Source of the DNA: Candidatus Krumholzibacteriia bacterium
GTDB taxonomy: Bacteria; Krumholzibacteriota; Krumholzibacteriia; JAJRXK01
Assembly (NCBI GenBank): GCA_035268685.1
Contig: DATFKK010000039.1
Location: 1-38,814, forward strand
Length of the DNA: 38,814 nucleotides
Reading direction: 5' to 3'
A program made the translations under genes and the position numbers. Positions within the stretch are counted from its first letter, which is position 1, and each line of letters opens with the position of its first letter. Positions 1 to 38,814 of the stretch are shown piece by piece. The notes beneath the pieces are model-generated. The model searched no databases and was not told the DNA's origin. It was given only the letters and a program-made list of their open reading frames with translations.

Positions 1-1
1 C

Positions 2-1177
2 ACCATCCGTGCGCTTCCGACGATCACGAGCGCGCAGGGCGACCAGCCCGACATCCTGGTGGTCAACGACTTCGGCCACCGTGGCGGCGAGAACGACTTC
101 CTCACCGCCTTCGGCCAGCTCGGCATGAAGGAGGGTGTGGACTTCGACACCTGGACCACGAAGGGCCCGAGTTCTGCCGTGAGCAACGGCATCGGATCCG
201 GTGGCGCACACGGGGCGACCGGCCAGCAGCTCGTCGGCTACTCCACGCTGATCTATCTGTCCGGCAACCTCTCGGACGCCCTGATCAGCGACGGGAGCAA
301 CCAGGGTGGAAACGACAAGAGCCTCGACACCGAGGCCCTTTCGCAGTGGCACAATGCAGCCGGCGATCGCTACATGGTCTACTTCGGCGACGACCTCGTC
401 GACTTCATGAACAGCAGTGGGCCGGTGAACGCGTCGTACCTCTCGACCGTCATGGGCGTGCAGGCGGTGGACACGAACCTGCGGGACGAGGCCGGCGGTC
501 TGACCACACCTCTGGTCCAGCCCTCCGACTTCGGCCTGACGCGCGGCTTGCAGACTCCGATCCTGGCCTTCGGTGGCTGTCTGGGCATCAACCAGTTCGA
601 CAGCATTCTGCCGGCCGGCGCATCGACCGTGCTCTACGAGATCGTCGATCCGAACACGGGTCAGGTCCAGACCCCGCCGGGCGCGGTGTGGTTCGAGCGC
701 GAAGTGCCAGCGGCCGAAGGCACCGACCGCAAGGTCGACGTGACCTTCCCCTTCGGCTTCAACGTGGTCTACAATCCGCCGAACTACGTGGCCCAGAACG
801 GAATCTCGGCCCGAGCCCTGTTCCTCCAGGAGCTGCTGACCTCGTTGGGCGGACCGGTGGGCGACATCTCGCAGGCCACCGACACCGATGCGGCTCCCCG
901 GCCCTTCCGGGTGGCGGCGAACTCGCCCAACCCGTTCAACCCCAAGACGACCATCGCCTTCACGGCGCCGCGCTCGGGCGAGGTCCGGATCCGGGTGTTC
1001 AACCTGCGCGGCGAGCTCGTGCGGACGCTGCTCGACGGGACGGTCGCAGCGGGAGAGCACAACGTGGTCTGGAACGGCACCGACGCGCGGGGCTCGCGCG
1101 TGGCCAGTGGCGTCTACCTGTACCGCGTCGAAGGCTTCGGCCGGACGGTCACGCGCAAGATGGCCATGGTGAAATAA
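2..1177 (+). CDS. Exported protein with C-terminal FlgD-like Ig sorting domain (5' truncated)
   Basis: The reading frame is open from the left edge, so the N-terminus and any signal peptide lie outside the window; the GTG at 59 is probably an internal Val. The last ~90 residues start at SPNPFNPKTTIAF and run through VRIRVFNLRGELVRTL and VASGVYLYRVE. This is the FlgD Ig-like C-terminal domain that ends many secreted proteins of FCB-group bacteria and is usually removed or anchored during export. The preceding ~250 residues contain an alternating strand/helix stretch (ILVVNDFGH, STLIYLSGNL, RYMVYFGDDLVDF, LQTPILAFGGCLG) that resembles a class I amidotransferase or ThuA-like Rossmann fold, but I cannot assign an activity. 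It is followed by a strong hairpin and a convergent gene. I am confident it is a real cell-surface or secreted protein and unsure of its function. Confidence 0.85.
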   Translation, partial: TIRALPTITSAQGDQPDILVVNDFGHRGGENDFLTAFGQLGMKEGVDFDTWTTKGPSSAVSNGIGSGGAHGATGQQLVGYSTLIYLSGNLSDALISDGSNQGGNDKSLDTEALSQWHNAAGDRYMVYFGDDLVDFMNSSGPVNASYLSTVMGVQAVDTNLRDEAGGLTTPLVQPSDFGLTRGLQTPILAFGGCLGINQFDSILPAGASTVLYEIVDPNTGQVQTPPGAVWFEREVPAAEGTDRKVDVTFPFGFNVVYNPPNYVAQNGISARALFLQELLTSLGGPVGDISQATDTDAAPRPFRVAANSPNPFNPKTTIAFTAPRSGEVRIRVFNLRGELVRTLLDGTVAAGEHNVVWNGTDARGSRVASGVYLYRVEGFGRTVTRKMAMVK

Positions 1178-1201
1178 GGACCCACCCCGAGGGGGGTACG
1201 A

Positions 1202-1235
1202 AAGAGCCCGGCCACCGGACGGTGGCTGGGCTCTT
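1202..1235. terminator. Hairpin between convergent genes, probable bidirectional terminator
   Basis: AAGAGCCCGGCCACC (1202-1216) and GGTGGCTGGGCTCTT (1221-1235) form a 15-bp stem with one G-T wobble and a GGAC loop. It sits 25 bp after one stop codon and 32 bp from the convergent stop. The A-rich left and T-rich right stem ends suit termination in both directions, although no long T tract follows. Confidence 0.7.
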
Positions 1236-1266
1236 CCATGACCGGTCCGCGACGCCGGGGCGCGCG

Positions 1267-2316
1267 CTACTGACCGCGACCGCTGAGCGTGCCCCCGAGC
1301 AGGTCGGCCGCACTGGCACCGGACCCGTTCGCAGGTCCTTCGTCCACCGCGTCGTCGGCCGCCACGGGCGGGGTTTCGCGGTAGAAGTATCCCGCGCTCT
1401 CGGCGATCTGACGGTGGCTCGGCACCCACCCGGCCCAGGTCTGCGACACTCCACCCGCCTGGACGAAGACCGCGCTCGGATAGGTCGGCACCATGGCGTC
1501 GAAGGTGGCCGGATCCAGGCGGTGGATCGGATAGGTCGGGAGGAAGGCGTCCTCGAAGGCCTCCAGGGACATCGGATCACTGTTCGTGACCGCGTGGACC
1601 TCCAGGCCCTCGACCCGGTCGTGCATGAGCTGCACCGCTCCGGCGTAGGCCCAGCAGTGGTCGCAATCGGCCGAGAAGAAGTAGAAGAAGGCGTCGTCGG
1701 GGATCTCGGCCAGCGGTGGCGACGCGTCGGCCAGGACCTGCAGATCGTCCGTGGTCACGTCCATGCTCTCACCGCTGTTCGACACCACCGGGCCACCGAG
1801 CAGGAACAGGCCGACGCCGAGCAGGGTCCCACCCCATCCGACCGTCGGGGTGACCATCGGATGCGGGGTCGCGAAGGGTCGGCCGAAGCGCAACACCACC
1901 CCCGCGAGCACCACCATCACGGCGTTGAGGACCAGCTCCTGCTCCGGGGCGACCTTGATCACCTCGCCGAAGCACCCGCAGTCGGCCATCCCGCGTTGGA
2001 TCGCGATCACGTTGAAGACCATGAACACCGCGGCCAGCGGCACGGTGATTCCTGCAGCCAGGCGTCGTCCGGGGCCCAGGATCAGCATGAGGGCCAGCCC
2101 GAACTCGATCCCGATGAGCAGCGTGGCCGCCGGCAGCACCAGGGAGGGAGCCAGGAACTGGTAATCCTCGACCGTGGACACGAAGGCCGGGGCCGAGATC
2201 ATCTTCGTGAATGCCGAGAACAGGAGCACGGCCCCCACCACCATGGCGGCGACGACTGCTAGCCCCGAGCCGGCGCCTCCACCCGTCGCGGGGCGCTCTT
2301 GTGAAGTTGTGTTCAT
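1267..2316 (-). CDS. MauE/DoxX-like membrane protein with C-terminal thioredoxin-like domain
   Basis: The 349-residue protein begins with a membrane segment (about 19-41) followed by further hydrophobic helices to about residue 175. Helix 1 ends in FSAFTKMISAPAF, typical of the MauE/DoxX helical bundle. ADCGCFGE at 111-118 is the paired-Cys motif seen in methylamine-utilisation MauE relatives. The C-terminal ~150 residues look thioredoxin-like, with FYFFSADCDHCW placing a CxxC at Cys218 and Cys221. Coupling a quinone-linked or DoxX-type membrane module to a thioredoxin fold suggests disulfide or thiol redox chemistry at the membrane, perhaps maturation of exported or c-type proteins; that role is inferred. 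It is a single gene transcribed away from rocD. Confidence 0.75.
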   Translation of the reverse strand: MNTTSQERPATGGGAGSGLAVVAAMVVGAVLLFSAFTKMISAPAFVSTVEDYQFLAPSLVLPAATLLIGIEFGLALMLILGPGRRLAAGITVPLAAVFMVFNVIAIQRGMADCGCFGEVIKVAPEQELVLNAVMVVLAGVVLRFGRPFATPHPMVTPTVGWGGTLLGVGLFLLGGPVVSNSGESMDVTTDDLQVLADASPPLAEIPDDAFFYFFSADCDHCWAYAGAVQLMHDRVEGLEVHAVTNSDPMSLEAFEDAFLPTYPIHRLDPATFDAMVPTYPSAVFVQAGGVSQTWAGWVPSHRQIAESAGYFYRETPPVAADDAVDEGPANGSGASAADLLGGTLSGRGQ

Positions 2317-2342
2317 GGTGGCGGAAAAGGGGGTTGCGAGGA

Positions 2343-2371
2343 TTGCCAGGGGCCCATCTCGATACTAGGCT
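2343..2371 (+). promoter_or_regulatory. Possible sigma70 promoter for rocD
   Basis: TTGCCA (2343-2348), a 17-bp spacer and TAGGCT (2366-2371) give a plausible -35/-10 pair in the divergent gap before rocD. The -10 is weak, but the same arrangement recurs upstream of the PqqD-like gene at 34.2 kb. It would leave a leader of about 130 nt. Confidence 0.35.
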
Positions 2372-2386
2372 CCCGTCAACAGTAGA

Positions 2387-2403
2387 CCCGTGCCGGGCAC
2401 GGG
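2387..2403. promoter_or_regulatory. 17-bp palindrome in the rocD leader
   Basis: CCCGTGCC (2387-2394), G and GGCACGGG (2396-2403) form a perfect 8-bp inverted repeat around one base. It lies just downstream of the proposed rocD start site, where a repressor operator would be expected. No function is shown. Confidence 0.35.
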
Positions 2404-2509
2404 CAAGTCACGGTCCCGTCAAGATCGGCGGGCCGAAGACCTCACGGGGCCTGCCGAAGCGTCGAACACCGCCCCACTCAACCGCTCCCTCGACCCCCGC
2501 AGGTGAGAC

Positions 2510-3742
2510 ATGGCCGAAGCCGTCACGAGCAGCTCTTCGTCGAAGTCGGTGATCGATCTGGCCGAGCGCGTCGGCGCGCACAACTACCACCCGCTCCCGG
2601 TCGTGATCTCCCTGGCGGAAGGCGTGTGGGTCCACGACCCCGAGGGCCGGCGCTACCTGGACTTCCTGTCGGCCTACTCGGCCGTGAATCAAGGCCACCG
2701 GCACCCGCACATCATCCAGGCGCTGAAGGACCAGGCGGACCGGGTCACGTTGACCAGCCGGGCCTTCTACAACGACCGCATGGGCGAGTTCCTCGAGAAG
2801 CTGTGCACCTACACCGGCTACCAGATGGCCCTGCCCATGAACACCGGCGCCGAGGCGGTGGAGACCTCCATGAAGCTGGCCCGCCTCTGGGGCCACAAGG
2901 TCAAGGGAGTCGAGGACGGGAAGCAGGAGATCATCTGCTTCCACGAGAACTTCCACGGACGCACGATCTCGATCATCAGCTACAGCGACGACGCCGTCGC
3001 TCGCGAGGGCTTCGGACCCTTCACCCCCGGCTTCCGGGTGGTCGACTACGACGACCCGCAGGCGATCGAGGACGCGATCACGCCGAACACCGTGGCCGTG
3101 AACCTCGAACCGATCCAGGGCGAGGCCGGAGTGAACGTGCCCAGCCACGGCTACCTGCGGGCGGTGCGTGAGATCTGCGATCGTCACGAGATCCTCATGA
3201 TCGCCGACGAGGTCCAGACCGGGTTCTGCCGCACCGGGCGGAAGTTCGCGGTCGACCACGAGGACGTGCGCCCCGACGTCATGTGCCTGGGGAAGGCACT
3301 CGGCGGAGGTGTGTTCCCGGTGAGCGCCGTGGTCGCCGACGAGGACGTGCTCGGCGTGTTCGGTCCCGGGAGCCACGGCTCGACCTTCGGCGGCAATCCG
3401 CTGGGGGCCGCGGTGGCCATCGCCTCGATCGAGGTGCTCGAGAACGAGAAGCTCGACGAACGGGCCGAGGAGTTCGGCCAGTACGTGCGGGCGCAGCTCG
3501 AAGAGCTGGTCGATCAGGTTCCCCGTCTGCAGAAGGTCCGTGGCAAGGGGCTGCTGAATGCGGTCGTCTTCGAGGAGGGCTTCGAGGCCTGGGACGTGTG
3601 CGTGACCCTGAAGGACCACGGCCTGCTCGCCAAGCAGACCCACGGCAACATCATCCGGTTCGCGCCCCCACTGGTGATCAGCCGCGAGGAGCTGGATCAC
3701 GCCCTGGGGATCATCCGCGAGGTGTTCCTGGCGATCGATTGA
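2510..3742 (+). CDS. rocD: Ornithine--oxo-acid aminotransferase
   Basis: The 410-residue protein is a class III PLP aminotransferase. It transfers the delta-amino group of ornithine to 2-oxoglutarate, giving glutamate semialdehyde (pyrroline-5-carboxylate) and glutamate, a cytosolic step of arginine/ornithine breakdown and proline formation. Hallmarks are NTGAEAVET (about 111-119), HGRTISI (149-155), NLEPIQGEAG (198-207), ADEVQTGFCRTG (232-243) with the cofactor-binding Asp233, and CLGKALGGG, which places the Schiff-base Lys at 262. The YNxRM-like stretch near 87-91 and the overall length fit ornithine rather than acetylornithine aminotransferases. The start is ATG. No arginine or proline genes lie beside it, so it appears to be a single-gene unit. 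Confidence 0.9.
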   Translation: MAEAVTSSSSSKSVIDLAERVGAHNYHPLPVVISLAEGVWVHDPEGRRYLDFLSAYSAVNQGHRHPHIIQALKDQADRVTLTSRAFYNDRMGEFLEKLCTYTGYQMALPMNTGAEAVETSMKLARLWGHKVKGVEDGKQEIICFHENFHGRTISIISYSDDAVAREGFGPFTPGFRVVDYDDPQAIEDAITPNTVAVNLEPIQGEAGVNVPSHGYLRAVREICDRHEILMIADEVQTGFCRTGRKFAVDHEDVRPDVMCLGKALGGGVFPVSAVVADEDVLGVFGPGSHGSTFGGNPLGAAVAIASIEVLENEKLDERAEEFGQYVRAQLEELVDQVPRLQKVRGKGLLNAVVFEEGFEAWDVCVTLKDHGLLAKQTHGNIIRFAPPLVISREELDHALGIIREVFLAID

Positions 3743-3773
3743 ACGGGACTGGCCGACCGGCGGCCCGAGTGGG

Positions 3774-3779
3774 TATGAT
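3774..3779 (+). promoter_or_regulatory. Possible -10 element for the MBL-fold gene
   Basis: TATGAT stands out in GC-rich sequence 70 bp before the hydrolase start, but no good -35 is found at 16-18 bp. If used, transcription would begin at about the base of the next hairpin. Confidence 0.3.
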
Positions 3780-3784
3780 GCGGC

Positions 3785-3812
3785 GGAGGCGATCCCGAAC
3801 GGGGTCGCCTCC
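3785..3812 (+). terminator. Strong hairpin after rocD
   Basis: GGAGGCGATCCC (3785-3796), loop GAAC, GGGGTCGCCTCC (3801-3812) form a 12-bp stem with one wobble, 43 bp past the rocD stop. No T tract follows. It may end rocD transcription or form the 5' end of the next mRNA. Confidence 0.55.
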
Positions 3813-3848
3813 TCTCGGTCCGGCCATCCCCCTCGGAGTCTTCCGATC

Positions 3849-4781
3849 ATGCAATCCATCCGCGCTGCGGCCTCGGGTCTCGTCCTGGCCGCCGGACTCG
3901 CCGCCGTGTGTCTCGTCCCGTCCTCCGCCGTCGCACAATGGGACGAGGTCGAGATCGGGTCGCAGGAACTCACGCCGTCGATCCACGTGCTCACCGGCCG
4001 TGGCGGCAACATGGCCGTGTGCGTGGGTGACGAAGGCGTCTTCCTCGTCGACGACCAGTACGCGCCCCTCACCGACAGGATCCGCGCGAAGATCGCAGAG
4101 ATCCACGACGGCCCCGTTCGCTTCGTCCTGAACACCCACTGGCACGGTGATCACACCGGCGGCAACGAGAACTTCGGCGAGACGGGATCGTTGATCGTCG
4201 CGCACGACAACGTTCGTGCTCGCATGGCGATCGAGAACGTGTCGACGATCTGGGATCGCACCACCCCGCCGTCGCCCGAAGGTGCCCTGCCGGTGGTGAC
4301 CTTCAACGACGAGGTCACCTTCCACGTGAACGGCGAGACCGTGCACTGCTTCCACGTGGCGAACGCCCACACCGACGGCGACGCCGTCGTCCACTTCGTC
4401 GATGCCGACGTCATCCACATGGGCGACGTGTACTTCAACGGACTCTACCCGTTCATCGATACCGACAGCGGGGGCAGCATCGACGGCATGATCGCCGCCG
4501 TCGAACGGGTCATGGCTCTGTGCACACCCGAGACCGTCCTGATCGCGGGCCACGGTCCGGTGGGCGACCTCGATTCGCTCCGCGCCTACCATGACATGCT
4601 GGTCCGGATCCGCGCCCGCACGAACGCGCTGATCCGCCAGGGGGCGGACCTCGACGCGGTGATCGCCGCGGCGCCGACCGCGGAGTGGGACGCCGAGTGG
4701 GGGCAGACCTGGATCGACGGCGAAAAGTTCATCGAGATCGTGTTCGGCGACCTCGCGGGCCGAGCCCCGTCGTCGGATTGA
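3849..4781 (+). CDS. Exported metallo-beta-lactamase-fold hydrolase
   Basis: The 310-residue protein has a cleavable signal peptide (MQSIRAAASG... to SSAVAQ, about residues 1-30) and an MBL fold. The zinc motif is NTHWHGDHTGGN, with His97, His99, Asp101 and His102. A later HVANAHTDGDAVVHF carries the third His-type ligand, and LIAGHGPVGD resembles the final His strand. Periplasmic proteins of this type include quinoprotein-linked relay/SoxH-like hydrolases and subclass B beta-lactamase relatives. The NENFG and GGSIDGMIAAVERV segments fit the cyclase/SoxH-like group better than true beta-lactamases. The substrate is unknown. It converges on the HDOD gene across a perfect hairpin. Confidence 0.8.
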   Translation: MQSIRAAASGLVLAAGLAAVCLVPSSAVAQWDEVEIGSQELTPSIHVLTGRGGNMAVCVGDEGVFLVDDQYAPLTDRIRAKIAEIHDGPVRFVLNTHWHGDHTGGNENFGETGSLIVAHDNVRARMAIENVSTIWDRTTPPSPEGALPVVTFNDEVTFHVNGETVHCFHVANAHTDGDAVVHFVDADVIHMGDVYFNGLYPFIDTDSGGSIDGMIAAVERVMALCTPETVLIAGHGPVGDLDSLRAYHDMLVRIRARTNALIRQGADLDAVIAAAPTAEWDAEWGQTWIDGEKFIEIVFGDLAGRAPSSD

Positions 4782-4806
4782 CCGCCCCGACGTCGCGGAC
4801 GTAGCA

Positions 4807-4832
4807 AGGGCCCGTCCGGTCGGACGGGCCCT
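4807..4832. terminator. Perfect hairpin between convergent genes
   Basis: AGGGCCCGTCCG (4807-4818), GT, then CGGACGGGCCCT (4821-4832) form a perfect 12-bp inverted repeat between the MBL-fold and HDOD stop codons. It probably acts as a bidirectional terminator. Confidence 0.7.
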
Positions 4833-4862
4833 CGCGTTCCGGGCGCGAGCTCGGCGCCACGA

Positions 4863-5723
4863 TCAGTTGAAGCGCTCCCCGACCTCTTCCAGGCGACGCT
4901 CGGTGCGCTCGATCAGCTTGCCGAACTTCCGCTCGTCCATTCCCAGGGCGCCGAGGGCCGGCGCGAAGTCCTCGTCCTCGGGAACGGTGTCGTGGGTGCC
5001 GCGTCCGAGGCGCGCGGCGACCAGGTCGGCGAGGTGGACGATCCACGGGACGTGTTCCAGCCCCTCCTCGTCGCCACACTCCTCCGGCTCGTGGTGATAC
5101 TGGATCCCCACGCAGATGCTGCGGGGGAGCTTCCAGTGCGCCGCGATCAGTCCGCCCAGCTCGGCGTGGTTCACGTTCAGGACCTCGGTCTCGGCCTCGG
5201 GACCCGACCGGCCACCGTCGGACCGCGCACGCTCGAGGAATTCCTGGATGTCCCGGTCGAGGAACCGACCCAGGACCAGCTTGCCCACGTCGTGCAGGAG
5301 AGCGGCGGTGAACGTCTCCGGCGGTACCGTGAACGACGGTAGCCCGATCATGGACTCCGCGGCCAACGCTGCGGCCACCGAGTGCTCCCACAACCGCCCC
5401 TCGGACAGGTCGTAGGCCGGCACCGCTCCCAACATCCGGGTCCGCACGCCGGCGGCGACGGCCATCGAGAGGACGGCTCCGGTCCCGAGGCGGATCACGG
5501 CCCGATCGACGGTGGTGATCGCGTTCACCGACCCACTCGACGCGGAATTGGCCACCCGCAGGACCTTCACGGTCAGGGCCTGGTCGAGCGAGATCGCCTC
5601 GACGATCTCCTTCATCTCGGAGTTCGGATCCGCCACCAGCCGGGCCAGGCGCGACGCCGTGGCGGGCAGGGGCTCGAGGTCCTGGGCCTGCAGGATCAGC
5701 TGATCGTGCTCGAGGACTTCCAT
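4863..5723 (-). CDS. HDOD domain signalling protein
   Basis: The 286-residue protein is an HDOD domain, a degenerate relative of HD phosphohydrolases used in regulatory proteins of chemotaxis, stress and cyclic-nucleotide signalling. LEPLPATASRLARLVADP (about 17-34) and DQALTVKVLRVANSA are the opening HDOD helices. ALLHDVGKLV keeps the HD pair at 144-145, and NHAELGGLIAAHWKLP follows. No separate GGDEF, EAL or receiver domain is attached. I start it at ATG 5723 because GGAG lies about 7 nt upstream; the frame stays open to 5852, but that extension is rich in Arg and Pro and looks like leader sequence. It is transcribed away from the ACIII operon. Confidence 0.8.
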   Translation of the reverse strand: MEVLEHDQLILQAQDLEPLPATASRLARLVADPNSEMKEIVEAISLDQALTVKVLRVANSASSGSVNAITTVDRAVIRLGTGAVLSMAVAAGVRTRMLGAVPAYDLSEGRLWEHSVAAALAAESMIGLPSFTVPPETFTAALLHDVGKLVLGRFLDRDIQEFLERARSDGGRSGPEAETEVLNVNHAELGGLIAAHWKLPRSICVGIQYHHEPEECGDEEGLEHVPWIVHLADLVAARLGRGTHDTVPEDEDFAPALGALGMDERKFGKLIERTERRLEEVGERFN

Positions 5724-6158
5724 CGGTCGCTCCGGTCGCCGGAAGATTGATTCAGGAATCGGGGGCTCCCGACCCGCTCGGTTGGGGTATCGGCAGCCTA
5801 CGCCATGATTTGAAGCACGGATCGTTCCCGGCCGCACCGGATCGCGTCCCATCTGTCAACTCGTTGCGAAACCTGGAGTTGAACGTGCTGTGAACGGTGC
5901 ACGGCTGATGCGGCTGCATCACGGGGATCGTGATCTCGACATTCCAGTGGCGCGCCGTGGGTGAATTCCCTACTCTCAGCACCGGCGATCAGCGAAAACA
6001 AAGTCAAGACAGCGACTTCGGCCGCTCACCGGCCGCCGGAACCCCCGGTCCGCGCTCGCTCGCGCACCCCCGCCCCGGCCGGTCGATCGTGATGGCCCCC
6101 TTGGTCGCGGAGCTGCGGTCGTCGGTCCGCCTTCCACCGTGTGCGGGGTCCTCCACGT
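5724..6158. other. 435-bp intergenic region between HDOD and ACIII genes
   Basis: No gene is supported here; the frames present lack plausible starts and family signals. It must hold the divergent promoters. TGTCAA at 5854-5859 is a perfect -35 (TTGACA) on the minus strand but has no good -10 partner. GAACGTGC (5881-5888) and GAACGGTGC (5892-5900) form an imperfect direct repeat that could bind a regulator. An A-rich patch lies at 5993-6012. I could not pin down the ACIII promoter. Confidence 0.4.
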
Positions 6159-6809
6159 ATGTCGCAGTTGTTCCACCACAGTACCAACGCGCTGGCCCGC
6201 TTCTCCCTGTTCGGCGGCGTCGTGATCCTGGCCGGCCTCGGCTATCTCGGATGGGTCTGGGCCCACTCGTCCTACATGACGGGTGAGAGCGTGGTCCTGA
6301 ACCAGCCCGTCCCGTTCAGCCACGACCACCACACGGCGGGCCTGGGCATCGACTGCCGCTACTGCCACACCTCGGTCGAGGAATCCAGTTCCGCGGGGAT
6401 CCCGCCCGTCCAGACCTGCATGAACTGCCACAACATCATGTGGAACCGCGAGGACATGCTCGCGCCCGTGCGCGACGCCTACCGCGCCGGCGAGTCGATC
6501 CCGTGGAATCGGGTGTACGACCTGCCCGACTACGTCTACTTCGATCACAGCATCCACGTGAACAAGGGTATCGGCTGTGAGACCTGCCACGGTCGGGTCG
6601 ATCGTCAGCCGCTGATCCAGCAGGCGGAATCGCTGCAGATGAAGTGGTGCCTGGAGTGCCACAACAGTCCCGAGCAGTTCATCCGCCCTCGTGACGAGGT
6701 CCTGACCATGGGGTACGAACCCGAGGGAGACCCCGCCGAGCTCGCGCATCGGTTGATCGAGGAGTACGACGTGGCGCCGGGCATCGACTGCGGCGTCTGC
6801 CATCGTTGA
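6159..6809 (+). CDS. actA: ACIII subunit ActA, pentaheme cytochrome c
   Basis: The 216-residue protein is membrane anchored by one helix (about 17-36) and carries five CxxCH haem sites at 66-70, 87-91, 140-144, 164-168 and 211-215. ActA of alternative complex III has exactly this layout and takes electrons from the Fe-S subunit ActB toward ActE and the oxidase on the periplasmic side. The frame also offers a GTG at 6141, but ATG 6159 gives the usual MSQLFHHSTNALARFSL start. It is the first gene of a same-strand run to 18.7 kb; actB follows within 50 bp. Confidence 0.93.
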   Translation: MSQLFHHSTNALARFSLFGGVVILAGLGYLGWVWAHSSYMTGESVVLNQPVPFSHDHHTAGLGIDCRYCHTSVEESSSAGIPPVQTCMNCHNIMWNREDMLAPVRDAYRAGESIPWNRVYDLPDYVYFDHSIHVNKGIGCETCHGRVDRQPLIQQAESLQMKWCLECHNSPEQFIRPRDEVLTMGYEPEGDPAELAHRLIEEYDVAPGIDCGVCHR

Positions 6810-6857
6810 ACCATGCGCGCTGGAAGCCCTGAAACGGCCACCGATCCTGGAGATCCC

Positions 6858-9839
6858 ATGAAGTCCGAGCCGACGACCGAGGGCGGCCTGCGGGTCGAGG
6901 AGATCCGTGCCCGCCTCGCCGGGAAGCAGGGCCCCGCCTACTGGCGGAGCCTCGACGAACTCGCCCGGACCGACGAGTTCGCCGAGATGGTCCACAAGGA
7001 GTTCCCGCAGATGCTCCCCGTGGAGGGCGCGACGACGAGCCGGCGTCGCTTCCTGCAGCTCATGGGAGCGTCGTTGGCCCTGGCCGGACTGAACGCGTGC
7101 TCGATCCAGCCCGAGGAAAGGATCCTCCCCTACACGAAGCAGCCCGAGGAGATCGTCCCGGGCAAGCCGCTGTACTACGCGACGGCGCACCCCCACGGTG
7201 CCTTCGGACGCGGCATGCTGGTCGAGAGTCACATGGGTCGGCCCACGAAGATCGAGGGCAACCCCGATCACGGTTCGAGCCTGGGCGCGACCGACCTCTT
7301 CGACCAGGCCTCGATCCTCGATCTCTACGACCCCGACCGGGCACAGACGCCGGAGTACCTGGGCAACCTGCGATCCTGGGAGAACTTCGCGGAGTCCATC
7401 CGCACTCAGCTCGAGGCCCAGCGCGGCCTCCGAGGCCAGGGTCTGCGCATCGTCATGGAGTCGACGACCTCGCCCACGATCCGCCGTCTGCTGGGGCAGT
7501 TGCGCGAGGACTTCCCGCAGTGCGACGTGGTGACCTTCGACGCCGCCGGCCACGATGCGGCGGCCCGGGCCGCACGCCGCGCGTTCGGTGCCCCGACGCA
7601 CGTCCACTACGACCTGGCGGCGGCCGACGTTGTCGTCACCCTCGACCACGATCTGCTGACCGAAGGCCCGGGTGCGGTGCGCTACGCGCGGGACTTCGCC
7701 GACGGCCGACGTGTGGTCGAGGACGAGAGCCGCATGAACCGGCTCTACGCGGTGGAGAGCTCCCCCACCAGCACGGGGAGCCTGGCCGATCATCGTCTAC
7801 GGCTGTCGCCCGGACGCGTCGAACGCTTCGCCGTGGCGCTGGCCGCCGAACTCGGCGTCGACGGCGTGACCGCATCGACCGACGACGACCTCAGGACATG
7901 GGTGCGCAACGTCGCGCGCGACCTCCAGGCGAACCGCGGACGGAGCCTCGTCACCGCGGGCGAACACACGCCCGAGGACCTGCAGGTGCTCTGTCACGCG
8001 ATCAACGGGGCGCTCGGCAACCTGGGTCGGACGATCCGCCTGACCGAGGCCGTGATCGACGACGACCGCCCGTCGACCGAGAACCTCCGTCGCTTCGTCG
8101 ACGACCTCGAGCGCGGCGCGGTCGACGTCGTGTTCTTCCTCGGTGGTAACCCGGTGTTCGACGCTCCGGCCGACCTGGACCTGACCGCGGCGATCCAGAG
8201 GGCCGAGCTGCGGATCCGTGTCTCCTCGTTCGTCGACGAGACCGCCAACGTCTGCCAGTGGCAGATCCCGGCCAGCCACTACCTGGAGAGCTGGGGCGAC
8301 ATCCGCGCGCACGACGGCAGCGCGATGGTCGTGCAGCCCCTGATCCGCCCGCTGTACCAGTCGAAGTCCTACTCGCAGGTCCTCGCACTGATTCTCGGCG
8401 ACGCCGGGGCCTCCGACCTCGCCCTGGTCCAGGAAACCTGGCGCGCGGCGGCGGAGGGCGACTTCGACCGGCAGTGGCGCCGCTGGTTGCACGACGGCGG
8501 CATCGCCGGCGGGGCTGCCGCTTCGATCCTGCGCTCGGTCGACACGGCCGCGGTGCGTGAGGCGGCCGGTGAAGTCGGCGCGTCCCGTGGGATGGCCGTC
8601 GTCTTCCGTCCCGACCCGACCATCGGCGACGGCCGCTGGGCGAACAACGCCTGGCTGCAGGAGTGCCCGAAGCCCCACACGCGGATCACCTGGGACAACG
8701 CGGCCCTGATGAGCCCGCGCACGGCCGAGGCGCTGGACGTGTCGAACGAGGAGATGATCCGGATCACCGCGGGCGACCGCTCGCTCGAGATCGCGGCCTG
8801 GATCCTTCCCGGGCACGCCGACGACACCATCACCGTGCACCTGGGCTACGGGCGCGAGCGGGCCGGCCGCATCGGCAACGGCTGCGGATTCGACGCCACC
8901 GCCCTGCGCAGCAGCGACGCCTGGTGGCGCGTGGACGGCGTCGAGGTCGAGCCGCTGGGCCAGCGGTACCGCCTGGCCAGCACCCAGACGCACCACAACA
9001 TGGAAGACCGCTACCTGGTGCGGCACGGTACCATCGAACAGATCCGCAGCGGTCACCACTTCCACGACCCCACGCACGGGATCAAGGTCGACAAGTCCCT
9101 GATGCCCGGTCACGAGTACGATGGCTACAAGTGGGGCATGGTGGTCGATCTCAGCACCTGCACCGGTTGCAACGCCTGCGTGGTGGCCTGCCACAGCGAG
9201 AACAACATCGCGATCGTGGGCAAGGAAGAGGTCCTGAACGGCCGCGAGCTGCACTGGATGCGCATCGACCGCTACTTCGAGGGCGACCTCGACCAGCCGG
9301 CCACCTACCTGCAGCCGGTCATGTGCCAGCACTGCGAGCAGGCGCCGTGCGAGGTGGTCTGTCCGGTGGCCGCCACCGTGCACAGCGAAGAGGGCATCAA
9401 TACGATGGCCTACAACCGCTGCGTGGGAACTCGCTACTGCGGGAACAACTGCCCGTACAAGGTGCGCCGCTTCAACTTCTATCAGTACGCCGACCAGGAC
9501 ACAGAGTCCCTGAAGCTCGGCCGCAACCCCGACGTCACCGTCCGCCACCGCGGCGTCATGGAGAAGTGCACCTACTGCATCCAGCGGACCAACCAGGCCA
9601 AGATCGAGGCCAAGGTGAACGACATGCCGTTGAGCGAGACCGGGCTGCAGTCGGCGTGTCAGCAGGCCTGCCCCACCGAGGCGATCCAGTTCGGCGATCT
9701 GAACGATCCCGACACCCGGGTGTCGAAGTGGAAGGAATCGGACCTCGACTACGGGATCCTGACCGAGCTCGGCACCCGCCCGCGGACCACGTATCTGCGC
9801 CGTGTGAGCAACCCCAACCCCGAACTCGCGAGGAGTTGA
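6858..9839 (+). CDS. actB: ACIII subunit ActB, fused molybdopterin-oxidoreductase-like and Fe-S protein
   Basis: ActB of about 993 residues fuses a complex iron-sulfur molybdoenzyme-like catalytic fold without cofactor (about 80-690) to a ferredoxin-like four-cluster domain. A twin-arginine signal SRRRFLQ lies at 61-67 with a lipobox-like ending at Cys81, as expected for a periplasmic, lipid-anchored subunit. Cys groups in the C-terminal part are [11 protein letters not shown] (768-778), [13 protein letters not shown] (823-835), [11 protein letters not shown] (855-865), and CTYC...CQQAC further on, fitting the known three [4Fe-4S] plus one [3Fe-4S] set. I prefer ATG 6858, with GGAG five bases upstream, over ATG 6813. 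The long N-terminal leader before the Tat motif is normal for ActB. Confidence 0.93.
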
Positions 9840-9840
9840 C

Positions 9841-11229
9841 GTGGCCAACGCACCCATGACCGAGGGCGACGACCGTCACCAGCTGACGGCCCCGATCGTC
9901 GGCCCGGGCCATACCCCCGCGTCGGTCACCGACAAGATCGCGACCGTGGTCACGGCCGAGACGCCCAAGTGGTGGTTCCTCGGCGCAGCCGCCGCCTTCG
10001 GTCTGTTGTCGATCTTCCTGCTGTCGGTCGGCGTCCTCTTCTGGAAGGGTGTCGGGATCTGGGGGATCAACAATCCCGTCTACTGGGGCTTCGCGATCAT
10101 CAACTTCGTGTGGTGGATCGGGATCGGGCACGCCGGCACGCTGATCTCGGCGATCCTGCTGCTGCTCCGGCAGAACTGGCGGAACTCGATCAACCGCTTC
10201 GCCGAGGCCATGACGATCTTCGCCGTGGCTTGCGCGGGCATGTTCCCGCTTCTCCACCTCGGACGCCCCTATCGCTTCTACTATCTGCTGCCACACCCGA
10301 ACACCTTCGAGCTGTGGCCGCAGTTCCGCAGCCCGCTGATCTGGGACGTCTTCGCGGTCACCACCTATGCCCTGGTGTCGATCCTCTTCTGGTACGTCGG
10401 CCTGATCCCCGACCTGGCCACGCTGCGCGACCGGGCCAAGAACCGCTTCGCCGCCTTCGTCTACGGGATCCTCGCCGCCGGCTGGCGCGGGAGCACGAGG
10501 CACTGGCACCAGTACGAGGTCGCCTCCATGCTCCTGGCCGGACTGGCCACACCACTCGTGGTGAGCGTGCACACCGTGGTGTCCTTCGACTTCGCCACGA
10601 GCCAGCTCCCGGGGTGGCACACCACCATCTTCCCGCCCTACTTCGTGGCGGGTGCCGTGTTCGCCGGCTTCGCCATGGTCATCACCCTGGCCCTGCCGCT
10701 GCGCTGGTTGTTCGGCCTGCAGGACTTCATCACGGACACCCACATGGACCTCATGGGCAAGGTCATGCTGGCCACGGGCCTGATCGTGGTCTACGGCTAC
10801 GCCATCGAGATCTTCGTCGGGTGGTACAGCGGTAGCCCGTACGAGCGCTACATGCTGATCAATCGAATGTCCGGACCCTACATGTGGAGCTACATCGCCC
10901 TGTGGGTCTGTAACTTCGCGGCCGTCCAGTTCCTGTGGAGCAAACGGATTCGCAGCAACATGCTCGCGCTCTTCGTGATCTCGATGTTCGTGAACGTCGG
11001 CATGTGGCTCGAACGCTTCGTGATCGTGGTCACCAGTCTGCACCGTGACTTCATGCCCTCGAGCTGGGGCATGTACCAGGGCACGATCTGGGACTGGGCC
11101 ACCTTCGTGGGTACGATCGGCCTGTTCCTGTCGCTCATGTTCCTGTTCATCCGCTTCCTGCCGATGATCAGCATCTTCGAGATGCGGATGATCCTTCCCG
11201 AGGCCTCCAAGGCCAAGAAGGGGTCGTGA
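9841..11229 (+). CDS. actC: ACIII subunit ActC, NrfD/PsrC-like quinol-binding membrane protein
   Basis: The 462-residue protein has about ten membrane helices and belongs to the NrfD/PsrC family. ActC forms the quinol oxidation site facing ActB. Helix-rich stretches such as [20 protein letters not shown] and FALRPY-like [15 protein letters not shown] are typical. The start is GTG 9841, two bases after the actB stop, with AGGAG about 5 nt upstream inside actB. The stop overlaps the actD ATG by one base, so the genes are translationally coupled. A related NrfD-like subunit, ActF, lies two genes on. Confidence 0.92.
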
Positions 11230-11777
11230 TGGCTGCTGTCACGCACGGGTCGAAGCTCCATGGCATGTTGGCCATGTTCGAGGATCCGGCCGACGTGGTC
11301 GAGGCGATCCACCGGACCAAGGAAGAGGGCTACTCGGAGTTCGACACCTTCTCGCCCTATCCGGTCGAGGAGTTCGCCGACGCCCAGGACGCCCATCACA
11401 GCTGGTTGCCGTGGATCGTTCTCGCCGGCGGGGTCTTCGGGGCCCTTCTCGGATGGTTCCTCCAGTTCTACACCTCGACCGAGGTCTATCCCATGAACAT
11501 CGGCGGCCGGCCGTTCAACAGCTGGCCTGCCTTCATCGTGGTGATCTTCGAGTGCACGATCCTCTTCGGCGCCTTCTCGGCCGTCTTCGGCATGCTGGCC
11601 CTGAACGGCCTGCCGGCCCCCTACCATCCGCTCTTCAACGTCGAGAGCTTCAAGCGGGCCAGTCAGGATCGCTACTTCCTCCTGATCGAAGCCAAGGACC
11701 CTCGCTTCGACGAGCAGCGCACCCGGGACTTCATGCAGAGTCTGGGTCCGAACGAGGTGAGTCCCGTTGAAGAGTAG
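11229..11777 (+). CDS. actD: ACIII subunit ActD (DUF3341)
   Basis: The 182-residue protein opens with a soluble part (KLHGMLAMFEDPADVVEAI, EGYSEFDTFSPYPVEE), the DUF3341 signature, followed by two membrane helices (about 60-80 and 100-125). ActD is an accessory membrane subunit of alternative complex III that contacts ActC and ActF. ATG 11229 overlaps the actC stop as TGATG, with AGAAGGGG just upstream; a GTG three bases earlier is in frame but poorly spaced. Its end overlaps the start of actE by 11 nt. Confidence 0.9.
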   Translation: MAAVTHGSKLHGMLAMFEDPADVVEAIHRTKEEGYSEFDTFSPYPVEEFADAQDAHHSWLPWIVLAGGVFGALLGWFLQFYTSTEVYPMNIGGRPFNSWPAFIVVIFECTILFGAFSAVFGMLALNGLPAPYHPLFNVESFKRASQDRYFLLIEAKDPRFDEQRTRDFMQSLGPNEVSPVEE

Positions 11778-12408
11778 ACGGATCGGGATCGCGTTGATCG
11801 CGGCCGCCTTCCTGGCCGTGAGCACCGGCTGCGCCGACATGAAGGACCAGCCGCGCTTCGAGCCCTACGAACAATCCGACTTCTTCCCCGACGGCCGCGC
11901 CTCGCGCGAACTCGTCGACGGAACCGTTCCGCGTGGCTTCCTGCGTGAGGACGACGCCTACTACCGCGGCCTCACCGACGACGGAACCTTCGTCGAGCGC
12001 ATCCCCGCCGCGGTCGACGCGGCCATGCTCGAACGCGGGCGCGAGCGCTACGACATCTTCTGCTCGCCATGCCATTCGATGACCGGCGACGGAAACGGCA
12101 TGATCGTGCAGCGCGGCTACAAGCAGGCCTCGAGCTACCACCAGCCACGCCTGCGTGCGATCGAGGACGGGTACCTGTACGACGTGATCACCAACGGCTT
12201 CGGACAGATGGCGGGCTACGCCTCGCAGATCGATCCCGAGGATCGCTGGGCGATCGTGGCCTACATCCGCGCGCTGCAGCTGGCGCAGTTCACCGACGTG
12301 GCCACGGTCGAGCCCGACATCCGCTCCGTGCTGGAGCGCGGCGAGGTCTACGACGTGCGCTCGCTCGAGAAGAAGGACGAAGGAGACGACCATGGCGCAG
12401 CACACTGA
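11767..12408 (+). CDS. actE: ACIII subunit ActE, monohaem cytochrome c lipoprotein
   Basis: The 213-residue protein has a lipoprotein signal ending at Cys22 (AVSTGC) and a single haem site, CSPCH, at 99-103. GFGQMAGYA probably supplies the axial Met. ActE is the monohaem cytochrome of ACIII that hands electrons to the oxidase or to a soluble carrier. The start is a rare TTG at 11767 inside actD, chosen because GAGGTGA at 11754-11760 is a strong ribosome site and because the signal peptide begins there (MKSRRIGIALIAAAF). No ATG gives a complete signal. The 3' end overlaps actF by 17 nt. Confidence 0.9.
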   Translation: MKSRRIGIALIAAAFLAVSTGCADMKDQPRFEPYEQSDFFPDGRASRELVDGTVPRGFLREDDAYYRGLTDDGTFVERIPAAVDAAMLERGRERYDIFCSPCHSMTGDGNGMIVQRGYKQASSYHQPRLRAIEDGYLYDVITNGFGQMAGYASQIDPEDRWAIVAYIRALQLAQFTDVATVEPDIRSVLERGEVYDVRSLEKKDEGDDHGAAH

Positions 12409-13594
12409 CGGCTGGACCCCGCCGGCCGAGGTCGGCGGACTGCGCAACATCGGCTTCGGTGTCGGGCTGGTCGCCCTGGCCGCGTCGGTCGCCGGCTACT
12501 TCGTGGAATCGAAGCAGTTCATGCACAGCTACGCGCTCGCCTACGCCTTCGTCCTGCTCTTCCCGCTCGGTGGACTCGCGCTCATGATGCTGAACCACGT
12601 CACCCGCGGCGCCTGGGGCGTGGTGATCCGGCGGATCCTGGAGGCTTCGGCCCGGACCATTCCCTTCATGGCGATCCTCTTCCTGCCGCTCCTCGTCGAC
12701 GCCTTCACCACTTTCGAAGTGTTCAAGTGGGCGGATCCGGAGGTCGTGGCCGAGGATCCGATCATCGAGTCGAAGGTCGCCTATCTGAATTCGCCGTTCT
12801 TCGCGGCACGAGCTGCGTTGTACTTCGCGGTCTGGATCTTCCTCGCCTACACGATCAGTGGATTGTCGCGACGGCAGGACGAGAACGGGGACATGGCCTA
12901 CGCCCAGCGCATGCAGGGTTATTCGGCCGGTGGCCTGGTGGCCTTCATGATCGTCACCAGCTTCGCGTCGTTCGACTGGCTGATGTCGCTGGATCCCCAC
13001 TGGTTCTCGAGCATCTACGGCGTGTACTACGCCGGGAGCGCGGCCCTGGCCATGCTCGCCCTCACCGTCCTGGTGGCGGTGTGGCTGAGCAAGCGCGAAC
13101 CCATGAACGAGGTCTACCGTCGCGGCCATTACGCCGACTGGGGCAAGCTGCTGCTGGCCTTCACCATGCTGTGGGGCTATTTCTCGATTTCGCAGTTGAT
13201 CATCCTGTGGTCCGGCAACCTGCCCGAGACGGTGCCCTGGTACCTCGTCCGGATCAGTGGCATGTACGAATGGTTCGCGAAGGGCCTGATCGCTCTGGGC
13301 TTCTTCGTGCCCTTCGTGCTCCTGCTGTCGGCGGATCTGAAGCGGAATCCCGCGCGCCTGTCCCTCGTGGCCGTCTACATCATCGTGATCCGTTTCGCCG
13401 ACACCTACTGGCAGGTCATGCCGTCGTTCAACGTGTACCATCCCGAAGAAGCCAGCTTCCACTGGCTCGACTTCTCGCTGGTGCTCGCGCTCGGCGGTCT
13501 GTGGCTCGGCGTCTTCTTCGTGCAGCTGGCGAGCCGCCCCCTGATCCCGCGGAACGAGCCCTTCCTCGAGGAGGCACTGACGCACCATGGCTGA
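12392..13594 (+). CDS. actF: ACIII subunit ActF, second NrfD-like membrane protein
   Basis: The 400-residue protein has about ten membrane helices and is the shorter NrfD-like partner of ActC. Segments such as FASFDWLMSLDPHWFSSIYGVYY and YFSISQLIILWSGNLPET are characteristic of ActF. It forms the membrane core with ActC; a role in proton movement has been proposed for the family but cannot be read from sequence. The start is ATG 12392 with AAGGAG upstream inside actE. It overlaps the next gene by 8 nt. Confidence 0.92.
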   Translation: MAQHTDGWTPPAEVGGLRNIGFGVGLVALAASVAGYFVESKQFMHSYALAYAFVLLFPLGGLALMMLNHVTRGAWGVVIRRILEASARTIPFMAILFLPLLVDAFTTFEVFKWADPEVVAEDPIIESKVAYLNSPFFAARAALYFAVWIFLAYTISGLSRRQDENGDMAYAQRMQGYSAGGLVAFMIVTSFASFDWLMSLDPHWFSSIYGVYYAGSAALAMLALTVLVAVWLSKREPMNEVYRRGHYADWGKLLLAFTMLWGYFSISQLIILWSGNLPETVPWYLVRISGMYEWFAKGLIALGFFVPFVLLLSADLKRNPARLSLVAVYIIVIRFADTYWQVMPSFNVYHPEEASFHWLDFSLVLALGGLWLGVFFVQLASRPLIPRNEPFLEEALTHHG

Positions 13595-14060
13595 TCGTCG
13601 CCCCGACACCGCACAAGAACCCCACGTGACGGCCGAGCGTCCCGACCAGTTCGATCGCGAGATCTCCTGGAAGGCGATCGGCTGGAGCATGGGTATCATC
13701 ACGGTCATCACGGTCGCGTCGTTCCTCGGCATGTGGTTCCTCGGCGTGGACTTCCGGGATCGGATGGCCGAGTCCGACTCCCCGGCCCCGCTCGTGGCCG
13801 AGAGCCGCGACGAGATCCTGCCTCCGGAGCCCCGGCTGCAGACGACCTCGTACGACGACTGGGCCGAGATGAAGTCCGAACACGAAGAATTCCTGTCCAC
13901 CTACGCGTGGACCGATCGCAGCCGCGGCAAGGTCCGGATCCCGGTCGACGAGGCCATGCGCCGGATCGCGGAGGACGGCCTGCCCAGCTTCCCCGCTCCC
14001 CCGGCGCCCTCGACCCCGGCTTCCGAATCCACGGGATCCGATCCGGTCGAAGGCAACTGA
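13587..14060 (+). CDS. Small membrane-anchored protein of the ACIII-caa3 cluster
   Basis: The 157-residue protein has a hydrophilic N-terminus, one membrane helix (about 29-53) and a periplasmic tail. The tail contains PRLQTTSYDDWAEMK, then LSTYAWTDRSRGKVRIPVDEAMRRI, and ends in a Pro/Ala/Ser-rich segment. I recognise the RLQ...YxWxD...VRIPxxEAM pattern as one that recurs in this position in ACIII and haem-copper oxidase clusters, but I know of no assigned activity. Overlap with actF and tight spacing to the Sco gene imply co-production, so an assembly or accessory role is likely. Confidence 0.75.
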   Translation: MADRRPDTAQEPHVTAERPDQFDREISWKAIGWSMGIITVITVASFLGMWFLGVDFRDRMAESDSPAPLVAESRDEILPPEPRLQTTSYDDWAEMKSEHEEFLSTYAWTDRSRGKVRIPVDEAMRRIAEDGLPSFPAPPAPSTPASESTGSDPVEGN

Positions 14061-14075
14061 CAGGGGGTGTCAACG

Positions 14076-14957
14076 ATGTATGAATCCATGAAGTTGCTCC
14101 GATGGACGGTCCTCGGACTGGCCACATTCGCGTTCGTGGCGCAGGCGTCGGTCGCCGATGCCCGCTACGGCAAGCAGGAACGTCTGGAAGAGGACGGGTC
14201 GCTGCCCGGCGACCTCCGTGAGGTCGGCTTCGACCAGCGACTGGGCGAAGACGTCCCGCTCGATCTGACCTTCACCGACGAGGCCGGGGAAGAAGTCCGT
14301 CTCGGGAAGTTCTTCGGATCGGACAAGCCGGTCGTCCTGGCCCTCGTCTACTACGAGTGCCCCATGCTCTGCGACATGATCCTGAGCGGTCTGACGACCA
14401 GCCTCGAGATCCTGAACTTCGATCCCGGCACCGACTACGAGGTCGTCGTGATCAGCTTCGATCCCGGCGAGGATCATTTCCTCGCCTCGGCCAAGAAGCG
14501 CGGCTACATGCAGCAGTTCGGACGTCCCGGCACCGAGGGTGGCTTCCACTTCCTGACCGGAACCCCCGAGAACATCGACGCAGTCACCGACGCCGTCGGC
14601 TTCACCTACAGCTACGACGAGGATCGCGACGAGTACGCCCACGCCAGTGGGATCACCATCCTGACCCCCGGAGGCAAGATCTCGCGCTATCTCTTCGGGG
14701 CAGAATTCGCCCCGAAGGACCTGCGACTCGCGCTGGTCGACTCGGGCGACTCGAAGATCGGCAGTGCCGTCGATCAGCTCCTGCTGTTCTGCTACAACTA
14801 CGATCCCGCGACGGGGCGCTACGGCGCCGCCACGATGAACCTGGTGCGTCTGGGTGGCGCGCTGACCCTGGTCGCCGTGATCGGGTTCATCGTGTTCTCG
14901 CGTCGCCGGGACCGCCAGTCGGCCCGTGTCCCGAACGAGGAGCTTCCGCAATCATGA
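14076..14957 (+). CDS. sco1: SCO1/SenC-family copper chaperone
   Basis: The 293-residue protein has an N-terminal signal or anchor (about 5-28), a thioredoxin-like Sco domain and an extra C-terminal membrane helix (about 263-281). Copper ligands are CPMLC at 95-99 and a distal His in EYAHASG at about 189. Sco proteins load the CuA site of cytochrome c oxidase subunit II, and the next gene is exactly that subunit. I chose ATG 14076 because AGGGGGTG lies six bases upstream; ATG 14088 is a possible alternative. The stop overlaps the ctaC start as ATGA. The C-terminal helix makes the protein a little longer than the minimal family. Confidence 0.92.
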   Translation: MYESMKLLRWTVLGLATFAFVAQASVADARYGKQERLEEDGSLPGDLREVGFDQRLGEDVPLDLTFTDEAGEEVRLGKFFGSDKPVVLALVYYECPMLCDMILSGLTTSLEILNFDPGTDYEVVVISFDPGEDHFLASAKKRGYMQQFGRPGTEGGFHFLTGTPENIDAVTDAVGFTYSYDEDRDEYAHASGITILTPGGKISRYLFGAEFAPKDLRLALVDSGDSKIGSAVDQLLLFCYNYDPATGRYGAATMNLVRLGGALTLVAVIGFIVFSRRRDRQSARVPNEELPQS

Positions 14958-15934
14958 CGCCGCTGCCGTCGATGCTCCCCCTGGCGAACATACCGTTGAT
15001 GCCGGAGCAGGCGTCGACCATGGCCAAACGGGTCGACGACCTGTACTACGTCATGATCGGGCTGTCGGCCGTCGCGACCATCCTGATCGTCGCGGCGTTG
15101 GTGTTCTTCATCGTCCGCTACCGCCGCCGCCACGAAGACGAGATCGGACATCGAGAGCACGCCGGCAACTGGCTCGAGATCACCTGGACGGTGATCCCCG
15201 GCCTCATCTTCCTGGGACTGTTCTACTGGGGAGCCCACGTATACTTCGAGAACTACCGCATCCCGGCCGACGCCGAGCGCTACTACGTGGTGGGCAAGCA
15301 GTGGATGTGGAAGTACCAACATCCTTCGGGCAATCGCGAGATCAACGACCTGCACGTGCCGGTGGGACGTCCGATCGAGCTGGTCATCACCAGCGAGGAC
15401 GTGATCCACAGTTTCTACGTGCCGGCCTTCCGGGTGAAGCGCGACGCCGTGCCCGGGCAGTACACCACCGCCTGGTTCGAAGCCACCAAGACGGGGACCT
15501 ACGACATCTTCTGTGCCGAGTACTGCGGAGCCGAACATTCCCTGATGATCGGCAAGATCCACGTGATGGAAGAGGCCGACTACCAGGAATGGCTCGACGG
15601 CAAGAGCGACGGTCGATCGCTGATCGCCACCGGTGAACAGCTCTTCGAGGAGAAGGCCTGCAGCACCTGCCACCAACCCGACAGTTCGGCCCGGGCCCCC
15701 ATTCTGAACGGCATCTACGGTTCGGAGATCGCGCTGCTCGGCGGCAACCGCACGAAGGCCGACGACAACTACATCCGGGAATCGATCCTCGAACCCAGCG
15801 CCAAGGTGGTGGCCGGCTACCAGCCGATCATGCCCACCTACAAGGGGCAACTGACCGAAGAGGAGATCCTGGAGCTGATGAGCTACATCAAGTCGCTCGA
15901 CGGCGCCGACCAGGGCGCCCAGGGCACCAGGTGA
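14954..15934 (+). CDS. ctaC: Cytochrome caa3 oxidase subunit II with fused cytochrome c
   Basis: The 326-residue subunit has two membrane helices (about 31-54 and 74-96), a CuA cupredoxin domain and a C-terminal cytochrome c domain. CuA ligands read His152 ([12 protein letters not shown]), then [12 protein letters not shown] with Cys187, Glu189, Cys191, His195 and Met198. The fused haem site is CSTCH at 236-240, and [10 protein letters not shown] supplies the likely axial Met. This fusion defines caa3-type oxidases and lets ACIII pass electrons directly to the oxidase. The start at ATG 14954 overlaps the Sco stop. Confidence 0.94.
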
Positions 15935-16004
15935 TGCGGGCGGGAGTTCTCGCCGAAGCCCCCGACCAGTGCGGCCCCGCGGGGTCGAGAAGGGTCCACG
16001 CGCC

Positions 16005-17688
<1,684 letters not shown>

Positions 17689-17696
<8 letters not shown>

Positions 17697-18381
17697 CGCC
17701 GCCCCCGCCCAACGACAACCCAACCGGCTGGCGTACTGGTACCGCAGCTACGCCGAGCAGACCGAGTCGGTCACGCTGGGCATGTGGCTGTTCCTGGTCA
17801 CCGAGGTCATGTTCTTCGGTGGCCTGTTCATGGCCTACATGCTGTACCGGACCTTCAACCGTGAGGCCTTCGCCGCGGCGAGCTACACGCTCGACATCGG
17901 CCTCGGCGCGTTCAACACCGTCGTGCTGATCGTTTCGTCGCTCACGGTCGTGTTGGCGGTTTGGGCCGCCGAGAAGGGCAAGCAGAAGCAGCTGATCCTG
18001 TGGCTGGTCGCCACCATCGTGCTCGGCTGCACCTTCCTCGGCGTGAAGTACGTCGAATACGAACACAAGTGGCACGAGAACAAGTTCCCGGGTCCGGAGT
18101 TCGTGTTCGAGGACAAGCGGGACTTCGCGCACTCCGCCGAGCCCGTCGACCCGGACAAGGTGCGGATGTTCTTCCACATCTACTTCGGGATGACGGGCCT
18201 GCACGCCTTGCACATGATCATCGGGATCGGGGTCTTCGCGGTGCTACTGGTCAACGCCATCAAGGGGAAGTACACCCAGCGATGGCACGACCCGATACCG
18301 GTGGCCGGCCTCTATTGGCACTTCGTGGATCTCGTGTGGATCTACCTGTTCCCCTTGTTGTACCTGATCGGTCGACACTAG
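17689..18381 (+). CDS. ctaE: Cytochrome caa3 oxidase subunit III
   Basis: The roughly 230-residue subunit III has about six to seven membrane helices. Typical motifs are [21 protein letters not shown] in the first helix region and [13 protein letters not shown] followed by [18 protein letters not shown] at the end. Subunit III stabilises subunit I and may guide O2. I prefer the TTG at 17689, eight bases inside ctaD, because GGAG lies four to five bases upstream. An ATG at 17659 would add an Arg-rich MRQRPRSRR leader. Strong spacing to ctaF (9 bp) keeps it in the operon. Confidence 0.92.
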
Positions 18382-18390
18382 GAGGCGCGC

Positions 18391-18714
18391 ATGTCTACCG
18401 AACAACACGGACACATCGGGCTGCGCGTCTACTTCGCGGTCTTCTTCGCCCTGATGATCCTCACCTGGATCACCGTCGAGGCCTCGTACCACGACTTCGA
18501 GCCCTGGAACGATCTGATCGCCCTGGGGATCGCCACGGCCAAGGGTGCGCTGGTGGTGCTCTTCTTCATGCACGTCTGGCACAGCTCGCCACTGACGAAG
18601 ATCGTCCTGATCACGGCACTCTTCTTCTTCCTGGTCCTCGTGGCCTTCGTCTACGCCGACGTCCTCACCCGCGAGATGCTGAACGTTCCGTCGCGGCCGC
18701 CCGGATTCGGCTGA
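18391..18714 (+). CDS. ctaF: Cytochrome caa3 oxidase subunit IV
   Basis: The 107-residue protein has three membrane helices and the prokaryotic COX4 pattern, with TAKGALVVLFFMHVWHSSPLTK in the centre (VxLFFMH is characteristic). It is the small fourth subunit of aa3/caa3 oxidases and helps stabilise the CuB region. AGGAGG upstream supports ATG 18391. It is the last gene of the ACIII-caa3 operon; a hairpin follows. Confidence 0.88.
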   Translation: MSTEQHGHIGLRVYFAVFFALMILTWITVEASYHDFEPWNDLIALGIATAKGALVVLFFMHVWHSSPLTKIVLITALFFFLVLVAFVYADVLTREMLNVPSRPPGFG

Positions 18715-18748
18715 CCCTCGGGCCTGGACCAACCCCATGTCCTTCGGC

Positions 18749-18770
18749 GGAACTCGCGAGGCGGAGTTCC
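18749..18770 (+). terminator. Hairpin after ctaF
   Basis: GGAACTC (18749-18755) and GAGTTCC (18764-18770) pair across an 8-base loop, with C-G and G-T pairs extending the stem to nine. It lies 35 bp past ctaF, between convergent genes. No clear T tract follows. Confidence 0.45.
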
Positions 18771-18823
18771 GTGGAGCTTTCACGCGGGACGACCGATCCA
18801 GGGTCGGCCGAGGGAATGCGGCG

Positions 18824-19339
18824 TCATGGGTCGAGACGCTTCTCGACCACGACCACGTCGAGCACGCGTCCGAACTTCTCGCCGGCTCCGTGCATGGTCC
18901 CCACGCGACCGAACCCGTGACGTTCGAAGAGGGCCAGACTCGCCGAGTTCGTCGACTCGATCCGGCCGAGAACGACGCGGTGTTCCCCGCGGACGGCACA
19001 CGCGATCAGGTCGTCGAGCAGGAGACTCCCGACGCCGCACCGCCGCTGGGCCCGATCCACGAAGAGCGAGGCTTCGACCGTCCGGGCGTATCCGGCCTTC
19101 GGTGACCACGCGGTGAGCTTGCCCCACGCGACCACCCCACCGGAGTCGTCCTCGACCACGCGCACGCGTTGCCGCGGAGGACGGTGTGCAGCCAGCCATT
19201 CCCCGCGGGAGCAGGGTTCCCACGGGTCGTGGTCCATGGTCGAGGTCGAGTGCTCGACCTCGTGGTTGTAGATCGCACAGATCGAGGGCAGGTCGGCTTC
19301 GCCGGCGTCGCGTACGCGGAAGCGTGGGGCAGCCGTCAC
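18824..19339 (-). CDS. GNAT-family N-acetyltransferase (PAT-like)
   Basis: The 171-residue protein is a GCN5-related acetyltransferase. VRDAGEADLPSICAIYNHEVEHSTSTMD opens like the phosphinothricin/methionine-sulfone acetyltransferase (PAT/MnaT) branch. VEASLFVDRAQRRCGVGS (about 88-104) carries the acetyl-CoA binding R-x-x-G-x-G/A loop, and ESTNSASLALFERHGF is the closing C-terminal motif. The start is a GTG whose sequence GTGA overlaps the aacS stop, so it is translationally coupled to the catabolic operon. PAT-like enzymes usually detoxify amino-acid analogues; a link to aromatic breakdown is not evident from sequence. Confidence 0.82.
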   Translation of the reverse strand: MTAAPRFRVRDAGEADLPSICAIYNHEVEHSTSTMDHDPWEPCSRGEWLAAHRPPRQRVRVVEDDSGGVVAWGKLTAWSPKAGYARTVEASLFVDRAQRRCGVGSLLLDDLIACAVRGEHRVVLGRIESTNSASLALFERHGFGRVGTMHGAGEKFGRVLDVVVVEKRLDP

Positions 19340-21309
19340 CGCCTGCGCAGCTCCGGCCGGTCCCGGTAGGCCTCCAGCGACTCCGGATTCGCCAGGGCTT
19401 CGCGGTTGTCGACCTCCTCGCCGTGGACGACCTTGCGCACGGCGATCTCGCTGATCTTGCCGCTCACGGTGCGCGGGACGTCGTCGACGGCCACGATCAC
19501 CCGCGGGACGTGGTGGGGACTGGCTTGCGACCGGATGGCCGCTCGCAATCGGTCCCGTAGCGTGTCGTCGAGTGCGTGGGCCTCGGCCATGCGTACGAAC
19601 AGCACGATCCGCTGATCGTCCCCGGCGTCCTGGCCCACCACCACCGCTTCGAGCACCTCGTCGAAGTTCTCGACCACGCGATAGATCTCGGCAGTGCCGA
19701 TGCGCACACCGCCCGGGTTGAGCGTCGCGTCGCTGCGTCCGTGGAACACCATCCCGCCGTGTGGGGTGACCTCGACCCAATCCCCGTGTCGCCAGGTGTT
19801 CTCGAAGTGCTCGAAGTAGGCACTCCGGTAACGGGCGCCCTCGAGGTCGTTCCAGAAGCCGACCGGCATCGAAGGAAACGGCAGCGTGCAGACCAGTTCC
19901 CCCTTCTGCCCCGGAGGCAGGGCATGGCCTGCATCGTCGAAGACCTCGACGTTCATCGCGAGCCCCCGCGTCTGCAGCTCACCGCGGCGAACGGGACCCA
20001 TGGGATTGCCCAGGGCGAAGCACGAGATCAGGTCGGTACCCCCGGAGATCGACGCCAGCTGTAGGTCGCTCTTCACGTCGCGGTAGACCCAGTCGAAGCC
20101 TTCCGGCGCGAGCGGACTGCCGGTACTGAGGATCACACGCAACGCGTCGAGCCGATGGGTGTCGCGAGGGCGCAGGCCGCGCTTCTCGGCCATGGCGATC
20201 CACTTGGCGCTGGTGCCCAGCACGGACAGGTTCTCGTCGTCGACCAGGTCGAACAGCCGTGCCGTCCTCGGATGGAAGGGCGATCCGTCGATCAACACGA
20301 TGCGCGCACCCACGGCGAGTCCGCTGGCCATCCAGTTCCACATCATCCAGCCACAGGTGGTGAAATACGCGAAACCGTCGCCCTCGCGAAGGTCGGTGTG
20401 CAACACCAGTTCCTTGAGGTGCTGCAGCAACGTGCCGCCCGCACCGTGTACGATCGCCTTGGGCAGACCCGTGGTCCCCGACGAGTACATGACGTAGACG
20501 GGGTGATCGAAGGGCAGCTGCTCGAAGTGGGGCGCGGCCGCAGCCCGTCCGCTCACCGCCTCGCTCCAGAGCACCACGTCGTCCACGTCGACCTCTTCGA
20601 GTGGGCGAGAAGCCAGGCTCTGCACCAGGAGCACGCGCTGCACCGAGGGGAGCTTCGAGCGCAACTCCCGCACCCGGTCGAGTGCCGGTCGGTTCTTGTC
20701 ACCGTACCGGTGACCGTCGGCGGCCACGAGGACCTTCGGTTCGATCTGCCCCAGGCGATCGAGGGCGCCCTGGATCCCGAAGTCGGGCGAACAACTCGAC
20801 CAGATGGCACCGAGTCCGGTCGTCGCCAGCATGGCGATCACCGTCTCGGCACGATTGGGCATGTAGGCGCCGACGCGATCGCCCACACCCACGCCGGCTT
20901 CCACGAGCGTCGCCTGGCACCTGGCAACCTCGGCGCGCAATTCGTCTCGCGTGTAGACGTGACGGCGACCCATCTCGTCGCGTCCGACCAGGGCGACCGC
21001 GTCGCCCCGATGGCGCAACAGGTTCTCGGCGAAGTTCAGACGCGCCTCGGGGAACCAACGGGCTCCGGGCATGCGGTCGATGTCCTCGACCACCACCGCG
21101 CCCTTCTCGCCGACCACGCCGACGAAGTCCCACAGACGCGACCAGAAGCCCGGCGCCTTGGCCACCGACCACCTCCAGAGGCCGTCGTAGTCGGTCACGG
21201 CGGGATCGACGGAGTCGCGGACCCCGCCGAGGAAACGAGCCATCGCCGTTGCCCGGGCGCGATCGACGGAGGGCTGCCAGAGGACCTCACCGGGCTCGCC
21301 CGCGCTCAC
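19336..21309 (-). CDS. aacS: Acetoacetyl-CoA synthetase
   Basis: The 657-residue protein is an ANL-superfamily acyl-CoA synthetase of acetoacetate size and pattern. It activates acetoacetate with ATP and CoA to acetoacetyl-CoA. Motifs are YSSGTTGLPK (P-loop-like A3), TTCGWMMWNWM and GGTDLISCF (acetoacetate group), HGRSDATLNPGGVRIGTAEIY, and SGKISEIAVRK with the catalytic Lys. WFPEARLNFAENLL near the N-terminus is a hallmark of this family. Fumarylacetoacetase upstream releases acetoacetate, so this enzyme completes carbon recovery from tyrosine. The GTG start overlaps the fahA stop (GTGA) and the stop overlaps the GNAT start. Confidence 0.92.
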   Translation of the reverse strand: MSAGEPGEVLWQPSVDRARATAMARFLGGVRDSVDPAVTDYDGLWRWSVAKAPGFWSRLWDFVGVVGEKGAVVVEDIDRMPGARWFPEARLNFAENLLRHRGDAVALVGRDEMGRRHVYTRDELRAEVARCQATLVEAGVGVGDRVGAYMPNRAETVIAMLATTGLGAIWSSCSPDFGIQGALDRLGQIEPKVLVAADGHRYGDKNRPALDRVRELRSKLPSVQRVLLVQSLASRPLEEVDVDDVVLWSEAVSGRAAAAPHFEQLPFDHPVYVMYSSGTTGLPKAIVHGAGGTLLQHLKELVLHTDLREGDGFAYFTTCGWMMWNWMASGLAVGARIVLIDGSPFHPRTARLFDLVDDENLSVLGTSAKWIAMAEKRGLRPRDTHRLDALRVILSTGSPLAPEGFDWVYRDVKSDLQLASISGGTDLISCFALGNPMGPVRRGELQTRGLAMNVEVFDDAGHALPPGQKGELVCTLPFPSMPVGFWNDLEGARYRSAYFEHFENTWRHGDWVEVTPHGGMVFHGRSDATLNPGGVRIGTAEIYRVVENFDEVLEAVVVGQDAGDDQRIVLFVRMAEAHALDDTLRDRLRAAIRSQASPHHVPRVIVAVDDVPRTVSGKISEIAVRKVVHGEEVDNREALANPESLEAYRDRPELRRR

Positions 21310-22640
21310 GCCGCCGTCTCCTCCCCGCCGACCACGCCACGGCATTCGCCGAATCCGATCGGCACCGCGCCGTCGGACTCGCACCGTCCGCGCATGACGA
21401 CCTCGTCGCCGTCCTCGAGGAAGCGCCGCTCCTCACCGGAGGGCAGCTCGATCGGCTCGGTTCCCCGCCACGTGAGTTCCAGCAGACACCCGCGGCTGCC
21501 CTTGTCGGGACCCGAAACGGTACCACTGGCGAGAAGATCACCGGGGCGCAGATTGCACCCGTTGCTGGCGTGATGGGTGAGCATCTGCGACACGGTCCAG
21601 TACATGTCGGTGAACGATCCTCGACTCAGACGGACCGGTTCCATGCCCTTCTCCCGCATCGTGGCACTGCTCAGGTACACTTCCACCGTCAGGTCGATGG
21701 CCCCACGCGCCTGGACGTCGGGATGGTCGAGATACGGCAGAGGCGACGGATCTCCCTCCGGTCGCGGCTCGGTGGGACGCCGGAAGGGCGCGAGCGCGTC
21801 CATGGTCACCACCCACGGCGAGATCGAGGTCGCGAAGCTCTTGGCCAGGAACGGACCGAGCGGCTGGTACTCCCAGGGCTGGATGTCGCGTGCGGACCAG
21901 TCGTTCACCAGGCAGAGCCCGAAGAGGTGCTCCTCGGCGCGTCCGATCGGAACGGGGTGTCCGAGCCCGTTGCCCGTTCCGACGAAGGCTCCCACCTCCA
22001 TCTCGTAGTCGAAGCGTCTGGTCGGCCCGAATTCCGGGGCCTCGGCATCGGGTGCCTTCGCCTGGCCCGAAGGTCGATGGACCGGCGTCCCGCTGACGAC
22101 CACCGACGACGCGCGCCCGTGGTATCCGACCGGGATCCACTTGTAGTTCGGCAACAGCGGATTGTCGGGACGGAACATGCTGCCCACGTTCGTCGCGTGG
22201 TGCACCGAGGCGTAGAAGTCGGTGTAGTCGCCGATACGCGCCGGTAGCTGCATCTCGAGATCGTCCGGGAGCAGGAGCAGTTCCTCGGCCCGACCGGTTC
22301 CGGAGATCTCGTCGTTGCCCGTGCTCAACAACTCGCTGATCCGCTGCCGGAGTGCGCGAAGGTGCTTGCGGCCGAGTCCCATGAGGTCGTTCAGCCGCCC
22401 GCTGCGACAGGCCTGTGCCGCCACACCGGCTTCGTCGCGCAGCAACCCGGTGTCGAGCAGCCCGGCCAGGTCGAGCACACGATCGCCGATGGCCACACCG
22501 ATGCGCGGCGAGACCTCACCGTCCACGGTGAAGGCCCCGAAAGGAAGGTTCTGGATCGGGAAGTCCGTGCCTTCGGCCTGCGCGGACTCGACCCAGCTGC
22601 GAAGCTGGGGGTCGTGGGTCGCGTCGAGCGATTCGGTCAT
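21306..22640 (-). CDS. fahA: Fumarylacetoacetase
   Basis: The 444-residue protein has the two-domain fumarylacetoacetase layout: an SH3-like N-terminal part (IQNLPFGAFTVDGEVSPRIGVAIGD) and the catalytic beta-roll. Motifs include DYTDFYASVHHATNVG, with the metal and catalytic residues, LLPNYKWIPVGYHGRASSVVVSG, FDYEMEVGAFVG, and LVNDWSARDIQPWEYQPLGPFLAKSF. It hydrolyses fumarylacetoacetate to fumarate and acetoacetate in the last step of tyrosine breakdown. The ATG start overlaps the upstream gene's stop (ATGA); the stop overlaps aacS. Confidence 0.95.
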   Translation of the reverse strand: MTESLDATHDPQLRSWVESAQAEGTDFPIQNLPFGAFTVDGEVSPRIGVAIGDRVLDLAGLLDTGLLRDEAGVAAQACRSGRLNDLMGLGRKHLRALRQRISELLSTGNDEISGTGRAEELLLLPDDLEMQLPARIGDYTDFYASVHHATNVGSMFRPDNPLLPNYKWIPVGYHGRASSVVVSGTPVHRPSGQAKAPDAEAPEFGPTRRFDYEMEVGAFVGTGNGLGHPVPIGRAEEHLFGLCLVNDWSARDIQPWEYQPLGPFLAKSFATSISPWVVTMDALAPFRRPTEPRPEGDPSPLPYLDHPDVQARGAIDLTVEVYLSSATMREKGMEPVRLSRGSFTDMYWTVSQMLTHHASNGCNLRPGDLLASGTVSGPDKGSRGCLLELTWRGTEPIELPSGEERRFLEDGDEVVMRGRCESDGAVPIGFGECRGVVGGEETAA

Positions 22641-23518
22641 GTCAAGTCCAGGGTCTGGAGGTCGGTGACGGGCTCGGAGAACGAACACGACCCGAAACTG
22701 CGCGCGAAGCGCCGCCGGGCCTGGGCCACGTCCTCCGGCCCCAGGTGATGATCGCGCCAGCGCACGCCGCCGTCCGGCTCCAGGGCGAAGGCCGCGGGAT
22801 CCTCCTCGGCCAGCAGGGCGTGCAGCGTGGCATCGTCGACGGGTTCGCGGGCCAGCAGCGCCGATGCCACGAACACGTTCAGGAATCCGTGCATGGTGCC
22901 GCGCGGAGCGTCCGGCTCGTAGGTGAGCGCCTGCTCCGAGCGCACCGGATGGTGCAGACCGGCGGTGAATTTCAGACCGACTCCGGCATCGGCGCACACC
23001 CGCAGGAAGCGCGCGACGGCCTCGATCGGTGGGAACAGGTCGCGACTCACGCCCCCGGTGCGGATCTTGGCCCGCGCTCCCGAATCCCGCAGCACCGGCA
23101 TCCAGGGCGCGGGATCCTCGTTCCACGGGAGCTCGCAGAAGACCTCGACCGCACCGCCCACCGCCTCGGTCACGGCGGCGACCGCCTCGGCGTCGGCGGG
23201 ACGGAACTCCAGGGCCACGACCTCGTAACGGCCGGGATGCCGGTCGACGAAGTCCTGCACGCGCTCGAGGTCGGCCAGGGGATCGGGGCCGAGCAGCACG
23301 CTGAGCGACCACAGTCCCGGTGCTCCGATCGAGTCCCGGCTGGCCTGCAGCTCGTCGAGGCGGCCGGCGGGCACGACGAGGCCGGCCAGCATCCAGGCCG
23401 CCTCGCCGTCACGCTGGCGCGCGTACTCGGCCACGGCATCGTCCATCGGCAGCGCCGACGGCGGGAAGAGCCCCGCGTAGTCGACGATCCCGGCCAGCAA
23501 CTGACGTCCTCGGTTCAC
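22637..23518 (-). CDS. Uncharacterised barrel-like protein, first gene of the fahA-aacS operon
   Basis: I do not recognise this 293-residue protein. It opens NRGRQLLAGIVDYAGLFPPSALPMDDAV. Alternating strands and helices follow, with conserved-looking motifs EVVALEFRP (99-107), VEVFCELPW (124-132), AKIRTGG (150-156) and GLKFTAGLHHPVR (181-193). Strand-end Lys151 and Lys183 and His189-His190 resemble the active-site layout of a TIM barrel, possibly Schiff-base or metal dependent. It overlaps fahA (ATGA), so it is made with the homogentisate enzymes. I start it at GTG 23518, where GGAGGGG lies about 8 bases upstream; GTG 23527 is too close to that site. No maleylacetoacetate isomerase is found nearby, which makes a pathway role worth testing. 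Confidence 0.7.
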   Translation of the reverse strand: MNRGRQLLAGIVDYAGLFPPSALPMDDAVAEYARQRDGEAAWMLAGLVVPAGRLDELQASRDSIGAPGLWSLSVLLGPDPLADLERVQDFVDRHPGRYEVVALEFRPADAEAVAAVTEAVGGAVEVFCELPWNEDPAPWMPVLRDSGARAKIRTGGVSRDLFPPIEAVARFLRVCADAGVGLKFTAGLHHPVRSEQALTYEPDAPRGTMHGFLNVFVASALLAREPVDDATLHALLAEEDPAAFALEPDGGVRWRDHHLGPEDVAQARRRFARSFGSCSFSEPVTDLQTLDLT

Positions 23519-23565
23519 GGGATCCACCCCCCTCCGAGTGATCTCGGGTCGGCCACGTTCCCGGG

Positions 23566-23595
23566 CCGCGGACCGCACAGTGTAGCGGTCCGCGG
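23566..23595. promoter_or_regulatory. 11-bp inverted repeat around a leftward -10, probable operator
   Basis: CCGCGGACCGC (23566-23576) and GCGGTCCGCGG (23585-23595) are perfect 11-bp arms around ACAGTGTA. On the minus strand the loop holds TACACT (23579-23584), a good -10, with TGGGCA (23602-23607) 17 bp away as -35. A protein bound to the repeat would cover the promoter of the unknown-fahA-aacS-GNAT operon. Confidence 0.6.
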
Positions 23596-23620
23596 GACCG
23601 GTGCCCAGGGTGCGCCTCGG

Positions 23621-23650
23621 CTGGCATCCGGGCCACCTTGTGATAAGGTG
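23621..23650 (+). promoter_or_regulatory. hpd promoter with overlapping inverted repeat
   Basis: CACCTT-GTGAT-AAGGTG (23634-23650) is a perfect 6-bp inverted repeat. It overlaps a possible -10 (TAAGGT 23644-23649, or GATAAG 23642-23647), with CTGGCA (23621-23626) 17 bp before TAAGGT. A further CACCTT half-site lies at 23656-23661. This looks like a repressor site controlling hpd-hmgA. Confidence 0.5.
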
Positions 23651-23708
23651 TCGGGCACCTTCGACGCCCCCGAAACGACTTTCTCGCCCAGCCCATTGGA
23701 GCCCAGTC

Positions 23709-24800
23709 GTGACCGAGAACCCACTGAACCTCAAGCGTCTGCACCACGCCGAGTTCTGGGTGGGCAACGCCAAACAGGCCGCCTTCTACTACAACCGTGC
23801 CTTCGGCTTCTCACAGACGGCCTACAGCGGCCTCGAGACGGGAGTGCGCGATCGCGCCAGCTACGTCATGGAGCAGAACCAGGTCCGGTTCGTCCTGAGC
23901 ACGCCACTGACGTCGGACGACGAGATGAGCCGGCACCTGGCGAAGCACGGCGACGGAGTCCGCGACCTGGCCTTCGAGGTCGAGAACGCGGACTTCGCCC
24001 TCGAGGAAGCCGTGCGCCGCGGTGCCGAGCCGGCCATCGAACCACACACCGTGAGCGACGAGAACGGATCGGCCCGTCACAGTGCCATCAAGACCTACGG
24101 CGACACCATCCACAGCTTCTGGGATCTCAAGGACTACAACGGCCCGTTCCTGCCCCGGTTCCGGGCGAAGCACGTCGCGGGCGAATCGGTGGGCATCGGG
24201 ATCATCGACCACTGCGTGGGCAACGTCGAGCTGGGCAAGATGGACTTCTGGGCCAACTGGTACCGCGACGTCATGGGCTTCGAGCGCTACCTGACCTTCG
24301 ACGACGAAGACATCTCGACGGAGTACTCCGCGCTGATGTCGATCGTCATGAGCCAGGACGGCGCTTCGATCAAGTTTCCCATCAACGAACCGGCCGAGGG
24401 CAAGAAGAAGAGCCAGATCGAGGAGTATCTCGACTTCTACGAAGGACCTGGTGTCCAGCACGTGGCCCTGCTCACCAAGGACATCATCGACACCGTGGGC
24501 AAGCTGCGGGCGAACGGAGTGCAGTTCCTGTCGCTACCCGACAGCTACTACGACCTCGTGCGCGAGCGCGTGGGGGACGTGGTGAAGGAGGACTGGCAGA
24601 AGCTCCAGGAACTCGGCATCCTCATCGACGCCGACGACGAGGGCTACCTGCTGCAGCTCTTCACCCAGCCGGTCGAGGACCGTCCCACCTTGTTCTTCGA
24701 GATCATCCAGCGCCGCGGCAGTCGGGGGTTCGGCAAGGGGAACTTCAGGGCCCTGTTCGAGTCGATCGAGCGCGAGCAGGCGCTGCGCGGCAACCTGTAG
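23709..24800 (+). CDS. hpd: 4-Hydroxyphenylpyruvate dioxygenase
   Basis: The 363-residue protein has two vicinal-oxygen-chelate domains, as in all 4-hydroxyphenylpyruvate dioxygenases. It converts 4-hydroxyphenylpyruvate and O2 to homogentisate and CO2, using non-haem iron. The C-terminal domain carries the iron ligands His168 (IIDHCVGNV), His251 (VQHVAL) and Glu331 ([10 protein letters not shown]). The Gly-rich [22 protein letters not shown] tail is the C-terminal gate helix. The start is GTG 23709 with GGAG eight bases upstream. The gene is followed after 11 bp by hmgA, and it diverges from the fahA operon across a region with two inverted repeats. Confidence 0.96.
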
Positions 24801-24811
24801 CGGGAGCGGCC

Positions 24812-25972
24812 ATGCCCTTCTACCACCGTCTCGGACAGCTGCCGCCCAAGCGCCATCAGGCGATGGAGAAGCCGGGCGGCGGGATGCACTTCGAGCAGCT
24901 CATGGGCAACAAGGGCTTCGTGGGCCCGTCGACGCTCATGTACCACCTCCACTACCCCACCGAGGTCCGCGACATCCGCAGCCGCGGCGACCGGCGTCTC
25001 GTTGCGACCGAAGAGCGCGAACTGCGCCCGCGCCATCTGCGGACCAGCGGCCTGAGCGATGGCGGAAGCATGGTCCTCGACCGCGTCCCGTTGCTGTTCA
25101 ACGCCGACTGCGCGCTCTATCACGCGCGCCCCGACTCCGACGACGACTTCTTCTATCGCAACGGCCAGGCCGACGAACTCGTCTACGTCGCCACCGGCGA
25201 GGGTAGCCTCCACTCGCAGATGGGCGCGATCGCCGTGCGCGCCGGCGACTACGTGGTCGTCCCCCGGGGTATCGTCCACCAGTGGCGATTCCGCGGCGAA
25301 GCACCACGTCTGTTGATCACCGAGAGCCGTGGCTACGTGCGCACGCCCGAACGCTACCGCAACGAGTTCGGTCAGCTGATCGAGGGGGCCCCGTACGGGG
25401 AGCGCGACTTCCGACGACCCGAGGAGCTCGAGACCTTCGACGAAAAGGGCGATTTTCCGGTGGTCACCAAGCAAGACGACCACCTGACCGAGTTCGTCCT
25501 CGACCACCACCCCTTCGATGTCGTGGGCTGGGACGGCTATTACTACCCGTTCGCCTTCTCGATCCACGACTTCGAACCGAAGGTCGGCGCATACCATCTA
25601 CCACCGCCCGTGCACCAGACCTTCGAGGGCGACGGCTTCGTGATCTGCAGCTTCTGTCCGCGCCCCTACGACTTCGGTGACGGCGCCGTGCCGGCCCCGT
25701 ACTTCCACAGCAACGTGTGGAGCGACGAGGTCATCTACTACGCCAGCCAGGAGTTCATGAGCCGCAAGGGCATCGAGTTCGGATCGATCACCCTGCATCC
25801 CGACGGTCTCCCCCACGGTCCGCAGCCGGGACGCATGGAGGCGTCGATCGGTGCGAAGTGGGCCGACGAGCTGGCGGTGATGGTCGACACCTTCCGGCCG
25901 CTCCGTCTGGCCGTCGAAGCCCGCGAGGTCGAGGACCGCGACTACTGGAAGAGCTGGCAGTCGGCGGAGTGA
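24812..25972 (+). CDS. hmgA: Homogentisate 1,2-dioxygenase
   Basis: The 386-residue cupin-type dioxygenase opens the ring of homogentisate to maleylacetoacetate using Fe(II). Recognisable parts are FYHRLGQLPPKRH at the N-terminus, ELVYVATGEGSLHSQMG (cupin strands), VVPRGIVHQWRF, and the metal region APYFHSNVWSDEVIYY with GSITLHPDGLPHGPQPG. The length is shorter than the human-type enzyme (about 445), but this compact form is common in bacteria. The start is ATG 24812 with GGGAG just upstream. It converges on the Nudix gene with only two bases between stop codons, so no terminator separates them. Confidence 0.95.
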   Translation: MPFYHRLGQLPPKRHQAMEKPGGGMHFEQLMGNKGFVGPSTLMYHLHYPTEVRDIRSRGDRRLVATEERELRPRHLRTSGLSDGGSMVLDRVPLLFNADCALYHARPDSDDDFFYRNGQADELVYVATGEGSLHSQMGAIAVRAGDYVVVPRGIVHQWRFRGEAPRLLITESRGYVRTPERYRNEFGQLIEGAPYGERDFRRPEELETFDEKGDFPVVTKQDDHLTEFVLDHHPFDVVGWDGYYYPFAFSIHDFEPKVGAYHLPPPVHQTFEGDGFVICSFCPRPYDFGDGAVPAPYFHSNVWSDEVIYYASQEFMSRKGIEFGSITLHPDGLPHGPQPGRMEASIGAKWADELAVMVDTFRPLRLAVEAREVEDRDYWKSWQSAE

Positions 25973-25974
25973 AC

Positions 25975-26526
25975 TCAGAAGAGGTCGCGCGGCGGCGGAG
26001 GTGCGTCGACAGGCGTGCCGAAGGGTGCGATCGGAGACCGACCGCGGACCTCCAGGAAGTGGCGCAGCGCCCAGGTGTTCGTGGGAAAGGCGAGATCGTC
26101 CCATGGGATCTCGTCGGCGGTGAACAGGCGTGCCTCGATGGACTCGGGGCCCGGATCGATCGTCGACTCCAGCATGCGGCCCCGGTACACGAGATGCACC
26201 TGACCGATGTGCGACAGGGAATAGACGGCGAGCAGGTCGTCCACGGCGATCCGTGCGCCCGTCTCCTCCAGGGTCTCGCGAATGGCGCCCGCCTCGGTGG
26301 ATTCGCCGACCTCCATGAAGCCACCGGGAACCGTCCAGTAGCCCACCCGCGGTTCGATCGCGCGGCGGCAGAGCAGGATCCCGTCGTCCCACGTCGCCAG
26401 CGCGCCCACGACCAGACGCGGGTTCTCGTAGTGGATCCACCCGCAGGACCGGCAGACCATGCGCTCGCGGTCGTCGTCGTCGGGGACTCGACGCTCGAAG
26501 TCGGGATTGCGGTCGGATGAAACCAT
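25975..26526 (-). CDS. Nudix hydrolase with partial zinc ribbon
   Basis: The 183-residue protein has a Nudix box, GGFMEV-G-ESTEAGAIRETLEETGA (about 68-91), with the metal-binding Glu cluster REtlEE. Before it, DDRERMVCRSCGWIHYENP is the second half of the zinc ribbon found in ADP-ribose/NADH-type Nudix proteins; only Cys25 and Cys28 are present and the usual first CxxC pair is missing. Such enzymes cut nucleoside diphosphates linked to another moiety; the substrate is unknown. I start at ATG 26526. Its start codon overlaps the ATG of the divergent DUF3810 gene (CATG, 26524-26527). Confidence 0.85.
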   Translation of the reverse strand: MVSSDRNPDFERRVPDDDDRERMVCRSCGWIHYENPRLVVGALATWDDGILLCRRAIEPRVGYWTVPGGFMEVGESTEAGAIRETLEETGARIAVDDLLAVYSLSHIGQVHLVYRGRMLESTIDPGPESIEARLFTADEIPWDDLAFPTNTWALRHFLEVRGRSPIAPFGTPVDAPPPPRDLF

Positions 26527-27706
26527 GAACGATCCGGGGAAGCGGGAAGTCCCAACGGTAGGCCCAGCCGTACTCGGCAACAAGCCCGCGCGCCGCATCG
26601 CGCTGCTGGCGGCGGGGCCGGTCGCCTGGGCGGCGAGCGCGGCCCTGGGATCGGCGGCACCGGGTCTCGTGGAGTCGCTCTACGGAGGTTCCCTCGGTGC
26701 CGCCGTGGGCTTCGCGCTGGCCCGCGCCACCGGCTGGATTCCCGTCTCGGTCGCCGAGGTCCTCCTGGCAGGCTTCGTCGTGGCCGAACTGGCCCGTCTG
26801 GCCGAGGGGCTGCGGCGATCGCCGCGTTCCCGCCGCCTGGCACGGGCAGTGGTCCTCGTGGCCCGCGATCTCAGCGTGGTCGTGGCTCTGTTCTACGTGG
26901 TGTGGGGGTTCCACTACGCGCGCCCCACCCTACCCGAGCGCGCGGGCTGGCCGACCCCCGAGGTCGACCTCGCGGGGCGCGTCGCCCTCGCCGAGGCTGC
27001 GGTCGACCGCGTCAACGCGCTGTACGTGCGCCTGCACGGCACCGAGGACGCCGGCCGTCCGACCGCTGCCCCGACCGATCTCGCCGCCCTGGACCGGGCG
27101 CTGGAGATCTCGTGGCGCGCGATCCCCGACCGTGTCGGTCTCCCCGAGACCGCGGGCTGGGACCGCGGACCGGTCAAACCCCTGCTGATCTCGCCGCTCC
27201 TGCACCGACTGGGACTGTCGGGGTTCTACTTCCCGTTCACCGGCGAGGCCAACGTCAACGACGACGTGCCGATCGTCCAGCGTGCCCGCGTGATGTCCCA
27301 CGAGAAGGCCCACCAGCGGGGTGTCGGTCCCGAGGACGAGGCGAACTTCCTGGGTTGGCTCGCCGCGGCCACGGCCGACCACCTGCACGCCCGCTACGCC
27401 GCCGCCAGCTTCGCGTCGCGCCAGCTCATCCGGACGCTGCCCGGCGAAGAGAGAGAGCGGCTGGTGGCGCGTCGGGTGGCGGGCGTCCAGCGCGACGTGA
27501 ACGACCTCTACGCCTACTGGGTGGCTGCACGCGGACCGGCGCGAACCCTGAGCCGCCGCGTCAACCACGCCTACCTGCGCAGCAACCGCGTCGCAGGCGG
27601 CGTGGACAGCTACGGCCGCAGCGTCCGTCTCCTGTTGGCCTACGCCGCGCTGCGCGGCGACCTGGACGTCGCAGCCGAACCGCCGACTCCTTCTGGACCC
27701 CGCTGA
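26525..27706 (+). CDS. DUF3810-family membrane protein with HExxH motif
   Basis: The 393-residue protein has about three membrane helices in the first 130 residues. The catalytic-looking domain contains GEANVNDDVP, then MSHEKAHQRGVGPEDEANFLGWLA. HEKAH at 259-263 with nearby Glu/Asn (EDEANF, 270-275) is the DUF3810 signature and matches a zinc-metallopeptidase site. The family is common in Bacteroidota and relatives; its substrate is not known to me. ATG 26525 is the only good start, although its ribosome site (GGATG) is weak. The aminotransferase follows after 14 bp. Confidence 0.78.
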   Translation: MNDPGKREVPTVGPAVLGNKPARRIALLAAGPVAWAASAALGSAAPGLVESLYGGSLGAAVGFALARATGWIPVSVAEVLLAGFVVAELARLAEGLRRSPRSRRLARAVVLVARDLSVVVALFYVVWGFHYARPTLPERAGWPTPEVDLAGRVALAEAAVDRVNALYVRLHGTEDAGRPTAAPTDLAALDRALEISWRAIPDRVGLPETAGWDRGPVKPLLISPLLHRLGLSGFYFPFTGEANVNDDVPIVQRARVMSHEKAHQRGVGPEDEANFLGWLAAATADHLHARYAAASFASRQLIRTLPGEERERLVARRVAGVQRDVNDLYAYWVAARGPARTLSRRVNHAYLRSNRVAGGVDSYGRSVRLLLAYAALRGDLDVAAEPPTPSGPR

Positions 27707-27720
27707 ACCCCGGAGATCCA

Positions 27721-28887
27721 ATGCCCCGTGCACCGCAAACGGCCGCTCGCCTCGAGGGAATCGGAGGCTCGGTCTTCGAGCGCCTCCTCCCACGCATCCG
27801 CGAACGGACTCCGCGACCGACCCGACTCCACATCGGCGACGCCGCCGACCCACCCGCCTACGAACTTCCCTTGGACCCGGACTTCCGCGAGGATCGCGCC
27901 CACTGGTTCCAGTACCCCAACACCGCCGGGATCGGGCGACTGCGCCGGGCGCTCGCCGACCACCACCGCAGCGTGCACGGTCTCGACACCGAACCCGATC
28001 AGATTCTCGTGACGAGCGGTGCGACGAATGCCCTGTCGTCGGCGCTGCAGGCGCTGGTCGACCCGGGGGACGAAGTGATCGTCCCGACCCCCTCCTGGCC
28101 CTTCTTCCGGGGCATGGTGCGCATGTCCGGTGGCGTGGTCCGCGAGGTCCCCTTCTACACCACCGAGGTCCGCACCGACGGCCTGCAGCGGATCGAGGCC
28201 ACGATCGGCGAGCGAACCGCGGCTCTGTACCTGAACACGCCGAACAATCCTTCGTCACGCGTGCTCGACGCGGCCACCCGACGAGCGATCCTCGAGATCG
28301 CCGAGCGCCACGACCTGTGGGTGATCAGCGACGAGGCCTATGACGGCATGGCCTACGACGGACGGGCCACGCATCCGCTGTCCCTGTACTCCGCACGGCC
28401 CGAGAACGTCCTGTCGGTCTACACATTCTCCAAGATCTTCCGGTTCGCCGGCCTGCGCCTGGGCTGGATCCGGGCCGCCGCGCCGGTGATCCGGTCGGTG
28501 GACCGTGCCCTCGTCCACTCGGTCTACTCGGCGTCGTCCCTGGCGCAGGAACTCGTTCTGGACCCGGTGCGGCAGTTCACACGCTGGTCCGCCGGGGTCT
28601 CCGCCGACCTGCAGTCGCGCCGCGACCTGTTCCTGGGGACGCTCGACCTTCCGGTGGAGCCGTGCGAGGGGACGTACTTCGCGTTCCTCGACGCCGCACC
28701 TTTCTGCCGCCGTGGGCGCAACCCCGAAGACCTGATCGTCGAATGCCTGGACGCGGGGGTGCTGGTCGCGCCGGGTAGCGACTTCGGCACCGACTACGGA
28801 TCCTGGATCCGTGCCTGTTTCGCCGCCGAGTCGCGGGACGCGGTCGAGGACGCCGCCCGGCGCCTGCGCCGGGTCCTGGCGGGCTGA
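27721..28887 (+). CDS. Class I/II PLP aminotransferase, possibly aromatic
   Basis: The 388-residue protein is a fold-type I aminotransferase. YLNTPNNPSSR holds Asn176, VISDEAYDGMAYDG holds Asp204 and Tyr207, and SVYTFSKIFRFAGLRLGWI holds the PLP Lys238. QILVTSGATNALSSAL supplies the cofactor phosphate loop. Families with this pattern include aspartate, aromatic and kynurenine aminotransferases. Its position 1.7 kb after hmgA makes a tyrosine-to-hydroxyphenylpyruvate role attractive, which would complete the pathway start, but sequence alone does not fix the substrate. ATG 27721 has GGAG five bases upstream. Confidence 0.85.
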   Translation: MPRAPQTAARLEGIGGSVFERLLPRIRERTPRPTRLHIGDAADPPAYELPLDPDFREDRAHWFQYPNTAGIGRLRRALADHHRSVHGLDTEPDQILVTSGATNALSSALQALVDPGDEVIVPTPSWPFFRGMVRMSGGVVREVPFYTTEVRTDGLQRIEATIGERTAALYLNTPNNPSSRVLDAATRRAILEIAERHDLWVISDEAYDGMAYDGRATHPLSLYSARPENVLSVYTFSKIFRFAGLRLGWIRAAAPVIRSVDRALVHSVYSASSLAQELVLDPVRQFTRWSAGVSADLQSRRDLFLGTLDLPVEPCEGTYFAFLDAAPFCRRGRNPEDLIVECLDAGVLVAPGSDFGTDYGSWIRACFAAESRDAVEDAARRLRRVLAG

Positions 28888-28906
28888 GGCCGGTCGATCC
28901 CGCGCA

Positions 28907-28919
28907 CTCCTCCCAGGAG
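28907..28919 (+). promoter_or_regulatory. Possible ribosome-site hairpin before LON-domain gene
   Basis: CTCCT (28907-28911) can pair with AGGAG (28915-28919) across a three-base loop. AGGAG is the ribosome site of the next GTG-started gene, so the short stem could hide it and lower translation. Confidence 0.35.
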
Positions 28920-28926
28920 GTCTGCC

Positions 28927-29520
28927 GTGACCCACATGATCGCCCCCGTGTTCCCGCTGCCCTCCTACTTCCTGTTCCCGGGGGCCGCCTCGCCGCTGCG
29001 CGTCTTCGAGCCCCGCTACCGGCAGATGGTCGAGGACCTCCTCGACGGACCCGGGCGCCTGGTGATGGCCTGCGTCGATCCCGCGCACGTCCACGAAATG
29101 GCCAGCGACCCGCCGGTCCTCGACACCGGCGGACTGGGCGAGATCGCGCGCCACCGGCGGCTGCCCAATGGCGAGTACCTGATCTGGGTCGTCGGCCTCG
29201 GCCGGGTCCGGATCGAGGAGGTCGAGTCCGACCGGCTGTACCGCCGGGCGAAGGCCCACCTGCTGGAAGATGACGACGAAGAGGCGGAGATCGCGGACCT
29301 CGGACTGTCGCTGCAGCTCCGCGATGCGATCGCCGAGCACAGCGAAGAGGATCTGGAGCTTCCGGACGAAGCACCCATCGGCTTCCTGGCCGACGTGCTG
29401 GCCCAGTGCCTGCCCCTCCCGGTTCCGCGGCTTCGCGAGTGCTTCGAGGAGCTCGATCCCCGACGGCGGGCCGACCTCGTGCTCGACGAACACCGCCTGC
29501 GTGGCACGTCGCCCGAGTGA
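28927..29520 (+). CDS. LON substrate-binding-domain protein
   Basis: The 197-residue protein is a stand-alone LON N-terminal (PUA-like) domain without the AAA or protease parts. Diagnostic pieces are VFPLPSYFLFPGAASPLRVFEPRYRQMVEDLL and the later TGGLGEIARHRRLPNGEYLIWVVGLGRVRI. Free-standing copies are widespread and probably bind misfolded or specific peptides; no enzymatic residues are present. The GTG start has a very strong AGGAGG site. A promoter for the regulator gene lies after its stop. Confidence 0.87.
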   Translation: MTHMIAPVFPLPSYFLFPGAASPLRVFEPRYRQMVEDLLDGPGRLVMACVDPAHVHEMASDPPVLDTGGLGEIARHRRLPNGEYLIWVVGLGRVRIEEVESDRLYRRAKAHLLEDDDEEAEIADLGLSLQLRDAIAEHSEEDLELPDEAPIGFLADVLAQCLPLPVPRLRECFEELDPRRRADLVLDEHRLRGTSPE

Positions 29521-29574
29521 AGCACGGCGAGACCAGTGCAGCCGGGATTCCGCCGGTACAGAGGTGATTCGCAC

Positions 29575-29603
29575 TTCGTCGGATTCCTGTCGGGTGCTAG
29601 ACT
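29575..29603 (+). promoter_or_regulatory. Extended -10 promoter for the CarH-like regulator
   Basis: TGCTAGACT (29595-29603) is an extended -10 with TAGACT at 29598-29603; a weak TTCGTC lies 17 bp upstream. The start site near 29610 supports TTG 29668 rather than the earlier GTG 29536 as the translation start. Confidence 0.5.
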
Positions 29604-29629
29604 CGCCGGAATCTCGAAAATCACCATCC

Positions 29630-29647
29630 GTTCCGGCTGTTCCGGCC
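29630..29647. repeat. Tandem 9-bp repeat in the regulator leader
   Basis: GTTCCGGCT (29630-29638) is followed at once by GTTCCGGCC (29639-29647). A back-to-back repeat 20-37 bp past the proposed start site could be a self-regulatory binding site for the adjacent MerR-type protein. This is unproven. Confidence 0.35.
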
Positions 29648-29667
29648 CCGTCCCGGCAGGTCCTCCG

Positions 29668-30663
29668 TTGAACGACGATCGTCTTCGCCCCCGGCATCCG
29701 ATCCAGGTCGCCGCCCGCCGTGCCGGCCTGAACCCCGCCCTCCTCCGTGCCTGGGAACGCCGCTACCAGGCGGTCCGTCCCTCGCGCAGCGAGACCCGGC
29801 AACGCCTCTATTCCGACCAGGACGTCGAGCGTCTCCGCCGTCTGCGGATCGTGACCGACGCGGGACGTCGGATCAGCGAGGTCGCCGCGCTCGGCGACGA
29901 GCAACTGGCTGCCCTCCTGACCGAGGACGCCGTCCAGCACCGGGCCCTGACCCCGGCCGGGGTTCCGGGTCGACCCTCGCTCGAGCAGCTGCTCGGACGC
30001 GCTCGCGCGCGCGTCCGCGACCGCGACGAGCGCGGCCTCCGCCGCGAGCTCGAACGCGCCGTTCTTCTCTACGATCCGCTGCTGTTCCTCGACGAGGTAC
30101 TCGGCGCGCTCGTGGAGCGCGGGGGATCTGCGTGGGCCGACCGCACCCTCGACCCGAGCCACGAGCACGTCACCAGCATCGTCGTCCGGACCCTGCTGGA
30201 AGACCTTCTGGTGCGCCTCCAGCCCGATCACCCGCGAGCACGGGTCGCCGTGGCCGTCCCTGCCGGCGAGCGTCACGAACTCGGCGGATTCGCGCTCTCG
30301 GTGGCCCTGGCGGTGTGCGGCTGCGACGGCCTGCGCCTCGGAGCCGAACTGCCCCCGAACACGATCGTCCGCCTCGCCCACGAGCAGTCCGTGGAGGCGG
30401 TCGCCCTCTCCGTGACGTGGGAGGGCGACACCCGCCGTCTCGAAGAGGAGCTCCTCGATCTGCGCCGGGCGCTGGACCCTTCCGTCCAGATGATCGTCGG
30501 GGGATGGGGCAGTCGGCGTCTCGAGCGGGTGATCGAGCGGATCGGCGCCGTCGCTCCGACCCGGCTGCAGGAGCTGCCCCGGGCGATCGATCGTATGCTG
30601 GACCATGCCCAGGAACGCCGCCCCCGTCGCGACGAGTTCGATGACCAATCCATCGCCAGCTGA
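29668..30663 (+). CDS. carH: CarH-like B12-dependent photoreceptor transcription regulator (MerR type)
   Basis: The 331-residue protein has a MerR-type DNA-binding domain (about 10-75; LLRAWERRYQAVRPSRSETRQRLYS). A helical B12-capping domain holds W156 and, nine residues later, E166-H167: the W-x9-EH motif of CarH. A Rossmann B12-binding domain follows, with the ExHxxG motif at Glu201, His203 and Gly206. CarH uses adenosylcobalamin to repress genes in the dark and releases DNA in light. The residue after the Trp is Ala157, where Thermus CarH has the second light-state His ligand, so light chemistry may differ. The start is TTG 29668, which fits the promoter; GTG 29536 precedes it. Confidence 0.85.
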   Translation: MNDDRLRPRHPIQVAARRAGLNPALLRAWERRYQAVRPSRSETRQRLYSDQDVERLRRLRIVTDAGRRISEVAALGDEQLAALLTEDAVQHRALTPAGVPGRPSLEQLLGRARARVRDRDERGLRRELERAVLLYDPLLFLDEVLGALVERGGSAWADRTLDPSHEHVTSIVVRTLLEDLLVRLQPDHPRARVAVAVPAGERHELGGFALSVALAVCGCDGLRLGAELPPNTIVRLAHEQSVEAVALSVTWEGDTRRLEEELLDLRRALDPSVQMIVGGWGSRRLERVIERIGAVAPTRLQELPRAIDRMLDHAQERRPRRDEFDDQSIAS

Positions 30664-31099
30664 TCCCCTCGGCCAGCATGCGATCGCATTCTTCAGGGCC
30701 CTGTCGGTTCACCGCCTCGACCTCGTCGACGATTTCTACGCCGTCGACGTCCACTTCGAGGATCCCATGGTGAGCCTCGACGGCCGCGACCGGATGCGCT
30801 CCTATTACGCACAGGTCTACCGCAACGACCCGGCCCTGCGCTGGGAATTCCCCGAGGTGATCGGCGATCCCCCCTCCCGATCGCGCGGTATGGTCTGGAT
30901 CATGCACATGCAGGTCGACGGCCTGAACGGGGGCCGGCCGATCTCGGTGCCGGGAATGTCGCGGCTGATCTTCGACGACGACGATCGCTGCATCTTCCAC
31001 CGGGACTACTTCGACATGGGAGCCTTCGTGTACGAGAACGTGCCCGTGCTCCGCAACGTCGTGGGCTACGTGAAGAAGAAGCTGCACGGCGAGTTCTGA
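30641..31099 (+). CDS. NTF2/SnoaL-like small protein
   Basis: The 152-residue protein has a nuclear transport factor 2 fold. LGQHAIAFFRALSVHRLDLVDDFYAVDVHFEDPMVSLDGRDRMRSYYAQVY is typical of the SnoaL/DUF2358-like group. Such folds serve as isomerases, hydrolases or binding proteins; the active residues are not clear enough to choose. It overlaps the CarH gene by 23 bp (or 59 bp if ATG 30605 is used; neither has a strong ribosome site). NTF2-like genes often accompany LitR/CarH regulators in light-induced clusters, which fits this context. Confidence 0.75.
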   Translation: MTNPSPADPLGQHAIAFFRALSVHRLDLVDDFYAVDVHFEDPMVSLDGRDRMRSYYAQVYRNDPALRWEFPEVIGDPPSRSRGMVWIMHMQVDGLNGGRPISVPGMSRLIFDDDDRCIFHRDYFDMGAFVYENVPVLRNVVGYVKKKLHGEF

Positions 31100-31109
31100 C
31101 GGGACCACC

Positions 31110-32189
31110 ATGACCCGACGCCCCGCACACAGCCTGCGGGCCGTGCTGGCCCGATGCATGGGACTCCCCGGCGCCCAACCCTGGGTCGATGCCGCGACGA
31201 TCGAACTCGCGACGTCCCTGGGACTTGCCGCGGTCACCGCCCACGCCGTGACGACGGGCGCCGCACGCGCCGGTGCCGGTGGGCGTTGGACCGAACGTCT
31301 GGTTCGCGCCGCGGCCCGGGAACAGGCCCTCGTGCTCGCGAGCGAGGACGAGGCGTCGCGCGTGGTCGCACGGTTGCACGGCGCGGGCATCCCGAGCATC
31401 GCGCTCAAGGGGCTGGCCTCGAACGCCGTGGTGCACGCCCCGCACGGCTGGTGCCGCGCACCCGGCGACGTCGACCTGCTCGTGCCCGGGTCCCGTGCGG
31501 ACGAAGCCCGCGCCCTCTTCGCCGCAGACCCCGCCTACGCGGCCGTGGAGGACCTCGAGGCGGAGTTCTACGAGAACCACCACCACCTGCAACCCTTCGT
31601 GCGGCGCGATCGTGCCGCGACGCCGATCGAACTCCACCGCCGGATCTCCGGCGTGACCACCGGCGACGTCCGGATCGACCACGAGGGTTGTTGGGCCCGC
31701 GCCGTTGCCCATCCGTCGCTCGGACCGGGCGCGCTGCGCCTCGACGACGTCGACCAGTGCCTCGCCACGATCATCCACATCGACCGTGACGACGCCTACA
31801 TGCGCCGCGCACGTCAACTCCTGGACCTGGCCCTGTGGTGGGAACGCTGCGCGGACCGCCGCGAAGATCTCTGGGCCCGCGCCGAACGGTGGAACGCCAC
31901 GTCGACGGTCGAGCGCGCGCTGACCGTTCTGGACGCCTTCCTGGGCGGATCAAGGACGACTGGACGCCACGACGCCACGGCACCGAGCCGCGGGACCCGC
32001 CTGTGGCGAATGCTGGCCCTGGATTCGGTGACCTTCGCCGATCGCCGATCCGTGTTCCCCGGCTGGTACCGGAATGCGGTGCTTCGCGCATTGATCCACG
32101 AACAGGACCCGGGGAGGGTCCTGTCGCGGATCGTTCGCCCTGTTCTCGGAGGCCCGCCCTGGGACCGAGGCGAGCCGGGCGCTGCCTAG
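31110..32189 (+). CDS. NTP_transf_5-family nucleotidyltransferase
   Basis: The 359-residue protein matches the uncharacterised nucleotidyltransferases found in lasso-peptide and HPr-rel-A clusters. GIPSIALKGLASNAVVHAP is followed by CRAPGDVDLLVPG, placing the catalytic Asp pair at 120 and 122. YENHHHLQPFVRRDRAATPIELHRRISG holds further conserved His residues. DRDDAYMRRARQLLDLALW follows. It begins 10 bp after the NTF2 gene, so it may be co-transcribed with the B12 regulator. Its stop overlaps the stop of the opposing 45-residue peptide gene (CTAG, 32186-32189). Its likely substrate is an adjacent peptide or small molecule; this is inferred. Confidence 0.82.
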   Translation: MTRRPAHSLRAVLARCMGLPGAQPWVDAATIELATSLGLAAVTAHAVTTGAARAGAGGRWTERLVRAAAREQALVLASEDEASRVVARLHGAGIPSIALKGLASNAVVHAPHGWCRAPGDVDLLVPGSRADEARALFAADPAYAAVEDLEAEFYENHHHLQPFVRRDRAATPIELHRRISGVTTGDVRIDHEGCWARAVAHPSLGPGALRLDDVDQCLATIIHIDRDDAYMRRARQLLDLALWWERCADRREDLWARAERWNATSTVERALTVLDAFLGGSRTTGRHDATAPSRGTRLWRMLALDSVTFADRRSVFPGWYRNAVLRALIHEQDPGRVLSRIVRPVLGGPPWDRGEPGAA

Positions 32190-32323
32190 GGCATGTGCCA
32201 GAAGAGCTTACGCCCTTCTCGCGAACCGGACCCACTGGCGTCGAAACCGGTGTAGAGGGTGATCTCCTTGAGATCCTCGCGCGCAATGATGGCGGGTGTC
32301 TCGTAGGTCTTCTTCGGCTGCAT
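32186..32323 (-). CDS. Candidate RiPP precursor peptide with lasso-type leader
   Basis: This 45-residue peptide, MQPKKTYETPAI..., lies in the same-strand cluster with B1, B2 and kinase genes. AGGAG stands eight bases before ATG 32323. The leader holds Tyr7-x-x-Pro10 and Ile12, and Thr22 falls at the same distance from that Pro as the conserved Thr(-2) of lasso leaders (12 residues in lariatin). That puts the core start at Tyr24. The core then reads YTGFDASGSGS, continues REGRK and ends LFWHMP. Asp/Glu occur at core positions 5 and 13 only, not 7-9, so the classical lasso ring is not predicted. Ser30, 32 and 34 are candidate kinase sites. It may be another peptide class; as a gene it is well supported by its ribosome site and context. 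Confidence 0.7.
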   Translation of the reverse strand: MQPKKTYETPAIIAREDLKEITLYTGFDASGSGSREGRKLFWHMP

Positions 32324-32404
32324 CTGTACAACTCCTGGCGTCAGGACCCGATTCGAGCCCGGCGCGTGTTCTGGACCGCGCGGGAGCCACGATCTACACC
32401 CCGG

Positions 32405-32410
32405 AGTATA
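32405..32410 (-). promoter_or_regulatory. -10 element for the peptide gene
   Basis: Read on the minus strand this is TATACT, the best -10 in the region, 82 bp before the peptide start. The -35 is poor (CGGCGT at 17 bp). It suggests separate, stronger transcription of the peptide. Confidence 0.5.
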
Positions 32411-32417
32411 CCGGATC

Positions 32418-32438
32418 CTGCCGGCGAACGCCGGGCAG
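32418..32438 (-). terminator. Hairpin after the kinase gene
   Basis: CTGCC plus GGC pair with GCC plus GGCAG around GTTC (minus strand) with one bulged C, 22 bp past the kinase stop. It could end or weaken transcripts from upstream so that the peptide relies on its own promoter. No T tract follows. Confidence 0.4.
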
Positions 32439-32460
32439 AATTCACGTTCGACCGTCGATT

Positions 32461-33468
32461 TTACAGTCGTGTCGCAGGTTTCCCGTCGGCCCCGCCGGCG
32501 GACGCCCCCGCGAGAGCACACAGGCGATCCGTGGCCTCCACGAGGTCCGCGCCGACGAGGAGCCGGTGGCACGCAGCGGTCTCGCAGACTCCCGCCAGCA
32601 GATCGAACTGGCGCCGCGACGTAGCGCGCTCGCTGGGCACGAGACTCTGCTTGAGCAGTCGGCTGAGCGCGTCGCTTGGTGAAAGTCCATCGCAAATCGA
32701 CGTGTCGGCATCGTGGATCCGGGGGAACACGATCCACCGGACGCGTGCCGTTTCGACGGGAGTGAGCCCCTCGACGGCGTGCACGGGCAAGAACCACTTC
32801 CCGGCACCGGCTCGACGCTCCGCGCGCGACCTCGACGCCGGCGGCAGCAGGGCCTCGAGCGTGGGGTCGGTGAGGTGCAGCGGCGACCAGCGCGCCCCGA
32901 CCACCGGCACGCTCTCGTCCCCAGCGCCGTCGAGATAGCAGGTGTCATCGCCCAGGAATCCCCATCCCCGGAGGGCCATGGCGAGGCTCAGGGTGGTCTT
33001 CCCGGAACCCGACGCACCGCACAGGAGCATGGCGTCGCCGCCGGCCGTGACGGCCCCCGCGTGGACGGAATACAGGGAGCGTGCCTTCAGCAGCTCCACC
33101 ACCACCGGATCGAGCAGTCGGTGTCCCGGGAGCCAGGCGTGCGCCTCCACACCCTCGTCGAGGTGGACCCTGGCGGTACCGGTCTCGGGCTCGACCCTGG
33201 CCCATCCCACGCCGTCGGACTCGATCACCAGGGCTCCGTCCGTCGCGGCGGAGAAGCGCGTCCCGTCGGCGGCCACACCGAGCGAAGCACCGCGCGGGGG
33301 CTTCGCGGTGCCGAGGCCGTGCGCGATCTCGATCTCGAGATCCGGTGCCTCCGGTCCGCCGGGCGCACGATGGGCCGCAAAGATCTCGTCGAGCACTCTC
33401 GCCGAGCCCTCGTCGCGTGCGGTGACGGCGAGGCGTCGACCGTGGATCCGGTAGTCGCATCGATTCAC
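32461..33468 (-). CDS. HPr kinase-like serine kinase of a lasso/HPr-rel-type cluster
   Basis: The 335-residue protein has an HPrK/P-type fold. LYSVHAGAVTAGGDAMLLCGASGSGKTTLSLAMA supplies a conserved His near 136 and a Walker A loop (151-158), and WGFLGDDTCYL gives the following Asp pair near 174-175. In lasso clusters such kinases (PadeK type) phosphorylate the C-terminal Ser of the precursor; here the peptide ends in Pro, so an internal Ser/Thr is the candidate. HprK-related kinases also occur with PqqD-like proteins in exopolysaccharide-linked HPr-rel systems. The GTG start overlaps the B2 stop (GTGA). Confidence 0.85.
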   Translation of the reverse strand: MNRCDYRIHGRRLAVTARDEGSARVLDEIFAAHRAPGGPEAPDLEIEIAHGLGTAKPPRGASLGVAADGTRFSAATDGALVIESDGVGWARVEPETGTARVHLDEGVEAHAWLPGHRLLDPVVVELLKARSLYSVHAGAVTAGGDAMLLCGASGSGKTTLSLAMALRGWGFLGDDTCYLDGAGDESVPVVGARWSPLHLTDPTLEALLPPASRSRAERRAGAGKWFLPVHAVEGLTPVETARVRWIVFPRIHDADTSICDGLSPSDALSRLLKQSLVPSERATSRRQFDLLAGVCETAACHRLLVGADLVEATDRLCALAGASAGGADGKPATRL

Positions 33469-33863
33469 GGCAGTCGCTCCCCTTCACGCGCCGGAGTGCG
33501 CAGGAATTCCTCGTAGTCCTCGGTCTTGCCCTCGGGTTCTCCGAAGGGCGCTCCATCGATCTCGACCCAGGCGTGTCCCCGCTCCAGATGCCCGCGGAAC
33601 CGGACCCCGATCACGAGATCGGCGTCGTGTCCGTGATGGCGGAGCATGCGCGCCAGGCCGTAGGCACGTACGAGACAGGCGTCGCCCCGAAGGCGTCCGA
33701 GTGCTCGGCGGTAGGCACGGTGCACCGCCGCCGCAGACGCCCGGCGCCGTCCGGGAGACGTCGCGTCGAGACTCGACACGATCTCGCGGGCGCTCGAGCG
33801 GGCCACCCGTCGGCGGGCGCCCCACAGGTGCCAGAGTGCCTCGAGTTCGAGCATCAGACGCAA
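33465..33863 (-). CDS. Lasso B2-type transglutaminase-fold leader peptidase
   Basis: The 132-residue protein matches lasso peptide biosynthesis B2 proteins, which are cysteine proteases of transglutaminase fold that remove the leader. ALWHLWGARRRVARSSA opens it. The triad is Cys63 (GDACLVRAYGLARMLR), His97 (ERGHAWVEIDG) and Asp103. GVRFRGHLERGHAWVE is close to the family consensus. The start is TTG 33863 with AGGG about eight bases upstream; ATG 33854 is an alternative without a ribosome site. It is coupled to the kinase by a GTGA overlap and follows the RRE gene by 35 bp. Confidence 0.85.
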   Translation of the reverse strand: MRLMLELEALWHLWGARRRVARSSAREIVSSLDATSPGRRRASAAAVHRAYRRALGRLRGDACLVRAYGLARMLRHHGHDADLVIGVRFRGHLERGHAWVEIDGAPFGEPEGKTEDYEEFLRTPAREGERLP

Positions 33864-33898
33864 TGCGACCGCCCTGCGAGCGCCGCCCCTCGCCCGCG

Positions 33899-34201
33899 TC
33901 AGATCTCGAAGAGACCCTCGGCGAGCATGGTCTCGGCGAAATTGACCGTGTCACGCCGCGCCGTGTCCTCGTCGACGTCGAAGGCATCCATGACCGCAGC
34001 CACGATCTCGTCCACGGTCCGGCGCCCGTCGGCTGCGTTCCAGATCAGGGAACCGACGGGATTCAGCGTGGAGTACACGCTCGAGTCCAGGTTGAGGATC
34101 ACCACGTGATCGTCCAGCTCACGCCAGTGCGCACGCGCAGACCGGCGAGGTCGTGACTGTGGTCCCACCTTCGTCGACTTCGTGCCTCCGTCATCGACCA
34201 C
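33899..34201 (-). CDS. PqqD-like RiPP recognition element (lasso B1-type)
   Basis: The 100-residue protein is a PqqD-fold RiPP recognition element. WRELDDHVVILNLDSSVYSTLNPVGSLIWNAADGRRTVDEIV shows the winged-helix pattern and LNxxGxxIW motif, and the tail ends ETMLAEGLFEI. Such proteins bind leader peptides and deliver them to modifying enzymes. The start is GTG 34201 with GGGGAG six bases upstream. It is the first gene of the leftward run RRE-B2-kinase-peptide and has its own promoter. In HPr-rel-A systems a PqqD-family protein also partners the kinase; the B2 neighbour tilts the call toward a lasso-derived set. Confidence 0.83.
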   Translation of the reverse strand: MVDDGGTKSTKVGPQSRPRRSARAHWRELDDHVVILNLDSSVYSTLNPVGSLIWNAADGRRTVDEIVAAVMDAFDVDEDTARRDTVNFAETMLAEGLFEI

Positions 34202-34205
34202 GGCT

Positions 34206-34266
34206 GGCTCCCCTCGGTCTCGTGCAGCGCTCGCTCGTCCCGAGAGTCTAGACGCCGAGGCGAGCC
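34206..34266. repeat. Imperfect inverted repeat spanning the RRE 5' region
   Basis: GGCTCCCCTCGG (34206-34217) and CCGAGGCGAGCC (34255-34266) match at 11 of 12 positions as an inverted repeat. One arm covers the RRE ribosome site, the other the promoter spacer. A long-range hairpin or paired operator is possible. Confidence 0.35.
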
Positions 34267-34273
34267 GGGGCAA
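34245..34273 (-). promoter_or_regulatory. Promoter of the RRE-B2-kinase operon
   Basis: On the minus strand TTGCCC (34268-34273), a 17-bp spacer and TAGACT (34245-34250) form a good sigma70 promoter. The start would be near 34238, giving a 37-nt leader. It makes the cluster transcriptionally separate from the S46 peptidase upstream. Confidence 0.6.
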
Positions 34274-34286
34274 CGGAACACCGCGC

Positions 34287-36482
<2,196 letters not shown>

Positions 36483-36532
36483 GGAGCGCTTCCTCTCGGC
36501 ACAGGGTTCCGAACGGGGACGGAGAGCCCTGC

Positions 36533-36562
36533 AAATTAGCCGCGCATCCACGCTGGCATCAA
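36533..36562 (-). promoter_or_regulatory. Possible promoter for the S46 peptidase
   Basis: On the minus strand TTGATG (36557-36562), an 18-bp spacer and TAATTT (36533-36538) form a moderate -35/-10 pair about 50 bp upstream of the ATG. Confidence 0.4.
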
Positions 36563-36659
36563 GGCCTCGGGGCCGGCGATCACGCTTCCGTGCGGTGGCG
36601 GCTCGACAGGACGTCGGCCTGATCGCTCGAACAAGGTCACCGGTCCGCCTGGCCGCCGC

Positions 36660-38814
36660 TCAGTGGCCCACCGTCAACGTCGCCGACAGGGAACCGTTCG
36701 TGTCGACTCGGCCGGAGGTCTCGGCGTTCTCGCCGTCCGCGCGCCAGTCGATGCGGCCGAAGTCGCGCTCGACGGCCACGAAGGAGTACCGTCCGGGCTC
36801 GAGGAGTCCCGATCCGGCGATGCCACCGCAGTCGTCGTCGAATTCGCATTCGAAGGGATTGTCGCCGGGCCCTCCGAAGATCCAGACGAAGTACACCCGG
36901 GCCCCGTCGATCTGGCCGGCAAGGCTCCAGGCCGCCGGGTCGCCGTAGACGTCGAAGCTGACGTCGATCTCGGTCTCGCCGTCGGCGTAGGCCGTGTAGG
37001 TGTCGAGTTCGAAGTCGGGGTTCGAGAGCGACACGAAACCCTCGGTGGAACCCGTGAAGGTCGCGCCACCGAAGGCGTTCGGCGTTCCCGTGATGGTCGA
37101 ACGATGGAACTGTCGGAGTTCCACGCCCGCGCTCATGCCGTTGGATCCGTCACCGGATTCGTCGTAGTCGAATTCGTGTTCGAAGGGTTCGGCGCCCTCC
37201 ACCCGGCTCGTCGAGTCGACCCGCGCGAAGAAGACGATCTCCGCCCCGGGGGCGGCGCGGTTCGTGTCGTACTGGAATCCGAGATTGATGTCGGTGTCCA
37301 CCTCGCGCGAGGTCATCACGATCTGGTTCGTACGCAACGCCGAAGTGCTTGCCGAGATCGTCTCGTCGTCGTCGAAGGTCGCGGTTGCCTGGACCCGCAG
37401 TTCGTTCGTGTAGCGCCCGAAGCGACTGATCTCGGGCATCGTCACCGTGGTCGTCAACTCGCCGACGGCATCGGTGAGGCCTTCGAAGGGAACGAGGCCT
37501 GCGTCGAAGGCGACGACGCGAACCTCGACTCCCTCCAGCGGCGTGCTCGTCCCGTTGGCGCGTTCACCGACGCGCACGGTGATCGTCGCCGACTCCCCGG
37601 GGCCGAGACGATCCGGGAGGCCGTCGATCTCGACGAAGCGACCGACGTCGGCCGCACTTGCCGACACCGATCGCGTGGCCTGCTGGTCGAAGTCCCCGGT
37701 GGCCGAGACGTCCACCCTGACTTCGGCCGAACCCGGCGCGAGCGACACGAAGGTGTCGAATCGCCCGTCCGGACCCGTCACGCCGGCCGCGGGATCCACG
37801 GAGCCACCCACGGCGACGCACTCGATCAAGACGTTCTCGAGCCAGAGCGTGTCGCCGATCGCGCTCACGGTGCCGGCACGCACTTCGAGTCCATTGATCC
37901 CTCCCTCGCTGATCTCGTCGTCCATCGACGCCACCACGAGGAGCGGCGGCGACACGTAGACCGAGAGAGTCTCGGTCGTGAGGATCTGGTCGCCGAAGGC
38001 CCCGGCGTCGTACTCGTAGCCCGGGATCTGGACGAGGGACGTGACGTCGGGACCGCTGTCGATGCGCGCGAAGATCCGGCCCTCGCCCTCGCCGTCGGTG
38101 GCCGCGCGCCAGGCGAGGATGCCGGCGTCGGTCGCGTCGATCACTTCGGGAGTGTGGCTGAGTGGCGTGACATAGCGCGCGTCGGTCACGCGCGCGCGCC
38201 AGGTCATCGACGGGATGCTCGCGACGTCGAAGGCGAGGTCCGAGGTCGGTACCTGCGATGCGTAGTTCGACAGCAGCCCTCGGAAGATCCCCAGGAAGTA
38301 GTCGATCGTCTGGATGAGCGCGACGCGTCGCGGATGCCCGGAGGGTAGGCTGCCCGGGAGAACGCCCATGGCGTTCAGAACGAGGTCGACCAGATCGAGG
38401 GTGGTGATCGTCGCCGGTTGGTTCGAGGCCTGGATCCAGATCTCGGTCTGGGCCACCTCGCCCGGGGCGACGACGAGGGGATCGGCCGTCAGCTCGAAGG
38501 AATCGATCTGCGCGGGAAGGTAGCTGAGCGCGATCGTGTTGACGGCGGTGTTCACCAGGCCGAGGACGGTTCCGATCGTTCCCGCGAGCGCGACGCCGGG
38601 TGCCGCCACGGTTCCGCCCACGCCGACGAACGAGATCCCACCGACGACCGTGCCCATCCACGTTCCCCACGTCGACGTGGTCTCGCCGATGACCTGCTGG
38701 CCGACGTCGCGAACCATGACGTAGAGCTGCATGCGCATGGCGAGTTCGGTGTCGGTCAGCTCGGTCGTACGCCGCTGCGGCGCTGCCCTCTCGGCGACCG
38801 CCGAGATCCCTTCC
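36660..38814 (-). CDS. Large Ig-like surface protein (5' truncated)
   Basis: The frame is open to the right edge, so more than 718 residues are present and the N-terminus is missing. A hydrophobic Gly-rich stretch (GTWMGTVVGGISFVGVGGTVAAPGVALAG) lies near the start of the visible part. It may pack in the membrane or be a structural core. Several Ig-like beta domains follow, with repeats such as VSPPLLVVASMDDE, GLPDRLGPGESATITVRVG and SREVDTDINLGFQYDTNRAAPGAEIVFFARVD, reminiscent of bacterial Ig or invasin-type modules. The C-terminal domain (ETEIDVSFDVYGD, CEFDDDCGG, ATLTVGH) resembles a carbohydrate-binding or sensor domain. No enzyme motif is visible. A structural or adhesive extracellular role is likely. 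Confidence 0.65.
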   Translation of the reverse strand, partial: EGISAVAERAAPQRRTTELTDTELAMRMQLYVMVRDVGQQVIGETTSTWGTWMGTVVGGISFVGVGGTVAAPGVALAGTIGTVLGLVNTAVNTIALSYLPAQIDSFELTADPLVVAPGEVAQTEIWIQASNQPATITTLDLVDLVLNAMGVLPGSLPSGHPRRVALIQTIDYFLGIFRGLLSNYASQVPTSDLAFDVASIPSMTWRARVTDARYVTPLSHTPEVIDATDAGILAWRAATDGEGEGRIFARIDSGPDVTSLVQIPGYEYDAGAFGDQILTTETLSVYVSPPLLVVASMDDEISEGGINGLEVRAGTVSAIGDTLWLENVLIECVAVGGSVDPAAGVTGPDGRFDTFVSLAPGSAEVRVDVSATGDFDQQATRSVSASAADVGRFVEIDGLPDRLGPGESATITVRVGERANGTSTPLEGVEVRVVAFDAGLVPFEGLTDAVGELTTTVTMPEISRFGRYTNELRVQATATFDDDETISASTSALRTNQIVMTSREVDTDINLGFQYDTNRAAPGAEIVFFARVDSTSRVEGAEPFEHEFDYDESGDGSNGMSAGVELRQFHRSTITGTPNAFGGATFTGSTEGFVSLSNPDFELDTYTAYADGETEIDVSFDVYGDPAAWSLAGQIDGARVYFVWIFGGPGDNPFECEFDDDCGGIAGSGLLEPGRYSFVAVERDFGRIDWRADGENAETSGRVDTNGSLSATLTVGH

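Follow-up and report, generated by a model that had tools for sequence, protein, structure and literature searches.

Described systems and the parts of the locus

Linear Polyphosphorylated Peptides (LPPs), described in May 2026 and reported as confined to Bacillota, derive from precursors with a Thr at +15 and a Ser at +18 (positions counted from the Tyr of the YxxP leader motif), that Ser being phosphorylated by a related kinase, and their leader peptidase is the SipW-like (signal-peptidase-like, SpI) LppS (Popov et al. 2026, Nat Commun; PMC13381572). The SpI-like peptidase is also the feature that led to the definition of LPPs, whose products are linear and carry several phosphates on core Ser3. 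Lasso systems of the Bsf type (Bradymonas, PMC10368454) and of the paeninodin/pseudomycoidin type (PMC9266682) combine a B1 RiPP recognition element (RRE), a B2 leader peptidase, an HprK-like kinase, a nucleotidyltransferase and a YxxP leader with a cyclase C, which gives a threaded macrolactam. In the Bsf system, the kinase BsfK phosphorylates Ser3 of the core (PMC10368454).

All five parts that the preliminary description had placed together were recovered in the window, by which we mean the whole stretch of 38,814 nucleotides analysed here. An RRE/PqqD protein, a discrete RRE resembling LppB and B1 (33899-34201, minus strand, 100 aa, GTG start), is accompanied by a transglutaminase-like, B2-type cysteine leader peptidase (33465-33854, minus strand, 129 aa), whose gene overlaps by 4 bp with that of an HprK-like peptide kinase (32461-33468, minus strand, 335 aa). 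A YxxP precursor peptide follows (32186-32323, minus strand, 45 aa), reading MQPKKTYETPAIIAREDLKEITL before and YTGFDASGSGSREGRKLFWHMP after the predicted B2 cut, and an NTP_transf_5 nucleotidyltransferase-like protein (31110-32189, plus strand, 359 aa; PF14907, 81.8 bits) is encoded on the opposite strand, convergent with the peptide gene. As had also been claimed, the gene list of the window contains neither a cyclase nor an exporter, and the flanking genes are unrelated. Since the window B2 is the sole B2 of its genome (E<=1e-3), the window RRE is one of only two PqqD proteins there, and the set is repeated in two phyla, the adjacency of these genes is not a matter of chance.

The individual assignments agree with this picture. 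In profile searches, the window RRE scores 67.6 bits with PF05402 (1.2e-18) and 42 bits with NF033536, and it aligns with LppB (PDB 9x8z_B, E 7.7e-5) such that Asn47, Asp84 and Phe88 correspond to N33, D70 and F74; the first two are the key leader-binding residues of LppB, and the Asn/Asp pair is kept in four aligned RRE proteins. The B2 protein scores 69 bits with PF13471 and 62.3 bits with NF033537, lasso_biosyn_B2 (cut-off 33), and its Cys60, His94 and Glu106 (H+12) are kept among relatives. Because a Foldseek search with its AlphaFold2 model (pLDDT 85.6) gave nothing significant, its identity is based on the sequence models and the catalytic residues. In the kinase, H136, G151, G154, G156, K157, T158, D174 and D175 have the spacing of the BsfK catalytic motif, and the AlphaFold2 model resembles PEPCK and HprK/P folds. 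Homologues of the NTP_transf_5 protein, which is predicted to be a secondary modifier of the phosphorylated core, adjoin B2 and the kinase in relatives. All five open reading frames of the window are intact, with catalytic residues retained.

The set resembles LPP systems in the lack of a cyclase, the discrete RRE with its Asn/Asp leader-binding pair, the HprK-like kinase and an NTP transferase, NTP_transf_5 being the putative counterpart of LppN; the likeness extends to the precursor family, with its YxxP leader, Thr at +15, acceptor at +18 and predicted linear phosphorylated product. It differs in the leader peptidase (B2 here, SipW-like LppS in LPP), the exporter (an ABC-2 pair in relatives, MsbA-like in LPP), the leader consensus (LKEITL as opposed to HQxIxFET), the hosts (Krumholzibacteriota and another phylum as opposed to Bacillota), and in cores that are as short as 8 aa. 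Neither the window cluster nor the gene lists of loci L016, L021, L069, L106 and L169-L174 contain a recognisable SipW-like (SpI) peptidase; in all of them a B2 takes its place. The lasso-type B1 RRE, B2 peptidase and YxxP leader with a Thr near the cut are all present in the window, as are the kinase and nucleotidyltransferase of the Bsf and paeninodin/pseudomycoidin types, whereas the cyclase and a conserved acidic residue at core positions 7-9 are missing.

Other systems with related kinases fit less well. The top model of the window kinase is TIGR04352 of the HPr-rel-A systems, in which an HprK-related kinase likewise accompanies a PqqD-like protein; the comparison, drawn in the preliminary description, does not hold, as the score of 58 bits is below the cut-off of 200, and unlike HPr-rel-A the window set has a B2 protease and a YxxP precursor. 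The surprise expressed there at the B2 is justified with respect to the published LPPs, with their SipW-like peptidase, but the pairing of B2 and an HprK-like kinase in sets that lack a cyclase recurs in several phyla. A SynChlorMet (Scm) cassette, which shares the PqqD-like protein and HprK-like kinase, was rejected (ScmC 12.4 bits, cut-off 125; ScmD 39.1, cut-off 100; no radical SAM gene in the cluster), as was PQQ biosynthesis, with 24.4 bits for TIGR03859 under a cut-off of 46 and no recognisable pqq genes in the vicinity. PqqD-HprK-B2 sets with a radical SAM gene and no cyclase do occur in four loci (L182, L183, L184 and L187). A radical SAM gene was noticed neither in the window nor in the Krumholzibacteriota and f106 loci with which it was compared.

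Precursor family and proposed pathway

The gene of the window peptide is preceded by an AGGAG ribosome-binding site 9 nt upstream of its ATG, and its top model is lasso_cyano, at 15.5 bits under the cut-off of 33. When the LPP motif YxxPxVLxHQxIxFETxxS is compared with a profile family of 15 precursors, the Tyr, the Pro at +3, the Thr at +15 and a Ser/Thr at +18 are found in all 15, and the FE part is absent. The window precursor, itself a row of the profile that found it in its own genome, is the only precursor of this profile there. It is also the most divergent member: at +18 it has Thr for Ser, it lacks an FxPP core, and the His that most relatives have at +8 is missing. Searching the PDB with the precursor profile gave no significant match; the best relevant line (E 0.5) was the TfuA leader (PDB 6jx3_A), where a Thr stands in the same register. 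The precursors of genomes G303 and G268 have no Ser/Thr at +18, and the +18 rule is thus not universal among cyclase-less B2 sets. In 5 of the 15 precursors the predicted core is 8 aa long, which is too short to form a lasso. An Asp/Glu at core position 7-9 is absent from the window core (YTGFDASGS) and not conserved across the 15 precursors.

We consider it probable that the window set produces a linear phosphopeptide RiPP of the LPP-like kind, that B2 acts as its leader peptidase, and that no cyclase takes part. The possibility of a linear, phosphorylated or otherwise decorated peptide, one of two originally put forward, is well supported, in that a cyclase-less set is the normal arrangement in relatives, and it is further backed by the 8-residue cores and by a conserved Ser/Thr at the position where LPPs carry their phospho-acceptor. 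The analysis established which genes are present, how far they are conserved, the precursor register and the motif residues, and from characterised homologues we infer each enzymatic step. The RRE would bind the YxxP motif of the leader, and the HprK-like kinase, kept at a constant distance from it, would phosphorylate the Ser/Thr 18 residues past the Tyr (Thr25 in the window). B2 would then cut beside the +15 Thr, which is invariant; by analogy with lasso precursors the cut probably falls one residue beyond it, and the resulting core would have about 22 residues in the window and 8-26 in relatives. The NTP_transf_5 protein would decorate the phosphate, perhaps with a sugar, an addition that has been reported for PsmN, and the product would leave through a putative ABC-2 exporter encoded elsewhere in the window genome. 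The lack of an exporter holds for the window but not for the relatives: in most of them, an ABC-2 exporter pair adjoins the set. That BsfK accepts Thr as well as Ser favours the model, and that LppK did not accept Thr counts against it. If B2 cuts after T-L, the acceptor would be core position 2, and the fact that BsfK did not modify Thr2 also counts against the model. Further points against it are the divergence of the window precursor, the missing exporter and SpI-like peptidase, the opposite strand of NTP_transf_5, and the B2 grouping, patchy B2 distribution and weak root split of the kinase tree described below.

One could also speculate, more tentatively, that such sets make linear phosphopeptides processed by B2 that form a class of their own, so far overlooked, with very short cores and with several precursors per genome on which one enzyme set acts in trans, the peptide perhaps being a surface or secretion-related modification and not an antibiotic. 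Features pointing this way are the 8-aa cores in several genomes, the occurrence in 7/7 genomes of one phylum, and the secreted Sortilin/BNR beta-propeller proteins found repeatedly nearby, from which the surface or secretion-related role is suggested. A large secreted beta-propeller protein lies near the precursor in L069, L105 and L107, and L065 has the same neighbourhood with PqqD and the kinase in between. These neighbours, together with the precursors of G003 and G013, which are encoded at a great distance from the enzymes or on different contigs, would also suit a set that acts on another substrate, either in-trans precursors or a protein, and whose product is a signal or surface modification instead of a secreted natural product. 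We regard this as unlikely for the window, where the genome's one profile precursor sits in the cluster and the leader of the 45-aa peptide has the expected RRE-binding and Thr positions.

The LPP-like reading suggests that the lasso protease B2 does not mark lasso peptides: lasso callers based on B1 and B2 would misread such sets, and tools that require a cyclase would miss them. It would carry the LPP concept, only months old, into two or more further phyla in which another enzyme serves as leader peptidase, and it bears on the origin of LPPs, which might have arisen from lasso systems by loss of C followed by a swap of the peptidase. A separate class, if real, would supply the missing link, a lasso machinery that operates with no cyclase. 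The 8-residue cores with one conserved Ser/Thr offer short testable substrates for the kinase, B2 and NTP_transf_5.

Searches for a cyclase in the window genome and its relatives

Cyclase-less sets were found in relatives of two phyla, as compact runs without remnants. In the window's own family, the 97%-complete genome G003 encodes a PqqD-B2-kinase-ABC-ABC2 run with NTP_transf_5 alongside and two precursors, and its sole PF00733 match is a 294-aa ORF at 24.7 bits; in G013, whose genome is a single contig, the set has no neighbouring cyclase. In the second phylum, that of G315, the kinase is present in 7/7 examined genomes (E<=1e-67), each time adjoining PqqD, B2 and NTP_transf_5 and usually with ABC-2 exporter genes next, and no PF00733 match lies within 300 kb of the set or on the same contig in any of the seven. 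On the kinase tree, the presence of a cyclase requires 2 changes, compared with 7.3 in shuffles (0/500 as low), and the window kinase falls on the cyclase-less side; the root split has weak support (28/84). In the B2 tree the window does not fall cleanly among the cyclase-less sets; its B2 and that of G003 group weakly with lasso-cluster B2s, apart from the other cyclase-less B2s.

This weak grouping could be taken to mean that the locus is a decayed paeninodin- or Bsf-type lasso cluster in which C and D were lost in this lineage only, as could the patchy distribution of B2, which exceeds the cut-off in 4/80 Krumholzibacteriota genomes and does not reach the threshold in G001 and G002 of the window's family. 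The intact reading frames, the retained catalytic residues and the position of the kinase speak against decay, and the intact cyclase-less sets in Krumholzibacteriota and the second phylum show that the loss is not confined to this lineage; we consider decay improbable, and largely refuted by the relatives.

The PF00733 matches in the window's own genome are, first, AsnB; second, an Asn-synthase-like protein of 499-550 aa encoded on contig C129 (25564-26568); and, third, two small ORFs read as NadE and QueC. That the C129 protein, which is the second large one of Asn-synthase type in the genome and lacks the customary N-terminal MCGI, serves as a remote cyclase for a true lasso peptide, as the RRE, B2 and lasso-system Thr might suggest, is hardly credible given its 15.1 bits with NF033535 (cut-off 525) over one C-terminal stretch, its unrelated surroundings, its absence from G003, where the set is complete and there is no cyclase candidate whatever, the window core without an acidic residue at 7-9, and the 8-residue cores of relatives.

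A kinase profile largely separated the two kinds of locus: scores were 113-297 bits in the majority of those cyclase-less loci that had not been used to build it and 27-58 bits in lasso loci, though some cyclase-less loci scored low as well (G146 and G176c47). Scanning genome contigs with the kinase alignment returned 20 loci, among them many short ORFs that match the P-loop region alone and are probably ordinary HprK. The same scan yielded a full lasso comparator in Aliiruegeria (L073).

Gene content of the window

The five parts of a lasso-type set named in the preliminary description were all recovered at the coordinates it had given them. A minus-strand run begins with a discrete RRE, a leader-binding protein of the PqqD family (34201-33899), and continues with a B2-type leader peptidase (33854-33465) whose stop is overlapped by 4 bp by an HprK-like kinase (33468-32461); 137 nt past the kinase, on the same strand, a 45-residue precursor peptide (32323-32186) follows an AGGAG ribosome-binding site. 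The nucleotidyltransferase-like NTP_transf_5 gene (31110-32189) lies on the opposite strand, and its end falls on the stop codon of the peptide. Upstream of it, at a distance of 10 nt and in the same orientation, is a SnoaL-like gene (30605-31099), and it is possible that the two are co-transcribed. A Dpp7-like Peptidase S46 gene (34287-36482; same strand as the RRE and about 86 nt upstream of it) probably merely neighbours the set, since none was seen beside the set in relatives. Read from sequence only, 29536-30663 encodes a regulator resembling a MerR-type DNA-binding domain joined to a B12-binding domain.

The window's genome (99.3% complete, 202 contigs) holds a single B2 at E<=1e-3 and two PqqD proteins. 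The second of these (L015:8865-9197, contig C172) stands alone: its neighbours encode a lipoamide dehydrogenase and a transporter, and no RiPP genes were recognised near it.

Relatives, precursors and the cyclase

The set recurs within Krumholzibacteriota, where B2 was detected at E<=1e-3 in six of 80 genomes; in four of these (the window's genome, G003, G013 and G033) it scores above the family cut-off. The order is PqqD, B2, kinase, ABC ATPase and ABC-2 permease with a convergent NTP_transf_5 in G003, a genome of the window's family; in G033, precursor, PqqD and kinase, and then, on the opposite strand, ABC-2, ABC, NTP_transf_5 and B2; and in the single-contig chromosome of G013, B2, NTP_transf_5, ABC and ABC-2, followed by two precursors, PqqD and kinase. 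G028, a fragmented assembly in which B2 was undetected, has precursor, PqqD, kinase and NTP_transf_5. The preliminary description had allowed that such loci might normally carry a cyclase lost only here; this is contradicted by the stretches read of these four relatives, which contain none. The strongest case is G003 (97% complete), with the full set, two precursors, both on other contigs, and only one match to the Asn-synthase family PF00733, a 294-aa ORF at 24.7 bits.

The alternative of a remote cyclase was considered in the window's own genome, where PF00733 matches AsnB as well as an Asn-synthase-like protein of 499-550 aa (contig C129) and two small ORFs whose size and surroundings suggest NadE and QueC. 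The C129 protein reaches only 15.1 bits against the lasso cyclase model (cut-off 525) and lies among unrelated genes; taken by itself it might still serve as a cyclase, but invoking it is unnecessary because relatives have the set without one. A linear product is strongly implied.

Fifteen precursors from two phyla align unambiguously around Y-x-x-P...L-[KR]-x-[IL]-T, a leader match that is partly by construction, as all were gathered with the same profile. Counting from the Tyr, all 15 carry Thr at +15 and Ser/Thr at +18, although related sequences among them are not independent and +18, while not itself a selection criterion, lies inside the profile. The same residues are found in four precursors of genomes G118 and G120; those of G303 and G268 lack the pattern. 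Five predicted cores (three in G013, one in G028, and G003a), counted after T-x, have 8 residues, a length at which no lasso is known to form. The window's precursor is divergent within the group, with the predicted core YTGFDASGSGSREGRKLFWHMP and no acidic residue at positions 7-9. In G120, at least three precursors of type FTTASNATGTSFF lie on contigs that do not carry the enzymes.

At loci from two phyla (L069:10779-13031; L065:11252-13483; L105:7205-9406; L107:5541-7733), a large secreted Sortilin/BNR-like protein with the start ..EGGPYGGRV.. is encoded next to the precursor gene or in its vicinity. Both of those tested have FlgD-like C-terminal domains, and the peptide may have its partners or targets among these proteins.

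Likeness to phosphorylated peptide systems

A literature search returned one matching system, the Linear Polyphosphorylated Peptides (LPPs), described as restricted to Bacillota and built from an RRE, the HprK-like kinase LppK, the NTP transferase LppN, an MsbA-like exporter and the SipW-like peptidase LppS (PMC13381572, May 2026). Their precursor motif is YxxPxVLxHQxIxFETxxS, cleavage follows T(-1), and Ser3 of the core, the +18 residue, receives several phosphates from LppK (PMC13381572). The Thr and Ser positions are identical to those of the precursors here, and the window's RRE aligns with LppB (PDB 9x8z_B), with Asn and Asp at N33 and D70, residues shown to hold the YxxP leader (PMC13381572). 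A structure model of the window's kinase gives matches to PEPCK and HprK/P. Its residues H, G, G, G, K, T, D and D are spaced exactly as in BsfK, which belongs to a lasso cluster, phosphorylates Ser3 of the core and also accepts Thr (PMC10368454). By analogy, Thr25 of the window's peptide would be phosphorylated. A nucleotidyltransferase homologue of another cluster, PsmN, is reported necessary for hexose on phospho-Ser (PMC9266682), which suggests that NTP_transf_5 would decorate the phosphorylated core, though LppN had no effect in a heterologous host (PMC13381572).

We file the system as an LPP-like variant rather than as LPP because its peptidase is B2 instead of SipW-like LppS, the relatives' exporter is an ABC-2 pair instead of MsbA-like, and its phyla are new to a type called Bacillota-restricted. 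B2 naturally cuts one residue past the Thr. Such a cut here would put the acceptor at core residue 2, not 3, leaving its distance to the RRE motif unchanged. While the genes and their conservation are directly observed, export and biological role, like the cut site, the phosphorylation and the decoration, are inferred from homologues.

Trees and wider distribution

On a tree of 32 kinases, presence of a cyclase can be explained by 2 changes, where shuffled labels need 7.3 on average (0 of 500 shuffles as low), a clustering that is inflated by near-copies, on a tree with a weakly supported deepest split and kinases collected with a profile built from cyclase-less members. Just one cyclase-less kinase, G176c47, falls within the lasso group, and it nearly duplicates a kinase from a lasso locus. 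On the B2 tree the count is 3 changes against 7.9; this tree places the B2s of the window and G003 weakly with lasso B2s, and a separate acquisition of B2 in the window's family is therefore possible.

Searching 387 genomes spread over bacteria with the precursor profile led to G315, of another phylum, with a compact run of precursor, PqqD, kinase, B2, NTP_transf_5, ABC and ABC-2. In all seven genomes examined of that phylum the kinase (E<=1e-67) adjoins PqqD, B2 and NTP_transf_5, with ABC-2 genes next in the loci read far enough; PF00733 matches are on different contigs or, for G390, at a distance of about 309 kb. The survey proposed earlier thus finds cyclase-less sets recurring in two phyla. 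B2 occurs at E<=1e-6 in 27 of the 387 genomes, and in many of these loci the sequence read contains no PF00733 protein, a fraction that is approximate because some contigs are short.

Several cyclase-less sets of other lineages, in which a radical SAM gene accompanies PqqD, the HprK-like kinase and B2 (L184:9750-12516; L183:10024-12982; L187:2634-9879; L182:8934-13548), are a different subtype, similar to SynChlorMet yet under the cut-offs of its models. An Actinomycetota locus with neither B2 nor cyclase (L075:8323-10827) combines a PqqD-like protein, NTP_transf_5, an HprK-like kinase and a second PqqD-like protein, and adjoins secreted proteins.

Follow-up and report, generated by a model that had tools for sequence, protein, structure and literature searches.

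A conserved lasso-type leader on a non-lasso core: a candidate linear phosphopeptide route outside the Bacillota

The locus described here raises the question of what a leader peptide of the lasso type may serve when the core attached to it appears unable to form a lasso ring. A leader of this type, a discrete RRE and a B2 leader peptidase are commonly read as marks of lasso peptides. All three are found in the window, as we call the whole analysed stretch of 38,814 nucleotides from a Candidatus Krumholzibacteriia bacterium, the leader having the features YxxPx[LVI]...T(-2), and two further lasso features, a macrolactam cyclase and an Asp or Glu at core positions 7-9, are missing from it.

The precursor is a 45 aa ORF with homologues in related genomes (32189..32323, reverse strand; MQPKKTYETPAIIAREDLKEITLYTGFDASGSGSREGRKLFWHMP), which is closed by a TAG stop at 32186-32188. 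Its ATG is preceded at eight bases by an AGGAG (GACGCCAGGAGTTGTACAG-ATG), a clear Shine-Dalgarno site. The CTAG palindrome at 32186-32189 is common to the stops, both TAG, of the precursor and of a convergent NTP_transf_5 gene, so that the 3' ends of these genes overlap. A six-frame search of the window gave a single match to the pattern Y..P.[VILMA].....L...T, against an average of 0.07 over 200 triplet shuffles. A profile built from two sequences, the window peptide and one relative from genome G013, recovered homologues with E-values of 3e-11 to 8e-8 in three genomes outside the seed, and the ORF is therefore considered conserved. Weak matches, below cut-off, were obtained between the precursor and NCBIfam lasso_cyano and Pfam DUF5972, the latter of which we take to be a family of lasso precursors. 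On sequence grounds, a lasso-register leader is genuinely paired with a non-lasso core, and the pairing is conserved.

The register of the leader (residues 1-23; 32255..32323, reverse strand; Y7xxP10xI12...L18...T22 L23) is identical to that of lasso and LPP leaders (PMC13381572, PMC10368454). Residues Y7, P10, I12, L18 and T22 correspond to the register Y1-P4-[VIL]6-L12-T16, which places the start of the core at Tyr24, and the claim of an initial sequence-only reading that the leader is in exact lasso register is borne out by Y7xxP10xI12...T22. The core so delimited, YTGFDASGSGSREGRKLFWHMP (residues 24-45; 32189..32254, reverse strand), carries Asp5 and Glu13 as its acidic residues and S-G-S at positions 7-9, as expected from the same reading, and it ends in Pro, in agreement with the proposal that a C-terminal Ser for a PadeK-type kinase is lacking.

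Five other genomes (G009, G013, G028, G033 and G080) together yielded eleven relatives of the window peptide. Among 80 genomes of the same phylum, the two-sequence profile had significant hits in G009, G013, G028 and G033, and no others were convincing. Relatives of B2 occur in three of the 80 besides the window genome (G009, G013 and G033; 4/80 in all), and same-leader peptides are present in each of the four phylum genomes holding this kind of B2 and in one more genome. When the seed genomes are left out, the peptide is found in 2/2 genomes with B2 versus 1/76 without (hypergeometric 3/3003, ~0.001). Numbered from the leader Tyr, all 12 peptides have Y1, P4, L12, T16 and Ser or Thr at position 19, with Tyr, Leu or Phe at position 18 and a Phe one to three residues past position 19. 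The conserved core feature is thus [YLF]-[ST]-x(0-2)-F within the first three to five core residues, which indicates Thr25 (core position 2; 32249..32251, reverse strand) as the predicted phospho-acceptor in a register equal to that of Ser3 in the LPPs (PMC13381572). The earlier suggestion that an internal Ser or Thr is modified gains support from this position as the likely target. Core position 2 is uniform within each genome, being Ser in all peptides of G013 (three), G033 (two) and G028 (one) and Thr in those of G009 (two), the window (one) and G080 (three). Within-peptide shuffling of the cores, with a single peptide taken from each of the six genomes, put the chance of Ser/Thr at position 19 in all of them at ~1e-4, a figure that serves as a guide only since the peptides are related. 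In the alignment of cores, where the sequence-only reading had proposed to look for conserved Ser, Gly and Trp positions, the Ser/Gly stretch, the Trp and the LFWHMP tail are not conserved, and both the stretch and LFWHMP are ruled out as a conserved core motif.

In lasso register, the sibling cores read LSFSPPIR, LSFSPPVS and LSFSPPGR in G013, LSFSPPESTYDIDKQ and YSSFMPPGWKHRHGNE in G033, LSFTPPGE in G028, FTNFGPPS and YTDVFSYGDPAPGSGHGGGRRVRDSR in G009, and YTF three times in G080. Eight of the 12 peptides have cores of 3-8 residues, for which a lasso ring is impossible. Acids at core 7-9, which had been named as speaking against the non-lasso view, are met sporadically: Glu7 in one G033 core and Asp9 in one G009 core, both among the longer ones, and Glu8 as the last residue of the eight-residue G028 core. 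The two longer cores count against the pathway proposed below. The three together do not rescue a lasso assignment, because most sibling cores are so short and G009 is without a lasso cyclase match at the cut-off given below. Several window-type precursors (L061, L062, L063 and L065) adjoin genes for large exported proteins, apart from the enzymes.

Three enzyme genes lie on the same strand as the precursor. The discrete RRE of the PqqD family (33902..34201, reverse strand; PF05402, E 4e-19) is similar to TbiB1 (5v1u) and LppB (9x8z). In LppB, the residues N33, V35, D70, F74, M78 and L83 hold the leader, and these align with N47, V49, D84, F88, M92 and L97 of the window RRE, among them the Asp by which LppB holds the leader Tyr. 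The B2 leader peptidase (Transglut_core3; 33468..33854, reverse strand; PF13471, E 6e-19; NF033537 above cut-off) is the only B2 of the window genome. Its Cys and His are conserved and are kept in the relatives. In the window, G009, G013, G033 and G080, a Glu stands at His+12, presumably in the role of the third catalytic residue (Asp194 in McjB). The HprK-like kinase (32464..33468, reverse strand) matches TIGR04352 with E 7.9e-16, below cut-off, and displays the H-15-GxxGxGK-17-DD spacing of BsfK. Kinases of the window and its relatives all keep the H, GxxGxGK[ST] and DD, and the spacings from H to G of 15 (16 in G080) and from K to D of 17 are those of BsfK H148-G163 and K169-D186. The window kinase scores far under the NCBIfam cut-offs, which counts against the pathway proposed below. 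The P-loop (window 32464-33468; L011, L013, L014, L061 and L064) reads GKS in the three Ser-type genomes and GKT in the three Thr-type ones, a split that may reflect kinship only; in the kinase tree the Ser-type kinases form a supported clade and the Thr-type kinases are not resolved. A scan of the genome contigs with the kinase returned only two loci, one being an ordinary lasso cluster (L012). PDB searches with the kinase and with B2, and a plasmid search with the kinase, gave no match. The convergent gene is the NTP_transf_5 nucleotidyltransferase (31110..32189, forward strand; PF14907, E 8e-23). No exporter was found at the window locus with the ABC genes of the relatives as queries.

The leader, RRE and B2 are all of lasso type. 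A true lasso might be restored if the cyclase were encoded elsewhere in the genome, or had dropped out of the draft assembly of 202 contigs, and if Asp5 or Glu13 took the unusual role of ring acceptor. The draft state of the genome likewise counts against the pathway proposed below. As the sequence-only reading had noted, no cyclase is present in the window, and none of the four proteins of the genome that match the Asn_synthase family is convincing. These are an AsnB with an N-terminal Cys (C173), an NAD synthase (C28), a QueC-like protein (C54) and a GATase-less AsnB-like protein of 550 aa on another contig (C129; L002 1411-3063), between beta-propeller and Nudix genes. This last protein gives the lasso explanation some footing, but it has no match to the lasso cyclase model and no RiPP neighbours; by comparison, L012, the ordinary lasso cluster, has a cyclase that matches that model at 3e-52. 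Two better lasso-cyclase-like matches exist elsewhere in G080. However, no cyclase adjoins the locus of any relative (G009, G013, G028, G033 or G080), a search of the whole 97% complete G009 genome gave no match to the lasso cyclase at E <= 1e-5, and rings of 7-9 residues are impossible in the window core as in most of the sibling cores. A true lasso is thus very unlikely. Loss of the cyclase could also have left a decayed, non-functional lasso cluster, as its absence and the patchy spread of B2 in the phylum might suggest. Against this stand the intact motifs and open frames of all the enzymes and the recurrence of the cyclase-less set, together with multiple precursors in a genome, across several genera and in other phyla, so that decay is highly improbable.

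The register, the set of genes, the missing cyclase, the Ser/Thr conservation, the kinase motif and the RRE pocket, all read from the sequence, are consistent with the precursor of a linear phosphorylated RiPP, which we regard as the probable product of this locus. The RRE would bind the YxxPxI leader and hand the peptide over for phosphorylation of Thr25, three residues past the leader Thr, by the HprK-like kinase. The nucleotidyltransferase would probably add a further group onto the phosphate, and B2 would cut after Leu23 to leave a 22-residue linear core in which no macrolactam ring is made.

Such a modification is not without precedent, since LppK puts several phosphates on the Ser at position 19 (Ser3, three residues past the leader Thr) of the cyclase-less LPPs (PMC13381572). 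Against the LPP motif YxxPxVLxHQxIxFETxxS in the same register, the window peptide has Y1, P4 and T16 exact and I6, I7, L12 and T19 conservative, and the window relatives also share V6, H9 and Ser19. The locus shares with the LPPs a discrete RRE, an HprK-like kinase and an NTP transferase without a cyclase, as well as the Y1xxP4...T16 leader followed by a hydroxyl residue at position 19. The LPPs, however, are cut after T16 by a SipW-like signal peptidase and are restricted to the Bacillota according to Popov et al. 2026 (PMC13381572), whereas the window has the transglutaminase-like B2 and no MsbA-like exporter, its group lies outside the Bacillota, and the cores of the group often have only 3-8 residues. 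A SipW-like signal peptidase (TIGR02228) was not matched in the window genome (G000), G009, G028 or G033. The Ser of the LPP site is replaced by Thr in the window. LppK accepts Ser and not Thr (PMC13381572), and BsfK, which phosphorylates the lasso core Ser3 (position 20 in the Y1 register) and accepts Thr there, acts one residue further and spares Thr2 (PMC10368454); both observations count against phosphorylation of Thr25.

The Bsf system of phosphorylated lasso peptides has an RRE, B2, nucleotidyltransferase and HprK-like kinase with the same motif spacing, and BsfK is stimulated by the RRE (PMC10368454; Duan et al. 2023), but it differs in its cyclase, Gly1, Asp8 and Ile(-2) and in its phospho-site at core residue 3. 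Paeninodin and pseudomycoidin likewise employ RRE and B2, with kinase and nucleotidyltransferase tailoring a Ser hydroxyl, but there the C-terminal Ser is modified and a lasso ring is formed, whereas the window core lacks a ring acceptor and has Pro as its last residue. Since the nucleotidyltransferase of pseudomycoidin is linked to the addition of a hexose on the phosphate (PMC8498205), and NTP_transf_5 genes are present at the window, G009, G013, G033 and G080 loci, the main leader-guided step could be one in which the nucleotidyltransferase attaches a sugar phosphate or a nucleotide to the core while the kinase has a different substrate. We consider this unlikely, as the kinase precedes the nucleotidyltransferase step in known cases and deletion of lppK abolished phosphorylation while that of lppN had no detectable effect (PMC13381572). 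The window peptide is neither an LPP as defined, on account of its leader peptidase, nor a lasso peptide, on account of cyclase and ring acceptor. The best reading of the system is an LPP-like route to linear phosphopeptides outside the Bacillota, in which B2 would replace the SipW-like enzyme.

The gene set recurs in varied order in the relatives. G009 has RRE-B2-HprK-ABC ATPase-permease and a nucleotidyltransferase; G033 has peptide-RRE-HprK with B2-NTase-ABC-permease on the opposite strand; G013 has B2-NTase-ABC-permease, two peptides and RRE-HprK; G028 has peptide-RRE-HprK, with B2 not found; and G080, of the Acidimicrobiia, has RRE-B2-HprK, a nucleotidyltransferase and three peptides ending LTRYTF. 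Several of 396 sampled Actinomycetota genomes encode between one and seven peptides that join the leader to other cores, e.g. FECSNWSCSVTVPPAP or KGVPNGNSNNVG. B2 was found in 8/10 Actinomycetota genomes examined for it, mostly in an HprK-RRE-B2 operon with no cyclase within the region read. Among 398 Pseudomonadota genomes, the peptide profile found one (G523), which has RRE-B2-HprK. Cyclase-less HprK-RRE-B2 loci are present in two phyla other than that of the window. Among precursors of other phyla that accompany similar enzymes, position 19 is mostly occupied by Cys or by residues other than Ser and Thr. The architecture of leader plus enzymes is consequently broader than the proposed phospho-site, which is not universal, and this too counts against the pathway.

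Other peptide groups were seen in these genomes. In the Actinomycetota (L074, L098, L099, L104 and L114), up to seven scattered same-leader peptides have the core C-x2-W-x-C-S-V-x-V-P and are often encoded 3' of large, exported proteins that resemble beta-propellers, with a second HprK-like kinase close by. A further group, YQKPELTEHENLNEVTKG..., occurs in tandem copies (L079, L080, L107 and L142; G196 and G431), and G431 has RRE-B2-HprK-NTase without a cyclase. Three tandem precursors, MTKKTYQKPTLTKREKLEDITA..., are found in G523 (L115 and L143), with the RRE-B2-HprK set and a nucleotidyltransferase elsewhere on the same contig.

We found no description of B2-containing cyclase-less clusters in the open-access literature. 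We propose, tentatively, that cyclase-less RiPPs processed by B2 form a widespread, undescribed class, present in at least three phyla besides the Bacillota, in which one RRE-B2-HprK set may serve several scattered precursors and yield very short linear phosphopeptides, from about three residues up, with the nucleotidyltransferase adding a group to the phosphate. The system described here would itself extend the idea of the LPPs past the Bacillota with a different leader peptidase, and the single Thr or Ser pinpointed here makes the kinase target directly testable. Since leader, RRE and B2 of the lasso type serve non-lasso cores in this group, a lasso prediction based on nothing but these genes would be mistaken here.
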